From contig NZ_REGA01000016.1 of assembly GCF_003841505.1 (NCBI RefSeq), forward strand, positions 1 through 64,000: a DNA stretch of 64,000 bases, in the 5' to 3' direction. A program made the position numbers and the translations under genes. The DNA is from Natrarchaeobius chitinivorans. GTDB lineage: Archaea > Halobacteriota > Halobacteria > Halobacteriales > Natrialbaceae. How positions within the stretch are numbered: position 1 is the first letter of the stretch; every line of letters starts with the position of its first letter. Below are positions 1 to 64,000 of this stretch, one piece after another. Below the pieces are notes generated by a model that did not search any database, was not told the DNA's origin, and worked only from the letters and a program-made list of their open reading frames with translations.

Positions 1-627
1 CTCGCCTGACGAGACGGGCTGGATCGCCCGGACTGATCAGCGATGGCTCTGGAACGGCGGCGCACTCACGACTGCGAGTGCGCCGCCTGTGACGGGAGAC
101 ATAACGAAGAACCGGCTGGTTTGGTGGAACAGCAGCTATCTCGGTATGATAGCGGTCAGACTCGGTGCAATTTCGGCGTGGTCGCCGTCTCAGCCAGTCA
201 CTAAGCTAGAACGGATGGTAGCCGTTCAAATATTCGTATGAAATACGTGCCTTTCTGTTTCGAACGGTTGATGGGGACGTAACATAGAGCGTGCCCCCGC
301 TAAGTGCTGCGATGCCACTCCCAACAGCAGCGAGAATATTACGACGTTTCATAAAGTCCGAATTCTATAACCGTACAATAAGTTTTCTGTACTGCGCGTT
401 CGACTTTCCGCGTTGATCCCGCCTCAGCCCGTCTAACATTCGCACGCAGTATTCAGCAGCAACTGAACCCCTACTCAGATTCTGTCACAAGAGGTCCGTT
501 GAATGTAAATCATAAACTCATCACTAATTGAACTCAAACCGACCGTTCATTCGGGTATCATATGCTACGACCGTGGCCGCTGACTGGCGTTAGACAAACC
601 AGAATCGGGAGATCCTGTCGACCATTT
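1..627. other. Gene-poor accessory stretch at window start
   Basis: No convincing full-length gene is visible. A 53-codon frame at 43-204 (+) encodes a short Cys-containing peptide with no recognisable family, and a 48-codon frame on the minus strand (206-352) looks like an amputated exported protein, listed separately. From about 360 the sequence is AT-richer and carries no coding signal. The stretch ends at a palindromic repeat. It reads as decayed accessory DNA. Confidence 0.4.
206..352 (-). pseudogene. Fragment of a Tat-exported protein
   Basis: A 48-residue reading frame starts with MKRRN followed by a hydrophobic Ala/Gly-rich segment, which is the pattern of a haloarchaeal twin-arginine signal peptide. 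It stops about 25 residues after the signal, so any mature domain is missing. This suggests the 5' remnant of a secreted or lipoprotein gene. It is too short to assign a family, and chance coding cannot be excluded. Confidence 0.35.
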
Positions 628-628
628 C

Positions 629-784
629 TATAGTAACAACTGGAACTATTCACACACTGATCGCACAGCTCACGGGTCACTGCGTTCCCCGTTCGCTATA
701 TCGCGGTTCTCGTTCGTTACACTCACTCCGAACCGCGCTCTCGTCGTGCGATCAGGTGTGCAGTGACTTCCAGTGGCTACTATA
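629..784. repeat. Palindromic repeat family B, copy 1 (long form)
   Basis: The left end TATAGTAACAACTGGAAC and the right end, read in reverse complement as TATAGTAGCCACTGGAAG, form long imperfect terminal inverted repeats that continue through a CACACNTGATCGCAC block. The interior (about 665-745) is an extra segment absent from the shorter copies at 9390-9473 and 17964-18046. The tetranucleotide TTTC lies on both sides (625-628 and 785-788), consistent with a 4-bp target duplication. This looks like a MITE-type element; the parent transposase is not in the window. Confidence 0.7.
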
Positions 785-797
785 TTTCGAGTTACAC

Positions 798-1607
798 TCA
801 CGCTTTGATTGCGGCCGTTTGGAGATACTGATTCTCGACGATTGCGGTTCCATCAGTCGCACGATTGTATCGACTCATAATGGTGGTGAGATCATCTAAG
901 AGCCGCTCTCGATTGGCAGAATTCAACTTTTCAAGCGCCCGGATCGTCGGGCCGAAGTACGTGCTGAACACCTCCACAGCATGGTCGATCGACCGGTAGT
1001 ACTGGAGTGCCGTCCGTTGGGTACTCTCGACGGATTGGACGCCCGGACCCAGTAGTTCTTCAAGCCCCTCGTTTGTCCCCCAGCGAAGGGGTGACTGAAC
1101 GTCAGGCGGTGGCGGCACGTACTCGGCATGCGCAGCAAACCAGTCTCCGCTCCACCCTTCGGAGATCGGCCCCGCCAGACCGATCTTTCCCCCGGGTTTA
1201 CACACCCGAAGTAACTCGTGTGCCGCCCGCTCCTGATCGGGCGCAAACTGCACCCCGTAGACGGAGAGCACCACGTCGAAGCTGTCATCGGGGAACGGCA
1301 TATCCTGGGCGTCGCCAACGTGGAAATCGATGGATTGTCCGTTGGCCTGTGCACGTGCCGTCGCACGGTCGATCAAGTCGGGGACGTAGTCGATGCCGGT
1401 GACGTCACAGTACCGCCGCTCCGCAATCAGGGCTGCCGTCCCGCTACCACAGGCCACATCCAGCACCCGCTGTCCGGGGTGTGGATCGATCGCCTCAACG
1501 AGCGCCTCCGCCATCACCACGTTTTGGCGAGCAATTTCGTTGAAATCGCCAGTTGTCCACGTCTCCTTCTGGTTCTCTGTAATGTCAGTGTAGTCTATTT
1601 CGTTCAT
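798..1607 (-). CDS. Class I SAM-dependent methyltransferase
   Basis: A 269-aa protein of the Methyltransf_11 / UbiE-like type. Glycine-rich SAM motif I, DVACGSG, lies at about residues 50-56; an acidic motif with GIDYVPDLI follows, then GDAQDMPFPDDSFDVV (motifs II/III) and a post-motif CKPGGKIGLAGP. It would transfer a methyl group from S-adenosylmethionine to an unknown small molecule. The ATG at 1607 is chosen because homology begins there; the open frame extends upstream but that part has no coding character. It diverges from the alpha/beta hydrolase at 1950. The substrate cannot be told from sequence. Confidence 0.85.
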   Translation of the reverse strand: MNEIDYTDITENQKETWTTGDFNEIARQNVVMAEALVEAIDPHPGQRVLDVACGSGTAALIAERRYCDVTGIDYVPDLIDRATARAQANGQSIDFHVGDAQDMPFPDDSFDVVLSVYGVQFAPDQERAAHELLRVCKPGGKIGLAGPISEGWSGDWFAAHAEYVPPPPDVQSPLRWGTNEGLEELLGPGVQSVESTQRTALQYYRSIDHAVEVFSTYFGPTIRALEKLNSANRERLLDDLTTIMSRYNRATDGTAIVENQYLQTAAIKA

Positions 1608-1949
1608 GATTTCGTAGCGACGTTTACGAGCGACCTCGATCGCACGTCGGGATACACCCTCTCGTTCTCGTGAGTCGCCCACGCGACCAGAGAGGCACTT
1701 GAGAAGACTCAGTGAGCCGCACGTTACCGAACAGCATAACAGTGTCGGGTAGAGTGTCCGGTGTGCCAATCTCTGGTAAGGTTGCTCCCACGCCAACACC
1801 CGTGATAGATACGCACGGTGTCTTGCAGTTCCTCGACGGACTACTGGGATCGTAGTAGAACTGGTGTGGGGGATATTGAGGCCGTATTCACCACCTGTCG
1901 GTAACCTGTGACGCAGACTTATTATCGGGTGCAGCGTACGATCATCGTT
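1608..1949. other. Intergenic region between divergent methyltransferase and hydrolase genes
   Basis: No gene is supported here, although the minus-strand frame of the methyltransferase stays open across it. It carries the promoters of the two divergent genes. The clearest is an AT-rich box around 1917-1926 (ACTTATTATC) about 27 nt before the hydrolase ATG at 1950, suggesting a leaderless transcript. No IS ends or repeat copies were recognised. Confidence 0.5.
1917..1926 (+). promoter_or_regulatory. TATA box of alpha/beta hydrolase gene
   Basis: ACTTATTATC is centred about 27 nt upstream of the ATG at 1950, the spacing expected for an archaeal leaderless transcript. It also supports 1950 rather than the in-frame ATG at 1908 as the start. 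Confidence 0.55.
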
Positions 1950-2753
1950 ATGCCGTACGTCCAGTGTAACGGGGCAGACCTCTACTATGAGGACCATGGT
2001 GAGGGCCCTCCGATCATTTTTCTTCACGGTGTGATGTGCGGTCTCAGGTTTTTCGAGCCGCAATTAGCCGGTCTCTCGAACGAGTATCGCACAGTCGCCG
2101 TCGATTTCAGGGGGCACGGTCGCTCTGAGAAAATAGAAGTCGGACACACAGTCGCACAGTACGCCCGTGACCTTCACACGTTCCTCAAACAGCGTGACCT
2201 CGAAGATGTTGTCCTCGTGGGGTGGTCGATGGGTGCATTCGTTTCATGGGATTACGTGGATCAATTCGACACAGAGCGGGTACTGGGACTGGTTAATGTC
2301 GATATCGAGGCGTCCCGATTTCAGTGGGATGACTACGATTACGGACTCACTGACCTGGAGGGTCTGGAAGACACGCTCGCACTGGTCCAAGAAGACCAAA
2401 CGACCTTCATCAATCGCCTCACAGAGCAGGTCTTCTCAAATCCCACCACGGAGATGAGAACGTTACAGTTCGACGAAACGTCTCGAACACCAACCCCTAT
2501 CAAAAGCGCCATCTTGTTCGATGCGCTCACGCGTGATTATCGAGCAGTCCTACCCAAGATCGATGTTCCGATGTTAGTGTGCGCCGGCGCGGATGAAACA
2601 CGGGGAACGGGAACCGTCGCGGCGGTGAGACACGTCGCAGATCTCGTCCCGGAGGCTACGTTCGAACTATTCGAAGGCTGCGGCCACTGTCCGCCTATAG
2701 AGCAACCCGGGCGGTTCAATCGGGTAGTGAGCCAGTTCATCGAAACACTGTGA
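1950..2753 (+). CDS. Alpha/beta hydrolase
   Basis: A 267-aa soluble alpha/beta-hydrolase fold protein. The oxyanion-hole HG motif lies at about 26-27 (FLHGVMCG), the nucleophile elbow GWSMG puts the catalytic Ser at residue 93, an acid candidate is Asp215 (GADE), and the catalytic His is at about 246 in EGCGHCPP. A conserved DFRGHGRS follows strand 4. This arrangement fits esterases, haloperoxidase-like and lactone hydrolases; the substrate is unknown. The start at 1950 is preferred over 1908 because strand 1 begins there and a TATA box lies 27 nt upstream. It is followed by a truncated transposon gene. Confidence 0.85.
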   Translation: MPYVQCNGADLYYEDHGEGPPIIFLHGVMCGLRFFEPQLAGLSNEYRTVAVDFRGHGRSEKIEVGHTVAQYARDLHTFLKQRDLEDVVLVGWSMGAFVSWDYVDQFDTERVLGLVNVDIEASRFQWDDYDYGLTDLEGLEDTLALVQEDQTTFINRLTEQVFSNPTTEMRTLQFDETSRTPTPIKSAILFDALTRDYRAVLPKIDVPMLVCAGADETRGTGTVAAVRHVADLVPEATFELFEGCGHCPPIEQPGRFNRVVSQFIETL

Positions 2754-2870
2754 CTGGTGCGTGCCTTCTATCAAAGCAGGACGAGAGAGTCAGTGACTCC
2801 CATCCTGACAGCGACGAGAGCTTCGTTTGACTGTTTACGTAATTCCGTATAGTCGTTATCCTGAAACAAA

Positions 2871-3773
2871 GTGGAGTACAACCGTGTCCGTCTCAGCAAA
2901 GGTCGGAACATGAAACCGTCACTGTACGCCGCCGACTACATCCTTTGTGAGTACCAGACACGACCTGACGTTGACCTCTCCGAGGTCAAAAACGTCCAGC
3001 AGGTTCGAGCGGTCTGGACTGATACCGAGTGGGAACTCCACTTCGTCTGCAACGTCGAGATCGAAGTTGCTGAAGCCGCCGGTGAGAAAACCGTCGACAT
3101 CGATCTTGGTATTACCACCTTTGCCGCGCTCGCCTACGAGGACGGCTACAGCGAATTGTACCCGTTGAACTGCCTGAAGCAGGACGACTACTACTTCAGC
3201 AAGCGAATCGCTCGCTGTGACGACTCGGGCTCCGAGCAAGCCACGCGGTTGAACCAGAAGAAGTCGGCTCGCCGAACCCACTACTTCCATACGCTCTCCA
3301 AACACATCGTTGAACGATGTGTCGAGGAAGATGTTGGAACAATTGTGGTGGGGGACCTCTCCGGTATCCGTGAGAACGAGCAGAACAGCGAGTCGAAGGA
3401 CTGGGGCACGCACGGTAACCTCGATCTGCACTCGTGGGCCTTCGACCGCTTCATCGACCTCCTCGAATACAAAGCCAAGGTGGAAGGCATCTCGGTCGAG
3501 CAGGTGTCTGAGCGGAATACCGCGAAGTCGTGTTCGTGCTGTGGTCGCAACCGTGACGGGAATCGTGTTGAACGCGGACTGTACGTCTGCGATGAGTGCG
3601 GAACGGTAGCGAACGCGGATGTGAACGGTGCTGAAAATATTCGGCAAAACGTATCTCCGAGTTCACCGAGTCCGTCGGTGAATAGGAGTAACGGCTGGTT
3701 GGCACAGCCTTCGACGTACCTGTTTGACAAGGAAACTGGTGCGTTCGCACCTCGAGAACAGGTCACGTCGTAG
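2871..3773 (+). pseudogene. 5'-truncated tnpB (IS200/IS605-family RNA-guided nuclease)
   Basis: About 300 codons of an IS1341-type TnpB remain. The RuvC-like motifs are visible: DIDLGITTFA (first Asp), VVGDLSGIREN (second motif, where the usual Glu of an E-D-L motif is Gly), and ADVNGAENI (third Asp). A zinc ribbon, CSCCG then CDECG, lies between motifs II and III. Full-length relatives are about 400-430 aa, so roughly the first 110-130 residues are missing, and an in-frame TGA lies immediately upstream (2862-2864). The coding remnant runs straight into a recognisable right end. It is unlikely to make active TnpB. Confidence 0.85.
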
Positions 3774-3775
3774 AC

Positions 3776-3826
3776 CGTAATATCCCAACGTGGGAATCCC
3801 ACGGCTTCAGCCGTGTGGAGGATGTC
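3776..3826 (+). mobile_element. Right end of IS200/IS605-type element (3' part of putative reRNA/omegaRNA)
   Basis: Just after the tnpB stop are two small hairpins: TCCCA-ACG-TGGGA (3783-3795) and CACGGC-TTCA-GCCGTG (3800-3815), followed by TGGAGGATG. The stem-loop with a following GGAGGA motif is typical of the 3' end of haloarchaeal tnpB elements, where it would form the scaffold end of the guide RNA. The sequence after about 3826 would be the guide/flank. No matching left end is visible because the 5' half of the element is lost. Confidence 0.7.
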
Positions 3827-3877
3827 AATATACTGCAAATCCGTCTATGAGACGCTCTCCGTCTGTGAGATGCTCGA

Positions 3878-4375
3878 TCAGAGCAGGAAGGTGTCGGGCC
3901 GATCGTTCAGATCGAGGAACGTGTCGGCTTCGTCGATCAGTTCCTCGGCTGTCGACGATTCGAACGCCATCACCTCGACCCGGACGCCCTCGTGACGGAG
4001 GTGGGAACACAGCCTCGAGAAGTCCCCGTCGCCCGTACAGAGGACGATGGTGTCGACGTGATTCGCGAGCGTCACCGCGTCCAGGCTCATGCCGACGTCC
4101 CAGTCGGCCTTTTTCGTCCCGTCGGAAAACGTCTTGATGTCTTTGATCTTCGTCTCGAAACCGATGTCGACGAGTGCGTCGAAAAAGCTCTCCTCTTCGG
4201 GCGATTCGGCTCTGATGACGTAGGCGATCGCGCGTGTTAGCTGGCGATCCTGTACTGCCTTCTCGAGCAACGCCGAGTAATCGATATTCCGGGTATGGAG
4301 GCTCTGGGCGGTGTGATAAAGGTTCTGGGCGTCAGCCAGAACGGCGACCCGCTGCCCCGAGTGAATTTCGGTCAC
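3878..4375 (-). CDS. NYN-domain protein (LabA/DUF88-like)
   Basis: A 165-aa PIN-like fold protein. The N-terminal VLADAQNLYH places the first conserved Asp and Asn, the centre has ADWDVGMSLDAVTLA with two acidic residues, and VLCTGDGDFSRL carries the final Asp pair. These form the metal-binding site of NYN ribonuclease-like domains. Family members are proposed RNases or RNA-processing factors, so an RNase role is inference. It is convergent with the tnpB remnant and followed on the same strand upstream by htpX. Confidence 0.85.
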   Translation of the reverse strand: MTEIHSGQRVAVLADAQNLYHTAQSLHTRNIDYSALLEKAVQDRQLTRAIAYVIRAESPEEESFFDALVDIGFETKIKDIKTFSDGTKKADWDVGMSLDAVTLANHVDTIVLCTGDGDFSRLCSHLRHEGVRVEVMAFESSTAEELIDEADTFLDLNDRPDTFLL

Positions 4376-4473
4376 GACCGATACTCGAACGGGCTAGGGT
4401 AAAAATCACCGCGTTCGACCGCACGCCGATCCGCGCGTCGCGTCTCGGCCGTCGGCCCGGAATCGCTCGGCGA

Positions 4474-5307
4474 TCAGTTTCGGAGCTTCTCGATTCGCTT
4501 TTCGGTCGGTGGGTGTGTCGAGAACACCTGCTGGAGCAGGCTTCGGTCGGCGTTGAAGATACACAGCGCGTTGACGCCGCTGTCCTCGATGCGGGACTCG
4601 CGTCCTTCCGCACCGCGGGAGATCTTCTCGAGTGCGCGGGCGAGGGGGTCGCCGCGGCCGATGTACTGGCGGGCGGTGTCGTCGGCGACGTACTCGCGGT
4701 ACCGCGAGATTGCCATCACGAGGATCATCACGAGGAAGTTCGCGACGATCGAGGCGACCCACGCGAGGACGAAACTCGCGGGGTTGTTCTCGCCGATCGC
4801 CCGGACGACGAAGAACACGGCGTAGCCGACGATGGTCGCGATCGACTGACCGAGGACCATCATGACCGTGTCGCGGTTTTTGAGGTGGGCGAGTTCGTGG
4901 GCGACGACGCCCTCGAGTTCGTCGTCCTCGAGCAGGCGCATGAGTTCGGTCGAGACGACGACGACTCCGGCTCCCTTCCGTCCCGTCGCGAAGGCGTTGG
5001 GAACACCCATGTCGGCGACCATCAGTCGCGGTTTCTCGAGTTTCATGTCCCGGGAGAGCGACTCGGTCATCCGGTGAACGCGGGCGTACTGTCCCTGGTC
5101 CGGCATGTCCTCCGCGCCGGCGCTTCTGATCGCGAGCCACTTGCCGAGTTTGTACTGGCCGATCGGCAACAGGACGACGCCCAGGACGACCAGCGGTGCC
5201 ATCGAAACACCGAATACCATGACGAAAAACCACGCTGCAGCCAGATAGAGTCCGAACAGGAGGCTGCCGACGAAGGCCATCCGCAGTTGCAAGCCGGTCT
5301 TATTCAT
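4474..5307 (-). CDS. htpX: M48 family zinc metalloprotease HtpX
   Basis: A 277-aa integral membrane metalloprotease, near the usual HtpX length. The zinc motif HELAH lies at residues 137-141, preceded by GVVVVSTELMRLL and followed by conserved downstream segments including YREYVADDTA, which carries the third zinc ligand Glu. Two hydrophobic segments lie at about 10-32 and 35-50 and further ones in the middle. It is expected to cleave damaged membrane proteins at the inner face. The ATG at 5307 is 28 nt from a TATA box on the minus strand, pointing to a leaderless message. Confidence 0.93.
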   Translation of the reverse strand: MNKTGLQLRMAFVGSLLFGLYLAAAWFFVMVFGVSMAPLVVLGVVLLPIGQYKLGKWLAIRSAGAEDMPDQGQYARVHRMTESLSRDMKLEKPRLMVADMGVPNAFATGRKGAGVVVVSTELMRLLEDDELEGVVAHELAHLKNRDTVMMVLGQSIATIVGYAVFFVVRAIGENNPASFVLAWVASIVANFLVMILVMAISRYREYVADDTARQYIGRGDPLARALEKISRGAEGRESRIEDSGVNALCIFNADRSLLQQVFSTHPPTEKRIEKLRN

Positions 5308-5329
5308 GGTCGGCCATTAGGCTTCGATC

Positions 5330-5340
5330 GTATAAATATC
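5330..5340 (-). promoter_or_regulatory. TATA box of htpX
   Basis: On the minus strand the sequence reads GATATTTATAC, centred about 28 nt before the htpX ATG at 5307, as expected for a leaderless archaeal transcript. Confidence 0.65.
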
Positions 5341-5580
5341 GTTGGAACCGGTATCGAATATTGACTGATTGACACGGAGCGAGAGAAGTCACAACCGATA
5401 AGTTCGTCCGGGTCACGTACTCGAGTATGCGCTGCGTCGCTCGTCCACCAGTTCGTCCCGCCGTGAGCGACGCCCGTCCTGGTTTTCCGAAACGCAAACG
5501 TGTCTGAGTGTGCTCGCGGCGGGAGTGGCACCCCGTCCCGGGCACGGTTCGACGCACCGACACACAAAAACGACAGTTCC

Positions 5581-5600
5581 GACGTGTCGACCGACACGTC
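5581..5600. promoter_or_regulatory. Perfect inverted repeat upstream of dapA
   Basis: GACGTGTCG-AC-CGACACGTC has 9-bp arms with a 2-bp spacer. It ends 26 nt before the dapA ATG (5627), overlapping the position expected for a TATA box, so it is a candidate operator for the lysine genes. No binding protein is known from the sequence. Confidence 0.5.
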
Positions 5601-5626
5601 GTATCGACCACCAACACCACGAAATC

Positions 5627-6595
5627 ATGAGTTCAGAAATCGACTTCACGGGCGTCTTCCCGGCGATGTGTACGCCCTTCGACGGCGACGAGCGGATCGA
5701 CTACGAAACGTTGCGAGCCGACGCCAAGCGACTCGAGACAGCGGGCGTCGACGGGCTCGTTCCCGTCGGCTCGACCGGCGAATCGGCGACGCTCACCCAC
5801 GACGAACACGTCCGGGTCGTCGGAGCCGTGATCGACGCCGTCGACGACGTCCCGGTGATCGCGGGGACGGGATCGAACAACACGCGCGAGGCGCTCGAAC
5901 TCTCCGAGCGCGCGGCCGACGCGGGTGCCGACGGCCTGTTGCTCATCTCGCCGTACTACAACAAGCCCGAACAGCGCGGGCTCGTCGAGCACTTCCGAAC
6001 CGTCGCGGACGCTGTCGACCTGCCACAGATCGTCTACAACGTCCCCTCCCGAACCGGGCAGAACGTCGAGCCGGACACCGCCGTTTCCCTCGCGAGCCAC
6101 GAGAATATCGCCGGCTACAAGGCCGCAAGCGGCGACCTCGGCCAGATCGGTGAAGTGATCGAGCGAACGCGTGAGGAAGAGTTTGCCGTGTTGTCCGGCG
6201 ACGATGCCCTGACGCTCCCGACGATTTCGATGGGCGGAAACGGCACGATCAGCGTCGCCGCCAACGTCGAACCCGAGCGAACCTGTGCGATGGTCGGCGC
6301 TGCCCTCGACGGCGACTACGAACGGGCTCGAGCGCTCCACCACGAACTCGGCCCGCTCTTCCGGACGCTGTTCGTCGAGACCAACCCCATCCCGGTCAAG
6401 GAAGCGATGGCGATCCGCGGCTACGGACCGGGGCGGCTCCGTCCCCCGCTCTCGCGGCTCTCCGAGGAGTACCGCGACGAACTCGAGGCGATCCTCGCAG
6501 ATCTCGAGGACGAGCGGGTGGCGGTCGCCGACGATACGAACGAAACGGCCGCGTCCGGGACGGACGGAAACGCGGACCGCGAGGTCGAGCGATGA
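5627..6595 (+). CDS. dapA: 4-hydroxy-tetrahydrodipicolinate synthase
   Basis: A 322-aa class I aldolase that condenses pyruvate with aspartate semialdehyde, the first committed step to diaminopimelate and lysine. The family signatures are clear: PVGSTGESATLTHDEH near the N-terminus, NVPSRTGQN with the catalytic-triad Tyr region, and the Schiff-base lysine in GYKAASGD. The C-terminal 30 residues form an acidic tail. The ATG at 5627 gives the normal family start; upstream in-frame sequence has no homology. Its stop overlaps the dapB start by 4 nt (ATGA), so the two are translationally coupled. Confidence 0.96.
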   Translation: MSSEIDFTGVFPAMCTPFDGDERIDYETLRADAKRLETAGVDGLVPVGSTGESATLTHDEHVRVVGAVIDAVDDVPVIAGTGSNNTREALELSERAADAGADGLLLISPYYNKPEQRGLVEHFRTVADAVDLPQIVYNVPSRTGQNVEPDTAVSLASHENIAGYKAASGDLGQIGEVIERTREEEFAVLSGDDALTLPTISMGGNGTISVAANVEPERTCAMVGAALDGDYERARALHHELGPLFRTLFVETNPIPVKEAMAIRGYGPGRLRPPLSRLSEEYRDELEAILADLEDERVAVADDTNETAASGTDGNADREVER

Positions 6596-7359
6596 CGGTC
6601 CGAATCGGCGTCACCGGCGCGACCGGTCGCATGGGGCGGGAGGTGATCGACGCCGTCGGCGACCGCGAGGACTGCGAGGTCGTCTTCGCGGTCACCCGCG
6701 ATCCGGACGGACGGTCCGTCGGCGGAATCGAAGTCGAACCCGACGGCGAGTTCGACTCGCTCGTCGTCGAGCGCGAGCCGACGGTCGTCGTCGACTTCAC
6801 GGCACCCGGATCGGCGGTCGACTACGCTCGTTCGTGTGCCGGCGCGGGCGTCGCGTTCGTCACCGGAACGACGGGATTCGACGACGAGGGATTCGAGGCG
6901 CTCGCGGACGCGGCTGAGGACGTTCCGGTGCTTCGCGCGCCGAACTTCGCCCGCGGCGTGGAGGCGCTCGTGAACGTCGTCGGCGAAGCGATCGGGAACC
7001 TCCCCGGATACGACGTCGAACTCGTCGAGACCCACCACAACGACAAGGTCGACGCGCCGAGCGGGACGGCAAAGCGGCTGCTCTCGGAGATCGAAGCGTC
7101 CGGCGACTTCGCCGGCCGAACCCACGGCCGCGAGGGAGACCAGCCTCGAGAGGCGGGAGAGATCGGCGTTCACGCGCTCCGGGCGGGCGACGTCACGGGC
7201 GAACACGAAATCATTATCGCGAACAACCACGAGGAGGTGCGATTGACCCACCGCGCCGAGGACCGGGGCGTGTTCGCCGCCGGCGCGGTCGACGCGGCGG
7301 TCTGGCTCGCCGGTCGCGACGCGGGACTGTACGAGTTCGGCGACGTCGTCGCCGACTGA
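6592..7359 (+). CDS. dapB: 4-hydroxy-tetrahydrodipicolinate reductase
   Basis: A 255-aa NAD(P)H-dependent reductase that converts the DapA product to tetrahydrodipicolinate. The N-terminal dinucleotide motif GVTGATGRMG and the substrate-binding segment ETHHNDKVDAPSGTA are intact, followed by GEIGVHALRAGDVTGEHE. Length fits the family. It overlaps dapA by 4 nt and is followed by a repeat-containing gap of 227 bp before dapD. Confidence 0.96.
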   Translation: MTVRIGVTGATGRMGREVIDAVGDREDCEVVFAVTRDPDGRSVGGIEVEPDGEFDSLVVEREPTVVVDFTAPGSAVDYARSCAGAGVAFVTGTTGFDDEGFEALADAAEDVPVLRAPNFARGVEALVNVVGEAIGNLPGYDVELVETHHNDKVDAPSGTAKRLLSEIEASGDFAGRTHGREGDQPREAGEIGVHALRAGDVTGEHEIIIANNHEEVRLTHRAEDRGVFAAGAVDAAVWLAGRDAGLYEFGDVVAD

Positions 7360-7453
7360 TTCGCGAAACCGCTCGGCGTCGTCTTTCTGGCAACTAGCGT
7401 GTGTCGATCGTCGGTGACTGTCCGATGGCGAATTATGCCGATCGTCGGCGTCT

Positions 7454-7541
7454 GTCCGGTCGGAAGCCGCGCTGACCGTTGGCAACTGTCCGATCGGAAG
7501 CCGCGCTGACCGTTGGCAACTGTCCGATCGGAAGCCGCGCC
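7454..7541. repeat. 34-bp direct tandem repeat, about 2.6 copies
   Basis: A 34-bp unit beginning GTCCGATCGGAAGCCGCGCT starts at 7454, 7488 and 7522; the third copy is cut after about 20 bp. Copies differ by one or two bases. It lies between dapB and dapD, ending about 45 bp before the dapD start, inside a 227-bp gap with no gene. It may arise by slippage or act in regulation; the sequence alone does not tell. Confidence 0.85.
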
Positions 7542-7586
7542 GAACAGGTGACCTTTTGGCCCTGCACTCGACACTGTCGGACGACA

Positions 7587-8423
7587 ATGAGCACGCTCGA
7601 GACGGACGTACGCGAACTGTGGGAGCGAAAGGAAAGCGGCGACGTCGACGCCGCGTCGGCGGGCGAGGACGACCTCGCGACCCTCGACGAGTTCCTCGCG
7701 GCCCTCGAGGCCGGCGACGTTCGCGCGGCCGAAAAGCGGGGAGACGAGTGGGAAGCGAACGAGTGGGTCAAGCAGGGGATCTTGCTCAACTTCGGGCTTC
7801 GCGAGACGAAGCCCCGGGAGTACGGCGGCGTCACGTACAACGACGTGCTCCCGCTCGCGGACACGAGCGCGTACGGCGACCGCGGCTCGCGGAACACGCC
7901 CGACGGGACCGTCGTCCGGCAGGGCGCACACGTCGGCTCCGATTGCATCCTGATGAGCCCCGCGTTCGTCAACGTCGGCGCGCACGTCGGCGACGGCACG
8001 CTCGTCGACTCCTGTGATACGGTCGGCTCCTGTGCCCAGATCGGCGAGAACGTCAAACTCGGCGCGAACACGCTGATCGGCGGCGTGCTCGAGCCCGTCG
8101 AGGACGCGCCGGTCGTCGTCGAGGATAACGTCTCGCTCGGCGCTGGCTGTCGGGTCACCTCGGGGTTCGTCGTCGGCGAGAACAGCGTCGTCGGCGAGAA
8201 CACGCTGTTGACGCCGCGCATTCCCGTTTACGACCTCGTCGAGGAGGAGATCGTCTACGGCGAGCTGCCAGCGAACCGGCGCGCGTTCACGCGGTTCGTC
8301 GAGTCCTCGGTCAGCGACCACGACCTCTTCGAGGGCGGCGCGTACAAACCCGCCGTCGTCGCGACCGACCTCGCCGAGGAGACCCTCGAGGCGACCGAGC
8401 GCGAGGACGCACTGCGGGAGTGA
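7587..8423 (+). CDS. dapD: 2,3,4,5-tetrahydropyridine-2,6-dicarboxylate N-succinyltransferase
   Basis: A 278-aa trimeric left-handed beta-helix acyltransferase. The central part has hexapeptide repeats (VGSDCILMSPAFVNVGAHVG onwards) and the conserved LVDSCDTVGSCAQIG and GGVLEP segments. It transfers succinate from succinyl-CoA to tetrahydrodipicolinate, defining the succinylase branch of lysine synthesis. The ATG at 7587 is the first with family homology. It is the last lysine gene before a 2.6-kb accessory insert separates it from lysA and dapE. Confidence 0.95.
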   Translation: MSTLETDVRELWERKESGDVDAASAGEDDLATLDEFLAALEAGDVRAAEKRGDEWEANEWVKQGILLNFGLRETKPREYGGVTYNDVLPLADTSAYGDRGSRNTPDGTVVRQGAHVGSDCILMSPAFVNVGAHVGDGTLVDSCDTVGSCAQIGENVKLGANTLIGGVLEPVEDAPVVVEDNVSLGAGCRVTSGFVVGENSVVGENTLLTPRIPVYDLVEEEIVYGELPANRRAFTRFVESSVSDHDLFEGGAYKPAVVATDLAEETLEATEREDALRE

Positions 8424-8434
8424 CCGGCAGTAAC

Positions 8435-8520
8435 TCATGTGGATTGCTGTAACCGTGTACCGAAGCGACCGGGCGCCATCCCGCGGTCACTCCGGCACCG
8501 ACGTACAGTAACCCGTATCA
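8435..8520. repeat. 80-bp palindromic element (family A), copy A1, with TCA target duplication
   Basis: The core at 8438-8517 begins TGTGGATTGCTGTAACC and ends TACAGTAACCCGTA. The trinucleotide TCA flanks both sides as a direct repeat. The right TCA is the complement of the vapC stop codon. Core length and internal palindromic organisation match the copies listed elsewhere. It lies directly after dapD. Confidence 0.85.
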
Positions 8521-8931
8521 AGCTGGTTCGTCGCGGAACCTCACGATGTCGGCTTCTAGCTCGTCGAAATCATCGTCTGCTCCGACGAGAAGTGTCCCAT
8601 CGACAGCGTCAGCTGTCGCAAGTGCATATGCATCGCCGAGCGCCATCGGATACGCTTCTTTGAGGGCAGCCGCATCGTCCCAACACGCTCGAGGATCGTA
8701 GACTATGACGCCCAATTCTTCGAGTCGCTCGAGGCTCGCTCGGACGTCAGCAGGACGAAACCCGACCCGAGAGCCAACGTAGAGGACCTCTGTTTTCGTC
8801 ACTGGACTGATGTAGCCCGTGATCTCGCCAGACGCGACGCGGTCGATCCACGCTTCGACAGTATCGGAACCAGGTTCGTCGTCCAGATAGGCGACGAGTG
8901 GTTCCGTATCGAAGACGATTGGATCCGTCAT
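8518..8931 (-). CDS. vapC: VapC-type PIN-domain toxin
   Basis: A 137-aa PIN ribonuclease. Four acidic active-site positions are visible: Asp in VFDTEPLVAYL, Glu in TKTEVLYVG, Asp in LGDAYALATA, and Asp in VGADDDFDEL. It would cleave RNA when freed from the cognate antitoxin. Its start overlaps the vapB stop by 4 nt (ATGA). The stop codon lies inside the right flank of a family A repeat. The module sits in the insert that splits the lysine genes. Confidence 0.9.
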   Translation of the reverse strand: MTDPIVFDTEPLVAYLDDEPGSDTVEAWIDRVASGEITGYISPVTKTEVLYVGSRVGFRPADVRASLERLEELGVIVYDPRACWDDAAALKEAYPMALGDAYALATADAVDGTLLVGADDDFDELEADIVRFRDEPA

Positions 8932-9236
8932 TCGTCACCCGTATCGCTGGCAAATCGGTCGACGACATCATCAGTTCGCTGTGTGTCGCGTTCGCGTTCT
9001 TCACGAAGGGTTGCTGTCGCAGGGCGGTCCTCGTCGCTGTCGCGTTCGAGCCCGCGGAACTCTCGCATCGAACCCACTGGGCGGACGACGATTTCTCCGT
9101 CCTCGTTCTCGACGAATTTGACCCGTCCTGGTGCAGGGATCCCGTGTTTCTCCCGGAGTTGCTTGGGAATCGTGGCCTGCCCCTTTTCGGTGACAGAGAC
9201 GATCCGCTCCTCGCCACTAGATGTATTACTCGACAT
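8928..9236 (-). CDS. vapB: VapB-type AbrB/MazE-fold antitoxin
   Basis: A 102-aa protein with an N-terminal SpoVT/AbrB swapped-hairpin DNA-binding domain (VSVTEKGQATIPKQLREKHGI, residues about 13-33) and an acidic, Arg-rich C-terminal tail likely to wrap the toxin. It would neutralise VapC and repress its own promoter. A perfect 8-bp inverted repeat overlaps its start codon (9223-9245), which fits autoregulation. Confidence 0.9.
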   Translation of the reverse strand: MSSNTSSGEERIVSVTEKGQATIPKQLREKHGIPAPGRVKFVENEDGEIVVRPVGSMREFRGLERDSDEDRPATATLREERERDTQRTDDVVDRFASDTGDE

Positions 9237-9245
9237 AAGTAATAC
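9223..9245. promoter_or_regulatory. Putative VapB autoregulatory operator
   Basis: GTATTACT-N7-AGTAATAC is a perfect 8-bp inverted repeat spanning the vapB ATG (9236). A further half-site, ATTACTT at 9257-9263, pairs with AAGTAAT at 9237-9243. AbrB-fold antitoxins bind such palindromes, so autoregulation is a reasonable inference. Confidence 0.6.
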
Positions 9246-9389
9246 ACCCTTGTAGAATTACTTAGTTCTGTCCTCGGCTCACCGATTCATATCGACGTTC
9301 TGGTGAGTACCGTAGCCGGGGCCGGTCCGATAGGCGTCAATCGTGGCGACAAAGAACAGAATCGGCCGCGAGGCGAGATCCAGGAACGA

Positions 9390-9473
9390 TATAGTAGCCA
9401 CTGGAAGTCAATGCACACCCGATCGCGGGACGGATCGGCGATCAGTGCGTCAATCGTTTCAGTTGTCACTATA
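9390..9473. repeat. Palindromic repeat family B, copy 2 (short form)
   Basis: It begins TATAGTAGCCACTGGAAG and ends CAGTTGTCACTATA, with an internal CGATCG/CGATCAG palindrome. It is an 84-bp short form of the element at 629-784. No clear target duplication is seen. It lies upstream of vapB and abuts a family A copy at 9478. Confidence 0.7.
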
Positions 9474-9477
9474 CTTC

Positions 9478-9565
9478 TGATACGGATTGCTGTACCGGTG
9501 TACCAGTGCACCCGCCGCCCGGGTCGCGCCTGGACCGGAAATGGCGACAGTAAACGTACGAATCA
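9478..9565. repeat. 80-bp palindromic element (family A), copy A2, diverged right end
   Basis: It starts TGATACGGATTGCTGTACC, has the GTGCACCCG...CGGG central stem and ends near GACAGTAAACG. The right end is about 2 bp longer and less regular than other copies. The TCA at 9563-9565 is the complement of the stop codon of the adjacent winged-helix gene. Confidence 0.75.
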
Positions 9566-9862
9566 GCGCTGGTCTGCTGGCTCCTCTAACTCGCTTGCGT
9601 CGAGTTCTCCCTCGAGGTATTGCTCACCCAGATCGGTGATTTCGTAGTACCCACGCTTCACCCGACGTACTACCCCGTAGTCGACGAGAACCGATAAGCG
9701 TCTGTTGACCTCGTCTCTGGATTTGTCGATATTGATCGCGAGTACTGCAGGAGATAAGATCAGTCCCGAGGAGTCTAACGTCTCAAGAATCCGATCATCA
9801 ATAGGTAACTGCATCCAAGATGCAGGCTTTCGCACTCTTCTTGCCACCTGAACCGGTATCAT
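9563..9862 (-). CDS. Winged-helix DNA-binding protein
   Basis: A 99-aa protein with a single winged HTH: helices around DDRILETLDSSGLILSPAVL and SRDEVNRRLSVLVDYGVV, then a wing GYYEITDLGEQYLEGE. This arrangement is common in haloarchaeal PhiH1-repressor-like and MarR/PadR-like regulators. The acidic C-terminus ends in a family A repeat. It is in the accessory block between dapD and lysA; its target is unknown. Confidence 0.75.
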   Translation of the reverse strand: MIPVQVARRVRKPASWMQLPIDDRILETLDSSGLILSPAVLAINIDKSRDEVNRRLSVLVDYGVVRRVKRGYYEITDLGEQYLEGELDASELEEPADQR

Positions 9863-10068
9863 CGCTGCTGGGATATATCAGATTTGGATAATGGATGTGT
9901 GTGGATAACCTCATTAATGGATGTGAAAATTTATAGTAGAAAAAGAAGAACGGTTGAATGACGGGAGTTCCGTGTGAACCAAACTACGGTCACGTTTGGT
10001 TTGAAAACGCGGATCGGTGATAGAGACACCGAGTCCGCGGTGGCTCCCGTATCCGCGGTACGGAAGCC

Positions 10069-10383
10069 ATGTTCGACGACACTTCACGGGACCTTGAAGG
10101 TCCCGAACGACGAGATGAATCGCTCGAGAATCGCGCACAACCCGTCACCGATGGCGGCCGGGACATGGCACCTGACCGGTTCGTACTCACCCTCGAGTAC
10201 ACGACGATGGACGGTCGTCGCCAGCGCGTCACGTTCGTCCGGGGCGTGGACGACGCCCGGCGGATCACCCACGAGCGCCGCGATGGTGAATGGCGAAAAA
10301 CCGGCCGTCAACCGATTTCGGATCTCGCCGTCCAGTTCGATGGCCGCTCCGGCCGACTCGGTAGTCACTGTGTGGGACCGTGA
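10069..10383 (+). CDS. Hypothetical protein
   Basis: A 104-aa frame with GC-rich third positions across its length. The second half (from the Met at codon 33, position 10165) alternates hydrophobic strands and charged turns (RFVLTLEYTTMDG, then WRKTGRQPISDLAVQF), resembling small beta-rich haloarchaeal proteins. No family is recognised. The minus strand has a competing 94-codon frame over the same bases, so the strand call is tentative. Confidence 0.45.
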   Translation: MFDDTSRDLEGPERRDESLENRAQPVTDGGRDMAPDRFVLTLEYTTMDGRRQRVTFVRGVDDARRITHERRDGEWRKTGRQPISDLAVQFDGRSGRLGSHCVGP

Positions 10384-10416
10384 AGTTGCCTCGAGGACAC
10401 AGTTTACGATCCGGCC

Positions 10417-10848
10417 TCACCACTCCGACGACAACCGGGATTGGACCGGCCGCGTTCCGCGCGTGCTCGCCTCGAGGTCGAGTAGCCGGCGCTTCGTCCG
10501 CACGCCGTCGGCCCCCGAATACCCCCGAAGGCCACCGTCGCTCCCGACCACGCGGTGACAGGGCACGATCACCGGCACCGGATTTCGACCGCACGCGCCG
10601 CCGACGGCGACGGGAGCGGTCTCGAGTTCGGCGGCGAGTTCGCCGTACGAACGCGTCTCGCCGTAGGGAATCTCACACATCGCTCGCATCACGTCGCCGG
10701 TCGTCCCGTCGGGAAATGCGACGGTCAGGTCGAACGTCCGGCGGTCGCCGGAGGCGTAGTCGGCGACCTGCGATCGGATCTCGTCGACCGGTTCGGCGAC
10801 GAGCGACTCGTCGACCTCGATCGACGAGCCCACGATTTCGACGTTCAC
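10417..10848 (-). CDS. ogt: Methylated-DNA-[protein]-cysteine S-methyltransferase
   Basis: A 143-aa Ogt/MGMT protein. The suicide active site PCHRV is intact, preceded by GRNPVPVIV and followed by GSDGGLRGYSGA, and the DNA-binding helix (PYGETRSYGELA) is present. It repairs O6-alkylguanine by transferring the alkyl group to its own cysteine. It is shorter than E. coli Ogt, mainly in the N-terminal domain. It lies in the insert between dapD and lysA. Confidence 0.92.
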   Translation of the reverse strand: MNVEIVGSSIEVDESLVAEPVDEIRSQVADYASGDRRTFDLTVAFPDGTTGDVMRAMCEIPYGETRSYGELAAELETAPVAVGGACGRNPVPVIVPCHRVVGSDGGLRGYSGADGVRTKRRLLDLEASTRGTRPVQSRLSSEW

Positions 10849-10962
10849 GACTCGAGTCTTCCCTCCATTCTCCGAACGTTTGGTCGAGAGTATATAAACG
10901 ATAGCCCCACGGTGGAACTGATCCAGTACCGCCAGGGAGGAGACCCGACGAGGGCGGTGCGC

Positions 10963-11048
10963 TCATACGGATTGCTGTGCCGATGTACCGACACCCCCGC
11001 CGCCCGGCTCACGGGTTCGCGGGAACTGACGGGCAGCACACCGTATCG
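10963..11048. repeat. 80-bp palindromic element (family A), copy A3
   Basis: The core at 10966-11045 starts TACGGATTGCTGTGCCG and ends CAGCACACCGTA; flanks are TCA on the left and TCG on the right, a 3-bp duplication with one change. It lies 41 bp before lysA and, with copy A1 after dapD, brackets the accessory insert in the lysine cluster. Confidence 0.8.
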
Positions 11049-11089
11049 AACCCAAACCCTTGAAGCCTTGCGGATAATTGAAGTGGATA

Positions 11090-12325
11090 ATGACCGATTT
11101 CGCCGACTCGCCGGCCGTTCGCCGGCCCGCAGACTGGAATCTCGAGCGACTCGAGCGGCTGGCAGACGAACACGACACGCCGCTTTACGTGATCGACCTC
11201 GATCGCGTCAAGGAGAACTACGCCCGCTTTGCGGCCGCGTTCCCTGACGCCGACGTGATGTACGCCGCGAAGGCCCACACGGGGAAGGCGGTCCTCGAGG
11301 CGGTCCTCGAGGTCGGCGGGACGATCGAGTGCGCCGCGTGGGGGGAACTCCAGCGTGCGATCGACGCCGGTGCGGAGCCGAACACGCTCCAGTACACCGC
11401 GGTCAACCCGCCCGATCACGACCTCGATTACGCGGTCGACCTCGCGGCGGACGCGCCGGGGCTGACGATCACGATCGGCGCGACGGACACGCTCGACCGC
11501 CTCGCCGAGCGGGGTTACGACGGCCGGATCGCCATCCGGATCAATCCCGGCATCGGGACGGGCCACCACGAGAAGGTCGCGACCGGCGCGGACGCGAAGT
11601 TCGGGATCCCCTACGAGCAGGTCCCCGAGGTCGCCGACCGCGTCCGCGAGGAGTTCGATCTCGTGGGTCTCCACGCCCACGCCGGCAGCGGCGTCCTGAC
11701 CGACGGACTCGAGGAACACTGTCGCGCCATCTCTCGAGTCGGCGAGATGGCCCGCCGCGTCGGCGACGAGCATCTCGAGTTCGTCGACGTCGGCGGCGGC
11801 TACGGCGTCCCCTACCGCGAAGAGGAACAGCCCCTGGACCTCGAGAAGACCTCGGAGATGGTCCGGGACGCCGTCGGCGAACTGGACGCACAACTCAAAC
11901 TCGAGCCCGGCCGGTACGTCGTCGCCGACGCCGAGGTGATCCTGACCGAGGTCAACACGATCAAGGAAGCGCCCGACACGACGGTCGTCGGCGTCGACGC
12001 CAGTCTCTCGACGATGATCCGGCCCGCGATGTTCGGCTCCTATCACCCGATGCTCAACGTCAGCGCGCCCGAGCGCGGGCCGATCGAGGCGACCGTCGGC
12101 GGTCCGGTCTGTACCAGCGCGGACGTCTTCGCCCACGACCGGCCGATCGCCGAACCCGAACGCGGCGACGTGATCGCCATCGGGAACGCCGGCTCCTACG
12201 GCTACGAACTGGCAAACCAGTTTCACTCCCAGCCCAAACCCGCGGAGGTCGCACTCGAGGACGGCGAGGTCCGCGTCGCCCGACGGCGCGAGACGCTCGA
12301 GGACGTGACGCGACTCGAGCGGTGA
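11090..12325 (+). CDS. lysA: Diaminopimelate decarboxylase
   Basis: A 411-aa fold-type III PLP enzyme that decarboxylates meso-diaminopimelate to lysine. The PLP lysine lies in MYAAKAHTGKAV, the phosphate-binding HAHAGSGV and FVDVGGGYGVPY are present, and the C-terminal domain has GPVCTSADVFAHD with the active-site Cys. The ATG at 11090 is chosen over a TTG 12 nt upstream. It is followed 4 bp later by dapE; dapF, often next to lysA in related genomes, is not here. Confidence 0.95.
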   Translation: MTDFADSPAVRRPADWNLERLERLADEHDTPLYVIDLDRVKENYARFAAAFPDADVMYAAKAHTGKAVLEAVLEVGGTIECAAWGELQRAIDAGAEPNTLQYTAVNPPDHDLDYAVDLAADAPGLTITIGATDTLDRLAERGYDGRIAIRINPGIGTGHHEKVATGADAKFGIPYEQVPEVADRVREEFDLVGLHAHAGSGVLTDGLEEHCRAISRVGEMARRVGDEHLEFVDVGGGYGVPYREEEQPLDLEKTSEMVRDAVGELDAQLKLEPGRYVVADAEVILTEVNTIKEAPDTTVVGVDASLSTMIRPAMFGSYHPMLNVSAPERGPIEATVGGPVCTSADVFAHDRPIAEPERGDVIAIGNAGSYGYELANQFHSQPKPAEVALEDGEVRVARRRETLEDVTRLER

Positions 12326-12329
12326 TTCG

Positions 12330-13403
12330 ATGAGTTTCGATCCCGTCGACTTTCACGCCGACGCTGTGAGGACCCCCTCCCACGAGGACGTCTCGGAAAT
12401 GCGGGAGTTGTTGCTCGAGACGCTCGAAGACGCCGGTCTCGAGCCCGAAGTCGACGACCTGGGAAACGTACTGGCGAGCAAGGGAACCGGCGAACCGCAC
12501 GTCGTGCTCAACACCCACATCGACACCGTCGCACCCCACGTCGCCTACGAACGCGACGGCGACGTCGTCCGCGGACGGGGTGCCTGCGACGCGAAGGGGC
12601 CGCTCGCGGCGCTGCTCGCGGCGTTCCTTCGAGTCGAGCCCACGGCTGGCAAACTGACGCTCGCGATCACGCCCGACGAGGAGACGCTGATGACCGGCGC
12701 TGCCGGCCTGCAGAATCGACTCGATGCCGACGGCTACATCGTCGGCGAACCGACCGATCTCGACGTCTGTATCGCCGCCCGCGGACAGTGCGAGGGAACG
12801 ATCACCGTCGAGGGCGAGAGCGGCCACGCCGCGAGCGTCCCCGCCGAGCGAAACCCCGTTTTCGGCCTCGAGTCCGTCCTCGAGGCGCTTCGCGAGTACG
12901 ACGACGAGGCGGGACCGGGCGCGGACGCCGTGCTCGGCGAGCCGAAACTGACGGCGACGGGCCTCGAGGCCGGCGGCGCGCCCAACCGCGTCCCCGGGCG
13001 CTGTCGGCTCACGTTCGACCGCCGGAGCGTCCCGCCGGAGACGGGAGACTCGTTTCGCGCGGACCTCGAGCGGTACCTCGAGGCGCGGATTCCCGAACCG
13101 CTTTCGGTCTCAGTCGACCTCATCCGTCCCGACACGCCGTTTCCACGGGCGTTCGTCACCGACGAGGACGCGGCGCTGGTCCGGACGCTCGAGGAGGCAA
13201 GCGACGGCGACGTCCGCCCGTTCGGAGCCGCGACCGAGGCCGGCTTCTTCGCGGCCGACGCGCCGACCGTCGTCTTCGGCCCGGGCGTCCTCGCCGACGA
13301 CGAGGGCGCGGTCGCCCACGCCGAGCGCGAGTACGTCCGACTGTCGGACGTCGAACGGGCGGCCGAGGCGCTCCGTGAGACCCTCGGGTCGCTACTCGTG
13401 TGA
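12330..13403 (+). CDS. dapE: Succinyl-diaminopimelate desuccinylase-type M20 peptidase
   Basis: A 357-aa M20 family zinc hydrolase. Metal-ligand motifs are visible: NTHIDTV (His, Asp), GRGACDAKG (bridging Asp) and TPDEET (catalytic Glu), with a terminal AHAEREYV supplying the last His. The dimerisation insert lies in the middle (residues about 160-270). It removes succinate from N-succinyl-diaminopimelate. The family also contains ArgE/LysK, but position directly after lysA and the presence of dapD favour DapE. It likely shares a transcript with lysA. Confidence 0.88.
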   Translation: MSFDPVDFHADAVRTPSHEDVSEMRELLLETLEDAGLEPEVDDLGNVLASKGTGEPHVVLNTHIDTVAPHVAYERDGDVVRGRGACDAKGPLAALLAAFLRVEPTAGKLTLAITPDEETLMTGAAGLQNRLDADGYIVGEPTDLDVCIAARGQCEGTITVEGESGHAASVPAERNPVFGLESVLEALREYDDEAGPGADAVLGEPKLTATGLEAGGAPNRVPGRCRLTFDRRSVPPETGDSFRADLERYLEARIPEPLSVSVDLIRPDTPFPRAFVTDEDAALVRTLEEASDGDVRPFGAATEAGFFAADAPTVVFGPGVLADDEGAVAHAEREYVRLSDVERAAEALRETLGSLLV

Positions 13404-13548
13404 AATCGTGGCGGCTCACGCTCGAGTGAAATTACGGTGGCTCACGCTCGAGCGGTGACGGGCGAACTCGACGAGCGGTCGACCGACCGTGCTCCGGAAC
13501 TGCAACGGAAGGGGATTCAATTTAGTGTCACGACGGCGGAGTTCTCGT

Positions 13549-13950
13549 ATGGCCTCGATTCCCGACGACTTTCAGGACCTGTTCGAGAAAGAGACGTTCG
13601 CGCACGTCTCTACCCTGCTCCCGGACGGGTCGCCCCACGTAACGCCGGTGTGGATCGACTACGACGCCGACAAAAACCGGCCCCTCGTCAACACCGAGCG
13701 CGATCGGCGCAAGGAGAAAAACGCCCGAAACGATCCGCGGGTCGCCGTGAGCATGACCGATCCCGACAACCCCTACCGAATGCTCTCGGTGACGGGCGAC
13801 GTCGACGAGATAACGACGGCGAACGCCCGCGAGCACATCGACGAACTGGCCCAGCGGTACACCGGCGAGGACGAGTATCCGAATCCGATCGAGACCGAAC
13901 GCGTTATCATCTCGATCGAACCCGATCGGGTGAGCGCGTTCGAGGGGTAA
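13549..13950 (+). CDS. PPOX-class F420-dependent/FMN-binding protein
   Basis: A 133-aa split-barrel flavin-fold protein of the pyridoxamine-5'-phosphate-oxidase superfamily. It starts with a short helix (DDFQDLFEKETFAHVSTLLP), then GSPHVTPVWIDYD, and KEKNARNDPRVAVSM, the typical pattern of archaeal F420-dependent PPOX-class enzymes. It likely binds F420 or FMN and reduces an unknown substrate. The ATG at 13549 matches family starts. Confidence 0.85.
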   Translation: MASIPDDFQDLFEKETFAHVSTLLPDGSPHVTPVWIDYDADKNRPLVNTERDRRKEKNARNDPRVAVSMTDPDNPYRMLSVTGDVDEITTANAREHIDELAQRYTGEDEYPNPIETERVIISIEPDRVSAFEG

Positions 13951-14151
13951 TCGTCGTCCTCGAGCCGCCTATTCCTATACTTCGGTTTTCGAAGTTACTT
14001 CAAAAATTGAAGTGAAAGCTCGTCGAGAAAAGGCGACACGAACGGAATCCGGACGACCCCATACGAGCGGGCCAAACCCATACGGGCGAACTCACGCATT
14101 CGATCGGGCGGGCGTCGTCGCCGGTTGCCTTAGCGACACAACGCCTTCCGA
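13951..14151. terminator. Convergent gene end with small hairpins
   Basis: Between the converging PPOX-type gene and purB are two small hairpins: CTTCG-GTTTT-CGAAG around 13981-13996 and the perfect ACTTCAA-AAA-TTGAAGT just after it (about 13997-14013). They could end transcription from either side. No gene is seen here. Confidence 0.4.
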
Positions 14152-15537
14152 TCACTCGAGGTCGTCGACCAGCTCGTCCGCGACGCCGGTGTAGCCCGTC
14201 GGGGTCAGCTCGCGTAACTCCTCGCGGACCGACTCATCGACCGCGAGGTCGTCGAACAGCTCGCGGAAGTCCGCGAGCGTGACGTCCTTGCCCCGCGTGA
14301 GGTCTTTGACCTGCTCGTAGGCGTCTTCTTGCCCTTCGCGACGGAGGATCGTCTGGACGGCCTCGCCGATGATCTCGGGGGTCGACTCGAGGTCCTCGCG
14401 CATGACGGCCTCGGTGGGGACGACCTTCTCGAGGCCGGCGGCGGTCTTGTCGTAGCCGATCAGGCAGTGAGCGAACGCCGCGCCGATGTTGCGTTTGACC
14501 GTCGAATCCGAGAGGTCGCGCTGGAGCCTCGAGGTGGTGACGTAGTCGGCGAGGAAGGTGAGATCGGAGTTCGCCTTCGAGAGGTTGCCCTCGCTGTTTT
14601 CGAAGTCGATCGGGTTGACCTTGTGGGGCATCGTCGACGAGCCTGTTTCGCCGGAAACGGCCTCCTGGCCGAGGTAGCGGTCGGAGACGTATAGCCAGAC
14701 GTCCAGATCGAGGTCGAGCAGGACGTCGTTCGCGCCGCGGACGGCGTCGAACAGCGCCGCGAGGTCGTCACAGGGGTTGACCTGCGTCGTCAGCGACTCG
14801 AACTCGAGGCCGAGGTCCGTGACGAACGCCTCGGCGAACGCCGGCCAGTCGACGTCCGGGTAGGCGGCGTGGTGGGCGGCGTAGGTGCCCGACGCGCCGC
14901 CGAGTTTGCCGCGGAGGTCGTCCGTGGCCTCGCGAATCCGGCCGGTGGCGCGAGCCAGACGAGCGGCGTAGACTGCCATCTCCTTGCCGAAGGTGGTCGG
15001 CGTCGCGGGCTGGCCGTGGGTGCGCGCGAGCATCGGGAGGTCGCGGTGGTCGCGGGCCATCTCCGCGAGCGAATCCCGGACCTCGTACAGCGCCGGGAGC
15101 AGCACCTCGTCGACGGCCTCGCGGACGAGCAGCCGGTGGGCGAGGTTGTTCACGTCCTCGCTGGTCAGCCCGAAGTGGATCCAGGGGGAGGCGTCGCTGC
15201 CCTCGGGCAGACGGTGGCGAACGAAGTACTCGACGGCCTTGACGTCGTGGTTGGTCGCGTCGAACTCGGCGTAGCCCTCCGTCTCGAGGGTCTTGATCAA
15301 CTGGGCGTCCTCCTCCGCGAAGCTCTCGTACAGCTCGCGAAGGTGGGCTCGCTCCTCGAGGTCGAACTCGAGGGGCGTGGCCTCGAGGTTGGCGAGCGCG
15401 ATCAGGTACTCGACTTCGACGCGAACGCGGGCGCGCATGAGCGCGGCCTCGCTCGCGTACGGCGACAGCGGCGCGGTCCGGCCGCCGTATCGCCCGTCCA
15501 GCGGCGAGACGGCGTACAGCGCGTGGGTGTCGGTCAT
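14152..15537 (-). CDS. purB: Adenylosuccinate lyase
   Basis: A 461-aa fumarase/aspartase-superfamily enzyme acting twice in purine synthesis, on SAICAR and on adenylosuccinate. The signature loop GSSTMPHKVNP is intact, as are ARTHGQPATPTTFGKE and an N-terminal SPLDGRYGGRTAPLSPYASE. Length is normal. The ATG at 15537 begins the conserved N-terminus; the frame stays open upstream without homology. It is divergent from purNH, an arrangement that would allow shared control of two purine steps. Confidence 0.96.
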   Translation of the reverse strand: MTDTHALYAVSPLDGRYGGRTAPLSPYASEAALMRARVRVEVEYLIALANLEATPLEFDLEERAHLRELYESFAEEDAQLIKTLETEGYAEFDATNHDVKAVEYFVRHRLPEGSDASPWIHFGLTSEDVNNLAHRLLVREAVDEVLLPALYEVRDSLAEMARDHRDLPMLARTHGQPATPTTFGKEMAVYAARLARATGRIREATDDLRGKLGGASGTYAAHHAAYPDVDWPAFAEAFVTDLGLEFESLTTQVNPCDDLAALFDAVRGANDVLLDLDLDVWLYVSDRYLGQEAVSGETGSSTMPHKVNPIDFENSEGNLSKANSDLTFLADYVTTSRLQRDLSDSTVKRNIGAAFAHCLIGYDKTAAGLEKVVPTEAVMREDLESTPEIIGEAVQTILRREGQEDAYEQVKDLTRGKDVTLADFRELFDDLAVDESVREELRELTPTGYTGVADELVDDLE

Positions 15538-15713
15538 CGTCCGACACTTTCCAGCGCGGTGCAAAAGCGTGTCGAAACCCGTCCCGGTGAGAGTCACGAG
15601 CGTGCATACTCGAGCGTACTGTTCACCGATCTTGGCTCGAACGATACACGATCGTGGGTATCGGTGGGCTCGAGACCGCAACCACTTTGCCCCTCGCGGG
15701 CGGCGATCTATCC

Positions 15714-17351
15714 ATGACGCGAATCGCCGGGATGGCCGGCAACCGAGGGCGCAACCTGTTGAACATCGCCGATCGACGACCGGGCGGAGCGGAACTCGCA
15801 GTAATCGTCGCGACGAGCGAGGACGCGCCGGTGCTCGAGGCCGCCGCCGAGCGGGGGATTCCGACCGAAGTCGTCCAACCCGAAGCGGAGATGAGCCGCG
15901 GCGACCACGAGGAAGCGGTCCTCGAGGCGCTGTCGGACTACGAGTTCGAACTGGTCTGTCTCGACGGCTACATGCGCATCCTCTCGGATACGTTCCTCGA
16001 GTCGGCCCCGACGACGCTGAACGTCCACCCGTCCTTGCTGCCGTCGTTCCCGGGAGCCGACGCCTGGGGCGACGCGCTCTCCGCTGACGTCTCGGTGACC
16101 GGCTGTACGATCCACGTCGTGACGGACGCGACCGACGAGAACGGCGACGTAATCGAGGCAGAGATCGACGCCGGACCGATCGTCACCCAGGAGCCGGTGG
16201 CGGTCTACGAGGGCGACGACGCCGATTCGCTGAAAGAGCGCGTCCTCTACGAGGGCGAGTTCCGGGCGTATCCGCGTGCGGTGAAGTGGTTCGCCGAGGG
16301 AGCGGTCGAAGTGAACGCGGCCGAGGGCGAGGTGACGGTCGGTTCGGACGTCTCGAGCGCCGACGGAGCCGACCACGACGGCCTCCCGTCCCGACGCGTC
16401 GCCTCGAGCGACCGACTCGATACGCTGCGTTACGGGGAGAACCCACACCAGGACGCCGCGGTGTACGCCGATTACACCTGCGACGAAGCCAGCGTCGTCC
16501 ACGCCGAGCAGCTAAACGAGGGCGCGAAGGACCTCTCGTACAACAACTACAACGACGCCGACGGCGCGCTGAATCTGATCAAGGAGTTCGACGAGCCAGC
16601 CGCCGCGGTGATCAAGCACACGAATCCGGCCGGCTGTGCGACGGCGGATTCGCTCGCGGAAGCCTACGAGAAGGCCCTGTCGACGGACCCGATGAGCGCA
16701 TTCGGCGGCATCGTCGCGCTCAACCGCGAGTGTGACGCGGCCACCGCCGAGGCGATCGTCGACTCGTTCAAGGAGGTCGTCGTCGCGCCCGGCTACGCCG
16801 AGGACGCCCTCGAGGTGCTCTGTCAAAAGGAGAACCTGCGCGTACTCGACGTCGGCGAACTCGGCGAGCGGACGGATCGATTCACCGAGAAACCGCTCGT
16901 CGGCGGCCGACTCGTCCAGGAGCGGGACCTCCAGTCGATCTCGGTCGACGACCTCGAGGTCGTCACCGAACGCGAGCCGACCGAGGAGCAACTCGAGTCG
17001 ATGGTCTTCGCCTGGCAGACGCTCAAGCACGTCAAATCGAACGGCATCCTCTTCGCCGACGGCACCGAGACGGTCGGCATCGGCATGGGGCAGGTGTCAC
17101 GCGTCGACGCCGTGCGGCTCGCGGCGATGAAAGCCGAGGAACACGCCGAGGGCAAGGACGCCGAGGGCGCGGTGATGGCCTCCGACGCCTTCTTCCCGTT
17201 CCCCGACGGCCTCGAGGAGGCCGCGAAGGCGGGCATCGAGGCCGTCGTCCAGCCCGGCGGCTCGGTCAACGACGACGACGTGATCGCGGCGGCCGAGGAA
17301 TACGACATGACGATGGCGTTTACGGGCCAGCGGTCGTTCCGACACGACTGA
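15714..17351 (+). CDS. purH: Fused GAR formyltransferase (PurN-like) and AICAR formyltransferase (PurH-like)
   Basis: A 545-aa two-domain protein. Residues about 1-195 are PurN-like, with LNVHPSLLPSFPG (catalytic Asn/His) and the downstream EIDAGPIVTQ (catalytic Asp). After a short acidic linker, residues about 235-545 are the AICAR transformylase half of PurH: LRYGENPHQDAA, IKHTNPAGCA, DPMSAFGGIVALN and SDAFFPFPDG. The IMP-cyclohydrolase (MGS-like) half of bacterial PurH is absent, so ring closure must be done by another enzyme (archaea use PurO). The fusion supplies both formyl-transfer steps from one chain. The ATG at 15714 starts the first PurN strand. Confidence 0.93.
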   Translation: MTRIAGMAGNRGRNLLNIADRRPGGAELAVIVATSEDAPVLEAAAERGIPTEVVQPEAEMSRGDHEEAVLEALSDYEFELVCLDGYMRILSDTFLESAPTTLNVHPSLLPSFPGADAWGDALSADVSVTGCTIHVVTDATDENGDVIEAEIDAGPIVTQEPVAVYEGDDADSLKERVLYEGEFRAYPRAVKWFAEGAVEVNAAEGEVTVGSDVSSADGADHDGLPSRRVASSDRLDTLRYGENPHQDAAVYADYTCDEASVVHAEQLNEGAKDLSYNNYNDADGALNLIKEFDEPAAAVIKHTNPAGCATADSLAEAYEKALSTDPMSAFGGIVALNRECDAATAEAIVDSFKEVVVAPGYAEDALEVLCQKENLRVLDVGELGERTDRFTEKPLVGGRLVQERDLQSISVDDLEVVTEREPTEEQLESMVFAWQTLKHVKSNGILFADGTETVGIGMGQVSRVDAVRLAAMKAEEHAEGKDAEGAVMASDAFFPFPDGLEEAAKAGIEAVVQPGGSVNDDDVIAAAEEYDMTMAFTGQRSFRHD

Positions 17352-17381
17352 GACGGGTTACTGTACGTCGGTACCGGCGCG
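17349..17381. repeat. Partial family A palindrome (left half)
   Basis: The purNH stop codon is followed by GAGACGGGTTACTGTACG and GGTACCGGCGCG, matching the left half of the 80-bp family A element; the right half is not recognisable. It is either a decayed copy or chance similarity. Confidence 0.35.
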
Positions 17382-17429
17382 AACGTGGGACGGCACCCGG
17401 TCGCTCCGGATCCAACGAACTCTCGAGCC

Positions 17430-17837
17430 TTACAGGGAGGTGGTGGTATCGAGGCCGGCTGTCAACTGGTGGTGCGTCTGAATCCCCGTGTGGAACCGCT
17501 GAACGATCTCGGACTGGTGCTTCGGACACGCCATCGGGATGATCACCCCGTCCTGGACCTGGACCAGGGGATGGGAGGAATTGTACGGGGCGAGGCGGCA
17601 ACCGGGACACGGTACCCCGCCGGCCGGTCGATGATGCAGGAGATCCGCTGTGTCCTCGGAGGTTAATCCACAGACCGACGAGAACTCCTCGAGATGCTCG
17701 TCACAGCTGAGGACGGGGATCGTGAGTTGGTCCAGGAGGAGAAACGACACCTCTTGGTGCCCGTCAGACTGGACGGCAGAACGGCACGCATCACATCCGA
17801 TAGTCGACAGCGGCTGCTGGACATCTGGTGCTGCCAT
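17430..17837 (-). CDS. Conserved haloarchaeal hypothetical protein, Cys-rich
   Basis: A 135-aa protein with several paired cysteines: GCDACRSAV near residue 17, a CDEHLEEF segment, PCPGCRLAPYNSSHP in the middle, and ACPKHQSEIVQRFHTG near the C-terminus. The spacing suggests one or two zinc-binding knuckles. I believe similar proteins are widespread in haloarchaea, but no function is known to me. It lies between purNH and a family B repeat. Confidence 0.7.
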   Translation of the reverse strand: MAAPDVQQPLSTIGCDACRSAVQSDGHQEVSFLLLDQLTIPVLSCDEHLEEFSSVCGLTSEDTADLLHHRPAGGVPCPGCRLAPYNSSHPLVQVQDGVIIPMACPKHQSEIVQRFHTGIQTHHQLTAGLDTTTSL

Positions 17838-17963
17838 CGTGTATCCGCATGCCCCCACACAGGTAAGTCATGGGATGGTGGGCCTCCTCGCAACCGCTGG
17901 TGGAGACAGCTCCCTCGAATCCAGACGCGTTCTCCGACAGTCGCCCAGCTGGAACGGAGCCGA

Positions 17964-18046
17964 AAGTAGCCACTGCAAGACATCGCACACCTGATCGCCA
18001 GACGGATCGGTGATGGGCGTGTAAATCGTTGCAGTTGGTACGATAG
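17964..18046. repeat. Palindromic repeat family B, copy 3
   Basis: It begins AAAGTAGCCACTGCAAG and ends near CGTTGCAGTTGGTACGATAG, with the CACACCTGATCGC/GATCGGTGATGG inner palindrome. It corresponds to the 84-bp copy at 9390-9473 with a few substitutions. It lies just past the stop of the PadR-type gene (18050). Confidence 0.65.
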
Positions 18047-18049
18047 CGG

Positions 18050-18337
18050 TTAGTCAGCGAACAGATCGTCGACGTATTGCTGTTCCCAGTCACGCCGGGC
18101 CTCGATCTCGCGGCTGCCGCGTCGGGTCACCGAGTAGACGTTCGTACGGCGATCGGCCTCTCCCTTCTCGAGGAGACCCTTGTCGACTAGCGTGTCGAGG
18201 TTCGGGTAGAGTCGGCCGTGGTGGATTTCCTTCTCGTAGTAGTCCTCGAGTTCATCCTTGATCGCTAAGCCGTGTGGTTCCTCGAGGCCTGCACTGACGT
18301 ACAGCAGGTCGCGCTGAAAGCCGGTCAGATCGTACAT
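18050..18337 (-). CDS. PadR-family transcriptional regulator
   Basis: A 95-aa winged-helix protein: FQRDLLYVSAGLEEPHGLAIKDEL, then HHGRLYPNLDTLVDKGLLEKG and a wing TNVYSVTRRGSREIEAR. This is the classical PadR domain without a long dimerisation tail. The ATG at 18337 has an AT-rich box (TTCTTAAGCC on the minus strand) about 28 nt upstream. It diverges from the FAD enzyme gene at 18551, which may be a target (inference). Confidence 0.88.
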   Translation of the reverse strand: MYDLTGFQRDLLYVSAGLEEPHGLAIKDELEDYYEKEIHHGRLYPNLDTLVDKGLLEKGEADRRTNVYSVTRRGSREIEARRDWEQQYVDDLFAD

Positions 18338-18550
18338 ATAAGAACTCGTGTCTGTTTCGGCTTAAGAATAGTGGATGAGAGAACTCCAATCGGTCGATAA
18401 GCAGACCCACGTATCGGCCACCCACCGAGAGATCTGATCGGTTTACCCGACTCACCGTAGTCACGAAACCGGTTTTGCAGCCGAGATATCCGGTCGAAAC
18501 CAGCTCGTTAGGGGTGGCGGTTAATTCGCTGGCTACCGTAGAGCGTGATA

Positions 18551-20176
18551 ATGACCACGTCCCTCGTAATCGGCGGGGGGATCGGCGGCCTCACGGCGGC
18601 ACACGAACTCGCCGAGTGCGGCGTCGACGTTACCGTCCTCGAGGCCAACGACCGCTTCGGCGGGAAGGCGCGATCGATGCCGATCGACGACGGCCCCGCC
18701 CCGCTCCACGGCGAGCACGGCTTTCGGTTCTTCCCCGCGTTTTACCGCCACGTCGTCGAGACGATGGCACGAATTCCGGACGGAAACGGTACCGTCGCGG
18801 ACAACCTCGTCGAGACCGAGGCGACGCTGCTCGCGAGCACCACCGGGCCCGATCGAGTCGCCGAGACGCGGACGCCCGACTCGGTTCGCGGCTGGCTCGA
18901 GGCGCTCCGGCCGGCGTTTTCCGACGAGTTGCCGGCCCGGGACGTACACTTCCTGCTCGAGCGGCTGGCGTACCTCCTGACCTCTTGCGAGCGCCGCCGG
19001 GAGGAGGAACTCGACGACGTCTCCTGGTGGGAGTTCGCCGACGCCGAGAACCGCTCGCCGGCGTTTCGGAATCGGCTCGCGTCGACGACCCAGTCGCTCG
19101 TCGCGCTCAGACCGCAGGTTGCCAGCGCGCGGACGATGGGGACGATCTACCTCCAGTTGCTGTTCGGACAGCTCGACCCCTCCAGACCGACCGAGCGGAT
19201 CCTGAACGCGCCGACGAACGAAGCCTGGATCGACCCCTGGCTCGATCACCTCGAGGGCCTCGGCGTGGACCTGCGTCCGAACACCGCCGCCCGATCGATC
19301 TCGTTCGATGGCCGGCGGATCGACGGCGTCGAACTCACCGACGGGACGGCGATGACGGCCGACGAGTACGTCCTCGCGGTTCCGGTCGACGTCGCACCGG
19401 CGTTCGTCACACCGGAACTGGCTCGCGCCGCGCCGGAACTCCGCCGGATCGAGCGCCTCGAGACCGCCTGGATGAACGGCATCCAGTTTTACCTCTCCGT
19501 GGACCTCGAGTTGAGTCCCGGCCACCAGGTCTACACCGACTCGCCGTGGGCGCTGACGTCGATCTCACAGCGACAGTTCTGGACCGACTACGATCTCGAA
19601 GAGCGGGGACCGGACGACGTCGCCGGCGTCCTCTCGGTGATCGCCTCCGACTGGACGACGCCGGGGGTCCTGTACGACAAACCGGCCCGGGAGTGCACCC
19701 GCGAGGAGATCGCGGCGGAGATCTGGGCCCAGCTCCGGGCACACCTCCACGCCGCGGAACCGCAACTCACCGACGACGTGCTCGTCGACTGGTTTCTCGA
19801 TCCCGCGATCGTCGAAACCGACGGCGGCGTCGAGAACCGCTCGCCGCTTTTGATCAACACCGTCGGCTCGCTTCGCAACCGGCCACCGGCCGACGTCGGC
19901 GTCGAGAACCTTACCATCGCGGGCGACTACGTCCGGACGAACGCCGATCTGGCATCGATGGAGTCGGCGAACGAGGCCGGCCGTCGGGCCGCGAACGCGA
20001 TCTGTCGACGCCACGGAATCCGCTCGAGCGCCCGGGTCTGGGCCCTCGAGGAACCCGTCGTCTTCGAGCCGTTCAAGCGGGAGGATCGGTTCCGCTACCG
20101 CCTCGGGCTCCCGCATCCGGCGGAAGTGACGCAGTCGCTGCGTTCGGTGACGGCGCGGCTCGGCGGACGGTCTTAG
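18551..20176 (+). CDS. FAD-dependent amine-oxidase-superfamily enzyme (HpnE/phytoene-desaturase-like)
   Basis: A 541-aa flavoprotein. The N-terminal Rossmann motif VIGGGIGGLTAAHELAE is followed by VTVLEANDRFGGKA, the standard flavin-containing amine oxidase fingerprint, and the C-terminal NLTIAGDYVRTNADLASMES closes the FAD site. It resembles hydroxysqualene dehydroxylase and carotenoid desaturase-like proteins, so an isoprenoid substrate is plausible but not proven. No squalene or carotenoid genes are adjacent. ATG 18551 is used; an in-frame GTG lies 6 nt upstream. Confidence 0.8.
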   Translation: MTTSLVIGGGIGGLTAAHELAECGVDVTVLEANDRFGGKARSMPIDDGPAPLHGEHGFRFFPAFYRHVVETMARIPDGNGTVADNLVETEATLLASTTGPDRVAETRTPDSVRGWLEALRPAFSDELPARDVHFLLERLAYLLTSCERRREEELDDVSWWEFADAENRSPAFRNRLASTTQSLVALRPQVASARTMGTIYLQLLFGQLDPSRPTERILNAPTNEAWIDPWLDHLEGLGVDLRPNTAARSISFDGRRIDGVELTDGTAMTADEYVLAVPVDVAPAFVTPELARAAPELRRIERLETAWMNGIQFYLSVDLELSPGHQVYTDSPWALTSISQRQFWTDYDLEERGPDDVAGVLSVIASDWTTPGVLYDKPARECTREEIAAEIWAQLRAHLHAAEPQLTDDVLVDWFLDPAIVETDGGVENRSPLLINTVGSLRNRPPADVGVENLTIAGDYVRTNADLASMESANEAGRRAANAICRRHGIRSSARVWALEEPVVFEPFKREDRFRYRLGLPHPAEVTQSLRSVTARLGGRS

Positions 20177-20193
20177 GGGCGTCCCAGGCCTGA

Positions 20194-20239
20194 ACTGATG
20201 AGCGAGATCAAGCAGTATGGTCCGATTTCGCTCATCAGT
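20194..20239. terminator. Perfect inverted repeat between convergent genes
   Basis: ACTGATGAGCGA (20194-20205) and TCGCTCATCAGT (20228-20239) form a 12-bp perfect stem with a 22-nt loop, placed between the converging flavoprotein and Usp genes. It is a candidate bidirectional terminator or a small palindromic element. Confidence 0.55.
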
Positions 20240-20256
20240 CGACGCTTGGAGGGTAC

Positions 20257-21129
20257 TTAGCGAAACACCGAGCCAACGCGGTCACGAACCCGCCGCCACA
20301 GCGCGGTCGAGACGGGATCGTTTCGTTTGACCATGACGACGGAGCCGTCGGCTTCGCGAGCGACGGTCTCGGGAACGTCACCGACGAGAACGCGCCGGTA
20401 GAGCCCACCCTCGGCAGCGCCGACGACCGTGACGTCGTGGAGCTCGCTCCGGTCGACGATGGTGTCGACGACCGGTCCCTCGAGGACGGTTTCTTCGACC
20501 GATTCGACGGCCCCGAGCGTCGGTGACGTCCGCGTCAACATGTCTCGAGCGCTGGAGACGGCCTCCTCGGTGCGGTCGGGAACGACCGTGAGAAGTTCGA
20601 CGCGGGCGTCGTACGCGCGAGCGAGCGAACCGGCGACCGACGAAGCGAGCGCCGTGTGCGGCCCGCCGGCGACGGGGACGAGAACGGACGACACGCTGGT
20701 TCGATCCCGATCGATGCGTTCGACCAGCACGTCACACGGCGCGTCGGCCAGCACGGCGTCGATGTAACTCCCGAGGACGACGTCACGCCGACGCGGTCGT
20801 CCGCGCCACCCGAGCAGAACCGCCTCGGCGTCGACGTCCGCCGCGACGCCACAGATCCCGCTCGCGACGCTTCGGCCGAACCGCACGCGTCCGGACGCGT
20901 CGACGTCGTACCCGCGAACGCGCTCGACCGCGTCGCTTACGAGTTCCTCCTCGTCCTCGACGTCGAGTGACTGTCGTGCCTGGACGAGCGAGAGTTGCAT
21001 CGGGACGGTGACGACGGTGAGGACCACGATCTCGAGATCGCGATCCGCTGCGAGGTCGACGGCCGTATCGAGGAGCCGGTCGGCAGTCTCCGGATTCGCG
21101 ACCGGAACGAGGAGGCGATCACCAGCCAT
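20257..21129 (-). CDS. Tandem-domain universal stress protein
   Basis: A 290-aa protein with two Usp-like domains (about 1-140 and 148-275). Each has a hydrophobic strand start (LLVPVANPETA; VLVPVAGGPHT) and a late G-x2-G-type segment (LLGWRGRPRRRDVVLGS; VVGAAEGGLYRRVLVGDVPE). The second domain keeps the better nucleotide-binding pattern. A basic C-terminal tail follows. The role is probably stress signalling or adenine-nucleotide sensing; related domains also occur as transporter C-termini, but no transporter is here. Confidence 0.85.
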   Translation of the reverse strand: MAGDRLLVPVANPETADRLLDTAVDLAADRDLEIVVLTVVTVPMQLSLVQARQSLDVEDEEELVSDAVERVRGYDVDASGRVRFGRSVASGICGVAADVDAEAVLLGWRGRPRRRDVVLGSYIDAVLADAPCDVLVERIDRDRTSVSSVLVPVAGGPHTALASSVAGSLARAYDARVELLTVVPDRTEEAVSSARDMLTRTSPTLGAVESVEETVLEGPVVDTIVDRSELHDVTVVGAAEGGLYRRVLVGDVPETVAREADGSVVMVKRNDPVSTALWRRVRDRVGSVFR

Positions 21130-21164
21130 AGACGCGGACTATCACGCGAGCGGACATAAGTGCG

Positions 21165-21229
21165 ATGCCGGCTGTCGAAGGAAGTGCTGTGCCGGCCGTC
21201 GAAGGAAGTACGATACCGGCCGTCGAAAC
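21165..21229. repeat. 24-bp direct tandem repeat, three copies
   Basis: Units beginning TGCCGGCTGTCGAAGGAAGT recur at 21165, 21189 and 21213, the last partial. They lie between the Usp gene and the SIMPL-domain gene. Because 24 is a multiple of three, the frame upstream of the SIMPL gene stays open across them and would read an eight-residue repeat, but the lipoprotein start lies downstream. Confidence 0.85.
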
Positions 21230-21290
21230 CGGTGAAAGAGACGTTTTAGTTTGGCGAAGGGGTATGTCATCCTCGACCGATACTCGAGGT

Positions 21291-22058
21291 ATGGATCGAC
21301 GACAGTTCCTCGCCGCATCGACGGTCGGCATCGCCGCTGCGACCGCCGGCTGCATGGATAGCGTTCTCGGAAGCGACTCGAGTGCGGGCCCCGAGGCCCG
21401 AATCGACGGCGCGGCCGACGGGTCGATGGAGCGAACGATCGAGGTGAGCGCGAACGGCGAAGTCGAAACCGAGCCGGACGAAGCCCGACTCCGGGTCGGC
21501 GTCGAGGTGACCGGCGAGAGCGCCGAAGACGTCGAAACCGAACTCGCCGAACGGGCCGAGACGTTGCGAGACGCGTTCGACGAACTCGGAATTCCCGACG
21601 ACGACGTCGAATCGGGGCGGTACAGTATCCGACCCGAGCGAAACGGCAGCCGATACGAGGGGACACACACGTTCCGGATTCGCCTCGACGACGTCGACAG
21701 TGTCGGTGACGTCGTCGACGCAGCCGCCGAGGCTGGAGCCGACAACGTCGGCCGAATCAACTTCGGCCTGAGCGACGAGAAACGGGCCGAACTCCGAAAC
21801 GAAGCGCTCGAGCACGCCCTCGAGAACGCCGACCAGGAGGCCCAGTACATCGCGGACAACCGCGGCGTCTCGATCACCGGCACGAAGTCCGTGTCGACCA
21901 GAAACGTCGACGTCGTTCCCGTTCGAGCGGACACCAGTTATCTCGCGGCGGAAGCGGACGTCGCCGACGACGCGGGGCCGAGCACCGAGATCGACTCCGG
22001 ACTCGTCACCGTGACCGCCTCCGTGGAGGTCGTCTACGGCTTCGAGGACACCGGGTGA
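21291..22058 (+). CDS. SIMPL (DUF541) domain lipoprotein
   Basis: A 255-aa exported lipoprotein. It starts MDRRQFLAASTVGIAAATAGC, a twin-arginine plus lipobox signal. After an acidic linker comes the SIMPL domain (TIEVSANGEVETEPDEARLR, then DDVESGRYSIRPE and a C-terminal VTVTASVEVVYGF). Family members are envelope proteins of poorly known function. ATG 21291 gives a standard signal peptide; an in-frame ATG at 21264 would add nine residues. An AT-rich box near 21242-21251 fits either start. Confidence 0.85.
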   Translation: MDRRQFLAASTVGIAAATAGCMDSVLGSDSSAGPEARIDGAADGSMERTIEVSANGEVETEPDEARLRVGVEVTGESAEDVETELAERAETLRDAFDELGIPDDDVESGRYSIRPERNGSRYEGTHTFRIRLDDVDSVGDVVDAAAEAGADNVGRINFGLSDEKRAELRNEALEHALENADQEAQYIADNRGVSITGTKSVSTRNVDVVPVRADTSYLAAEADVADDAGPSTEIDSGLVTVTASVEVVYGFEDTG

Positions 22059-22089
22059 GTATGCTCGGCGAGCCGCTCGGACTCACTGA

Positions 22090-22177
22090 TCGATACGGTC
22101 CGCTGTAAGTCATTGCCGTACGGCCCCAGGCGAGTCGAGGTTCTCCGGTATATCGTGCCAACAGACCGTACGCATCT
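22090..22177. repeat. Decayed family A-like palindrome
   Basis: GATACGGTCCGCTGTAAG on the left and CCAACAGACCGTACGCATC on the right form an imperfect inverted pair about 85 bp apart, the same scale as the 80-bp family. Internal similarity is weak, so this is an old copy or a related subfamily. Confidence 0.35.
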
Positions 22178-22298
22178 CGGCGATCGACCCCGGTAACGCC
22201 TCGTTCCGTCACGCAACTTCCAGTATCACGCCAGGTGAACCCACTGAACGGCCCGGGAACTGACGGACAGCAGAGCAATCAGTCGTCAGCAGATCGCA

Positions 22299-22383
22299 TC
22301 GGACGGGTTCCTGTCACGATGTGCCGGCACACCCGACCTCGGGTCGCGGGTGCGCCGGAAATGACCGACAGTAAACCGTATCA
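22299..22383. repeat. 80-bp palindromic element (family A), copy A5
   Basis: The core at 22302-22380 starts GACGGGTTCCTGTCACG, has the central GGCACACCCG...CGGGTGCGCCGG stem and ends GACAGTAAACCGTA. Flanks are TCG (left) and TCA (right). The right TCA is the complement of the carA stop codon. Confidence 0.8.
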
Positions 22384-23457
22384 GTCGTCGGCTGGAACGG
22401 CCGTGGTCGTCTTCGCGGGTGCCATCGCGAGGACGTCGTCGAAAAAGTCGAGGGTGTCCTCCGGCCCCGGATTCGCTTCGGGGTGGTACTGACGGGTGAG
22501 GACGTCGTACTCGAGGCCGTCGAGACCCTCCGGCGTGTCGTCGTTGACGTTGATCTGGGTGATCTCGAGGTGATCGCCCGGTTCGGCGACGGTGTAGCCG
22601 TGATTCTGGGTGGTCATCACGACCTGTCCGGACTCGAGGTCGAGGACGGGCTGGTTGACGCCGCGGTGGCCGAAGGCCATCTTCTCGGTGGTGCCACCGA
22701 GCGCCTCGGCGACGATCTGCTGGCCGAGACAGATGCCCGCGACGGGGGTGTCCTCGACGAACGCCCGGACGAGCGAGATCGCTTCTTCGTAGTTGGCGGG
22801 GTCGCCGGGGCCGTTCGAGATGAACAGGACGTCCGGGTCGATCGCGGCGACGTCCGCCTCGCTCACGTCGTAGGGCAGGACGTGGACGGTCGCGTCGCGA
22901 GCGACCAGCGAGTCGACGATCGAGCCCTTCGCTCCGCAGTCGACGAGCGCGACGTCGGGACCGGCGTTGTCCGCGCCGTGGACGACCGGTTCGTCGACGC
23001 TGACCTGCGCGCCGATGTCGGTGTGTTCGCTCATCCCCTTACACTGCCCGAGTTGCTCGAGTGCGTCCTCTTCGGTGACGTCCTCGCCGACGGCGATGCC
23101 ACACTTCATCGCGCCGCCGTCGCGGATGTCGGTGACGACCTCGCGCGTGTCGAGGTGGTCGACGGAGGGAACGCCCTCGCTCTCGAGCCAGTCGACGACG
23201 TCGGTGGTGAGTTCTTTGGCGAGCACCGCGCGGGGGTGGACGCGGTCGTCCTCGAACCGCTCTTCCCGGACGCCGTAGTTGCCGATCAACGGGTACGAGA
23301 AGGTGAGCACCTGCTCCTCGTAGGAGGGATCGGTCAGGCTCTCCTCGTATCCTGTGTACGCCGTCGTGAAAACCAGTTCTCCGCGAGCCGTGCCCGGAGA
23401 ACGACCACGTCCCTCGAGTACGTGGCCACCTTCCAGTGCAACGTAGGCCGCTGTCAT
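22381..23457 (-). CDS. carA: Carbamoyl-phosphate synthase small (glutaminase) subunit
   Basis: A 358-aa class I glutamine amidotransferase subunit. The N-terminal half has LVFTTAYTGYEESLTDPSY; the C-terminal half has the nucleophile in GICLGQQIVA and the catalytic His/Glu in RQYHPEANPGPEDT. It supplies ammonia to CarB for arginine and pyrimidine synthesis; carB is not in the window. The stop codon is the right edge of a family A repeat. It diverges from an Lrp-type gene around a perfect palindrome, suggesting amino-acid-responsive control. Confidence 0.96.
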   Translation of the reverse strand: MTAAYVALEGGHVLEGRGRSPGTARGELVFTTAYTGYEESLTDPSYEEQVLTFSYPLIGNYGVREERFEDDRVHPRAVLAKELTTDVVDWLESEGVPSVDHLDTREVVTDIRDGGAMKCGIAVGEDVTEEDALEQLGQCKGMSEHTDIGAQVSVDEPVVHGADNAGPDVALVDCGAKGSIVDSLVARDATVHVLPYDVSEADVAAIDPDVLFISNGPGDPANYEEAISLVRAFVEDTPVAGICLGQQIVAEALGGTTEKMAFGHRGVNQPVLDLESGQVVMTTQNHGYTVAEPGDHLEITQINVNDDTPEGLDGLEYDVLTRQYHPEANPGPEDTLDFFDDVLAMAPAKTTTAVPADD

Positions 23458-23482
23458 TACGATCTACGTATCGGGCACACCT

Positions 23483-23490
23483 CCATAAGT
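23483..23490 (-). promoter_or_regulatory. Putative TATA box of carA
   Basis: ACTTATGG on the minus strand is centred about 30 nt before the carA ATG (23457). Spacing fits a leaderless transcript. Confidence 0.45.
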
Positions 23491-23508
23491 GTTGTCTTCG
23501 AAGCTGAG

Positions 23509-23523
23509 TTACGAAATTCGTAA
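23509..23523. promoter_or_regulatory. Perfect 15-bp palindrome, candidate Lrp operator
   Basis: TTACGAAATTCGTAA is perfectly symmetric around a central A and lies in the 102-bp gap between divergent carA and the Lrp/AsnC gene, 36 bp before the latter's ATG. Archaeal Lrp-family regulators bind such AT-rich-centred palindromes and often autoregulate, so it is a strong operator candidate. Confidence 0.65.
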
Positions 23524-23559
23524 TCGGTAAGTGGGGCCTGATCGTAGTCTCGAATCTCT

Positions 23560-23973
23560 ATGGACGACCTGGACCGACAGATCCTCGATATTCTCCGCCG
23601 AGACGCCCGGACGCCGTACACCGAGATCGCGGACGAAGTCGGGACGAGCGAGGGAACCGTTCGCAACCGCGTCGAGCGGATGATGGACGACGAGATCATC
23701 GAGCGCTTTACGATCTCGACGCGGACGGGGAACGTCAAGGCGATGGTCGAGATCAGCGTTGCCGTCGACGTCGATACGAAAGCTATCTCGGAACGGATGG
23801 CGACCTGGGAGGAAGTCGACTTCGTCTGGATGGTCTCGGGCGAACAGGACATCGTTCTCGTCGTCGACGCCGCCGACACGCGCGGGGTCAACGACCTCAT
23901 CACGCAGGCTCGAGACCAGGAGGAGGTCGTCAGTACGAAGACCCGACTGATCCTCGACGAGGAACTCGGCTAG
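23560..23973 (+). CDS. Lrp/AsnC-family transcriptional regulator
   Basis: A 137-aa protein with an N-terminal HTH (LDRQILDILRRDARTPYTEI, ADEVGTSEGTVRNRVERM) and a C-terminal RAM-like ligand domain (VKAMVEISVAVDVDTKAI ... VVSTKTRLILDEELG). Such proteins sense amino acids or metabolites. It is divergent from carA with a perfect palindrome between them, so carA and its own gene are likely targets. Confidence 0.9.
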   Translation: MDDLDRQILDILRRDARTPYTEIADEVGTSEGTVRNRVERMMDDEIIERFTISTRTGNVKAMVEISVAVDVDTKAISERMATWEEVDFVWMVSGEQDIVLVVDAADTRGVNDLITQARDQEEVVSTKTRLILDEELG

Positions 23974-24181
23974 GTCGGCCTCGCGGGACCGCAACTCGCC
24001 GAGTGAGACGGACCGTCCATTGCCGGGCGGGCGAAACCAACCCCGATCTCGCCGCTGTATCACTGTCTCATCCCGTATGAGCCCGGTCTTCGAACGGACG
24101 TTCGAGCGTCAGCAGGCGCTTCGAGACGCGAAACTGACCGTCTCGGCCAGTTGCTCGAGAGAACAGCGCCTCGAGCGGCCG

Positions 24182-24427
24182 TCACTCCGACCCGGACGGC
24201 GAGTACGCGCGAGCCTCGGCCGTAAACGCCAGCAGCCCGATGCCGGCGATGCAGTCGGAACAGCACGTCTCGGTGACGGCTTCGTACCGCCCGGAGAGTT
24301 CGAAACACGGATCGCTCGAGAGGCGGATCACCCGGTCGTCCCGAACGCGTTTCCCACAGCGATCGCAGTCGGTTTCGGACGAACCGTCGACGCCCGTCCC
24401 GTCGGCGACGTCTCGTCCGTGACTCAT
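24182..24427 (-). CDS. Small zinc-finger protein (paralogue of the gene at 58990)
   Basis: An 81-aa protein with a treble-clef-like Cys pattern: CDRCGKRV, a middle CFELSGRYEAVTE, and CCSDCIAGIG. The paralogue at 58990-59235 is also 81 aa and matches at CDRCG, RYEAVT and C-x-DC-x-AGIG. Function unknown; zinc binding is inferred. The ATG at 24427 is preceded on the minus strand by a structured leader (24540-24690) that is also duplicated. An in-frame upstream extension exists but is out of frame with the equivalent region of the paralogue. Confidence 0.75.
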   Translation of the reverse strand: MSHGRDVADGTGVDGSSETDCDRCGKRVRDDRVIRLSSDPCFELSGRYEAVTETCCSDCIAGIGLLAFTAEARAYSPSGSE

Positions 24428-24539
24428 CGGGGACGCCTCCCCGCTCGTCGCCTCGAGCGTCGTCGGTCGGTGTGGCTCCCGGCGCGGTGGCCGCCGTCCG
24501 GAGCCGCAGGTCGATCGATGCCGATACGCCGTCGTCGTG

Positions 24540-24690
24540 CGAGAGCTTTTTGTCTCGGTGGCAGTAACGAAAGCATGGCAGCCAAGTGTCCGCTTGGAAG
24601 CCACCCGTCTCGGGTGTGCTCGCACCCGGGGCGTTTCGTACGCACGCCCCCGCGTCCGCATTCTGGAGCGCGTGGCTTCCATCACGATGA
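24540..24690 (-). ncRNA. Putative structured leader RNA, copy 1
   Basis: Read on the minus strand, a TATA-like AATTATATTATT (24702-24714) is followed about 26 nt later by GATGGAAGCCAC. Conserved helices follow: P1 GGAAGCCAC/GTGGCTTCC (24672-24680 with 24596-24604), P2 ACGCCCC/GGGGCGT (24644-24650 with 24628-24634), P3 GGGTG/CACCC (24612-24627), P4 CCAAG/CTTGG (24582-24597) and a final CGAGAC-loop hairpin (24540-24557). Copy 2 at 58760-58913 keeps all helices, with compensatory changes in P1 (C-G to U-A) and P4 (G-C to A-U). Small indels shift the reading frame between copies, favouring RNA over peptide. Function unknown. Confidence 0.6.
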
Positions 24691-24700
24691 TTCAGACGAG

Positions 24701-24714
24701 AAATAATATAATTT
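24701..24714 (-). promoter_or_regulatory. TATA box before structured leader copy 1
   Basis: The minus strand reads AATTATATTATTTC here; the same AATTATATTATT occurs at 58735-58746 before copy 2. Both sit about 26 nt before the GATGGAAGC start of the conserved leader. Confidence 0.65.
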
Positions 24715-24842
24715 TTGGTGTGCAGTGAAGAAATCGGAGTGGCGGGCTCCGAGACGAAACCGGTGTGTTACCCGGACCTCGAGCGCGGAGCCACGGCTCG
24801 GACTCGAGTACGCGTGCGAAAACGAACGTTCAACCGCGTCAA

Positions 24843-25133
24843 CTATTGAATGTGGCCTTCTCGGCGAAGCTGGTCGGCGTCGCTCTTCTCGTAGCGCCAG
24901 GTGATGTCGGCCTTCTCGTCTTGCCAGTCCCAGGGTTCGACGAGTACGACGTCGTCCTCGCGGATCCAGATGCGCTTTTGCATCTTGCCGGGAATGCGTG
25001 CGGTCCGCTCTGTCCCGTCCGCACACCGTACTTTCACTCGATTCGCCCCGAGCATGTTGGTGACGGTCGCGAAGACCTCGTCGTCTTCGGGCATCCGAAG
25101 GTTCTTCCGACCGCCCTCGCCGTCGTCGCTCAT
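24843..25133 (-). CDS. Translation initiation factor eIF-1A
   Basis: A 96-aa OB-fold factor. [40 protein letters not shown] and [22 protein letters not shown] are the classic aIF1A signature. It binds the small ribosomal subunit A site and promotes initiation complex assembly. Length is typical for archaea. GGTTAAAC on the minus strand (25156-25163) lies about 27 nt before the ATG and is a likely TATA box. Confidence 0.96.
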
Positions 25134-25258
25134 GGCTCGAGATTTACGTCCGAGCCGTTTAACCCTTTATCGATCCGCTCGAGAGAACGTCACGCTATCG
25201 TGTCGGTTCGGATCGACGAAACCACGCGTTTTACGTCCCTTCCCTCGAGTCCTCCGAC

Positions 25259-25438
25259 ATGCTCGATACTATCGGTCCGCTCGGAATCGTCGGTATCCTC
25301 GTCTTGCTCGCCGGCATTGCGGTTGTGGCGTACGCAAACTGGATCATCGCTGCGGGGATCGCGTTGATACTCGCGGGGATGGGACTGGTCGTGAAATCGC
25401 TAATCACGAGCATGCTCCAGAGCTTCGGAATGTTCTGA
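25259..25438 (+). CDS. Small two-helix membrane protein
   Basis: A 59-aa protein beginning MLDTIGPLGIVGILVLLAGI, followed by VVAYANWIIAAGIALILAGM and a short amphipathic end. Two closely spaced transmembrane helices fill most of the length. Third-codon GC is high and the frame is clean. I believe short proteins of this shape recur in haloarchaea, but no role is known. Its TGA stop directly abuts a palindromic element (25439). Confidence 0.75.
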   Translation: MLDTIGPLGIVGILVLLAGIAVVAYANWIIAAGIALILAGMGLVVKSLITSMLQSFGMF

Positions 25439-25544
25439 TATACTGTCGGATGGAACTATTTGAAGATCGGTCGCGCTACTGCGGCCGTCCCCGAGGCTGA
25501 CGGCCGTGATTCCGCGACCTCACTGACTTCTGTCCGACAGTATA
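25439..25544. repeat. 106-bp element with perfect 12-bp terminal inverted repeats (family D, single copy)
   Basis: TATACTGTCGGA (25439-25450) and TCCGACAGTATA (25533-25544) are exact inverted repeats. The flanks are TGA (left, the stop codon of the small membrane gene) and CGA (right). The interior has a weaker GGTCGCG/CGCGACC pairing. Size and ends suggest a MITE-like insertion or a bidirectional terminator. Confidence 0.6.
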
Positions 25545-25573
25545 CGAATCGGCAAACGCGACACCGATCCGTA

Positions 25574-27547
25574 TCACACTTCGTCGCTTCCGGCCCGGTG
25601 TTCGCTGATGAGCTGGTCGACCATCGCCGCTTTCCGATCTAGCTCGCGTTCCTCTGCCAGTTCGTGCCAGTCGTCGATGACCGCTTCGACGTCGTCTTCG
25701 CGGGCGACGGCGAGTTCGTCGACTTCCTGCATCGCGACGTCGCCGGCCGGCCCCACCGGGATGTCGGCTTCGAAGAGAATCTCGTCGGCGACGTCGGAGA
25801 GCCCGCCGTCTTTCAGGACGACTCGAGGGTCGAACTCCGCGAGCAGTTCGGCCGTCGACCGGCCCGCGCCGCTCGCATCGCGCAGGTAGACGACGTCGTC
25901 GACCGCGATTCCGTACTGGTCGTCTGCTTCGCGAATTGCGCCTTTGGTGAACTTCTCGACGACCTTGACCGGAACGAGACCCTCTTTCTCCGCGGAGACG
26001 TCGCTGAAATTCGAGTGATCCAGCTTCCACAGCGCCTTCATCCGGTCGACTTTGTCCTCGAGCGCCTCGACTCTCTCGCGGGCCTCGTCGCGTTCGTACT
26101 CGAGGCGCTCGGCCTTGCGCCGGTGGCGCGTTACCTCGCGGTTCCGTCGGACCTCCTTGCGTTCTTCCCGGCGAGCGGCGTCGAGTTCGCCCTCGAGTTC
26201 GTCGATCCGGTCGTCTTTCTCCTCGATGCGACCCTCGAGGGTTTCGACGTGTGACTGGAGGCGCTCGACCTGTCGCTCGAGATCCTTGATCCGGCGTTCT
26301 TCCTCGGTGAGCTCTCTGGGTTCGTGGCCGGTCGAGTCCTCCTCGGAGTCCTCGTCGTCGTTCAGATCGGCGAGGACGGCTTCGACGCTCTCCTCGCCGG
26401 CGACGACGCGGGCGATGACGTCGCCCCGGTCGATTCCCGGCGGGAGCTTCGTCGAGATGCGTTCGAACTGGTCCTCGTGGGCGTCGAACGCGTACAGCGC
26501 GGCCGCCATCGCGTCGCGCTGGTGGTCGTCCTCGTAGGCGTGGTCCCGGGTCCGGTGTTGTTTCTCGTCGATCGGAAGGTCGCGGGTCGGCTTCCACCCC
26601 GCGGCGTCGAAACTGCGCCGGAACTTCTCGACCGTCTCGGGCATCGGCGTCACGTCCGCGGCGACGACGATCGGCCGACCGCGTTCGACGATCCACTCGA
26701 TCACGTCGGCGGCGTCGCTCGTTCGCGAACTCCAGACGTCGAGTACCTCCCCCTCGAGCGAGACGATCGCGACGGCGGTCGTCGTTCCGGGATCGATGCC
26801 GACGATGACGTGATCCCGCCGCTTCGCGAGCGGGCGAAACTCGATGCCGTCCCGGCGCGTCCGTTCGATCTCGACGCGAACGTCGCCCGAGCGCTCCCGG
26901 GAGACGGGGATGTCGCTCGGACGCGCCTCGACGGTGAACACCGCGTTCGCGTAGCCGCCGTAGGACTCGCGAACGTCTTTCTCGTACTCGAGGTTCGCCT
27001 CCTCGAGATCGGACTCGACTTCGCGGGAGCGGCGCTTGACCGAACCGTGGATGCGACGGGTGTACCGGTCCTCGCTCCAGCCGCCGCTGCCGGTCGACCG
27101 CCCCCTCGAGACCTTGACTTCGGTCGTGTCGGTAAACGCGGACACCTCGTAGCCGACGTTGTGGGCGGCCAGTCGAGCCGCGGCCTCCGCTTCTTTCATC
27201 GGCTCTTTCCCGTAGGGAATGCCGTGACGTTTCGCGACCCGAGAGAGGGGCTCCGGCCGCTCGTCTCCCGTCACCTGAACCAGCCTGGTCCCTGCAGGAA
27301 GCGAGCCGAGAAAGTGAACGAGCTGGTCTTTGTCCGCCGCCAGTTCGTACATATTGTCCGTCGCGACGATCGCCGGCTCCACGTCGTCGATCAATCGCCG
27401 GAGTTTTCGGTGGGAGACGACGTCGCGATCGATTTCGTCGCCGTCGTACTCGACCAGTGCGTAGGAGGGCGCATCACCACGCACGTCACCGCTCTGGACG
27501 TCGACTCCGAAGACGACCGCATCGAGCGCACTCGTTCGCGTACTCAC
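25574..27547 (-). CDS. DUF460 family protein (RuvC-like domain plus coiled coil)
   Basis: A 657-aa archaeal protein. Residues about 1-260 include KRHGIPYGKEPMKEAEAAAR; the RNase H/RuvC-like core starts at VIVGIDPGTTTAVAIVSLEG and includes DHQRDAMAAALYAF. A charged coiled coil follows (from EERRIKDLERQVERLQSHVE to about residue 530) and a C-terminal domain ends the protein. A nuclease or nucleic-acid role is inferred from the fold. The start is GTG at 27547 because a TATA box (GGATTTATAC) lies 29 nt upstream; longer in-frame starts have no support. Confidence 0.88.
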   Translation of the reverse strand: MSTRTSALDAVVFGVDVQSGDVRGDAPSYALVEYDGDEIDRDVVSHRKLRRLIDDVEPAIVATDNMYELAADKDQLVHFLGSLPAGTRLVQVTGDERPEPLSRVAKRHGIPYGKEPMKEAEAAARLAAHNVGYEVSAFTDTTEVKVSRGRSTGSGGWSEDRYTRRIHGSVKRRSREVESDLEEANLEYEKDVRESYGGYANAVFTVEARPSDIPVSRERSGDVRVEIERTRRDGIEFRPLAKRRDHVIVGIDPGTTTAVAIVSLEGEVLDVWSSRTSDAADVIEWIVERGRPIVVAADVTPMPETVEKFRRSFDAAGWKPTRDLPIDEKQHRTRDHAYEDDHQRDAMAAALYAFDAHEDQFERISTKLPPGIDRGDVIARVVAGEESVEAVLADLNDDEDSEEDSTGHEPRELTEEERRIKDLERQVERLQSHVETLEGRIEEKDDRIDELEGELDAARREERKEVRRNREVTRHRRKAERLEYERDEARERVEALEDKVDRMKALWKLDHSNFSDVSAEKEGLVPVKVVEKFTKGAIREADDQYGIAVDDVVYLRDASGAGRSTAELLAEFDPRVVLKDGGLSDVADEILFEADIPVGPAGDVAMQEVDELAVAREDDVEAVIDDWHELAEERELDRKAAMVDQLISEHRAGSDEV

Positions 27548-27570
27548 GGACGGTCCTAGGGACGAGTCGG

Positions 27571-27580
27571 GTATAAATCC
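27571..27580 (-). promoter_or_regulatory. TATA box fixing the GTG start of the DUF460 gene
   Basis: GGATTTATAC on the minus strand is centred 29 nt before GTG 27547, so transcription should start at or just before that codon. Longer start choices would lie upstream of the transcript. Confidence 0.6.
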
Positions 27581-27787
27581 GACGCGGCCGTGAGTACGGG
27601 ACCAGTTCGTACTCTGGGTAGTCACCGACGGGCCACCCGATCTCGAGTAAATCGATCGACAGGAAGACTCCACGAGACCGTCCGTTTGACACGCGCGGAT
27701 ATCGAATCGCCGGCCGAATCCGCTTTCGCCGGCCAGATTCGTTTTCGTCGGCCAAATTCATTTCACTGCGCCCCCCGTTGGAGACGT

Positions 27788-27985
27788 ATGCGGGGGACAT
27801 ACAGATGTACGTCCTGTACGGCCTACTTCAGGGCGTCTCGAGTGCTCTGTGGCGTTTGCGGGACGCCCGGGCTCGAGACGGATCGCAAGCGGTGTCCGGG
27901 CTGTGGGTCGAGTTACAGCGACTCCCCACACCAGCACTGCCCTCGCTGTGGGTCCGACGAGGTCGAACTGGTTCGATCGGGGTAG
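27788..27985 (+). CDS. Double zinc-ribbon small protein
   Basis: A 65-aa protein with four Cys-pair knuckles in order: CTSC, CGVCG, CPGCG and CPRCG. Two zinc ribbons are likely. The frame is open upstream, but the cysteine-rich domain begins at this ATG. It converges on the DUF389 gene. Role unknown; such proteins may bind nucleic acid or protein partners. Confidence 0.75.
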   Translation: MRGTYRCTSCTAYFRASRVLCGVCGTPGLETDRKRCPGCGSSYSDSPHQHCPRCGSDEVELVRSG

Positions 27986-28075
27986 TGCCGTTCGTACGAC
28001 CTCGCGTGTTGATTTGCTCCCATACGTCGACGCTAACCCACCGGTACGTCCTACAGGGATCCGTCCGAGGCGTGA

Positions 28076-29431
28076 CTACGTTCCCGTGACCGGCTCGTCG
28101 GTCTCCGTCGGCGTCTCGAGTTCGGCCCCACCGATCGTGACGAACCGGACCTGGACGTCGGTTTCGCCGGCCGTGTGGGCGTTTATCCGTTCCTCGAGCG
28201 TCTCGACGGCGACGGCGTCGTACACGCCCGGTGGGCCGCCGATTTCGATTACCACGACGTCGATCTGCTGTGTGGCGTCGAGGGAGGCGTCGAACGGCAG
28301 TCCCTGCTCGCGAACTTCGACCTCGAGCTCGAGAAGCGACATGTCGTCGTACTCGGCGAGGACGTCCTCGGTCTCCTGGGTCGCCGTTCCTTCGAACTCC
28401 GAGATCTGATAGGAGGAGTACGTCATCCCGGTGAGAAACAACGAGAGGAGGAAGATGATGACGACGAAGACGGCCACCTGCTTGAAAAACTGACGCTGGG
28501 CCGTCGAAACCTCGAACACGCTGCCGGGCCGATACCCCATGTATCGAAGCGTCAGGAGGCCGGCGAGGTTGACACCGAGGAGGTTCACCAGGACGAGTAC
28601 CGTCGATCCGAGCGCGGCGACGGGGAGGCCGTAGGCGATGGCGATGCCGGCCGCAGCCATCGGCGGGACGAGTGCAGCGGCGATCATCACGCCAACGATC
28701 GCGATCGAAAAGCCGGTCGCGAGGCTGAGAATCCCCGCAGCGCCGGCCCCGAGCGCGACGGGTAACAAAAGCAGTTCCGGTGCGATCCGTTCGACGATCT
28801 CGTCTATCTCGGTAATCTCGGCACCGGGCGGAACAAGAAACAGCGCCTGGAACAGCCAGGCGACGAGCGCTGCGGCGGCGATACCGCTGAACACGCCGGT
28901 AAACTGATAGCGCATCCCGGTAGCAAACACCTCCCGATCGTTGACGACGGTCCCGATCGCCGCGGAAAGCGCCGGACCGATCAACGGTGCGATGACCATC
29001 GAGCCGACGACGACAGCCGGCGAGTCCAGCAGAAGTCCGACGGTCGCGACGACTGCACTGATCACCGTCATCGCGAGGAACACGCTGAACGTCGGCGTCA
29101 GTTCGTCCGCCCGGGTGAGCAGTTCCTGTCTCGAGATCTGTTCCTCTTCGACGGTTTCGGTCGCGTACTCCTCTTGAAGGGCGTCGAATTTCTGTGAGAT
29201 AACCGTCTCCGCGTCGACGACGACGGTGTACGACTCCTCGTCGATTCCGGCGTCCTGGAGCGAATCGAGGATCGATTCGACGGCGTTCGTCGGGACCGGA
29301 AACGTGACGATCGAATCGTACTCGCGAGTACTGGTCTCGTCGGTCACGACGTAATCGATTCCCTCCTCGTCCAGCAGGTCGAGTACCGCCTCCCGTTTCC
29401 CGACGGGAACCGTGACCTGGATGTGCCGCAT
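28076..29431 (-). CDS. TIGR00341/DUF389 family membrane protein
   Basis: A 451-aa protein. Residues 1-120 form a soluble domain with two ferredoxin-like halves (MRHIQVTVPVGKREAVLDLL; IVTFPVPTNAVESILDSL). The rest has about eight membrane segments, including PAVVVGSMVIAPLIGPALSA, the DUF389 hallmark, and MIAAALVPPMAAAGIAIAYG. A C-terminal soluble tail follows. Function is not established; membrane location is clear. It is convergent with the zinc-ribbon gene. Confidence 0.9.
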   Translation of the reverse strand: MRHIQVTVPVGKREAVLDLLDEEGIDYVVTDETSTREYDSIVTFPVPTNAVESILDSLQDAGIDEESYTVVVDAETVISQKFDALQEEYATETVEEEQISRQELLTRADELTPTFSVFLAMTVISAVVATVGLLLDSPAVVVGSMVIAPLIGPALSAAIGTVVNDREVFATGMRYQFTGVFSGIAAAALVAWLFQALFLVPPGAEITEIDEIVERIAPELLLLPVALGAGAAGILSLATGFSIAIVGVMIAAALVPPMAAAGIAIAYGLPVAALGSTVLVLVNLLGVNLAGLLTLRYMGYRPGSVFEVSTAQRQFFKQVAVFVVIIFLLSLFLTGMTYSSYQISEFEGTATQETEDVLAEYDDMSLLELEVEVREQGLPFDASLDATQQIDVVVIEIGGPPGVYDAVAVETLEERINAHTAGETDVQVRFVTIGGAELETPTETDEPVTGT

Positions 29432-29566
29432 CCTCAGTACGTGGGCCTGCGGGGCGAAAACGACTGGGGCAGAAAGTGCGTGGCTACGAAGACAGCCGCT
29501 CGTCGTTCTCTGTAAGCGGATCGAATTGGTTCAACGATTACTCTAATGGGCGGGGAACACTCGGAC

Positions 29567-29643
29567 GGACAACTGCTCAACGGAGGACAATGACGGACGA
29601 CTGCTCAACGGAGGGTAATGACGGACAACTGCTCAACGGAGGA
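29567..29643. repeat. 28-bp direct tandem repeat, about 2.8 copies
   Basis: Units beginning GGACAACTGCTCAACGGAGG start at 29567, 29595 and 29623 with few substitutions. They lie in the 226-bp gap between two membrane-protein genes (DUF389 and the 113-aa protein), ending 15 bp before the stop of the latter. No gene is seen in this gap. Confidence 0.85.
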
Positions 29644-29657
29644 GACCGCTCGTCGAA

Positions 29658-29999
29658 CTACTGCTCGACCCGTTCGTCCTCGGCCGCCACGTCCCCGTCT
29701 CCATCCGCAACTCCGCGTTCTGTGTGCGGGTTCGGGTTCGGCTGATTCCAGTGGCGAGCGATCGCGAACATTCCGATAGCACCCAGCAACACACCGACAG
29801 CCAGTGTTAGCCCACCCACGGGAGCGGGGAACCACGATTCGCCAATTCCAACCCACCACGCGGCGAGCAGCGAAATCGCGACGACGACGATCGTCGTTCC
29901 GACGTCGACGGGGTCCCGGTCGTCGGTTGTCACCAGTCGCCCGACTGCGATAACCGACATCGTCACACAGAATGCAACGAGCAGAGCGACCGGCGACAT
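29658..29999 (-). CDS. Small membrane protein
   Basis: A 113-aa protein with three predicted membrane segments: VALLVAFCVTMSVIAVGRLV, TIVVVAISLLAAWWVG and a Leu/Gly-rich LTLAVGVLLGAIGMFAIA, followed by an acidic soluble tail. No family is recognised. It is divergent from the isoaspartyl peptidase gene and shares its short promoter region. Confidence 0.65.
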   Translation of the reverse strand: MSPVALLVAFCVTMSVIAVGRLVTTDDRDPVDVGTTIVVVAISLLAAWWVGIGESWFPAPVGGLTLAVGVLLGAIGMFAIARHWNQPNPNPHTERGVADGDGDVAAEDERVEQ

Positions 30000-30070
30000 C
30001 GTCGCCGATGATTCACAACGCCTCGTCGTAAGTGTGGGGGTTTTGTCTCATCCGACCGGTCACTCGCCAG

Positions 30071-30080
30071 GCATTATACC
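30071..30080 (+). promoter_or_regulatory. TATA box of isoaspartyl peptidase gene
   Basis: GCATTATACC is centred 26 nt before the ATG at 30102, as expected for a leaderless transcript. Confidence 0.6.
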
Positions 30081-30101
30081 GATCAGCCCAGAGGTGGGTG
30101 C

Positions 30102-31037
30102 ATGCAGGTACTCGTCCACGGCGGTGCCGGAACCGTTCCCGACGAACCCGAACCGAGACGCGCCGTCCTCGAGCGGGCGGCCGACGCCGGCGTTGATCAG
30201 TCCAACCCGGTCGACGCCGTCGAGGCTGCAGTGGCCGTCCTCGAGTCCTCACCGCGGTTCAACGCCGGCGTCGGAAGCGCGGTCCAGAGCGACGGGACCA
30301 TCCGGACCGACGCGGGGATCATGACCGACGACCGAGCGGTCGGTGCGGCCTGTTCGATGCCGAACGTCGAGCACGCCGTTCGCGTCGCGCGGATCGTCAT
30401 GAAGGAGACCCCACACGGGTTCGTCTCCGGCGAACACGCCGTCTCGCTGGCCGACGCCTACGGGGTCGAAACGGACGTCGATCTCTGGACCGACCGCACT
30501 CGCGAGAAGTGGAGCGACGACTCATCCGAGCGAGGAAAGGGTGGAGTTCGGTCGGAACTCGAGTGGATCCGCGGGCGGTACGGCCGATCGGATCCGGACG
30601 GAAACGATCGTCCACAGCGCGATACCGACGACGACGGCCGATGGGACGACCACGACCACGACACCGTCGGCGCGGTCGCGCTCGACGGCGACCGTCTCGC
30701 GGCGGCGACGTCGACCGGCGGCCGCTGGCTCGCACTCGCGGGACGGGTCGGTGACGTTCCGCAGGTCGGCTGTGGCTTTTACTGCTCGCCGGCGGCCGCC
30801 GTCAGCGCCACGGGTGCCGGCGAGGACATCGCCCGCGTGACTCTCTCCCGTCGCGTCGCGAGCCACGTCGAACGCGGCCTCGGGGCCCAGGCGGCCGCCG
30901 ACCTCGCGATCGAGGAGTTCGCGGAACTCACGGGCTCGAGCGCCGGCGTGATCGCCCTCGACTCGCGGGGGGAGGTCGGCTCGGCGTACAACAGCCGAGC
31001 GATGCAGACCGCTCGAGCGTCGGATCGATCTCCGTAG
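30102..31037 (+). CDS. Isoaspartyl peptidase / L-asparaginase (Ntn-hydrolase, T2 family)
   Basis: A 311-aa protein starting MQVLVHGGAG, the family signature. The nucleophile Thr is in HDTVGAVALDG, where the precursor would self-cleave into alpha and beta chains, and the beta chain has the conserved STGG segment. Just before the cleavage site is a long hydrophilic linker (from GRYGRSDPDGN to DGRWDDHDH), longer than in most relatives. It hydrolyses isoaspartyl dipeptides and asparagine. A TATA box sits 26 nt upstream. Confidence 0.9.
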   Translation: MQVLVHGGAGTVPDEPEPRRAVLERAADAGVDQSNPVDAVEAAVAVLESSPRFNAGVGSAVQSDGTIRTDAGIMTDDRAVGAACSMPNVEHAVRVARIVMKETPHGFVSGEHAVSLADAYGVETDVDLWTDRTREKWSDDSSERGKGGVRSELEWIRGRYGRSDPDGNDRPQRDTDDDGRWDDHDHDTVGAVALDGDRLAAATSTGGRWLALAGRVGDVPQVGCGFYCSPAAAVSATGAGEDIARVTLSRRVASHVERGLGAQAAADLAIEEFAELTGSSAGVIALDSRGEVGSAYNSRAMQTARASDRSP

Positions 31038-31070
31038 CCTCGAGGTGAGTTCGACGATTGTCGTCAGATA

Positions 31071-31080
31071 TCTTTATAAT
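31071..31080 (+). promoter_or_regulatory. TATA box of 39-aa zinc-finger gene
   Basis: TCTTTATAAT is centred 27 nt before the ATG at 31103. The strong match supports this very short gene as real. Confidence 0.65.
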
Positions 31081-31102
31081 CGTCGACTTCGATCGGTCCG
31101 GT

Positions 31103-31222
31103 ATGCTACAACCGCGCCACTGCGGGACGAGACACTGTCCCCGCTGTGAAGCGACGCTCACTAACGTTCAGGGAATCGACGCCTGTCTCGAGTGTGACTG
31201 GGTCGGGAGTCGGACGAACTGA
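31103..31222 (+). CDS. 39-aa zinc-finger microprotein
   Basis: The protein begins MLQPRHCGTRHCPRCEATL and ends with the second Cys pair in ACLECDW. CPRC and CLEC form one zinc knuckle. Haloarchaea encode many such zinc-finger microproteins. A near-consensus TATA box at the leaderless distance supports expression. The TGA stop is also the left target duplication of a family A element. Confidence 0.7.
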   Translation: MLQPRHCGTRHCPRCEATLTNVQGIDACLECDWVGSRTN

Positions 31223-31407
31223 TACGGAGTACTTAGGGATTATCGTAGGAGTTCATAGTTTGCCGCTAAAGAACCGAGACACAGTGTCGGAGGCCCGGTT
31301 TCGAGATCTCCGGGAGGCTACGATAATCCCTAACTGTAACCGTTTACGGGCGCACCCGCCGCCCGGATCGCGGGTGCGCCGGCAACGACGTACAGTAAAC
31401 CGTGTGA
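31220..31407. repeat. Family A element, copy A6, interrupted by a family C element
   Basis: The left part begins TGATACGGAGTACT; the right part resumes ACTGTAACCGTTTACGGG and ends GTAAACCGTG with TGA at 31405-31407. Removing the 99-bp insert and its 3-bp duplication leaves exactly 80 bp between two TGA trinucleotides, the same as intact copies. The left TGA is the stop codon of the 39-aa gene. Confidence 0.85.
31234..31332. mobile_element. 99-bp MITE-like element (family C), copy C1, nested in a family A repeat
   Basis: TAGGGATTATCGTAG (31234-31248) and CTACGATAATCCCTA (31318-31332) are perfect 15-bp terminal inverted repeats. ACT occurs on both sides (31231-31233 and 31333-31335), a 3-bp target duplication. 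The interior has a second hairpin around GCCCGGTTTCGAGATCTCCGGG. It is nearly identical to the copy at 56082-56180. No transposase is encoded. Confidence 0.9.
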
Positions 31408-31730
31408 GGGCGAATCTCGGAGCCGTTCGTCGGTTCTCCGACGAACCGGGACGCGACGACGGAGACTGGGCCCGGTATCTCCGGTTGGCTACGGTACTCC
31501 GTATCCCACTGAGCGATACTGTTCTTCGAACGACCCGTTGCAGTGGGTCGGAAACAGCGGGTCGGTTTATCACACTTCGTTGCCGGTTGTCAACGACGAA
31601 CTTCAGCAGTTCACCGTTTATATTCGAACCGTGTTTTGAGTGACAGGATATGTATGGAATGATATTCGAATAAATCATCCCCAGTTCGCGAAGATTTTTG
31701 TTAATTTCACGAGAACCTGACTGTCGTCGT
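31408..31730. other. Non-coding region upstream of the halolysin-like gene
   Basis: No gene is seen. The sequence becomes AT-rich toward 31730 (for example ATTTTTGTTAATTTC near 31694-31708), which is the likely promoter region of the protease. No repeats of the families described elsewhere were found in it. Confidence 0.45.
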
Positions 31731-34133
31731 ATGCCATCTACCGACTTCTCGGAGCACGATCGACGATCGGTTCTCAAAGCCGCCGGTGCGCTCGGCGCAC
31801 TCTTTGGGTCGTCCGGCGTCGCCAGCGCGACGCCAGAACGTGCTCCCGGTCCTAAGAAAGAAGAATTGCTCGTCGGCGTCTCCCCCTCGGCTTCGGACAT
31901 CGAACGAACGGTCCAGTCCGGACTTACCAGTGATGCGGACGTCGTTCACTCGAACGAGGTCATAAACTACGTCTCCATTACGTTTCCCGCACAGACGCCC
32001 GAAGAGGCGAAAGAACGCGTTAAAGAAGCGCTCGAGCGGATCGACGAAATCGAGTACGTCGAAGAAAACGCGACGATCGAGGCGCTTCACACGCCGAACG
32101 ATCCCCATTACGGCTCTCAACACGCGCCACAACAGGTCAACTGCGAGGGGGCGTGGGAGCGAACGCTCGGCGACGACGACGTCGTCATCTCGGTCGTCGA
32201 TCAGGCCGTCCAGTACGATCACGAGAACCTCGAGCCGAACGTCGACGACCGCATCGGCGAGGTCTTCGTCGGTCGGATGAACACGCCCTATCCCGCCACG
32301 TCGAACGAAACCCACGGAACGATCGTCGCCGGCATCGCGGCCGGGGCGACCGATAACGGGACCGGGCACGCCGGCATCAGTAACTGTACGTTCCTGAGTG
32401 CCCGCGCGCTCGACGAACGCGGCAGCGGCTCGCTTTCGGACGTCGCCGACGCCATCCAGTGGTCGGCCGACAACGGCGCGGACGTGATCAACCTCTCACT
32501 CGCCAGCTCGAGTGACTGGCGGACGCTCGAAAACGCCTGTGAGTACGCCGTCGAACAGGGCTGTCTTCTCGTCGGCGGTGCTGGAAACGACGGCGGTTCC
32601 GTCCTCTACCCCGCCGCTTACGACTCCGTGATCGCCGTCTCGGCGCTCACCTCGAGCGACCGACTCGCGTCGTTTTCGAACCGCGGGTCGGCGATCGAAC
32701 TCGCGGCACCCGGAACCAGCCTCGTCTCGACCGACCTGAACGACAGCTACACGCGCGCGTCGGGAACGTCGATGTCCACGCCGGTCGTCTCGGGCGTCGC
32801 CGGTCTGGTGCTGTCCGCGTATCCGGATCTCCCGGTCGAGACGCTGCGCGAGCACCTCCGGAAGACGGCGACCGACGTCGGCCTCTCGAGTCACGCACAG
32901 GGGTACGGCCGGGTGGATGCGAACGCCGCGGTGAACACGGTTCCCGACGGATACGAACCGGACGACGGGGATGGTGAAGACGAGGACGAGACCGAAGACG
33001 ACGAAGACGACGAAGAGGAGCCGGCGGGACGCCTTCTGGCGTTCATCACCGAACCCGACGCACGGTCCGCGGGTTACGAGTTCACGGCCGACGGACCGGT
33101 CGAGTTCGCCGACGCGCCGTACGAGAGCCCCTCCGGCGGCAGCATCGAGGGCGGCACCTACACCTCCGAGGACTTCGTCGAGGAGGACGATGGGACGTGG
33201 CACGCCGGCGGCGTCACCGGCGGCGGTCACGGCGACGCCTTCTGGGTCGACGGCCCCGTCACCTCGATCGACCTCGAGCAACCCGACGGCATGTGGCTCG
33301 AACTCGATCGCGAGGAACTCTCCCCCGAAGAGGTCATCGCGGAAACCGGCGGCGAGGAAGACGAGGAGGACGACGAAGAAGACGAGACCGAAGCGGACCT
33401 CCTCGCGTTCATCACCGAGTCGGATACCAGGGGTGCGGGGTACGAGTTCACCGCCGAAGGCCCCGTCGAGTTCGCCGACGCGCCGTACGAGACCCCTTCC
33501 GGCGGCAGCATCGAGGGTGGAACCTACACGTCCGAGGACTTCGTCGAAGAGGACGACGGGACGTGGCACGCCGGCGGCGTCACCGGCGGCGGTCACGGCG
33601 ACGCCTTCTGGGTCGACGGCCCCGTCACCTCGATCGACCTCGAGCAACCCGACGGCATGTGGCTCGAGCTCAACCGCGAGCGGCTCTCCCCCGAGGAGGT
33701 CATCGATGCGACGGGTGGCGACGGCAGTGACGACGAAAACGACGGCGACGACGATGGCGACGAAAACGACGGTGACGAGGACGAAGACGAGCCCGATCGA
33801 TGCGGGGCCGAAACGGAGACTGCGAGCGTCGAAAGCAGCCTCCGTGCGAGCTGGTGGGGTGGAAGCGACAGGTGGAGCTACGCCTTGCGAACGTCGTCCC
33901 CCTGTGGTGCAACGATAACGATCGACGGGCCGTCGGACGCCGACTTCGACCTCTACGTGACCACCGACGGGAGTCGACCGTCACGGACGAGTTACGACGA
34001 GGCGTCGACTGGCGACGGGAGCGACGAGGAAGCCACCGTCGACCTCTCGGGCGGCGAAACGATTCGTATCCTCGTCCGTGCTGTCGACGGGAGCGGGAAC
34101 TACACGCTGACCATCGAGGAGCGCGGACGGTAA
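31731..34133 (+). CDS. Halolysin-like secreted subtilisin-family serine protease with duplicated C-terminal domain
   Basis: An 800-aa exported protease. The Tat signal DRRSVLKAAGALGALFG (10-26) is followed by an I9-type propeptide (about 45-115). The S8 catalytic domain has Asp157 (VVDQAVQYDHENL, where the usual DTG is DQA), His195 (ETHGTIVAG), oxyanion Asn286 (GGAGNDGG) and Ser347 (SGTSMSTP). A 122-residue unit (acidic linker plus domain beginning LLAFIT) then occurs twice, at about 434-541 and 556-663. After another acidic linker comes a pre-peptidase C-terminal-like beta domain (about 691-800). It is expected to digest extracellular protein at high salt. Confidence 0.93.
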   Translation: MPSTDFSEHDRRSVLKAAGALGALFGSSGVASATPERAPGPKKEELLVGVSPSASDIERTVQSGLTSDADVVHSNEVINYVSITFPAQTPEEAKERVKEALERIDEIEYVEENATIEALHTPNDPHYGSQHAPQQVNCEGAWERTLGDDDVVISVVDQAVQYDHENLEPNVDDRIGEVFVGRMNTPYPATSNETHGTIVAGIAAGATDNGTGHAGISNCTFLSARALDERGSGSLSDVADAIQWSADNGADVINLSLASSSDWRTLENACEYAVEQGCLLVGGAGNDGGSVLYPAAYDSVIAVSALTSSDRLASFSNRGSAIELAAPGTSLVSTDLNDSYTRASGTSMSTPVVSGVAGLVLSAYPDLPVETLREHLRKTATDVGLSSHAQGYGRVDANAAVNTVPDGYEPDDGDGEDEDETEDDEDDEEEPAGRLLAFITEPDARSAGYEFTADGPVEFADAPYESPSGGSIEGGTYTSEDFVEEDDGTWHAGGVTGGGHGDAFWVDGPVTSIDLEQPDGMWLELDREELSPEEVIAETGGEEDEEDDEEDETEADLLAFITESDTRGAGYEFTAEGPVEFADAPYETPSGGSIEGGTYTSEDFVEEDDGTWHAGGVTGGGHGDAFWVDGPVTSIDLEQPDGMWLELNRERLSPEEVIDATGGDGSDDENDGDDDGDENDGDEDEDEPDRCGAETETASVESSLRASWWGGSDRWSYALRTSSPCGATITIDGPSDADFDLYVTTDGSRPSRTSYDEASTGDGSDEEATVDLSGGETIRILVRAVDGSGNYTLTIEERGR
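33030..33711 (+). repeat. In-gene direct duplication, 366-bp period
   Basis: The two C-terminal domains of the halolysin-like gene are offset by exactly 366 bp (for example GCGTTCATCACCG at 33039 and 33405). A stretch of more than 100 bp in the second half of each unit is identical at DNA level, while the first part is diverged, suggesting recent duplication or gene conversion. Confidence 0.85.
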
Positions 34134-34220
34134 CCGGCAGTTCGAGTCGGTTGCGCTTCCGACCGTCGATAATGGGGCTCGACCTCTCCCATGAATTCGA
34201 TCGAGGCGGTGTCGAAGTCC

Positions 34221-34306
34221 TCATACGGATTACTGTACCTGTGTACTGGCGCACCCGTCAGCCGGGTCGCGGGTGGGCCGGTAATGAGTTACAGTAAACC
34301 GTATCA
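34221..34306. repeat. 80-bp palindromic element (family A), copy A7, with TCA target duplication
   Basis: The core at 34224-34303 starts TACGGATTACTGTACCTG and ends TTACAGTAAACCGTA, with the GGCGCACCCG...CGGGTGGGCC central stem. TCA flanks both sides as a direct repeat. It lies in the gap between the halolysin-like gene and gcvT. Confidence 0.88.
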
Positions 34307-34422
34307 CAGAGAGTGTCGGTTCGACGACGGATACGAATCGGAAACCTCGAGCGCGCACCACCCGAGGAATCCGACCGGAAGCGACGAAAAGACATTACTG
34401 TGTACGGAGTGTGGGTCCGGAT

Positions 34423-35520
34423 ATGCCGCTTCAGACGCCGCCGTTGCGTGGGATCCACGACGAGCGTGGTGCGAAGTTTACCGAGTTCGGTGGCTGGGAT
34501 ATGCCCGTCGAGTTCGACTCGATCCAGACGGAGCACATGGCCGTCCGTGAAGACGCCGGAATCTTCGACGTCTCCCACATGGGACAGATCCACGTCACCG
34601 GCCCGGACGCGACGGCGCTGATGCAACGGCTCACCACGAACGACGTGAGTCGGGTCGCGGTCGGCGGCTCCCAGTACGCGGCGATCACCGACGAGGATGG
34701 ACTCGTCATCGACGACACGGTCATCTACCGGCTGCCCGACGAGGACGGGCACAACACGTATCTGTTCGTGCCAAACGCCGGAACCGACGAGGCGACTCAC
34801 GAACGCTGGGTCGACCACCGAAACGAGTGGGACCTCGAGGCGACCGTCGACAACCGAACGGACGAGTACGCCATGTTCGCGGTCCAGGGGCCGAACGCAC
34901 CCGAGCTCGTCGATGCGGCCTGTCGCGAGGACGTCCTGGATCTCGGTCGGTTCGAAGCGATGGAAGCGACCGTCGACGGCGTGGAGTGCTGGACCGCCCG
35001 GACCGGTTACACCGGCGAGGACGGCTTCGAGCTGATCGTTCCGGCCGACGAGGCCGAACGGATCTGGTCGGCCATCGACTGTCAGCCCTGCGGACTCGGT
35101 GCTCGGGACACCCTCCGGATCGAGGCCGGCTTCGTCCTCGCCGGCCAGGAGTTCGACCGCGAGTCGAACCCGCGAAATCCGTTCGAGGTCGGCATCGACT
35201 TCGCGGTCGACCTCGACACCGAGTTCGTCGGGCGAGACGCGCTCGCCCGCGTCGAAGCCGACGGTCTCGAAGAACAGCTCGTCGGCTTCCAGCTGATCGA
35301 CCGCGGCGTTCCCCGCCACGGCTACGACATCACGAACACCGAGGGCCGCGTCGTCGGGACCGTTTCCAGCGGGACGATGAGTCCGTCGCTCGAGCAGCCG
35401 ATCGGCCTCGGCTACGTGCCGGTCGAGTACGCAGAACCCGGAACGACGCTGCAGGTCGTCGTCCGCGGCCGATCGAAAAAGGCAAGAGTTGAAACCACAC
35501 CCTTCGTCGACACAGTATAA
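34423..35520 (+). CDS. gcvT: Glycine cleavage system T protein (aminomethyltransferase)
   Basis: A 365-aa folate-dependent enzyme. Conserved segments include [37 protein letters not shown] and [20 protein letters not shown], plus a C-terminal [17 protein letters not shown]. It takes the aminomethyl group from lipoylated H protein, releasing ammonia and methylene-tetrahydrofolate. ATG 34423 is used; an in-frame GTG at 34411 would add four residues. The stop is 1 nt from the gcvH ATG, so the two are coupled. Confidence 0.96.
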
Positions 35521-35521
35521 C

Positions 35522-35905
35522 ATGACGTTCGACATCCCCGAAGACAGACAGTACATGGAATCGCACGAGTGGGCGCTCGAGACAGAAGACGGTGTTCGCG
35601 TCGGTATCTCCGACTTCGCCCAGGACGAACTGGGCGACGTCGTGTTCGTCGAACTCCCCGACGAGGGCGACTCGATCGCCCAGGACGACGAGTTCGGCGT
35701 CATCGAGTCGATCAAGGCCGTCTCGGATCTCTACGCACCGGTAAGCGGCGAGATTGTCGGGGTCAACGAGGACCTGTTCGACTCGCCGGAACTCGTCAAC
35801 GACGAACCGTTCGAGGACGGGTGGATGATCGAGATCGATCCCGAGGACGAGAGCCAACTCGAGGACCTGCTCTCGCCCGAGGAGTACGAGGAGCAGATCG
35901 CCTGA
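35522..35905 (+). CDS. gcvH: Glycine cleavage system H protein
   Basis: A 127-aa lipoyl carrier. The lipoylation site is the Lys in [18 protein letters not shown]. It shuttles the methylamine group between P and T proteins. It starts 1 nt after gcvT. The P-protein genes (gcvPA/gcvPB), usually close by, do not follow; an unrelated palindrome and other genes come next. Confidence 0.96.
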
Positions 35906-35994
35906 CACGGACCGCAGTCGCTGTGGTTCGATGTACTCACACGCCGTTTTCCGAGCTGGCTTGCACCGGTGTTGTCCGTGTACAGTGACTCGTA
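35903..35994. repeat. Diverged family A-like palindrome after gcvH
   Basis: From the gcvH stop the sequence reads TGACACGGACCGCAGTCGCTG and ends GTACAGTGACTCGTA. The left end matches the copy at 41078 better than the main family, suggesting a subfamily. The TGA at its left edge is again a stop codon. Confidence 0.45.
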
Positions 35995-36019
35995 GCGTTC
36001 GACGCCGCGACGCGAGACG

Positions 36020-36217
36020 TCACTCGGCCGTCGCCGACCGGTTGTAGGCGATCATCGTCCATCCGGCGACGAGGACCGCACCGACCGCCCACGCGAGCCA
36101 GACGACCGGATCGTCGACGACGTAGACGCCCGTCAGCGTTGCGACGTAACCGATCAGTAATCCGAGCGTCAAGCGCTCCGTTCGATCCAGTCGGGAGACG
36201 GTGTCGATCGGTGTCAT
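36020..36217 (-). CDS. Small membrane protein
   Basis: A 65-aa protein with two membrane helices: LGLLIGYVATLTGVYVV and WLAWAVGAVLVAGWTMIAY, with short charged ends. No known family. It lies 27 bp downstream of the HTH regulator gene on the same strand and may be co-transcribed. Confidence 0.65.
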   Translation of the reverse strand: MTPIDTVSRLDRTERLTLGLLIGYVATLTGVYVVDDPVVWLAWAVGAVLVAGWTMIAYNRSATAE

Positions 36218-36244
36218 CGGTTTGGAAACACGACGCGGCCCGGC

Positions 36245-36955
36245 TCACTCGAGCGTGGCGAGTTGCTCGAGGACGTCCTCGAGCGGTTCGGTCGTGACGG
36301 CGAGCGAGTAGTCGTCGATTCGCGCGAGATCGCGGGCGTGTTCCCACAGTTCCTCTTTCTCGAGACCGTGAAGGATCACGGCGTTCGGCGTCGGGTTGAG
36401 AACCCGAAGCGCGATGCCGACGCCCTCACCGCGGGTGACGTTGGTGAACACGAGGACGCGGTTCGTACTCTGGCCGTACAATCGGAAGAACTCCTCGCTC
36501 GAGAGGCGGGTGATCGCCTCGATGCTGTCGATGACGGTGTGGCCGCTGATCCGGTCGGTGCTCCCGGAGGTGACCTCGGTCGCGTCGATTTCGTCGTACA
36601 ACTGCGAGAGACGGATCGACGTCGCGTACTCGCGCAGGTCGAGGACGACGTCGCTTTCGAACCCCGCCGAGAGGACGCGCCCGTACTGGCGAATGCGATC
36701 GCCGCCGCGGCGTTCGTCGATCGAGAGCAATCCCTGGACGAGCCGTTTGACGACGACGATGCCGGGGCTCTCCCGGCGGCCGCTCTCGTAGTCAGAGATC
36801 ACCGACGACGAGACCTCGAGTTCCGACGCGAGGTCGGTCTGTGATACGTCGAAGTCGGTCCGCCACTTGCGCAGCGTCGCCCCGGGGTCGTCGCTGAGGG
36901 TGATCTCGCCGGCGATCTTTTCGGCGAGTTCTCGTTTCGGTCCACGTCCGCCCAT
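36245..36955 (-). CDS. HTH (XRE-type) transcriptional regulator, COG1709-like
   Basis: A 236-aa archaeal regulator. An N-terminal XRE-type HTH is clear: LRKWRTDFDVSQTDLASELE then VSSSVISDYESGRRESPG. The remaining 150 residues form a mixed alpha/beta domain (for example STNRVLVFTNVTRGEGVGIA) of the kind fused to such HTHs in archaea. The effector is unknown. It precedes the small membrane protein gene on the same strand. Confidence 0.85.
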   Translation of the reverse strand: MGGRGPKRELAEKIAGEITLSDDPGATLRKWRTDFDVSQTDLASELEVSSSVISDYESGRRESPGIVVVKRLVQGLLSIDERRGGDRIRQYGRVLSAGFESDVVLDLREYATSIRLSQLYDEIDATEVTSGSTDRISGHTVIDSIEAITRLSSEEFFRLYGQSTNRVLVFTNVTRGEGVGIALRVLNPTPNAVILHGLEKEELWEHARDLARIDDYSLAVTTEPLEDVLEQLATLE

Positions 36956-37200
36956 ACGCGTCGGTCACGCGGTCGACCCAAGTAGCTACCGGACCCTCTC
37001 GCCGTCGGCTGGAACGATTCGACGATCGCCGCACGTCCCGCGTCCGTTTCCGTCGGTGGGCGGTCCGGACTCCCGCGACGAGGAGAGTACCGTTCGGGAG
37101 CCGTCTTTGCCCGACGCGGTGACGCTGCGTTGACCCGCCGCTCTCGAGGCCATCACACGTTGGAAGCGTCCTTTTGCCCGTTCGCGATCTGAACCGTACA

Positions 37201-37554
37201 ATGATTCCCCTCAACGCGGAACCGACAGTTCGCCGCGGCGACGACGGTACGGACCGAGACGTGGTCGGTTCGGATCGAGACAAAGACGGTTCTGACCGAG
37301 ACGAGGTCAGTTCGGAGCGTGACGAAGACGGTTCTGACCGAGACGAAGACGGTTCAGACCGGGATCGGGACCTCGAGGCGAGGCTCAACGATCTCGAACG
37401 GGACCAACGGCGGCTCGAAACGACGGTCCGTGGCGTCGCACGCGAGATGGGCTTCTCGACCGGCTGTCTCTGTTCGCAGTGTGAAGCGTCGTACACGATT
37501 CAGCAGTCCGATTCGATGTACTGTCCGTCCTGTCGAAACCGGACGTGTCTGTGA
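37201..37554 (+). CDS. Protein with acidic heptad tandem repeats and C-terminal zinc finger
   Basis: A 117-aa protein. Residues about 18-57 consist of five to six copies of a seven-residue repeat of the form D-R-D-E-D-G-S, encoded by a 21-bp DNA repeat. A short coiled coil follows (DLEARLNDLERDQRRLETTV) and the C-terminus has a zinc knuckle (CLCSQC ... CPSC). The coiled coil plus zinc finger suggest a DNA- or protein-binding adaptor. The repeat copy number probably varies between strains. Confidence 0.7.
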   Translation: MIPLNAEPTVRRGDDGTDRDVVGSDRDKDGSDRDEVSSERDEDGSDRDEDGSDRDRDLEARLNDLERDQRRLETTVRGVAREMGFSTGCLCSQCEASYTIQQSDSMYCPSCRNRTCL

Positions 37555-37806
37555 GCGGTTCCGATCGCCGGTCCCGTTCGAACGCTTCACCTCCAGTTCC
37601 CCACCCCGCGCCGTAGAGCGCTTGTGTCGGTGCCAGCCCACGCTCTTCGCATCACTGTTGGCCGGCTCCTGTGTCGGCGGTCGTCCTGTCGCCTCGAGTT
37701 CGATCCCCGGTCCAGTTCCGTCTCGATCGGCGGCCCCGGCGTGCGATCGCCGCGCGGTGAGCCCGTGAGGACAACAGTCAAGCAGCGTCGATTCGAGACG
37801 GCGTAT

Positions 37807-38460
37807 ATGCCGTCGACTGTGGTTCACGTCGCGATCGCGGGCATGATGGGGGTCGCCCTGCTGGGTGATCGGTTCGACACGAAAGCGATTCTCGTCGTCA
37901 TGGGAGCAACGGCGCTGATCGACCTCGATACGCTGATCGGAATCTACGTTCCGGGCACACACCGAGCGGCGCTTCACAACGTGTGGGTCGTCCTGATTCC
38001 GGCAGCGATCCTCGTCTGGGACGTCAAGCTTCGCGAGGAGTCGTACGTCCTGAACCGCTGGGGCGAGTACGGCTACCGGGTCGCGTGGGTAACTCTCGTG
38101 ACCGTCCTGTTCGCGCACATACTGCTCGACGCGTTCTTCAACGGCGTCAACCTCTTCTGGCCGGTCCACGACCGGTTCTACGATCTCTCGGGACGGCTCC
38201 TCGTCACTGACCAGCGCGGCCTCGTCCAGACGTTCGTCGAATTCGACTCGAGCACTGGCGAACTCGACGAGTCGACGACGCGGGGAACGACCGCGGACAC
38301 GCACTACTCGACCGGATTCGACCCGACGCGGGACGAACCGCCGGCGGACGTCGAGCGCATCTTCCCGATCGCGGGGTCCGGCGAGCGGTTCGTCCTCACG
38401 GTCGCCGGTTTCGGCACGGTGCTCTTCCGGATCGCCGAAGATCTGCGCAGTGACGACTAA
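37807..38460 (+). CDS. Membrane-bound metal-dependent hydrolase-like protein (YdjM/DUF457)
   Basis: A 217-aa membrane protein. It starts MPSTVVHVAIAGMMGVALLG with the family's early His, has ATALIDLDTLIGIYVPGTHR with an Asp-rich metal site and HR, and LFAHILLDAFFNGVNLFWP later. These match the YdjM/DUF457 family of membrane metal-dependent hydrolases with unclear substrates. The upstream in-frame extension (from 37624) has no homology. It is convergent with the second tnpB element. Confidence 0.8.
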   Translation: MPSTVVHVAIAGMMGVALLGDRFDTKAILVVMGATALIDLDTLIGIYVPGTHRAALHNVWVVLIPAAILVWDVKLREESYVLNRWGEYGYRVAWVTLVTVLFAHILLDAFFNGVNLFWPVHDRFYDLSGRLLVTDQRGLVQTFVEFDSSTGELDESTTRGTTADTHYSTGFDPTRDEPPADVERIFPIAGSGERFVLTVAGFGTVLFRIAEDLRSDD

Positions 38461-38504
38461 CGCTCGAAGAAGATTTATGTCGATGACAGATCCAGTGGCG
38501 ATGT

Positions 38505-38607
38505 AAATCGCCTCGGGGTCAAGTGGTTCGAAAGGTCGAAGACCTTTCATCATCACGGAAATAAAAGATTTCCGTACGACCCCGAGGCTTTCGCGTGGAC
38601 TCCCGTT
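38505..38607 (-). mobile_element. Right end of the second tnpB element (putative omegaRNA scaffold)
   Basis: Directly after the tnpB stop (reading the minus strand) is a three-way-junction fold. The outer stem is GCCTCGGGGTC/GACCCCGAGGC (38578-38588 with 38510-38520, 11 perfect pairs). It encloses two hairpins: CGGAAAT/ATTTCCG (38556-38574) and GAAAGGTC/GACCTTTC (38530-38548). TnpB guide RNAs overlap the 3' end of tnpB and end at such structures, so this is the likely scaffold; sequence at and below about 38505 would be the guide. Confidence 0.7.
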
Positions 38608-39825
38608 CTATGCCTCAACCGAGGCAGGGGGGACGTACTCCCCACTCACGTTCAACGTCCCACGATTCAAGCGCACATCTACGGGTGCGCCTCCGTCGTC
38701 TGCATTTTGCCTGCGACGGAGATACTGCAAACCAATGTTCTTGGAAGCGTTGTAGTCGGCATGGTTCTCGTACCCGCACTTCTGACACTCGAACGACTCT
38801 CCGTTCCGGTTATCGTCGTGGGTAAACCCGCACGTCGAACAACGCTTCGACGTGTTGCGCGGGTCAACCTGTACGGCTTCGACGCCGTGTTCTTCGGCTT
38901 TGTATTCGACGTACTCGTAGAGGCGTCGAAACGCCCAGACGTGTTGCCACGTCGCCTCGGGGATGTTCTCCCGAATGTGGGTCAAGTCCTCGAACACGAT
39001 GTGCGAACAGTCGTTCTCCATAGCCTCTTCGATAAGCTCGTTCGCTACAGTGTGCAGGTAGATCTCGAACCGTCCGCACTCTTTCTGTCCAACGCTCTCG
39101 ATGTTGTCGTGGGCGTGGCGAGACCCACACTGCTGGAGGGATGCACGACGCTTCTCGTACTCTCGACGCCAGTGGTTGAACTCGTCTGCCGACCAGAATC
39201 GGCCAGTCGAAGCGACGGCGAGGTTGTTCACGCCCAAATCCACACCAAGGACTGTTCTGTGCTTGGACTCGGATTCAGGCGATTCCTCGTTTGCTTCGAC
39301 CTTCCGCATCGAAGCGTGGAGGTACCAGTCACCGTCGCGATACTGGAGGTGGGCCATCCGAAACTCGAAATCCTCGTCGGAGACGTACTTTGTCGGTGGT
39401 GTCTCCGAGTCGTCGGGAAGGATGTACTCGCACTCAACGCGCCCGTCTACGGTCGAAAGAGAAACGTGGTTGCGGTGGAACGTCGCGCTTCGCTTGTCGT
39501 AGGCTGCGCTATCAGCAGAAATGTGCGGTTTCGACGTGTTCTCACCACGTTTGAGGCGTTCGACGCCGCTTTTCACGGCTTCGACCGCTCTGCGAATCCC
39601 TTTCTGGACGAGGTTCGCGGTAAGGTCGGTTTCGTCGCGGAGTCGGTCGTAGAGGGCGCGTTCGGCTTTGGCTTTGGAAGTGACGTGGTAGCCGTCGTCG
39701 CCGTACCAGCACCATTCGCTCGCGGTGTTGGCGCAGTGTTTGAACTGCTCGACAGTCTCTCGAAGGGAGTCGTCGGCCCCTTCAGGAGTGTCGAGTTTGA
39801 TGACGGCGGTGCGACGGTATCCCAC
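38608..39825 (-). CDS. tnpB: TnpB, RNA-guided nuclease of IS200/IS605 (IS1341-type) element
   Basis: A 405-aa full-length TnpB. The RuvC catalytic residues are all present: Asp196 (GVDLGVNNLA), Glu279 (IVFEDLTHIREN) and Asp357 (NHADYNASKNI). The zinc ribbon CSTCG ... CQKCG lies at 329-350. The N-terminal REC/wedge part is intact. No tnpA accompanies it, so the element depends on a transposase elsewhere or persists through TnpB. The start is GTG 39825; the nearest upstream ATG runs straight into a stop. A structured right end follows. Confidence 0.93.
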   Translation of the reverse strand: MGYRRTAVIKLDTPEGADDSLRETVEQFKHCANTASEWCWYGDDGYHVTSKAKAERALYDRLRDETDLTANLVQKGIRRAVEAVKSGVERLKRGENTSKPHISADSAAYDKRSATFHRNHVSLSTVDGRVECEYILPDDSETPPTKYVSDEDFEFRMAHLQYRDGDWYLHASMRKVEANEESPESESKHRTVLGVDLGVNNLAVASTGRFWSADEFNHWRREYEKRRASLQQCGSRHAHDNIESVGQKECGRFEIYLHTVANELIEEAMENDCSHIVFEDLTHIRENIPEATWQHVWAFRRLYEYVEYKAEEHGVEAVQVDPRNTSKRCSTCGFTHDDNRNGESFECQKCGYENHADYNASKNIGLQYLRRRQNADDGGAPVDVRLNRGTLNVSGEYVPPASVEA

Positions 39826-39909
39826 TTTATTTCACATATGTAGTTAGTATTACTTATACATTTGGGGGTCGGCCTATCACTAGAACGTGGTTTGTGTCAT
39901 CGAGGGTCG

Positions 39910-39950
39910 GCTTCCTCCACGGGGTCAAGCCCCGTGGCATCCGCCTCGCT
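39910..39950 (-). mobile_element. Solo IS200/IS605-type right end
   Basis: CCACGGGG-TCAAG-CCCCGTGG (39917-39937) is a perfect 8-bp hairpin. Read on the minus strand it is preceded by GGATG and followed by AGGAAGCC, the arrangement seen in haloarchaeal tnpB right ends and similar to the end at 3800-3820. No tnpB precedes it in that orientation; a lipoprotein gene does. It is probably a remnant of another element. Confidence 0.55.
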
Positions 39951-39956
39951 TCTTCT

Positions 39957-40508
39957 GTGAACCGACGGAGACTGATCGCGGCGGTAGCCGGCGCAGGTAC
40001 CGGCGCGCTCGCCGGCTGTACCGGAAGCGACGGGGAGCCGTTCGAGCCGGACGTTTCCGAGACGATTCGACTCGGAACCGACGACTCCGTCTCGCTTTCC
40101 GACGAGATAACCGTCTCGAGCGACGATTCCAGCGACTTCGAGGAGGACGCGACGAGACGCGCGAACGTTCGCGTCCACGACCGCATCGGATCGATACTCG
40201 CAGATCGCGAACTACTCGGAGCGGGCGTTTTCCTCGGGATCGACCGAATCGCCGCCGACGGAATCGACGACGACGTCGCGTCGGACGAATTCGAACGAGC
40301 GATTCCGCTCGCGACGGTGGTCAACCAGCGGTACGTCTACGGCCCCAACGGTGAGTTACGCACCCGTCCGGAACCGGTCGACCTCGAGACGCTTCTCGAG
40401 GCGCTTCCGCGGACCGTTACGGTCACCGTCTCGTCCGACGGAAACCAGTACACGGCCGGTCTTCCGGTCGTCGTCCACCGGTACTGGATTCACCAGCGCG
40501 ACGGCTGA
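39957..40508 (+). CDS. Lipoprotein of unknown function
   Basis: A 183-aa protein starting (GTG) with VNRRRLIAAVAGAGTGALAGC, a signal peptide with a lipobox Cys. The mature part is acidic beta-rich sequence without a recognised domain. The frame is open for 21 codons upstream, but those codons are the sequence of an IS right end, so GTG 39957 is the natural start. The original promoter may have been replaced by the IS fragment. Confidence 0.7.
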   Translation: MNRRRLIAAVAGAGTGALAGCTGSDGEPFEPDVSETIRLGTDDSVSLSDEITVSSDDSSDFEEDATRRANVRVHDRIGSILADRELLGAGVFLGIDRIAADGIDDDVASDEFERAIPLATVVNQRYVYGPNGELRTRPEPVDLETLLEALPRTVTVTVSSDGNQYTAGLPVVVHRYWIHQRDG

Positions 40509-40610
40509 GGACGTTACCCGCGTCGTTCACTGGATCTTTTTCCGCGCTTCGGGTCCTGTTCGCGGTGATTCGTCGTCGGGTCGATACTCAACAGGTCGAG
40601 CCTCGAGTCG

Positions 40611-41006
40611 TCACCTCGCCGTTACTGCCCGATTAGACGGTACTGTTTGATACAGATTACTGTCACTGTGTACCGGCGCACCCGCCGCTCTGGTCGCGGG
40701 TGCGCCGGTGAGGACTGACAGTAAACCGTATGAGATAGCGAAGGCGGCGAGAACGATCCCCATAAACACCAAGAGCGAACCGAAAACCGCCCACCGATTG
40801 TCGTCGACGAACGCTCGAAATCGGCCGGATATGGCCGTCGCGACCGACAGGACGGCGACCACACCGGCCAGAAGCGAGAACGCCGGTTGGACTCGGAAGA
40901 AGACGATCGCAAACAGTCCCAGCGTCACCGCTACCAGCATCGACCTGACCCGCCCAGCGGCGTCTCGAGCCACAGTTCTCAGCCAGTCGGCTGTTGATTT
41001 CCGCAC
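40611..41006 (-). CDS. Membrane protein whose C-terminus is encoded by an inserted family A repeat
   Basis: A 131-aa protein with membrane segments around residues 23-40 (MLVAVTLGLFAIVFFRV), 43-62 and 76-93 (FGSLLVFMGIVLAAFAI). From residue about 93 the sequence is the translation of a family A palindrome (YGLLSVLTGAPATRAAGAP) and flanking DNA. Removing the 80-bp element and one copy of its 3-bp duplication gives a frame that ends four codons later (N-S-T-V-stop). The insertion therefore replaced a four-residue tail by about 39 residues. Family of the core is not recognised. Confidence 0.7.
   Translation of the reverse strand: MRKSTADWLRTVARDAAGRVRSMLVAVTLGLFAIVFFRVQPAFSLLAGVVAVLSVATAISGRFRAFVDDNRWAVFGSLLVFMGIVLAAFAISYGLLSVLTGAPATRAAGAPVHSDSNLYQTVPSNRAVTAR
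40648..40733. repeat. 80-bp palindromic element (family A), copy A9, with TGA target duplication
   Basis: The core at 40651-40730 starts TACAGATTACTGTCACTG and ends GACAGTAAACCGTA. TGA flanks both sides as a direct repeat. It has inserted in the last codons of the membrane-protein gene at 40611-41006. Confidence 0.9.
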
Positions 41007-41315
41007 GGTGAATCCCGGTGGAAATTTCGATTAGCCTGGAATCAGTGTTCCGGTCAAATCCGATCGGATCGGACATCGACACGGACCGCAGTCACGGTGT
41101 CCGGTGTACCCACATACCGTTTGCGGTCCGACCGGTACTGACCGACAGCAGTCCGCACAGACCGTTTCACCGACTCTTCTCGATGAATTTGAAAACGGCC
41201 AACCCCACGAGATGAGTCGGCCAATGGATGCAATAGAGCGTTTCGGACGCACCGACGGTATCGAAACGGGGCCGTCGACAGGGATTGTCCGACGTCACGC
41301 TGACAGGGGTCCGTA
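41007..41315. other. Intergenic region with decayed palindrome
   Basis: Apart from the repeat at 41078-41162 nothing is supported. Two short opposite frames cover 41104-41364 but lack homology, have poor codon character and start in or beside the repeat. Confidence 0.45.
41078..41162. repeat. Diverged family A-like palindrome
   Basis: GACACGGACCGCAGTCACGG on the left and GACAGCAGTCCGCACAGACC on the right form an imperfect inverted pair with a GTGTACCCACATACCG centre. The left end resembles the copy after gcvH. It is an older copy or a subfamily. Confidence 0.45.
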
Positions 41316-41516
41316 TCAGGCGTTGTTCATCCGCTGACTCTCGCGGTTCCCACAGCGTTGACACTCCCGAACCCGGTACGGTTCTCGAGAGTATCGCGCG
41401 TTTTCGCCTTCACCGCCCTCGGTTACGAGTTGGACGGAAACCTCGTGTAACGTATCCGTTTCGCACTCTTCGCACGGTTCGGTCATCCCATTCGAGACGT
41501 CATTAGTCGTTGCCAT
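41316..41516 (-). CDS. Small zinc-ribbon protein (common haloarchaeal family)
   Basis: A 66-aa protein. MTEPCEECETDTLHEVSVQL is followed by a basic loop and YRVRECQRCGNRES, giving a CEEC ... CQRC zinc ribbon. I recognise this as a widely conserved haloarchaeal microprotein of unknown role. A TATA box (ATATATGG on the minus strand, near 41543) lies about 27 nt upstream of the ATG. Confidence 0.8.
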   Translation of the reverse strand: MATTNDVSNGMTEPCEECETDTLHEVSVQLVTEGGEGENARYSREPYRVRECQRCGNRESQRMNNA

Positions 41517-41535
41517 ACCTGACTCTCACACCTCT

Positions 41536-41548
41536 ATACCATATATCA
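41536..41548 (-). promoter_or_regulatory. TATA box of zinc-ribbon gene
   Basis: On the minus strand TATATGGTATA-type sequence is centred near 41543, 27 nt before the ATG at 41516. Confidence 0.5.
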
Positions 41549-41775
41549 TCGACAGTAGCCTCGTTTCCCGATAATCGGTATATAAAGGTATTTTCTCGTC
41601 GTGATAACACCGGTCTCGCCGGCGTGTTTTAGTCGTACTATTTACATTTACTCGCGACCTGTACGACCTCTTCTGAGAGGTATAGGCGCGTAACCATTCA
41701 ACAAAATTACAATACAGGTCGAGTATTTCACTAACCCAGAAAACCTTTTGCATGAGGATTCCCGTAGCACACATA

Positions 41776-42127
41776 CATGGCGGATGAAACCCCCATCGAA
41801 GAGATCCTCAACACAATCGGGGACGAGCACGCTCGTACCGTACTCGCCTCGGTTAGCCGGAAATCCGGATCCGCAAAGGAGCTGGCCGACCGGCTTGATC
41901 TCTCTCAACCGACGATCTATCGACGACTCGACGTTCTCCAGGAACACGATCTTATCAAAGAACGGACGCTGGTTGCAGACGACGGAAACCACTACAAAGA
42001 GTATCGGTGTAACTTCGATAGTACGGTCATCTCCCTCGAGGACGACGAATACGACGTCCGAATCTTTCGAAAGGAAAACCTGCCGGACCGGTTCACTCAA
42101 CTCTGGGACGAGCTTGGTGTTAAGTAG
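41776..42127 (+). CDS. Winged-helix (ArsR-like) transcriptional regulator
   Basis: The gene starts at ATG 41777 and encodes 116 aa. The HTH is ETPIEEILNTIGDEHARTVL then SAKELADRLDLSQPTIYRRL and VLQEHDLIKERTL. A short C-terminal tail probably mediates dimerisation. It is followed 33 bp later by a small membrane protein; this regulator/membrane-protein pairing appears common in haloarchaea. The signal is unknown. Confidence 0.85.
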
Positions 42128-42160
42128 AGTGGGTTCGAACGCCAGAGAACGGGCACCAGT

Positions 42161-42433
42161 ATGAACGAACTACTCGAAGTATTGCTGATGTTACTGCAGA
42201 TGGTCGTCTTCGCCCTCGCGCTGGGGCTTACCCTCATTAGCTTCCAGTCATACCGAATGAATCCGTCGAAGCGCCTGGAAAGCGCGTTTATCGGGTTCGC
42301 GTTTCTCAGCATGGGCGTGGGGCTTACCACGATCGTCTCGCAGCTATCCGAGCCGTTGACCGCCTTCTACATCGCCGAAACCGTCCCGTTCATCGTCGGG
42401 TTCGGCATGCTCTACCTGTCGCTCTACCGGTGA
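42161..42433 (+). CDS. Small membrane protein paired with the HTH regulator
   Basis: A 90-aa protein with three membrane segments: LLEVLLMLLQMVVFALALGL, AFIGFAFLSMGVGLTTIV and YIAETVPFIVGFGMLYLSLY. The SYRMNPSKRLESAF loop after the first helix is typical of a small haloarchaeal family found beside ArsR-like regulators. It may be a membrane sensor partner (inference). Confidence 0.75.
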   Translation: MNELLEVLLMLLQMVVFALALGLTLISFQSYRMNPSKRLESAFIGFAFLSMGVGLTTIVSQLSEPLTAFYIAETVPFIVGFGMLYLSLYR

Positions 42434-42635
42434 CCGGCGCGACAGGACGAGACGCTTTTTCGGTGAACGACTGGTCCGGGCAGTCGAACGAATCCGATGT
42501 GGACCCGGTGTACCGAGAACGCCGACTGTGCGTCGTCGGCCGTTCGTGAACGCAGAGCCACGCTCGGATACGTGGGGTGTGGGTATTCGCATATATCGGG
42601 GAACGCTTTTACTTTCTCCCACCGTACACCGAGGT

Positions 42636-42866
42636 ATGGCAGACGTAGCGCTTGACGACCGTGGCCGTCTCACGCTCCCGAAGGAGGTCAGAGAGCGATA
42701 CGGGGACCGATATCACGTCGTTCAACTCCCCGATGGAGTTAAACTGGTCCCGGTCGCCGACGACCCGCTCGAGGCACTCAGGGACGAGTTCGAGGATGTC
42801 CAGACGCCAGCCGACGAACTTCGTGAAGAAGCGCGTGACGCAGCGCTCGACGAGGCTGGACGGTAA
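42636..42866 (+). CDS. vapB: AbrB/SpoVT-type antitoxin (VapB)
   Basis: A 76-aa protein with an N-terminal swapped-hairpin DNA-binding domain (VALDDRGRLTLPKEVRERYG) and an acidic C-terminal helix. It is the cognate antitoxin of the PIN protein immediately downstream: its TAA stop is directly followed by the vapC ATG. ATG 42636 begins the domain; the frame upstream is non-coding. Confidence 0.88.
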   Translation: MADVALDDRGRLTLPKEVRERYGDRYHVVQLPDGVKLVPVADDPLEALRDEFEDVQTPADELREEARDAALDEAGR

Positions 42867-43241
42867 ATGTATGCGGAAACAGATTTCCTTCTCGCACTAA
42901 TCAAGGACGACGACTGGCTCGGCACCACCGCCGAAACGGTATACCGAGAGCATCGCGACGAGTTATGGACGTCGCAGTTCACGCTCATCGAACTCCTGAT
43001 GGTCGCCTACCGCGAGGAGCGTGATACCGAACGCGTCGTCTCGAACGCCGCCAGTCTCGTCGAGGTACGCGGTGACGTGGAGACGGTCGTGACGGCGGCG
43101 ACGTACGTGGAAGACCACGGGTTCACACCGTTCGATGCACTTCACCTCGTCGAATCGAACGGCGATACCATCGTCTCGAGTGACGAGACGTATGCGGACG
43201 TCACCTCCCGTCTGGACCTGAAGACGGTCGCCGAGGAGTGA
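42867..43241 (+). CDS. vapC: VapC-type PIN-domain toxin
   Basis: A 124-aa PIN ribonuclease. Acidic residues occur at TDFLLALI (Asp), FTLIELLMV (Glu), TPFDALHLVES (Asp) and VSSDETYADV (Asp). It follows vapB without any gap. It lies 43 bp upstream of rfcL, an essential gene, which may stabilise the pair at this place. It is unrelated in sequence to the VapC at 8518 beyond the fold. Confidence 0.9.
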   Translation: MYAETDFLLALIKDDDWLGTTAETVYREHRDELWTSQFTLIELLMVAYREERDTERVVSNAASLVEVRGDVETVVTAATYVEDHGFTPFDALHLVESNGDTIVSSDETYADVTSRLDLKTVAEE

Positions 43242-43284
43242 CGCTCCGCAATCCCTAAACACGACTCGCCCCAACCAGTGTCCA

Positions 43285-44802
43285 ATGAGCGACTGGACCG
43301 AAACGTACCGACCGACGACGCTGTCGGAGGTACGTGGGAACAACAAGGCCCGCGACAAACTCGAGGAGTGGGCGAAGACGTGGGACGACCACCGGAAATC
43401 GGTGATCGTCCACGGGAGTCCCGGGGTGGGAAAGACGTCCGCGGCTCACGCGCTGGCAAACGACATGGGCTGGCCGGTGATGGAGCTCAACGCCAGCGAC
43501 GATCGCCAGGCCGACGTGATCCAGCGAGTCGCAGGCGAGGCCTCGAAAAGCGGGACGCTTACGGCCGGCGGCAGTGGCCGTCGGCTCGTCATCCTCGACG
43601 AGGCGGACAACTTCCACGGCAGTGCGGACTACGGCGGCTCTCGGGAAGTCACTCGAGTCGTCAAGGAGGCCAACCAGCCGGTCGTCCTCGTGGCAAACGA
43701 GTTCTACGAGATGAGCAACTCGCTTCGAAACGCCTGCGAGACGATCGAGTTTCGTGATGTCTCGAAGCGCTCGATCGTCCCGGTGTTGCGTGACATCTGT
43801 CGTCGCGAGGGTGTCGAATTCGAGGAGACCGCCTTAGAGAAGATCGCGGAATCGACCAGCGGCGACCTTCGTTCGGCGGTCAACGACCTGCAGGCGGTCG
43901 CCGAGGAGGCCGAACGGCTGACCGTCGACGACGTCGTCACGAGCGAACGCGATCGAACCGAGGGCATATTCGACTTTCTCGACGCGCTCATCAAAGAAGA
44001 GGACGCCGAGGGAGCACTCCGAGCGTCTTACGACGTCGACGAGACGCCCGACGAGTTACTCAACTGGATCGAGGACAACGTGCCGAAAGATTACGCGGGA
44101 GCCGAACTCGCGGACGCCTACGGCTATCTCTCGAACGCCGATCGGTGGCTCGGCCGCGTTCGGGCGACCCAGGACTACTCGTTCTGGCGGTACGCGACGG
44201 ACAACATGACCGCCGGCGTCGCAGCCTCGCGTCGGGAGGACAAAGGCGGCTGGACGCGCTACGGTCCGCCGAGTTACTGGTCGAAACTCGGCCGGACGAA
44301 AGGCACCCGGAACACGCGCGACTCGATCGCGGAGCGAGTGGCCGAACGCGAGGGGACGAGCGTCTCGACTGCACGGCGGGAGATCCTCCCGTATCTCTCA
44401 GCGATGACCCACCACTGCCGAAATCGGGACCTCACCGTTCGGATGGCGGCGACTTACGAACTCGACGAGTCGGAGGTCTCGTTCGTCACTGAAAGCGGCA
44501 AAGACACCAACAAGGTCCAGTCGATCGTCGAAGACGCCGAGGAACTCCAGACCGAACAGACCGTCGAACACTCCGGATCCGCGTTTTTCGGAACGAGCGA
44601 CACCGACGGCGACACCGACTCGAGTTCGGACGAGAAAGTCGACGCCACGGGCGGAGCGCCGAGGGACGAACAGGAAACGCTCGTCTCCGCGGCCGACGAA
44701 TCGGACGGAAGCGAGGAGGAAAACGGCACGGGATCGACGGAGTCGGCGGACGAAACCGACGAGACGGACGACGGTCAGTCCGGGCTGACCGACTTCATGT
44801 GA
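43285..44802 (+). CDS. rfcL: Replication factor C large subunit
   Basis: A 505-aa AAA+ clamp-loader subunit. Walker A HGSPGVGKTSAAHAL (about 43-57), Walker B RLVILDEADN and an arginine-containing sensor region are intact. The C-terminal domain follows, then a long acidic tail ending in the PCNA-binding box QSGLTDFM. With RfcS it loads the PCNA clamp at primer ends. Length is typical for haloarchaeal RfcL. Confidence 0.96.
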   Translation: MSDWTETYRPTTLSEVRGNNKARDKLEEWAKTWDDHRKSVIVHGSPGVGKTSAAHALANDMGWPVMELNASDDRQADVIQRVAGEASKSGTLTAGGSGRRLVILDEADNFHGSADYGGSREVTRVVKEANQPVVLVANEFYEMSNSLRNACETIEFRDVSKRSIVPVLRDICRREGVEFEETALEKIAESTSGDLRSAVNDLQAVAEEAERLTVDDVVTSERDRTEGIFDFLDALIKEEDAEGALRASYDVDETPDELLNWIEDNVPKDYAGAELADAYGYLSNADRWLGRVRATQDYSFWRYATDNMTAGVAASRREDKGGWTRYGPPSYWSKLGRTKGTRNTRDSIAERVAEREGTSVSTARREILPYLSAMTHHCRNRDLTVRMAATYELDESEVSFVTESGKDTNKVQSIVEDAEELQTEQTVEHSGSAFFGTSDTDGDTDSSSDEKVDATGGAPRDEQETLVSAADESDGSEEENGTGSTESADETDETDDGQSGLTDFM

Positions 44803-44878
44803 GGTCGGCGACCGTATTTACGGAGTCGTTCGACCGATGGAAGGGGTACCGATGTCGGTGTGAATCACGGTGAGCACA

Positions 44879-44887
44879 AGCTATATC
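44879..44887 (+). promoter_or_regulatory. TATA box of phoU
   Basis: GCTATATCC is centred about 29 nt before the phoU ATG at 44912, consistent with a leaderless transcript. Confidence 0.5.
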
Positions 44888-44911
44888 CCCGCACGCACGG
44901 GTGGCTGAACT

Positions 44912-45583
44912 ATGGCGCGGAAATCCTACCAGGAGAAACTCGCGGAACTCCGCGAGGATATCCTCTACATGAGCGAAGTCGTGATGGAGCGACTTCGACT
45001 GGGGCTCGACGCTCTCGAGCAGAAAGACCAGAATCTCGCTCGAGAGGTCATCACGAGCGACGACGAGATCAACCAGATGTACCTCGACTTAGAGCAGGAC
45101 TGCATCGAGTTGCTCGCGCTCCAACAGCCCGTGGCTTCGGATCTGCGGTTTATCGCCGCCTCGTTCAAGATCATCACCGATCTGGAACGGATCGGCGACC
45201 TCGCGGTCAACCTCGGCGAGTACACCCTCGAGGCCGAGCACGACCGCTTCCCGGACGTCGACGTCCAGGAGATGGGGTCGTTGACGCTTGCGATGATCGA
45301 CGACGCGATGCAAGCCTACGACACCGAAGACGTCGACGCCTGTCGAGAACTCGCGGCTCGCGACGACGACCTCGATCACTTCGCCGAGCGGGCGAGCGAA
45401 ATCGTCGTCCGGGACCTGATCGAACGCGAACTCGACTCTCCGAACGAGGTCGAGCGACTGCTACAGGACGTCTCTCGGCTCCTGTTGACGATCCGGGATC
45501 TCGAGCGCGTCGGCGATCACGCCGTGAACATCGCGGCCCGGACGCTGTACATGGTCGAAAACGACGACGAACTGATCTACTGA
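44912..45583 (+). CDS. phoU: Phosphate transport system regulatory protein PhoU
   Basis: A 223-aa all-helical protein made of two PhoU repeats. Each repeat has the metal-binding signature: EINQMYLDLEQDCIELLALQ with DLERIGDLAVNLGEY, and DLDHFAERASEIV with DLERVGDHAVNIAAR. It modulates phosphate uptake and Pho signalling. No pst transporter genes are adjacent. Confidence 0.94.
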   Translation: MARKSYQEKLAELREDILYMSEVVMERLRLGLDALEQKDQNLAREVITSDDEINQMYLDLEQDCIELLALQQPVASDLRFIAASFKIITDLERIGDLAVNLGEYTLEAEHDRFPDVDVQEMGSLTLAMIDDAMQAYDTEDVDACRELAARDDDLDHFAERASEIVVRDLIERELDSPNEVERLLQDVSRLLLTIRDLERVGDHAVNIAARTLYMVENDDELIY

Positions 45584-45650
45584 TCCGCGACGACCTGATA
45601 AACTGACCCGCAACGGCTCATTTTCGGCCGGACGTCTCGAGGTGGCAGCG

Positions 45651-46010
45651 TTACCCCTCGCGTAAGCCCAGGCGATCGAGGTCGGAGAGTTCGACCCGGC
45701 CGGTCGTATCGACCGTCACGCGATAGCCGGCGTAGGCGAACGACACCGTCCCGGCGGAGCGCTCGAGGGTGCCGGACGAATCGAACAGCGCATCGAGTGC
45801 GGACGGATCGATCGATTCGTACAGCGGTCCGAACTCGCGAGCGACGGCGACGGGATCGTCCAGTTCTTCCCGTTTCGAAACGGCGACCGTGATGGCTTCA
45901 CTGAGCGGTTGTCCCGGTTCGGCCTGGTGGACGAACGGGCCGCCGTCAGTGCCATGATCGCGTTCCTGCCCGTCGGCCGACAAGCTCGGCGTCGTTGGTT
46001 CAGTATCCAT
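45651..46010 (-). CDS. HalOD1 output-domain protein
   Basis: A 119-aa protein. After a hydrophilic N-terminus comes the haloarchaeal output domain: AITVAVSKREELDDPVAV, FGPLYESIDPSALDALFDSS and GTVSFAYAGYRVTVDTTGRV. HalOD1 proteins act in haloarchaeal signalling; the partner is unknown. It lies just downstream of the Bat-like regulator gene on the same strand. Confidence 0.82.
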   Translation of the reverse strand: MDTEPTTPSLSADGQERDHGTDGGPFVHQAEPGQPLSEAITVAVSKREELDDPVAVAREFGPLYESIDPSALDALFDSSGTLERSAGTVSFAYAGYRVTVDTTGRVELSDLDRLGLREG

Positions 46011-46117
46011 ACCGAATGGACGCCTCGCGACCTGGAAAGGAGCCGCATTGATTGACCAACGTTTTACATCGGGGCCGGTGTTTGACGTGTCAGGATGGCA
46101 GGCCGGTGTTTGGCGCG

Positions 46118-46762
46118 TCAAGATGGCTGATCCTCCGCCAGCGTGTGCTCGAGGAGGTTCGTCTGCCCACGGCGGAGTCGCGCCGAAAGCGCCTGATCGG
46201 AGACGTCGAGGTCGGTCGCGACCGAAGACAGCGTCGTCTTTCGCGGCACGTCGAAGTATCCCGCCTCGAGCGCGGCCAGAAGCGCGTCGTACTGTGCCTC
46301 CGTGACGCCGTACTGTCCCGTTTCGGACTTCTGTTCGGGGTACAGTCTACGAACGCGGAATCCGGAAACGCGCTCGAGACACCGTTGTCGATACGCGGCG
46401 AGCGTCTCGCGGGAGGGGACTCGTACGCGTAAGACGGTTTCGTCGGTGATGGAGATCTCCAGGACCGAAACGTCGTACTCGGCTGCGATGGGATACGTGA
46501 GCCGGCTCGCGGCCCGGTCGGACAGGACGATGCTGTACAGCCGTCGATCGACGGCGTCGTCGAGTGTGGTGGCTGTGCTGACGGTCGAATCCTCCTCGAG
46601 TGCCGATTCGAACCGTTCGAAATCGTCGCCGTACGCACAGAACAACAGCTTCGACTCGCCGGATTCGGTTTCGTACACCTCCTCGATCCGGATCTCGTCG
46701 GTCCCCTCTGCGGCGGTACGGAGAATCGGCGTATCCAGTTCGAACTCGACGATGAGAGTCAC
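46118..46762 (-). CDS. Bacterio-opsin-activator-type HTH regulator
   Basis: A 214-aa protein with an N-terminal haloarchaeal sensing domain (VEFELDTPILRTAAEGTDEI onward) and a C-terminal HTH_10 domain: GVTEAQYDALLAALEAGYFD then TTLSSVATDLDVSDQALSAR. Proteins of this type control many environmental responses. It lies between the HalOD1 gene and the fix operon on the same strand, so a link to either is possible but unproven. Confidence 0.88.
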   Translation of the reverse strand: MTLIVEFELDTPILRTAAEGTDEIRIEEVYETESGESKLLFCAYGDDFERFESALEEDSTVSTATTLDDAVDRRLYSIVLSDRAASRLTYPIAAEYDVSVLEISITDETVLRVRVPSRETLAAYRQRCLERVSGFRVRRLYPEQKSETGQYGVTEAQYDALLAALEAGYFDVPRKTTLSSVATDLDVSDQALSARLRRGQTNLLEHTLAEDQPS

Positions 46763-46843
46763 GGGTTTGATACCTCGGCCAGGTCGTTGACTGTTTCGCC
46801 TATCGACGGTGACCCGCCCTGGAACGAAGAGATATTTCGTGGA

Positions 46844-47206
46844 TCACCGCAAGGGGACACCGGTAAGCAACTGGCCGACGTCGTCTACGTTTCGCGTCTC
46901 GAGCAACAGTTCGGCCGCCTCGCGAATCGAGAAGTTCGCCTCGAGTTCGACGCCGTAACACCGGGTGTAACACTCGAGCCAGGCGTTCATCGCACGCTCT
47001 AAGGCCGCCAGTTCCGCGGGCGAGAACTGCACCATCCGCCCGCCCGTTCGCCCCTCGACGTAGAGCCAGATCGACGGCCCGACACCCTCCCGGAGGTAGG
47101 TGGAAGCGTCGTCGGGGCCGATCTCCCGGTCGCCGCGCTCTATGCGCTCGCGGTCGCGTTCGGCGCGACGTTGCAAGGCGGCGATGCGCGGACCGTACCG
47201 GTTCAC
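46844..47206 (-). CDS. Conserved hypothetical protein at the end of the fix operon
   Basis: A 120-aa protein with a basic, Arg-rich N-terminal helix (RIAALQRRAERDRERIERGD), a WLYVEGRTGGRMVQFSPAEL core and helices around RAMNAWLECYTRCYGVELEA. No family is recognised. It starts 15 bp after the fixCX stop on the same strand, so it is probably part of that transcript. Confidence 0.65.
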   Translation of the reverse strand: MNRYGPRIAALQRRAERDRERIERGDREIGPDDASTYLREGVGPSIWLYVEGRTGGRMVQFSPAELAALERAMNAWLECYTRCYGVELEANFSIREAAELLLETRNVDDVGQLLTGVPLR

Positions 47207-47221
47207 GGTCGGTCGATCGCG

Positions 47222-48901
47222 CTACCCCTCACGGTACTCGACGCCCTTGCCGCCGCGGGGGTGTTCCCACTCGGTGTCGGCGACGATCGCACAGGTGCCA
47301 CACTCGACGCAGGGCTGGGTGTCGAGGCTGACGAGCGTCTCCTCGGTGCCGTTCGTCTGGACGGTCTCCGAGCGATAACAGCCGCCGCCGAACTCCTCGG
47401 CGCTGACCGGGCAGGCGTAGACCGCCGCCCCGCTGGCGTCGAACGATTCGTCGAGTAGTTCGATGTGAGGATTGCCGACGTCGGTGTCGTAGGTGAGATC
47501 GCCGATCCGCTCCTCGAGCGACGGCGGTTCGATCTCGTTTTCCCAGTGGATCGTCTTGCCGTGGGTCTCGCCGATGACGGAGGGCAGCGTGACGTAGCCG
47601 GTACTCGTATCGGGCAGCATCGAGACGAGAAACGGCGAGTTGTACGCCCGCTGCAGCAAGCGATTCGAGATCGGATTGCCGACCGCGACCGAGCCGATCG
47701 GCGACTCGAGGACCGTATCGACGACGTTCGTCACCAGGTCGCGCTCGCCGACGGCGCGTGCGACGTCGTACCGACGAGGCCTGAGTTTGTCCATCGTACC
47801 GGAGTCCTCGAGCATCTTCGCGTACCGGCGACCGGCCGCGGCGGGATCGGCGTTGCCCTTCGTGACGGCGAAGGCGTCGGCCGCGAGCGCGCCGGCGGTG
47901 ACGGCGTGGTTCATCCCCTTGATGATCGGCCCCTGGGCCTGCATCTGGCCGCCGGCGTCGCCGACGAGAACGAGTCGATCCTCGTACGGTTCGCGGTGGG
48001 CGACCTTCTTCGAGTCGGGGACGAGTTTCGCGGCGTACTCGCGTTCGTCGTACTCGTCGCCGAGCCACGTCGCGAGCAGCGGATGGGTGAGCAAGGCGTC
48101 GAGCAGTTGGTGTGGCTCAGCCTGCTGTTCGACGAGGCTGTCCAGGTGGAAGACGGTCCCGATCGACAGCGAATCCTCGTTCGTATAGAGGAAGCCGCCG
48201 CCGCGGACGTCGGAGAAGAGGTCGCCCGAAAAGAGGTGGGCGACGCCCTCGTCGGGCTCGAGGTCGAACCGGTCGTCGATCACGTCGGGGTCCATGTCGA
48301 CGACGGCTTTGACGCCCTGGAACCACTCGTCGGGCTCCTCCCAGTCCATCAGTCCCGCGTCGCGGGCGAGTTCGGAGTTGACGCCGTCCGCGGCGACGAC
48401 GAGGTCGGCCGTGATCGGATCCAGTTCGTCGCAGGTGACGCCGACGATCTCGCCGTCCTCCCGGAGAAGGCCGTTGACGCGAACGTCGGTCAGCACGCCG
48501 CCGCCGGTCTCGCTCGTCTTCTCGTGGACCTGGTCCTCGAGCCAGGAGTCCATGCGCCGGCGGAGCACGGCGTCACACCAGTCGGTGTCGTGTTCGTGGA
48601 GATCGGTGAGGTCGTACGTCTTGACGCTGTTGCCCGCCACGTTGTGGATCCGATAGTCGGTTACCGGCCGCTCTGCGGCCTCCTCGCGGAACCCGTCGAA
48701 GAGGTCGTCGACGGTGTAGGGTGCCGACTCTTCGGCGTAGATCAGCCCGCCGGAGACGTTCTTCGATCCCGATTTCGTGCCGCGCTCCAAGACGAGCGTC
48801 TCGACGCCGTGGTCGGCGAGTCGAGCGGCTGCGGCCGCTCCGCCGGGGCCACAGCCGACGACGATCGCCTCGTAGTGTTCGTACTCCGACTCGTCGCTCA
48901 T
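47222..48901 (-). CDS. fixC: FixC-FixX fusion: electron-transfer flavoprotein dehydrogenase with C-terminal ferredoxin
   Basis: A 559-aa protein. The FixC part (about 1-455) has the FAD motif AIVVGCGPGGAAAAARLA, GLIYAEESAPY, and the second FAD segment RLVLVGDAGGQMQAQGP. The last 100 residues are FixX-like: LTYDTDVGNPHIELLDES, CPVSAEEFGGGC and QPCVECGTCAIVADTEWEHP with the cluster cysteines. It would take electrons from FixAB to the quinone or ferredoxin pool. Its start overlaps the fixB stop by 4 nt. In many organisms FixX is separate. Confidence 0.93.
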   Translation of the reverse strand: MSDESEYEHYEAIVVGCGPGGAAAAARLADHGVETLVLERGTKSGSKNVSGGLIYAEESAPYTVDDLFDGFREEAAERPVTDYRIHNVAGNSVKTYDLTDLHEHDTDWCDAVLRRRMDSWLEDQVHEKTSETGGGVLTDVRVNGLLREDGEIVGVTCDELDPITADLVVAADGVNSELARDAGLMDWEEPDEWFQGVKAVVDMDPDVIDDRFDLEPDEGVAHLFSGDLFSDVRGGGFLYTNEDSLSIGTVFHLDSLVEQQAEPHQLLDALLTHPLLATWLGDEYDEREYAAKLVPDSKKVAHREPYEDRLVLVGDAGGQMQAQGPIIKGMNHAVTAGALAADAFAVTKGNADPAAAGRRYAKMLEDSGTMDKLRPRRYDVARAVGERDLVTNVVDTVLESPIGSVAVGNPISNRLLQRAYNSPFLVSMLPDTSTGYVTLPSVIGETHGKTIHWENEIEPPSLEERIGDLTYDTDVGNPHIELLDESFDASGAAVYACPVSAEEFGGGCYRSETVQTNGTEETLVSLDTQPCVECGTCAIVADTEWEHPRGGKGVEYREG

Positions 48902-50538
48902 TCGTCGTCACCTCCGCGGCCGTCGGCGATCGCTTCTGGCGTCATCTCGCCCGATTCGACCACATCGGTCAGCCGAGGTAAGACCTCGAAGAGATCCCCT
49001 TCGACGAAGTAATCCGAGAAGTCCCGAATTCGTGCGTCCGTGTCGGTGTTGATCGCGACGATCGTGTCGGATTCGTCCATGCCGACCTTGTGCTGGACCG
49101 CTCCGGAGACGCCCGCGGCGATGTAGAGGTCGGGAGCGACGACCTGTCCGGTTTCGCCGATCTGGCGCTCCTCTTTCGCGTACTCCTCGACGTGTCCCTC
49201 GAACTGGTAGGAGGACGTGACGATCCCCCGCGTGATGCCGAGTTTGGCGTCCTCGAAGGCGTCGACCAGATCGAGTCCGAGCTCCATCCCTTCGGTCGGA
49301 TCGTCGGCGATACCGCGTCCGAGACAGACGATCACGTCGTGGTCGGTCAGATCGATGCCGGCCTCGAGCTGGTCGTACTCGGTGATCTCGACGCGGAACC
49401 AGTCGTCCTCGAGATCCATGTCGTGTTCGATCACGAGGCCATCCCGGTCGTCGTCGCGTTCGATCGGCTCGAAACTGCCCGGAATGATCGACGCGCCCTG
49501 CGGGTGGAAGTCCCGACTGGGGTTGTCCAGACAGAGGATCGTCGAGTACTCGAACCCGGAGAAGTCCGGCCGCTTCATGTGCAACACCTTCTCGAAGGTC
49601 TTCTTGACGCCGGGTTCGCCCGTCTTGACCGGGTTCGACACCTCCTCTTCCTGGATAAAGAGGTCAGAACAGTCAGAGGCCAGCCCGGAGTCGAGTTCCG
49701 CCTGCACCTTCGCCGAGAGGTCCCGGCCGTTGTTCGTCGCCGGGAACAGAATATAGCGGGGCTCGTCGTAGTCGCGCCAGTCCGTACTCTCGACGGTCCC
49801 CTGGCCACGAGCCATGTGCGCCGAGATCTCGGTGTAGGGCTTGTGCAGGAACCGCTCGAGGCGTTCGTCGTCGTGGTACACCGCGACGTCCGCCCCGTAA
49901 GCGATACACTCCTCGGCCAGTTCCTCGCAGTCGTCGCCCATCAGGAACGCGACGACCCGCTCGTCGTCGCCGTACTCCGCTTCGAACCCGTCCATCAACT
50001 CGCGGGCCTTGCCGAGCATCTCTTGGGAAACCTCGAGCAACTCGCCCTGCTGGGTCTCACAGAAGACCCACATGTCCGCGTAGTCGCCGCCGTCGAGGGC
50101 GCGAACGTGTTTCTTGTCTCGAGTGGGCTGGGAGAGTCCGTCGTCTTCTTCCTCGGCGCTCGCGTCGTCGTCGGTTCCGTCGTCCGCATCCTCGCTCTCG
50201 TCGCTCACGGCCTCCTCGTCCCCGTCGTCTGCATCTGCCTCCTCACCGTCGCCCGCCTCGACGTCGTCCACGTCTTCGCCGTCGGCCTCCTCGCCGACGT
50301 CTTCTTTCGTCGCCTCGTACTCGCCTTCCGTCTCGGTTCCCTCTTCGACGCCGTCGCGATCGTCGTCGATCGCGCCGATCGCCTCGAGGCGTCGGTGGAC
50401 CGCCTCGCGGGCGGTCTTGCGGTCCTGCCCCGCCTGTTCGGCCTCGAGGATCGTCTGCAGGACGTCCTCGTCGTCGACCGTCTCGAGGTGGTCGTCCAGT
50501 TCGTCGACCGTGTGTTCGTTTGGATCGAATTCGGACAC
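48898..50538 (-). CDS. fixB: Electron transfer flavoprotein alpha subunit (FixB) with acidic N-terminal extension
   Basis: A 546-aa protein. The C-terminal FAD-binding domain is clear: GLGRGI-type ETF core as VCLGRGIADDPTEGM, GLTRG-like LGITRGIVTSSY, QIGETGQVVAPDLYIAAGVS and HKVGMDESDTIVAINTD. Before the ETF part lies about 150 residues comprising a helical segment and an extremely Asp/Glu-rich linker. It pairs with FixA as an electron-transfer heterodimer. Spacing to fixA is 2 bp; it overlaps fixC by 4 nt. Confidence 0.94.
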   Translation of the reverse strand: MSEFDPNEHTVDELDDHLETVDDEDVLQTILEAEQAGQDRKTAREAVHRRLEAIGAIDDDRDGVEEGTETEGEYEATKEDVGEEADGEDVDDVEAGDGEEADADDGDEEAVSDESEDADDGTDDDASAEEEDDGLSQPTRDKKHVRALDGGDYADMWVFCETQQGELLEVSQEMLGKARELMDGFEAEYGDDERVVAFLMGDDCEELAEECIAYGADVAVYHDDERLERFLHKPYTEISAHMARGQGTVESTDWRDYDEPRYILFPATNNGRDLSAKVQAELDSGLASDCSDLFIQEEEVSNPVKTGEPGVKKTFEKVLHMKRPDFSGFEYSTILCLDNPSRDFHPQGASIIPGSFEPIERDDDRDGLVIEHDMDLEDDWFRVEITEYDQLEAGIDLTDHDVIVCLGRGIADDPTEGMELGLDLVDAFEDAKLGITRGIVTSSYQFEGHVEEYAKEERQIGETGQVVAPDLYIAAGVSGAVQHKVGMDESDTIVAINTDTDARIRDFSDYFVEGDLFEVLPRLTDVVESGEMTPEAIADGRGGDDE

Positions 50539-50540
50539 GT

Positions 50541-51407
50541 TCAGTCACCTCCAGCCGCGTACGGTTGCATCTCCTCGAGTACCTCGCCCATCGCCTCGCC
50601 GTCGTCGAAATCGATCATCGTCGCCTCGCGCTCCGAGGGCGCTTTGGGGATCGGATCGACCGAGGAGACGATCGTCGGGGAGCCGTCGAGCCCGATGTAG
50701 TCGGGATCCAGATTCAGCGCTTCGTGATCCCACGTCGTCAGTTGCTCCTCGTGATCGTCGGCCCGCCGCTGGGTCTCTGCGCGGAGTCGTTTGTGTGTCA
50801 GCCGGTGGGAGGCCTTCCGGTATCTCGGTTCGAACTCCGGGTCCGTGACGACGAAACAGGGCAGCGGTGCCTCGACCGTCTCGATTTCGTCGACGTCCCC
50901 TTCGACCAGTCGCTTCGCTCGCAAGATTCGTTCGTCGGGGTCGATGTCGAGGGCGATCACGTGCGTGACGATCGGCCAGTCCATCGCCCAGCTGGTCTGG
51001 GGGCCCGTCTGGCCCGTCTCGCCGTCGGCCGTCTTGAAGCCGGCGAAGACGAGGTCGATATCGCCGACTTCCTCCTGGTACTTCTCGAGTCCGGCGCTGA
51101 GCGTGATCGCCGTCGCCCACGTGTCCGACGCCGCCAGTTCGCGGTCTGATAGCAGGTACGTGTCGTCGGCGTACACCGACTCCATCGCCTCCTCGAGAAC
51201 GGATGCGTAGCCGGGCGGCCCCATGCTCATCGCGCTGACGTGGCCGCCGTGGCGGACCCTCGTCTGGAGTGCGGCCTCGAGGGCGAACGCGTCGTTCGGG
51301 TTCATCACGGTCGGCGTCTTCCCCCGTTCTAAGTGGCCCTCTTCGTTGAACGAGACCGCCCCCTCCGAGAAGTCCGGTACACCCTTCGTCAGAGCGATCG
51401 ATCGCAT
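50541..51407 (-). CDS. fixA: Electron transfer flavoprotein beta subunit (FixA)
   Basis: A 288-aa ETF beta subunit. It starts MRSIALTKGVPDFSEGAVSF and contains MNPNDAFALEAALQ, ADDTYLLSDRELAASDTWAT, DLVFAGFKTADGETGQTGPQ and a C-terminal AEG-like acidic end. It binds the second nucleotide/flavin of the FixAB dimer. The ATG at 51407 is chosen on homology; an open frame continues upstream. It is the first gene of fixA-fixB-fixCX; an AT-rich box near 51470 is a possible promoter. Confidence 0.94.
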   Translation of the reverse strand: MRSIALTKGVPDFSEGAVSFNEEGHLERGKTPTVMNPNDAFALEAALQTRVRHGGHVSAMSMGPPGYASVLEEAMESVYADDTYLLSDRELAASDTWATAITLSAGLEKYQEEVGDIDLVFAGFKTADGETGQTGPQTSWAMDWPIVTHVIALDIDPDERILRAKRLVEGDVDEIETVEAPLPCFVVTDPEFEPRYRKASHRLTHKRLRAETQRRADDHEEQLTTWDHEALNLDPDYIGLDGSPTIVSSVDPIPKAPSEREATMIDFDDGEAMGEVLEEMQPYAAGGD

Positions 51408-51590
51408 GGACACCTCCGTCGTCGAACTATGTCTCTTATTCTCATGCCTGCTTTTCCCTAACGTACAAGAACTATTAAGAATAGGGGTCGGCGATGGTCG
51501 CATACGGCGGCGACTTCGGGGGTCGCACGCTCGGAAACCGAACCGATTCGGCAACAACCGTTAACTGTCGGAATTACCGATACGTTGGCA

Positions 51591-52808
51591 GTGTTCGAAC
51601 GCGCGCACGCAGTTCGAGTGGCCCTCGAGACGATTTCGTCGACCGAGGCGCGAATGGCGATCAGCGCCGGAACGGTGGCTCTGGCGCTGGTGATCGGATT
51701 TCTCGTCGCGCCGTTTGCCGTCCGGAGAGCGGTCGAGTTCGCCGACCGGAAACTCGAGGAGAGCGAAGCCGGGACGCTCCTCGAGACGATCGACGAGGTG
51801 ACCGGCGTTCCGTTCCCGATGCGGGCGGTCGTCCGGACGTTGCAGACGGTCGTCGTCGGCACAACGGGACTCCTGTTGCTGGTCGTCTGGGGATACGCAC
51901 AGCTAGCGACGGACGTCCTCGGGGCGACCGCGACCGTCCTGCCGTACGCCGTTCGACTCGTCCTGACGGTCGGACTCCTGTTCGGGGCGGTCGTCGGAAC
52001 GCGGTATCTCGAGCACCGCCTGGACGAGTGGCTGGCGGACGCGAAGTACGTCACGGCACATCAGGAGGGAGTCGTCTTTCGCGTCCTGCAGGTGACGGTT
52101 TTCGTGGCCGCGGGGCTCGCGTCGCTGTCTTTGTGGCACGTCGAACTCGGCGGGTTGCTCGTCGGGGCGGGATTCGTCGGGATCGTCCTTGGGATGGCCG
52201 CCCGGCAGACGCTCGGCTCGCTGATCGCCGGTTTCGTCCTGATGTTCTCCCGACCGTTCGAGATCGGCGACTGGGTCGTCGTCGGCGACCACGAGGGAAT
52301 GGTCGTCGACATCACCATCGTCAACACGCACCTGCGGAGCTTCGACGGCGAAACCGTCGTCCTCCCGAACGATCAGGTCTCGAGCAGCACGGTCGTCAAC
52401 CGCAGCAAACGAAACCGACTCCGACTCACGCTCGAAGTCGGCGTCGACTACGAGACCGACCTCGAGCACGCGGAGTCGGTCGCAGTCGAGGCGATCGAGA
52501 ACGTCGACGACGTCGCGCCGGCACCGAAACCCCAGATCATCCCGACCGGGTTCGGCGACTCGGCCATCACGCTCGAGTGTCGGTTCTGGATCCGACAGCC
52601 GAACGCCCACAAGAAGTGGACGACGATACGGGCGGTCGTCTACGAACTCAAAACGGCGTTCGAGCGAGAACGTATCGCCATCCCGTACCCACAACGAGAG
52701 CTCAGCTCGAGAGCGAACGGCGGGTTCACGGTCGAACCGGGCGAGCGCTCTCGTTCCACCGAGGATACGGCCGGCGAAGCCGAACTCACCTACGACGAAT
52801 CGGAGTGA
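51591..52808 (+). CDS. MscS-family mechanosensitive channel
   Basis: A 405-aa membrane protein. Four or more membrane helices fill residues about 20-200, the last being the pore helix GLLVGAGFVGIVLGMAARQTLGS. The cytosolic MscS beta-domain follows: PFEIGDWVVVGDHEGMVVDI, LPNDQVSSSTVVN. The C-terminal domain ends in an acidic tail. It would release solutes on osmotic down-shock. The start is uncertain: GTG 51591 is used; TTG 51585 is two codons upstream. Confidence 0.9.
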   Translation: MFERAHAVRVALETISSTEARMAISAGTVALALVIGFLVAPFAVRRAVEFADRKLEESEAGTLLETIDEVTGVPFPMRAVVRTLQTVVVGTTGLLLLVVWGYAQLATDVLGATATVLPYAVRLVLTVGLLFGAVVGTRYLEHRLDEWLADAKYVTAHQEGVVFRVLQVTVFVAAGLASLSLWHVELGGLLVGAGFVGIVLGMAARQTLGSLIAGFVLMFSRPFEIGDWVVVGDHEGMVVDITIVNTHLRSFDGETVVLPNDQVSSSTVVNRSKRNRLRLTLEVGVDYETDLEHAESVAVEAIENVDDVAPAPKPQIIPTGFGDSAITLECRFWIRQPNAHKKWTTIRAVVYELKTAFERERIAIPYPQRELSSRANGGFTVEPGERSRSTEDTAGEAELTYDESE

Positions 52809-53039
52809 CGAATCTCGAGGTGCAACGGGCCGATCGGCACCGACGAAGTGTGAAACGCCGATGAGTCTGGCGTAGGTAGAACCGCTGACGGTGCCGACGG
52901 AGTGGGAAACGTCGGTCGATGCTGGCGTAGTTCGAAACGCCGATCGGTGCCGACGCCGATCGCGTCTCTCGAGCGAGCGTCGGCTCCGTGACGTGCTGTC
53001 GGCTCCGTGATACGCCGTCGTCGCTGTACCGTAATCCGA
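52809..53039. repeat. Degenerate repeat region between MscS and bactofilin-like genes
   Basis: Motifs such as CCGATCGG(T/C)(A/G)CCGACG and CTGGCGTAG(G/T)T recur at about 55-60-bp spacing (for example near 52836, 52887 and 52941), giving an imperfect tandem structure. The last 40 bp resemble half of a family A palindrome read on the minus strand (TGATCGGATTACGGTACAG), ending at the stop codon of the next gene. No gene is visible. Confidence 0.4.
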
Positions 53040-53897
53040 TCACTCCCGCTCGCGTTCGGTCGTCCCCATCGTGATCTCGCCGTCGGCCCGGATCGTACCG
53101 TCGATCTCCGCACCCGGCCCGAGCTCGAGGTCGTTACAGGAGACGTCGCCGAGGATTCGAGCGTCTTCGCCGACGACGACGTCCCCGTCTCGAGTCGTCA
53201 GATCGCCGTGGATCCGGGTGCCGTCGCCAACGTCGACCGCGCCTCGAGCGCGGAGACTCCCGAAGACGTTGCAGTCGTCGCCGACGTCGATCGTCTCGGC
53301 TCTCACGTTGCCGTGGAGGCGACAGTCGTCGCCGATCGTCGCGGGCGTCGACACCCGCCACGCGTCGTCGCCCACCGTTGCGTTCCGGGGGATAACGAGC
53401 GGTTCCGTCTCGGGTTCCCCGTCCTCCTCGTCGACGAGTTCGGAGATGAGACGCTGGGCGGTATCCTCCTCGCCGATGAGAAGCAGGTGCTTGAGGTAGA
53501 CGAACAAGAAGACGATCGTCGGCATCGGGTTCCGGATGACGATCCAGCCGTTGGCCTCGAACCCTTCTTCGATGTCGACGTCGTCGCCGATGTCGAGGTC
53601 GCCGGCGACTTTCAGTTTCCCGCCGATGTGGACCCGTTCGCCGATGTAGGCGTCCTGGCCGACCAGTACGTTCTTCGCGACGTCACACCACATGTCGAGT
53701 CGACAGTCTCCGTCGGCTTCGATCTCGCCCGCGAACTCGACGCTCTCGCCGGCGAGGACGTTCCGACCGCGCACGCCGAACTCGATGGACGACCGAGCGC
53801 CGACGAGCACGTCTCCGTCGGTCTCGAGGGCGACTTCCTTGGCTTCGGTCCCGTCGGGGACGACGAGTTCGTCGAGCGGATCCCTGCGTACGGCCAC
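53040..53897 (-). CDS. Bactofilin-like polymer-forming / beta-helix protein
   Basis: A 285-aa protein built of short beta-helix rungs: GDVLVGARSSIEFGVRGRNV, GDCRLDMWCDVAKNVLVGQD, then KVAGDLDIGDDVDIEEGFEA. A hydrophobic segment (PMPTIVFLFVYLKHLLLIG) interrupts the middle, and further rungs follow to the end (HGDLTTRDGDVVVGEDARIL). Related proteins form filaments or organise the envelope. The start is GTG 53897: a TATA-like GTTTATTATC (minus strand, about 53921-53930) lies about 28 nt upstream. A longer frame to 54029 lies upstream of that box. Confidence 0.8.
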   Translation of the reverse strand: MAVRRDPLDELVVPDGTEAKEVALETDGDVLVGARSSIEFGVRGRNVLAGESVEFAGEIEADGDCRLDMWCDVAKNVLVGQDAYIGERVHIGGKLKVAGDLDIGDDVDIEEGFEANGWIVIRNPMPTIVFLFVYLKHLLLIGEEDTAQRLISELVDEEDGEPETEPLVIPRNATVGDDAWRVSTPATIGDDCRLHGNVRAETIDVGDDCNVFGSLRARGAVDVGDGTRIHGDLTTRDGDVVVGEDARILGDVSCNDLELGPGAEIDGTIRADGEITMGTTERERE

Positions 53898-54106
53898 ACT
53901 CGGCTCCAATGTGACCCCCTGATAATAAACTTCGTCGTTGGCCCTGCGCTGTCTGTCGCCCGTCTGACGGTAGCATCTCGTTCGGCTGTCGACGAGTTCC
54001 GATCGCGTTTCGTGAATCGTCGGGGCCACCGGTCACCCGAGCACCATCGATGACGGACGGTTCCGGCCGTCACCCCGACTCGAGAGGGTCCCGACGCGTA
54101 GCGTCT

Positions 54107-54114
54107 CCCTTTTA
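54107..54114 (+). promoter_or_regulatory. TATA box of DUF5800-type gene
   Basis: CCCTTTTA is centred 28-29 nt before the ATG at 54140. Confidence 0.45.
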
Positions 54115-54139
54115 GGGCCACACCGCATACGGATCGGAC

Positions 54140-54337
54140 ATGACTACCCTCGCGTTCGACGACGACGGCGTCGACGTCGTCTACGAAGGCACCGAGTTCC
54201 GCCTCGAGAAGGACCTCATCGAGGAAGCGACCGAGAAGTCCTACCACGACGTGACCGACCACGAGGTGCTGAAGATCGTCGCCGAACAGCCGAACCTGCA
54301 GGGCGAACCGCGGCGCATCGGCGACATCCTCGATTAA
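54140..54337 (+). CDS. Small acidic haloarchaeal protein (DUF5800-like)
   Basis: A 65-aa protein: MTTLAFDDDGVDVVYEGTEF, then EEATEKSYHDVTDHEVLKIV and a C-terminal GEPRRIGDILD. I believe it matches a small family confined to haloarchaea. Its role is unknown. A plausible TATA box lies at the leaderless distance. Confidence 0.75.
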   Translation: MTTLAFDDDGVDVVYEGTEFRLEKDLIEEATEKSYHDVTDHEVLKIVAEQPNLQGEPRRIGDILD

Positions 54338-54373
54338 CGAGGGTCGTCCGATTGGCAGACCGCGCGACTGCGC

Positions 54374-54946
54374 CTACGACGCGACGTCGACTCTGGGGGA
54401 CTCGGAGTCCGGACGCGATTCGTCGAAGAAGCCGGAGACCCCCTCGAGGTCGAGGACGAATCCGCTCCCGAGCGCGCCGGCGGGCGTCCGGAACCCGTCG
54501 CCCGCCTCCCCCTCGAGGACGCGCTCGGTCGCCGCCACGGCCGCGTCGACGGTTACGACGTACGGGTCGGGGGTCTGCAGCCGCGAGACGACCCGTTCGT
54601 CCTCGGCGTCGGCTCGAGCCTCGCCCCAGACGTACGCCGAACCGCGCTTTCGCGACCAGGAGGCGGGACCCTCGCGAACGATGCCCGCGATCCGTTTCAG
54701 GCCCTGCCGAACGGGAATCGTCTCGAGCACCGGCGCGAGGTACCGGTGGGATTTCAGCGCCAGCCGCCCGGCTGGGGCATCACGGCGTAGACGGAGACGT
54801 CCGGAACCCCGGTCGTGTAGTGGGCCGTCGAGACGTCGCCCATCGGCATCGTCACCGCGGGTCGCTCGCCGCGGCCGAAGTCGATGGAGTGCGTCTGCCA
54901 GGCGGCGGGTACGTGCTCGAGGCGGCCGTTCCGGTAAGACCCCTGC
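54374..54946 (-). pseudogene. Saccharopine-dehydrogenase-like protein, truncated and frameshifted
   Basis: The C-terminal half of a COG3268-like NAD(P)-binding protein is split over two frames. The upstream frame reads VPAAWQTHSIDFGRGERPAV and GDVSTAHYTTGVPDVSVYAV, then stops at 54754. The downstream frame picks up at LALKSHRYLAPVLETIPVRQ and continues through RLQTPDPYVVTVDAAVAATE to the stop at 54374. A +1/-1 shift near 54770-54785 separates them. The N-terminal Rossmann half is missing; a 21-bp tandem repeat lies where it should begin. Assembly error could explain the shift but not the missing half. Confidence 0.8.
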
Positions 54947-55009
54947 CAGCGCGTGCCACTCCGGTCGCGGCGCGTGCCACTCCACTCCCAGCGCGTGCCA
55001 CTCCGGACC
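54947..55009. repeat. 21-bp direct tandem repeat, three copies
   Basis: Units beginning CAGCGCGTGCCACTCCGGTC start at 54947, 54968 and 54989 with few changes. They lie at the truncated 5' edge of the saccharopine-dehydrogenase-like pseudogene and may mark the deletion junction. Confidence 0.85.
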
Positions 55010-55048
55010 CCGACCGTTCGGGATCGAACGCGAGTTCGGACCGACGCG

Positions 55049-55636
55049 TTACTGATCGTCGCCGTAGCGGTCTGCGGCCGACTCGAATCCCAGTTCGTCG
55101 TACTCGCGCCCCCGTCGCTCCTCGAGCGCGGCGATCGCCTCGGGATCCGGCGCGGCGTCGTCGGTGATCCGGGCCCACGAGTTGTGGACCTTGGCGTGAC
55201 ACCACCGACAGAGGTAGACGGTGATCTCGTGTGAGAGTTGCTCGCCGTCGCGGGCGTACGAGAGGTGGTGTTCCTCGAGCAACGGCCGCTCGTCAGTCTG
55301 GGCGATTCGCTTCTCCTCGAGGCCACAGCGGACGCACTCGCGGTCGCGGTTGCGCGAGCGAAAGTGGGGACACGTCGACCAGTCGGGATCCGCCGTGGAG
55401 TCGGGATCGGCGCTCTCCGACGACGCGGGGGCGGAGCCCTCGAGCGCCTCGGCGTCTGGATCGACGATCGGACACGCGTAGTCCGCTCGAGCGCGTTCGC
55501 GGGCGAACTCGGGATCGTGCTCGTAGTGGTCGTAGGCGTATCGACACCGGCCGTCGCCGGTGAGGTGGTCACAGAGGCCGGCGAACTCGTAGGGGTCGTC
55601 GACCCCGACGGACGTCCCGTTCGGGGTTCGCTCCAT
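55049..55636 (-). CDS. HNH-like zinc-binding protein
   Basis: A 195-aa protein. A Cys-rich first part (GLCDHLTGDGRCRYAYDHYE, ADYACPIVDP) is followed by a low-complexity linker, then an HNH-like core: CPHFRSRNRDRECVRCGLEE, LLEEHHLSYARDGEQLSHEI and VYLCRWCHAKVHNSWARI. The HH and later Cys-pair/His pattern fits a treble-clef HNH fold, which can be nuclease or only DNA-binding. Its start overlaps by 2 nt the first possible ATG of the divergent DUF192 gene. Confidence 0.75.
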   Translation of the reverse strand: MERTPNGTSVGVDDPYEFAGLCDHLTGDGRCRYAYDHYEHDPEFARERARADYACPIVDPDAEALEGSAPASSESADPDSTADPDWSTCPHFRSRNRDRECVRCGLEEKRIAQTDERPLLEEHHLSYARDGEQLSHEITVYLCRWCHAKVHNSWARITDDAAPDPEAIAALEERRGREYDELGFESAADRYGDDQ

Positions 55637-55730
55637 GTTCGATCGGTCACAGGACGCCTATCGGTTTGAATCCCTCGGAGCGACGGAACCGGTCGTGAGA
55701 TTTTTGCCGTCCCGGTGTCGACTGGATGGA

Positions 55731-56081
55731 GTGAAACTCGTCCACGAACCGGACGGCGGGGAGCCGACGGTGCTCGCCTCGACGGTCGACCTCGCAGACT
55801 CCATCCCGGCCCAGATGCGCGGATTGATGTTCCGCCGGTCGATCCCCGCCGACTACGCGCTCGCCTTTCGGTTCGACGCCGCGAAGACGCGGGACGTGCA
55901 CATGCTGTTCGTCTTCTTTCCGATCGACGTGGTCTGGGTCGTCGACGGCGTCGTCGAACGCGTCGAACGCCTCCGGCCGTGGCGCGGGTTCGCCCGAGAG
56001 ACGGCGGACCTGATCGTCGAACTTCCTGCCGGTGCCGCCGATCCGGTCGCCTCCGGCGATCGACTCGTCCTCGAGGACTGA
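55731..56081 (+). CDS. DUF192 family protein
   Basis: A 116-aa protein: ADSIPAQMRGLMFRRSIPAD, then RDVHMLFVFFPIDVVWVVDG and WRGFARETADLIVELPAGAA match the small DUF192 beta-fold. Its function is not settled. GTG 55731 gives the usual family length and lies about 28 nt after an AT-rich GAGATTTTTG (55697-55706); the ATG at 55635 would overlap the divergent HNH gene's start. The TGA stop is also the left target duplication of a family C element. Confidence 0.8.
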   Translation: MKLVHEPDGGEPTVLASTVDLADSIPAQMRGLMFRRSIPADYALAFRFDAAKTRDVHMLFVFFPIDVVWVVDGVVERVERLRPWRGFARETADLIVELPAGAADPVASGDRLVLED

Positions 56082-56180
56082 TAGGGATTATCGTAGGAGT
56101 TCATAGTTTGCCGCTAAAGAACCGAGACACAGTGTCGAAGGCCCGGTTTCGAGATCTCCGGGAGGCTACGATAATCACTA
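56082..56180. mobile_element. 99-bp MITE-like element (family C), copy C2
   Basis: TAGGGATTATCGTAG (56082-56096) and CTACGATAATCACTA (56166-56180) are 15-bp inverted ends with one mismatch. TGA lies on both sides (56079-56081, 56181-56183), and the left TGA is the stop codon of the DUF192 gene. The body is nearly identical to copy C1 at 31234-31332. Confidence 0.9.
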
Positions 56181-56291
56181 TGAGACGGACCGACGTCGAT
56201 ACGCGGTCGATTGCGAAATAATGGCCGCTCTCACCGGTGACAGCCGCGACCACCCGGCGGTTTCGTCGGCGAACCGGTAGACCAGTCCGCA

Positions 56292-56849
56292 TTACTCGAC
56301 GATCACGACCGACCCGTCTTCGACCCGGACGTCGAGGAGGCTCGTCACTTCCCGCGAAACGTCGTGATCGGCGTCGACCCGCCGGAGAACGGTCACCACG
56401 TCGACGATCTCCGCCTCGACCACCTCGAGGGCCTCGCAGACCGCTTCGATCGTCCCGCCGGAGGAGAGCACGTCGTCGACGAGCAGAACGCGGTCGCCGG
56501 CGTCGACGCCGTTCAAAAAGAGTTCGTCCTCGCCGTAGCTGGTCTCCTGGTGGACCGCGACTTCGTCGGGGAAGCCGTACTCGCGCTTGCGAACCACGAC
56601 CAGCGGGATATCCGTCTCGAGCGAGAGGGCGGCCCCGTGGTGGATCCCCATCGCCTCGGGCGCGATCAGTTTGTCGACCGACTCGAGGTCGATCCGGTCG
56701 ACGATCGTCTTCGCAATTCCGCGTAACACCTCGGCTTCGAGCGGCGGGTTTCCGTCGGTGACGCCGTGGACGAAGTACTCGTAGCCGTTTCGCTCGACGA
56801 CCGGGGCGTCCCGAAGCGATCGGACGAGCGGCTCCAGCGTGTGGTCCAT
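56292..56849 (-). CDS. hpt: Purine (hypoxanthine/guanine-type) phosphoribosyltransferase
   Basis: A 185-aa type I phosphoribosyltransferase. The PRPP-binding loop is LLVDDVLSSGGTIEA, preceded by DKLIAPEAMGIHHGAALS and VVRKREYGFPDE. It resembles archaeal hypoxanthine/guanine and adenine phosphoribosyltransferases, which salvage free purine bases to nucleotides; exact base preference cannot be read. The ATG at 56849 starts the conserved part. Confidence 0.85.
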   Translation of the reverse strand: MDHTLEPLVRSLRDAPVVERNGYEYFVHGVTDGNPPLEAEVLRGIAKTIVDRIDLESVDKLIAPEAMGIHHGAALSLETDIPLVVVRKREYGFPDEVAVHQETSYGEDELFLNGVDAGDRVLLVDDVLSSGGTIEAVCEALEVVEAEIVDVVTVLRRVDADHDVSREVTSLLDVRVEDGSVVIVE

Positions 56850-56989
56850 ACTCGGTGTACGGCGGCCGAAGGGATGGAGATTTGGGTGCCTCTCCGGGGT
56901 CAGGACGACCGACCGGATCACTTCGATCCACCGCAAAACGGTCGGAACCGGCGGCTTTAAGTCGCGGTCGTTCGATAGGGACAGATACA

Positions 56990-57079
56990 ATGGCACGAGA
57001 TTCGTTCTCAACGCCGGACGACGGGGATAGAGGAAGTCGGGGCAACCCGGCTGGGCGTGAAATTCCGCGACGATACTGA
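56990..57079 (+). CDS. Possible upstream peptide overlapping the cimA start
   Basis: A 29-codon frame starting ATG 56990 (MARDSFSTPDDGDRGSRGNP) ends at TGA 57077-57079, inside the first codons of the downstream synthase but one base out of frame with it. GGCTTTAAG (56951-56959) is a likely TATA box, so this ATG would be the first in the transcript. It lacks runs of branched-chain codons expected of an attenuator. It may be a leader peptide, or the true synthase N-terminus separated by a frameshift. Confidence 0.35.
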   Translation: MARDSFSTPDDGDRGSRGNPAGREIPRRY

Positions 57080-58628
57080 TCGCAGTTCATCACTCTTGCC
57101 TGTACATTACTCCACCGAACAGACGATTCCATCCGATCGCACAGTCCGCCTTCTCGATACGACGCTTCGCGACGGCGAACAAGCACCGGGCGTCTCGCTC
57201 TCGCCCGACGAGAAAGTCGAGATCGCCCGTGCGCTAGAGCGGACGGGCGTCGCCGTCATCGAAGCCGGCAGCGCCTGTACCGGTGCGGGTGAACGGCAGG
57301 CGATCTCACGAGTGACCGACCTCGACCTCGAGGCGACCGTGACCAGTTTCTGTCGCGGCCTCGAGTCCGACATCGATCTCGCACTCGACTGCGGCGTCGA
57401 CGGCGTCCACGTCGTCGTCCCCGCGAGCGACCGTCACGTCGAGGGGAAAGTCGGCACCTCCCGCGAGGACAACCTCGAGACGACGGCCGAACTCGTCGAG
57501 TACGCCAAATCCCACGACCTGTGGGTCGAGGTCATCGGCGAGGACGGCTCGCGGGCCGACCTCGACTACCTCGAGACGCTCGGCGAAACCGCCCTCGACG
57601 CCGGAGCTGACCGGACCTGCTTCGCCGACACCGTCGGTCACACGGGCCCGGAACGGACCGCCGAAGCGGTCTCCCGGCTCGCCGATCTCGGACCGGTCAG
57701 CGCACACACTCACGACGACCTCGGACTGGGCGTGACGAACGCGCTCGCGGCGATCTCCGCCGGTGCCGATCTCGTCCACTGCACGGTCAACGGACTGGGC
57801 GAGCGCGCAGGGAACGTCGCGCTCGAGGAGGTCGCGATCGCACTCGAACACGTCTACGGCGTCGACACCGTCGAACTCGAGGAGCTGTACGACCTCGCAC
57901 AGATCGTTTCGCGGTCGACCGGCGTCCAGTTACCGCCGAACAAGGCCGTCATCGGGGAGAACGCGTTCACTCACGAGAGCGGCATCCACACCGACGGCAC
58001 GCTCAAAGACGACAAGATGTACGAGCCCTACGCGCCGGAGACCGTCGGACGCGAACGCCGGATTGCGCTGGGCAAGCACACCGGCCGCGCGGGCGTGAAA
58101 GCCACGCTCGAGGAACACGACGTCGAGGCGACCGACGACGAGATCGCCGAGATCGCGAACCGCGTCACCGAACTCGGCGATCGCGGCCGCCGGGTGACCG
58201 ACGCCGACCTGCTCGCCGTCGCCGAGGACGTCACCGGCGACGACCGCGAGCGCGTCGTCGACCTGCTCGATCTCACCGCCACCAGCGGCGGAGCCGTCCC
58301 GACCGCCAGCATCCGCCTCGCGGTCGACGGCGAGGAGCGGGTGGCAAGCGGCACCGGCTCCGGTCCGGTCGACGCCGCCGTCTCCGCGGTGCGGGAGGCG
58401 CTCGGGTCGGCGGCCGACGCTGAACTCGAGTCCTACCGGGTCAACGCGGTGACCGGCGGGACGGACGCCGTCGTCACGGTCGAGGTGACGATGGCCAGAG
58501 ACGACCGTTCGGTCACCGTCGCCAGAAGCGAAGCCGACATCACTCGAGCGAGCGTCGAGGCGATGGTCGACGCCCTCGACAGGCTGCTGGCCGCCGAGGA
58601 CCAGCCGCTCGCGCCGGCCGACGACTGA
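57057..58628 (+). CDS. cimA: Citramalate / 2-isopropylmalate synthase
   Basis: A 523-aa DRE-TIM metallolyase. The catalytic TIM barrel has [20 protein letters not shown], the metal-ligand [17 protein letters not shown] and [16 protein letters not shown], with HESGIHTDG in the linker. The C-terminal LeuA-dimer regulatory domain follows (about 395-510), which binds the end product isoleucine or leucine. Similarity in style to archaeal CimA favours (R)-citramalate synthase for isoleucine, but LeuA activity is possible. The N-terminal start is uncertain: GTG 57057 is used. The TGA stop is the left edge of a family A repeat. Confidence 0.85.
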
Positions 58629-58711
58629 TACGGATTACTGTAACTGTTTACCGGCGCACCCGTCGCCCGGGTCGCGGGTGCGCCGGCAATGACTTCAGCA
58701 ACTGCCCTCGA
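58626..58711. repeat. 80-bp palindromic element (family A), copy A11, decayed right end
   Basis: From the cimA stop the sequence reads TGATACGGATTACTGTAACT, followed by the GGCGCACCCG...CGGGTGCGCCGG central stem. The right terminal repeat is eroded (GACTTCAGCAACTG). The left TGA is the cimA stop codon. Confidence 0.8.
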
Positions 58712-58734
58712 ACCTTCCTTCACAACATTTCAGT

Positions 58735-58746
58735 AATTATATTATT
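58735..58746 (+). promoter_or_regulatory. TATA box before structured leader copy 2
   Basis: AATTATATTATT is centred about 26 nt before GATGGAAGC at 58765-58773, matching the arrangement of copy 1. Confidence 0.65.
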
Positions 58747-58759
58747 ACTCAGTACGACA

Positions 58760-58913
58760 GTCACGATGGAAGCTATTCGCTCCAGAAAGCGAACGCGGGG
58801 GCGTGCGTACGGAAACGCCCCGGGTGTAGCAGCACCCGAAGCGGATGGCTTCCAAACTATCGCGCGTTTGGCTGCCATGCTTTCGTTACTGCCACCGAGA
58901 CAAAAAGGTCTCG
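58760..58913 (+). ncRNA. Putative structured leader RNA, copy 2
   Basis: The same helices as copy 1: P1 GGAAGCTAT/ATGGCTTCC (58768-58776 with 58845-58853), P2 GGGGCGT/ACGCCCC (58798-58804 with 58815-58821), P3 GGGTG/CACCC (58822-58826 with 58833-58837), P4 CCAAA/TTTGG (58852-58856 with 58867-58871) and a final CGAGAC/GTCTCG hairpin (58896-58913). Between P4 and that hairpin about 25 nt (CTGCCATGCTTTCGTTACTG) is unchanged between copies. Relative indels between copies keep the helices but change the frame. It precedes the zinc-finger paralogue at 58990 by about 76 nt. Confidence 0.6.
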
Positions 58914-58989
58914 CACGACGATACGGTATCGCTCTCGATCACCGCTCGAGTCGACGGCTCGACCGACCACGAGCCGGGAGGCGACCTCG

Positions 58990-59235
58990 ATGAGTTCCAG
59001 ACGCGAGGCTGCCGACGCCACGAGGACCGACGATCCGTCCGAGTCGGTCTGCGATCGCTGTGGTGATCCGGTTCCCGAAGACCGGATACTCCGCCTCTCG
59101 GTCGAGCCCTGTCCCGAACTCGCCGGGCGGTACGAGGCCGTGACCGCAACCTACTGTCCCGACTGCGTCGCCGGCATCGGCCACCTCTCGTTCGCGGCCC
59201 GCCCCCGAGGGCACCCGCCGACGGATTCCGAGTGA
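58990..59235 (+). CDS. Small zinc-finger protein (paralogue of the gene at 24182)
   Basis: An 81-aa protein, the same length as its paralogue. Cys motifs: VCDRCGDPVPED, then EPCPELAGRYEAVTATYC and PDCVAGIGHLSF. Most differences lie in the N-terminal 18 residues and the last 15. The ATG overlaps (ATGA) the end of a 75-codon frame running through the structured leader, so upstream translation could couple to it. Function unknown. Confidence 0.75.
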   Translation: MSSRREAADATRTDDPSESVCDRCGDPVPEDRILRLSVEPCPELAGRYEAVTATYCPDCVAGIGHLSFAARPRGHPPTDSE

Positions 59236-59291
59236 CGCGAGCGACGACCGCTGTCAAAGACCCGGACGAATCGTCGTCCGTCGACGACCGA

Positions 59292-60149
59292 CTAGTCCGA
59301 CCGCCGAATATCGCGCCGGAACAGCCTCGAGGGTCCGCGGCGGGAGTACTCCGCGACCGCGACGAACGCGATCGCCCAGAGGATGGCCAATCCGCCCCAC
59401 ACCGCACCCGTCGAACCCACCTGGAGGGGAAACGCGATGGACAGAAGCCCGTAGTAGACCATCGGAAGAGCGGCGAGCCACGACGCGAGACGCCAGCCGG
59501 CGAACCCGAGCGCGGCGACGACGCCGTAGGCGAGCGGCGCGATCGCGAGGGCGACCATCATCACGTAGTGACCGTCGACGGCGTGGGGGTCGACCGCGCT
59601 CGTCGTCAGGCTCAACTGGGTCCCAACGAAGGCGAGCAGCGGAACCGCGGCGACGGCGACCAGCCCCAGCAGCGCCGGACTGAACGAGTCACCCCGCCGG
59701 AGCAGCCGCCGACCCGCCGGGTGCGTGAGGAGTGCGATTCCGGTGAGGAGGAAGAACGGAATGACCTCCTCCGGTCGCCCGACGCCGTACCAGACGGTGC
59801 CCGCGGTGGCGACGAGGATGACCGCGAACGCGCCCCACATCGACGCGACGCGCTGTGTCGGTCGGTACGCCTGCGCGAACAGACCGAGCAAGAACACGCC
59901 CACGACGGCGGCGATACCCATCACGTGGAGTCGGTGAATGCCGAGTTCCGCGGCACCCGCGGCGGTCCAGCCGGTCGCGAGCGTAGCGAGCAGATCCGGA
60001 AGGAACGCCACCGTCAACACGCCGGCAAGGAGGAGCGAGAGGTAGAATGCCCCCGTCCGAACCGCTGCGACCGTAAACCGGCGCTGGCCGGCGTTCTCGA
60101 GTGTGCGCTCTTCGTTCGTGAGGTTTCCCTCGTCGATAGTCGTTCCCAT
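59292..60149 (-). CDS. Polytopic membrane protein
   Basis: A 285-aa protein with about eight membrane segments (for example AFYLSLLLAGVLTVAFLPDL, HVMGIAAVVGVFLLGLFAQA, GAFAVILVATAGTVWYGVG and VYYGLLSIAFPLQVGSTGAV). Histidines occur near segment ends but no haem-binding pattern is certain. No family is recognised. It is on the same strand as the small membrane protein and the iron-sulfur protein upstream, and could be a membrane partner of the latter (inference from position only). Confidence 0.7.
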   Translation of the reverse strand: MGTTIDEGNLTNEERTLENAGQRRFTVAAVRTGAFYLSLLLAGVLTVAFLPDLLATLATGWTAAGAAELGIHRLHVMGIAAVVGVFLLGLFAQAYRPTQRVASMWGAFAVILVATAGTVWYGVGRPEEVIPFFLLTGIALLTHPAGRRLLRRGDSFSPALLGLVAVAAVPLLAFVGTQLSLTTSAVDPHAVDGHYVMMVALAIAPLAYGVVAALGFAGWRLASWLAALPMVYYGLLSIAFPLQVGSTGAVWGGLAILWAIAFVAVAEYSRRGPSRLFRRDIRRSD

Positions 60150-60374
60150 GATACGAGTATACATACGACGGATGAGTAGATAAACATATCCTAATTGACA
60201 TGAGAATTGGATACTCCGATTTCCGGGACTGACGGTCGGAGAAACGTCGCGGATCCGTGAGTGTACGCTCGAGTCGTCGTATCGTGCCCGATCCGTATCG
60301 GCACCTCCTCACCCGGCCGTCACGATACTTCTTTCCACCCGCGGGTTGACCCGTCTTTCAACGGCCCCGATCGT

Positions 60375-60572
60375 TCACTGGAGTGACTTCTCGCTGATGA
60401 CGTTCCACGGGTCGAACAGGTAGACGACCGCGAGAAACAGCGCGAGCGCGACGACGAACAGCCGTGCGATCGCGCCCGTGGTCGACGGCGTTCCAACTCC
60501 AAGAGTAAGCGCCATCAGCGCGGCGACGACGATCCAGATCACCCCGACGACGGTTCGCTTGCGACGGTTCAT
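60375..60572 (-). CDS. Small two-helix membrane protein
   Basis: A 65-aa protein: a basic start (MNRRKRTVVG), helix VIWIVVAALMALTLGVG, a short loop and helix ARLFVVALALFLAVVYLF, ending WNVISEKSLQ. No family is recognised. It lies between the iron-sulfur protein and the polytopic protein on the same strand. Confidence 0.65.
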   Translation of the reverse strand: MNRRKRTVVGVIWIVVAALMALTLGVGTPSTTGAIARLFVVALALFLAVVYLFDPWNVISEKSLQ

Positions 60573-60604
60573 ACGCGACCTTTCGGGTGAACGGTTATGA
60601 ATGA

Positions 60605-60685
60605 TCTGAGTCGACTCGAGTCCGGAATTGGTCTGAATCGTCTCGAGTCCGGGAATCAGATAAGTCGACTCGAGTCCGGGTGCAG
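60605..60685. repeat. 27-bp direct tandem repeat, three copies
   Basis: CTCGAGTCCGG occurs at 60615, 60642 and 60669 within 27-bp units such as TCTGAGTCGACTCGAGTCCG. The array lies in the gap between the small membrane gene (start 60572) and the end of the iron-sulfur gene (60745). CTCGAG-centred units are weakly palindromic. Confidence 0.85.
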
Positions 60686-60744
60686 TCGATTTTCGCTACG
60701 GGACACATCTCCGCGGTCAGACGGCGAAATCCACTGCACGATCG

Positions 60745-62124
60745 TCAGAACGATAGCCCCTCGACGCCGCCGACGGTCTTCTCCTCGAGGACCGTGTTTC
60801 GATCGTCGACCATCCCGACGTCCTCGTAGGCGATCGGACCTTCGACCTGTTCTGCGTTCGCGCCGGGTTCGTTGCCGATGTACGTGACGTTCGGGTTGGT
60901 GTTGTACTCCTCTAAGAGTTTGAAGCGCGAGCCCTCGTTGCCGTACTCGGCTTCGACGAGCATCAGCGCCTCTTCCTCGTCGAGTTCGTCCGGCTCTTGC
61001 TCGCCCTCGAGGATCGCGATGGCCTCCTGAAGCTCCTCGTCGTCGGGATCGGCTTCGATCGCACGGGCGAGCGGAACGTTGTCGAGGTACCGGCGCGGAT
61101 CGCTGTCGGGGTCGTTCATGTCGCCGAACTGGATCGCACCGGGCGGACAGGCGTCCTCGCAGGCGGTCGTCCCGACCATCTCCTCGCCCATCTGACCGTC
61201 CTGACGGGCGGGATCGAAGATGCACTTTTCCATGACGCCGCGGGGACCCCGGCTGCTGACTCGCCGGTCGCGCTGGTCGTACACCATGTCCTCGTCGAGG
61301 TCTTCGTCCGGCACCTCCGGGTCGTCCCACTGGAAGTAGTTGACGCCGTAGGGACAGGCGACCTGACAGTATCGACAGCCGATGCAGACGTCGTAGTCGG
61401 TCAACACGAGTCCGCCCTCCTCTCTCGTGTGACGCGCCGTCGTCGGACACACTTTCTCACAGGGGGCGTCGGTACAGTGCTGGCAGGGCCGGATCAGGTA
61501 GTTGAAGTCGCGGACGGAGTCTGCTTCCTCGGGTTCGGGCGACTCGACGGTCCCGTCGTCGTACGCGAGGATGTACATCCAGTTCGCCCCATCGTCCCAG
61601 TTGTGCTCGGCGTTGCAGGCGACGACACAGGAGAGACAGCCGTCACACGTCTCGAGGTCGAGCGCCATTCCCCACTGGACGTCGTCCCCGTCCTCCTCGT
61701 CTTCGTCCTCCTGGGCGGCGACGCTGGGGTCGGGATCGCCGCCACCGGTCGCTCCCCAGGCACCGAGGCCGACGAACCCGGCACCGGCCCCCATCTTCTT
61801 CATCATCTCGCGCCGGGAGTCGTCGCCGACCCCGAGCCGGTCGAGCGTCCGCTCGAGACGACCCTCCTCGCGAGCTTCCTCGATCCGATCGGCCATCGGT
61901 CGCTCGTCCTCGCCGAACTCCTCTAAGACGTCCTCATGATACCGGTCGTAGAACTCCTCGTCGGACAGCTCGCCTTTCGTCACTCGCATGGCGTCTTTGG
62001 CCATCTCCATGCCGAGTTCCGCGTCGTAATCGCCGTCCTCGAGCAACGCCTCGTACCGCTTTTCTGCCTCCGGTCCGAGCGGGTGAAACGACTCGTCGTC
62101 CCGCCGGTCGTCGTCCGAACTCAT
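60745..62124 (-). CDS. 4Fe-4S cluster protein, DmsB/NrfC-like electron-transfer subunit
   Basis: A 459-aa protein. Residues 1-100 are a charged helical domain; then DDSRREMMKKMGAGAGFVGL resembles a twin-arginine signal or anchor (Arg104-Arg105) placed internally. After an acidic linker come four cysteine clusters: CDGCLSCVVAC, CQHCTDAPCEKVCP, CIGCRYCQVACPYG and, lower down, EKC with ACEDACPPGA. This is the layout of the iron-sulfur subunit of molybdopterin or NrfD-linked oxidoreductases. No catalytic molybdopterin subunit is adjacent. It likely relays electrons at the membrane. Confidence 0.85.
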   Translation of the reverse strand: MSSDDDRRDDESFHPLGPEAEKRYEALLEDGDYDAELGMEMAKDAMRVTKGELSDEEFYDRYHEDVLEEFGEDERPMADRIEEAREEGRLERTLDRLGVGDDSRREMMKKMGAGAGFVGLGAWGATGGGDPDPSVAAQEDEDEEDGDDVQWGMALDLETCDGCLSCVVACNAEHNWDDGANWMYILAYDDGTVESPEPEEADSVRDFNYLIRPCQHCTDAPCEKVCPTTARHTREEGGLVLTDYDVCIGCRYCQVACPYGVNYFQWDDPEVPDEDLDEDMVYDQRDRRVSSRGPRGVMEKCIFDPARQDGQMGEEMVGTTACEDACPPGAIQFGDMNDPDSDPRRYLDNVPLARAIEADPDDEELQEAIAILEGEQEPDELDEEEALMLVEAEYGNEGSRFKLLEEYNTNPNVTYIGNEPGANAEQVEGPIAYEDVGMVDDRNTVLEEKTVGGVEGLSF

Positions 62125-62522
62125 CGAGTACCGCCACCTCGAGCAACCGAACGGCTACCATCGAGCCTCATTGCTATTCACTAACACCTCGTGCTGTCCA
62201 CCGAGACGTCAATAAGAAACGGCCTTGCGTGTGACGGTGACTGTGCCCATCTCCGCCCGCGTCGCTACGTTCACCCACGGCGTGCGTTCTCCTGTCAGAG
62301 GTCGTCCTCCCGTCAGAGTGCGTTCACCCACGGCGTGGTTGCTGTCGAACCTCGAGCGGGAGAGTTACACCACTCGGAGCGCGTTATAGAATGACCCATA
62401 GTAATAAATCGACATTTGTCACGTGTATCTCGGTTCTGGGCTGGTTTTTTGGCTTCCAAATGGTGGTTCTCTTTCTGAGATACCCACCAGATATCCGTTG
62501 TATGATGCGGTTTTCTACCAGT
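62125..62522. other. Intergenic region with short direct repeats, GC falling toward the right
   Basis: The motif GTTCACCCACGGCGTG occurs at about 62269 and 62324, and CCTGTCAGAGG/CCCGTCAGAG lies between them, an imperfect direct repeat. From about 62390 the sequence becomes AT-rich. A 61-codon plus-strand frame at 62391-62576 has one hydrophobic stretch but overlaps the end of the lipoprotein gene and is not supported. Confidence 0.4.
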
Positions 62523-63374
62523 CTACCGACGAGCGAGATCGGTAGTTTTCGAAGCAACTACGTTGTCGCCATCTAGTATTTCCATCTGCAATTGGTACGG
62601 ATCAGATCTGGAATGTTCGATACTAAATTCACTATCTCCCACGAACGGTGTAGTGCAGAACCCTGACTCGTTATGTATCTGGACGCTATCTCCGTTCTGA
62701 GGTGTCTGTAATAGTAAATCCAACTCGTATACATCCGAGGTCGTGTCGATATATTGTACATCGTGAATCAATTCTACACTGGGGTTTAGGCTCCCTGATT
62801 CAACGGCGTACAAATAATTAACTTTTAAACGTTCGGTCTGTCCTGGGCAATCAATTTTGGATCCGTCCCCAAGATACTGATAGACACGCGCCGACCAGTC
62901 AAGTTCGACTTCTCTTCTGAGATTGCTTCCATCAAGTTCTACAGAGTATAATCCAGGGGGGAGTTTGTGGATCAATTCCGGATCAGATTTAATGTCAATC
63001 TCTTCTATCAGTTTGACAATGTCCCAACCCGGACGATACCCAGGGCGTCTACTACCGACTTGGCGATCCCGATTTGGTCTTTGGTATATTTTGACATTCA
63101 ACGTTCCCACATCGGCATATCCGTCAGTACTTGATTGCATTTCGAATGAGTGGAGAATTTCTGAATAATGGGGCACAGTCATCCAATATCTCCTCGAGCG
63201 GGGACCAAACGTGTTCTGTCTGCCAGTTTGACTTATAGATAGTATCTCACCCCGATTCGGATGTTCTTCTTCGTCTTCTTCAATACAGCCCGAGAGTAGG
63301 GTGAACGAGGTTGCTCCTGCTAAAGCGGTTTGGTGTAGTAGCTTCCGTCTCGTGAGAGAACATGTCTCGTTCAT
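62523..63374 (-). CDS. Lipoprotein of unknown function in AT-rich DNA
   Basis: A 283-aa exported protein. The signal LTRRKLLHQTALAGATSFTLL ends at a lipobox Cys (LLSGC) and is followed by an acidic stretch. The mature part is beta-rich (YADVGTLNVKIYQR; DVYELDLLLQTPQNGDSVQI) with no known domain. Codon use is clearly AT-richer than in neighbouring genes, suggesting horizontal acquisition. It lies next to a tRNA-Ser gene and a partial copy of the tRNA 3' end. ATG 63374 starts the signal peptide. Confidence 0.75.
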   Translation of the reverse strand: MNETCSLTRRKLLHQTALAGATSFTLLSGCIEEDEEEHPNRGEILSISQTGRQNTFGPRSRRYWMTVPHYSEILHSFEMQSSTDGYADVGTLNVKIYQRPNRDRQVGSRRPGYRPGWDIVKLIEEIDIKSDPELIHKLPPGLYSVELDGSNLRREVELDWSARVYQYLGDGSKIDCPGQTERLKVNYLYAVESGSLNPSVELIHDVQYIDTTSDVYELDLLLQTPQNGDSVQIHNESGFCTTPFVGDSEFSIEHSRSDPYQLQMEILDGDNVVASKTTDLARR

Positions 63375-63523
63375 ATAAGAATTGAATCTGTGCTCTATAA
63401 TGAAATAGGGAACGTTCAGAGAACGGTTCACATGTTTCGGTGACTCTATAGCATGAGAACTATTCTATGACGCCTTCCCCCCAGAGTGATTCGCGCCACT
63501 ATGCGTTGCTCATCGGATTGGTG

Positions 63524-63555
63524 TTGTGAAAAGCGCAGAGAGGGAGATTTGAACA
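63524..63555. repeat. Partial duplicate of tRNA-Ser 3' region (att-like)
   Basis: TTGTGAAAAGCGCAGAGAGG followed by GAGATTTGAAC closely matches CGTGAAAACGCCGAGAGGGA and GATTTGAACT at the 3' end of the tRNA-Ser gene (63661-63690), about 136 bp away in the same orientation. Such duplicates are left by integrative elements that use tRNA 3' ends. No integrase is in the window. Confidence 0.6.
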
Positions 63556-63668
63556 ACGTCCAGACGTGCTCACTTCGTTGCGCGCGCCTGGCCTCGTTCA
63601 AACTCCTCTGTATCGTTTTCACGACGACAGACGGTTCGCTCCGCTCACCGGTATTGTCGTCGTGAAAA

Positions 63669-63753
63669 CGCCGAGAGGGAGATTTGAACTCCCGAGTCCG
63701 TGAGGACAGCAGATTTCGAATCTGCCGCCTTGGCCGGGCTAGGCTATCTCGGC
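63669..63753 (-). tRNA. tRNA-Ser (CGA)
   Basis: Read on the minus strand: acceptor GCCGAGA pairs with TCTCGGC, the D-loop contains CTAGCCCGGCCAAGG, the anticodon arm is GCAGA-TTCGAAA-TCTGC giving anticodon CGA (serine), a long class II variable arm with GTCC/GGAC follows, and the T-arm is GGGAGTTCAAATCTCCC. The length is 85 nt including the discriminator G. CCA is not encoded. Confidence 0.93.
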
Positions 63754-63776
63754 TCACCCATATCTACCGGGGAGAC

Positions 63777-63785
63777 GTTTTTACC
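63777..63785 (-). promoter_or_regulatory. TATA box of tRNA-Ser
   Basis: GGTAAAAAC on the minus strand is centred about 28 nt before the tRNA 5' end at 63753, the normal archaeal promoter spacing. Confidence 0.55.
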
Positions 63786-63965
63786 GGTTTCGATTCGACT
63801 CGTCGTCTGCGAACGGGCCCCGAGCGAGCGCGACACCCGGTCGGTCGGCGATACGAGTCCGACTGCTGGCCGTCGTCTCGGAACCAGGCCACTAATCGGA
63901 TGCTCCGTCAGCCCCACCAACATCTTGGGGAAGGATCTATCCGATCGATACTCGAGACGATAGAT

Positions 63966-64000
63966 ATGAGGGAAACGCACGACGCGGATCGGGTGGAGTG
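63966..64000 (+). CDS. Possible 5' end of a gene cut by the window edge
   Basis: ATG 63966 opens a frame (MRETHDADRVE) that stays open to the end of the window. Codon use is GC-rich in third positions. Only 11 residues are visible, so nothing can be said about function. Confidence 0.25.
   Translation, partial: MRETHDADRVE

Follow-up and report, generated by a model that had tools for sequence, protein, structure and literature searches.

The region upstream of an 81-aa zinc-finger gene in Natrarchaeobius chitinivorans resembles the region before a second gene of this kind, which raises the question of what such a leader does and how widely it is used. Both genes lie in the window, i.e. the whole 64,000-nucleotide stretch of DNA that was analysed. 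An earlier reading of the window (the sequence-only reading) had proposed a duplicated, structured leader RNA with four helices.

Results

Two matching leaders in the window

Both leaders were found and matched each other with about 86% identity in blastn (Table 1). The base changes described in the sequence-only reading were confirmed. The terminal C-G pair of P1 in copy 1 (GGAAGCCAC/GTGGCTTCC) is a U-A pair in copy 2 (GGAAGCTAT/ATGGCTTCC), and in the helix that had been called P4 and is named P5 here, a G-C pair is replaced by A-U (CCAAG..CTTGG in copy 1, CCAAAC..GTTTGG in copy 2). The frame upstream of GCC-ATG is shifted by indels between the copies, as had been noticed, and the TATA box AATTATATTAT is located at about -33 to -26 relative to the first P1 base, with the same box in 126 related copies. 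Since the box has this position in the 126 aligned copies, transcription is expected to start at or just before P1, and the 5' end of the copy 1 transcript is probably found there. In both copies, the final base of the pre-AUG strand is the A of the ATG. The short ORF with its ATGA overlap, the hairpin P6 within this ORF, the pseudoknot and the multicopy nature of the element were absent from the sequence-only reading. A long leader ORF from the ATG at 58766 was rejected, as its frame is not preserved among the copies.

Table 1 Positions of the leader features and of the adjoining genes in the window
Feature	Position	Strand	Evidence or remark
Structured element copy 1 (P1 to P6)	24534..24686	-	covariance-model match and alignment
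Copy 1 promoter region with TATA box AATTATATTAT	24688..24717	-	
Copy 1 P1 5' strand GGAAGCCAC	24672..24680	-	P1 covariation
Copy 1 P1 3' strand GTGGCTTCC = switch strand S, common to P1 and P5ext	24596..24604	-	
Copy 1 pre-AUG strand CTTGGCTGCCA	24576..24586	-	3' side of P5 and P5ext
Copy 1 hairpin P6 CGAGAC-AAAAAG-CTCTCG, within short ORF	24540..24557	-	
Copy 1 short upstream ORF, 50 codons, begins MLSLLPPRQKALARR	24424..24576	-	stop overlaps zinc-finger ATG (ATGA)
81-aa type-A zinc-finger gene behind copy 1	24182..24427	-	
Structured element copy 2	58762..58919	+	blastn and covariance-model match
Copy 2 P1 5' strand GGAAGCTAT	58768..58776	+	
Copy 2 P1 3' strand ATGGCTTCC = switch strand S	58845..58853	+	
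Copy 2 P2 (pseudoknot with P3)	about 58793-58796 with 58805-58808	+	
Copy 2 P3	58798..58821	+	58798-58803 paired with 58816-58821
Copy 2 P4 GGGTG..CACCC, directly adjoining P3	58822..58837	+	
Copy 2 pre-AUG strand GTTTGGCTGCCA	58866..58877	+	3' side of P5 and P5ext
Copy 2 hairpin P6 CGAGAC-AAAAAG-GTCTCG	58896..58913	+	
Copy 2 short upstream ORF, 38 codons	58877..58993	+	stop overlaps zinc-finger ATG (ATGA)
81-aa type-A zinc-finger gene behind copy 2	58990..59235	+	
Third, divergent member of the RNA class	9957..10111	+	covariance-model match
Third member 5' strand ACGGGAGTT	within 9957..10111	+	
Third member S strand GGCTCCCGTA	10042-10051	+	
Third member pre-AUG strand TACGGAAGCC	10059-10068	+	
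Third member P6 CGGGACC-TTGAA-GGTCCCG	10087-10105	+	
104-aa ORF (MFDDTSRDLEGPERRDES...) under third member	10069..10383	+	no family assignment

Copies in the genome, the family and the class

With the second leader as a query, blastn detected 15 places in its own genome, and within the same family 59 of 125 genomes had matches, mostly several per genome. A covariance model search of haloarchaeal genomes had been suggested in the sequence-only reading. Model R1, built from 39 copies, gave 17 strong copies in the own genome, and model R3, which includes divergent members, recognised 24 places there, the 17 strong and 7 divergent ones. With multiple copies per genome, the element is a family and not the product of one duplication. 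R3 matched 280 of 391 Halobacteria genomes at E<=1e-4, covering 75 of 86 genera. In a phylum-wide draw of 393 genomes, all 52 genomes that matched at E<=1e-5 belonged to the same order. The E-values are rough due to a short calibration, which leaves weak matches outside the family individually less certain; these were therefore judged by independent tests of P5ext and P6. Four weak matches failed: L192 was judged false, and L219, L223 and L231, which did not pass the pairing test, were judged false or unproven.

A P6 pattern scan of named records detected close copies in Natrialba, Natrinema, Natrarchaeobius, Halopiger, Halovivax, Natronoglomus, Natribaculum and Natronolimnohabitans. On plasmids, a few copies were seen, all on Natrialbaceae plasmids. 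A phage origin was rejected, as blastn against phage records gave no match to the element. At locus L094, CTGTCTCTTATACACA stands beside an N and a repeated stretch and resembles a transposase adapter left in the assembly.

Genes behind the leader

Two types of zinc-finger genes follow the leader. Type A proteins have about 80 residues with CxRCG...CPDCVAGIGML, and type B proteins have about 50-95 residues with CPxC...GP..H..PCGC; neither was matched by a Pfam or NCBIfam model above the cut-off. A profile search of the own genome detected 11 type-A and 5 type-B genes, each of which has the leader, and the only remaining strong copy (C4:69951) is without a zinc finger. In 53 of 54 cases the P6 loop AUAAAC went with type B, and AAAAAG/A went with type A in 27/27, a match of leader subtype and protein type that is attributable to common descent.

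The genes behind divergent members encode SWIM zinc fingers, other small Cys proteins, PadR-type regulators and tyrosine recombinases (integrases). These genes are often reached through a short ORF with ATGA or GTGA, and P6 begins 18-19 nt past the AUG in most divergent members. Among all downstream genes small zinc-binding proteins dominate, and integrases and PadR regulators also occur. Two divergent leaders (L215 and L226) are coupled by GTGA/ATGA to tyrosine-recombinase genes, which hints at a use by integrating elements. A subgroup with MIAYPLPRHKRLARQSVR (L091, L100, L111, L119, L121, L128 and L143) has a strong leader without a zinc-finger gene; the 300 nt downstream are alike among several of these copies and may represent an extended non-coding RNA. 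The small C(P)XCG proteins of Haloferax volcanii (PMC11241148, PMC10716476) resemble the proteins here in their small size, their haloarchaeal origin and their two C(P)XCG-like motifs, whereas a leader RNA is not part of their description in the abstracts of these papers.

Architecture of the RNA and covariation

The elements follow each other in the order TATA box, P1, pseudoknot P2/P3, P4, GARNC, S, hairpin P5, AUG and P6. P1 (GGAAGCC..GGCUUCC) has up to 9 pairs and is separated by a short stretch from P3 (GGGGCA..UGCCCC). The loop of P3 pairs back with the preceding bases to form P2, which is CGC/GCG in most copies and of other paired types in some, resulting in an H-type pseudoknot. P4 (GGGUG..CACCC) follows P3 with zero bases between them, and the conserved GARNC lies between P4 and strand S. 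P6 (CGAGAC..GUCUCG) is located within the AUG-started ORF, about 18-19 nt past the AUG.

For the covariation analysis, 126 copies were aligned and the pair statistics were taken from an alignment with 100 copies. Covariation was scored by a G-test and ranked with APC; the controls were slid and shuffled alignments. In the 100 copies, standard pairs were found in 94% of the pair cells, double changes occurred at 15 pairs compared to 8.8 +/- 1.4 in shuffles, and none of 500 shuffles reached the covariation score. When the partners were slid by one to three columns, the pairing fell to 49% or less. A structure-free ranking placed high the columns 161-174 of P6 (A-U to G-C), 103-129 and 102-130 of P5 and 46-62 of P3; the remaining high-ranked column pairs were markers of two subfamilies. 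P1, P3, P5 and P6 are backed by covariation, and the 5' leader contains a conserved structured domain with covariation, as is characteristic of a riboswitch. P4 is nearly invariant and therefore supported by complementarity only. The pseudoknot pairs, including the outermost one, were formed in about 75% of the cells. The variation in P1 was mostly one-sided (C-G to U-G), which is expected when S is held by two partners, though it is not decisive. The folding energies of both leaders in the window were beyond those of shuffled sequences (z -2.6 and -2.8), but the real evidence for the structure is the covariation.

Strand S has two partners

S (GGCUUCC) can pair either with the 5' end, forming P1, or with the bases just before the AUG, forming P5ext, an extension of P5. 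The sequence-only reading had proposed that a helix competes with the last two base pairs of P1. This competition is real but was stated too small, as the entire 3' strand of P1 can pair before the start codon. Mutually exclusive helices of this kind, the expression platform of riboswitches, are recognised here by sequence only. At columns 11/96/137, G, C and G are changed to A, U and A in L134, L138, L139 and L155, where a single substitution in S is accompanied by a fitting one in each partner and P1 and P5ext are both preserved. These four copies come from two genomes of genus g9 and are mutually related, and the three-way change therefore counts as few independent events.

In divergent members, S has various sequences (GGCUUCC, CUCCGUA, GGGUUC, GGCCUUCGUG, GGGUUUCU and GGGUCGUUU) and the pre-AUG strand follows. 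In 35 of 46 divergent loci, the fit of S to the pre-AUG strand exceeded that of shuffles (p<=0.05), and the combined test of the 46 loci gave a Fisher chi2 of 355 on 92 df. The model that found these loci, R3, contains P1 but only the top 3 pairs of P5. When the energies were computed with the pseudoknot not scored, the P1 and P5ext states differed by a mean of 1.2 +/- 3.6 kcal/mol and were within 5 kcal/mol of each other in 82 of 100 copies.

The short upstream ORF and its structured part

A small zinc-finger gene was reached by 106 of the 122 readable short ORFs. Among these 106, an exact 4-nt overlap of the ATGA type was found in 85, and 15 further ones were at -4 or -7. The ORFs range from 28 to more than 100 codons. 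Nearly all start with M, a hydrophobic stretch and P/G-R/Y..K..A-R, and the sequence beyond codon 15 is unconserved. At codons 8-13 the third positions are largely kept while the first and second vary, with invariant third positions at codons 7, 8, 11 and 12. The dN/dS ratio was about 1.5 at codons 8-15 and 1.06 across codons 2-15. In the peptide, the A-U to G-C change in P6 appears as an R to G exchange at codon 8 and an L to P exchange at codon 12, one from each side of the pair. Since such paired changes alter the peptide, the RNA is conserved and not the peptide. A conserved peptide with synonymous changes and no covariation, named in the sequence-only reading as a sign against an RNA, was not observed; changes in the structured codons were mostly non-synonymous and preserved the pairs. 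The short ORF is kept open as far as the gene, and what is preserved in its structured part is the RNA. The codon analysis gave no sign of the selection on peptide or codons that marks an attenuation leader peptide. A single read-through protein is encoded at L140, where the short ORF and a type-B zinc finger are joined in frame.

Comparison with known RNAs

Rfam 15 gave no match to the element at the gathering threshold or at E<=1 in the window or in near and divergent copies. ARAGORN and Rfam detected no tRNA or tmRNA at the element, and the sot models, tested for a TnpB-associated sot or omega RNA, did not match there; they matched elsewhere (3649-3818, and L049 1-163). The match at 3649-3818 (+) is to sot0042, a sense overlapping transcript RNA, with 151 bits. 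A leuA-Halobacteria RNA (RF03001) is found at 57016-57068 (+) at the start of a 523-aa leuA-like gene, which ends just upstream of copy 2. It is also a cis-regulatory RNA of Halobacteria, but its 53-nt model has no match to the present element. A description of the element was not found in the open literature, to which the search was confined.

Discussion

The sequence-only reading had proposed a cis-regulatory RNA that is undescribed and belongs with a family of small zinc-finger proteins. The one-to-one association in this genome, the covariation and the lack of an Rfam match support this. The tie to zinc fingers holds, but the proposal was too narrow, as the short ORF would be acted on first and other genes are found outside the family. 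The helices, the dual pairing, P6, the ATGA overlap and the gene association are read from the DNA itself. The dual pairing at the start codon and the overlap with the next gene argue for translational control, and we consider it likely that the leader is a cis-acting RNA switch that controls translation and is coupled to the zinc-finger gene by termination-reinitiation.

From the TATA box we infer a transcription start close to the 5' strand of P1. P1 would close a compact domain containing the H-type pseudoknot P2/P3 and P4, and the P1 and P5ext folds are mutually exclusive and close in computed energy. With P1 formed, the AUG of the short upstream ORF would be free and ribosomes would translate this ORF, terminate at its ATGA and reinitiate at the zinc-finger gene. 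With P5ext formed, the AUG would be locked at the foot of a long hairpin and the operon would be silent. The assignment of the ON state follows only from the position of the AUG. P6 probably assists in placing the ribosome or an RNA-binding factor. Of 14 gene pairs with 4-nt overlaps tested in Haloferax and E. coli, 13 were strictly coupled (PMC6728339), and the same overlap of stop and start may couple the ORFs in this organism. In contrast to those ATGA gene pairs (PMC6728339), the first ORF here is a variable leader ORF behind a conserved, putative RNA switch.

The element shares with pseudoknotted translational riboswitches (e.g. the preQ1 types) a compact pseudoknot domain, a strand common to two exclusive helices and a start region that would be masked in one fold. 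It differs from them in being archaeal, in masking an AUG without a Shine-Dalgarno sequence and in acting, as proposed, on a short ORF coupled to the gene; the genes behind it do not appear to have a common metabolic pathway.

The trigger of the switch is possibly a small ligand, an ion or a protein, with the zinc finger itself among the candidates. In the latter case, a particular form of the switch that differs in the trigger, the zinc-finger protein would bind the leader, stabilise one fold and limit its own synthesis. Autoregulation is consistent with the one-to-one association in the own genome, with the P6 loops that track the protein type (53/54 for type B, 27/27 for type A) and with the many small Cys-rich proteins downstream, also of divergent members. 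However, common descent explains the subtype correlation, divergent members precede integrases and PadR regulators instead, and the strong copy C4:69951 has no zinc finger; we regard autoregulation as somewhat unlikely. The main rival that needs no trigger is a constitutive, IRES-like enhancer, whose fold would recruit ribosomes to a leadered start codon without Shine-Dalgarno sequence while P6 pauses them on the AUG. This would fit the leadered mRNAs of Haloferax, which do not use Shine-Dalgarno sequences (PMC3986360), the 18-19 nt spacing of AUG and P6 in most divergent members and the P5ext strand directly adjoining the AUG. One strand with two conserved partners is expected of a switch, whereas it has no evident constitutive use, and we regard the enhancer as unlikely.

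An attenuation-type leader peptide, where the peptide or the codons of the short ORF are sensed, could account for the open ORF, its similar N-terminal pattern in nearly all copies and the ATGA overlap that keeps its frame. The dN/dS ratios, the invariant third positions, the joint R to G and L to P exchange that preserves a base pair, and the lack of peptide conservation beyond codon 15 make this very improbable. We give slightly less credence still to a small RNA that acts in trans, or to a dispersed mobile repeat whose place before these genes is incidental. Multiple copies and an own TATA box would fit this, as would the subgroup named above, L121 excepted, whose copies lack a zinc finger and are alike over a longer stretch downstream. 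Against this stand the fixed position at the start codon, the overlap with the downstream ORF and the complete gene association in this genome, and sequence-divergent copies keep the pairing to their own pre-AUG strand.

The translational switch may, as a tentative extension, be a native, order-wide riboswitch-like class of Halobacteriales, where about 24 copies in one genome would form a post-transcriptional regulon. One common signal would unmask AUGs without Shine-Dalgarno sequences and control small zinc-binding proteins, regulators and integrases. To our knowledge, only a small number of native regulatory RNAs have been described from archaea, and we know of no understood route by which haloarchaeal leadered mRNAs are initiated without a Shine-Dalgarno sequence. 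A structured class that is multicopy, order-wide and has an alternative fold at the start codon makes questions of archaeal RNA and of initiation testable in the existing haloarchaeal genetics. Many uncharacterised small zinc-finger proteins are linked into one probable regulon, and their genes have a conserved, overlooked upstream ORF in common. Taken together, the element looks like a widespread, undescribed RNA switch of protein synthesis.
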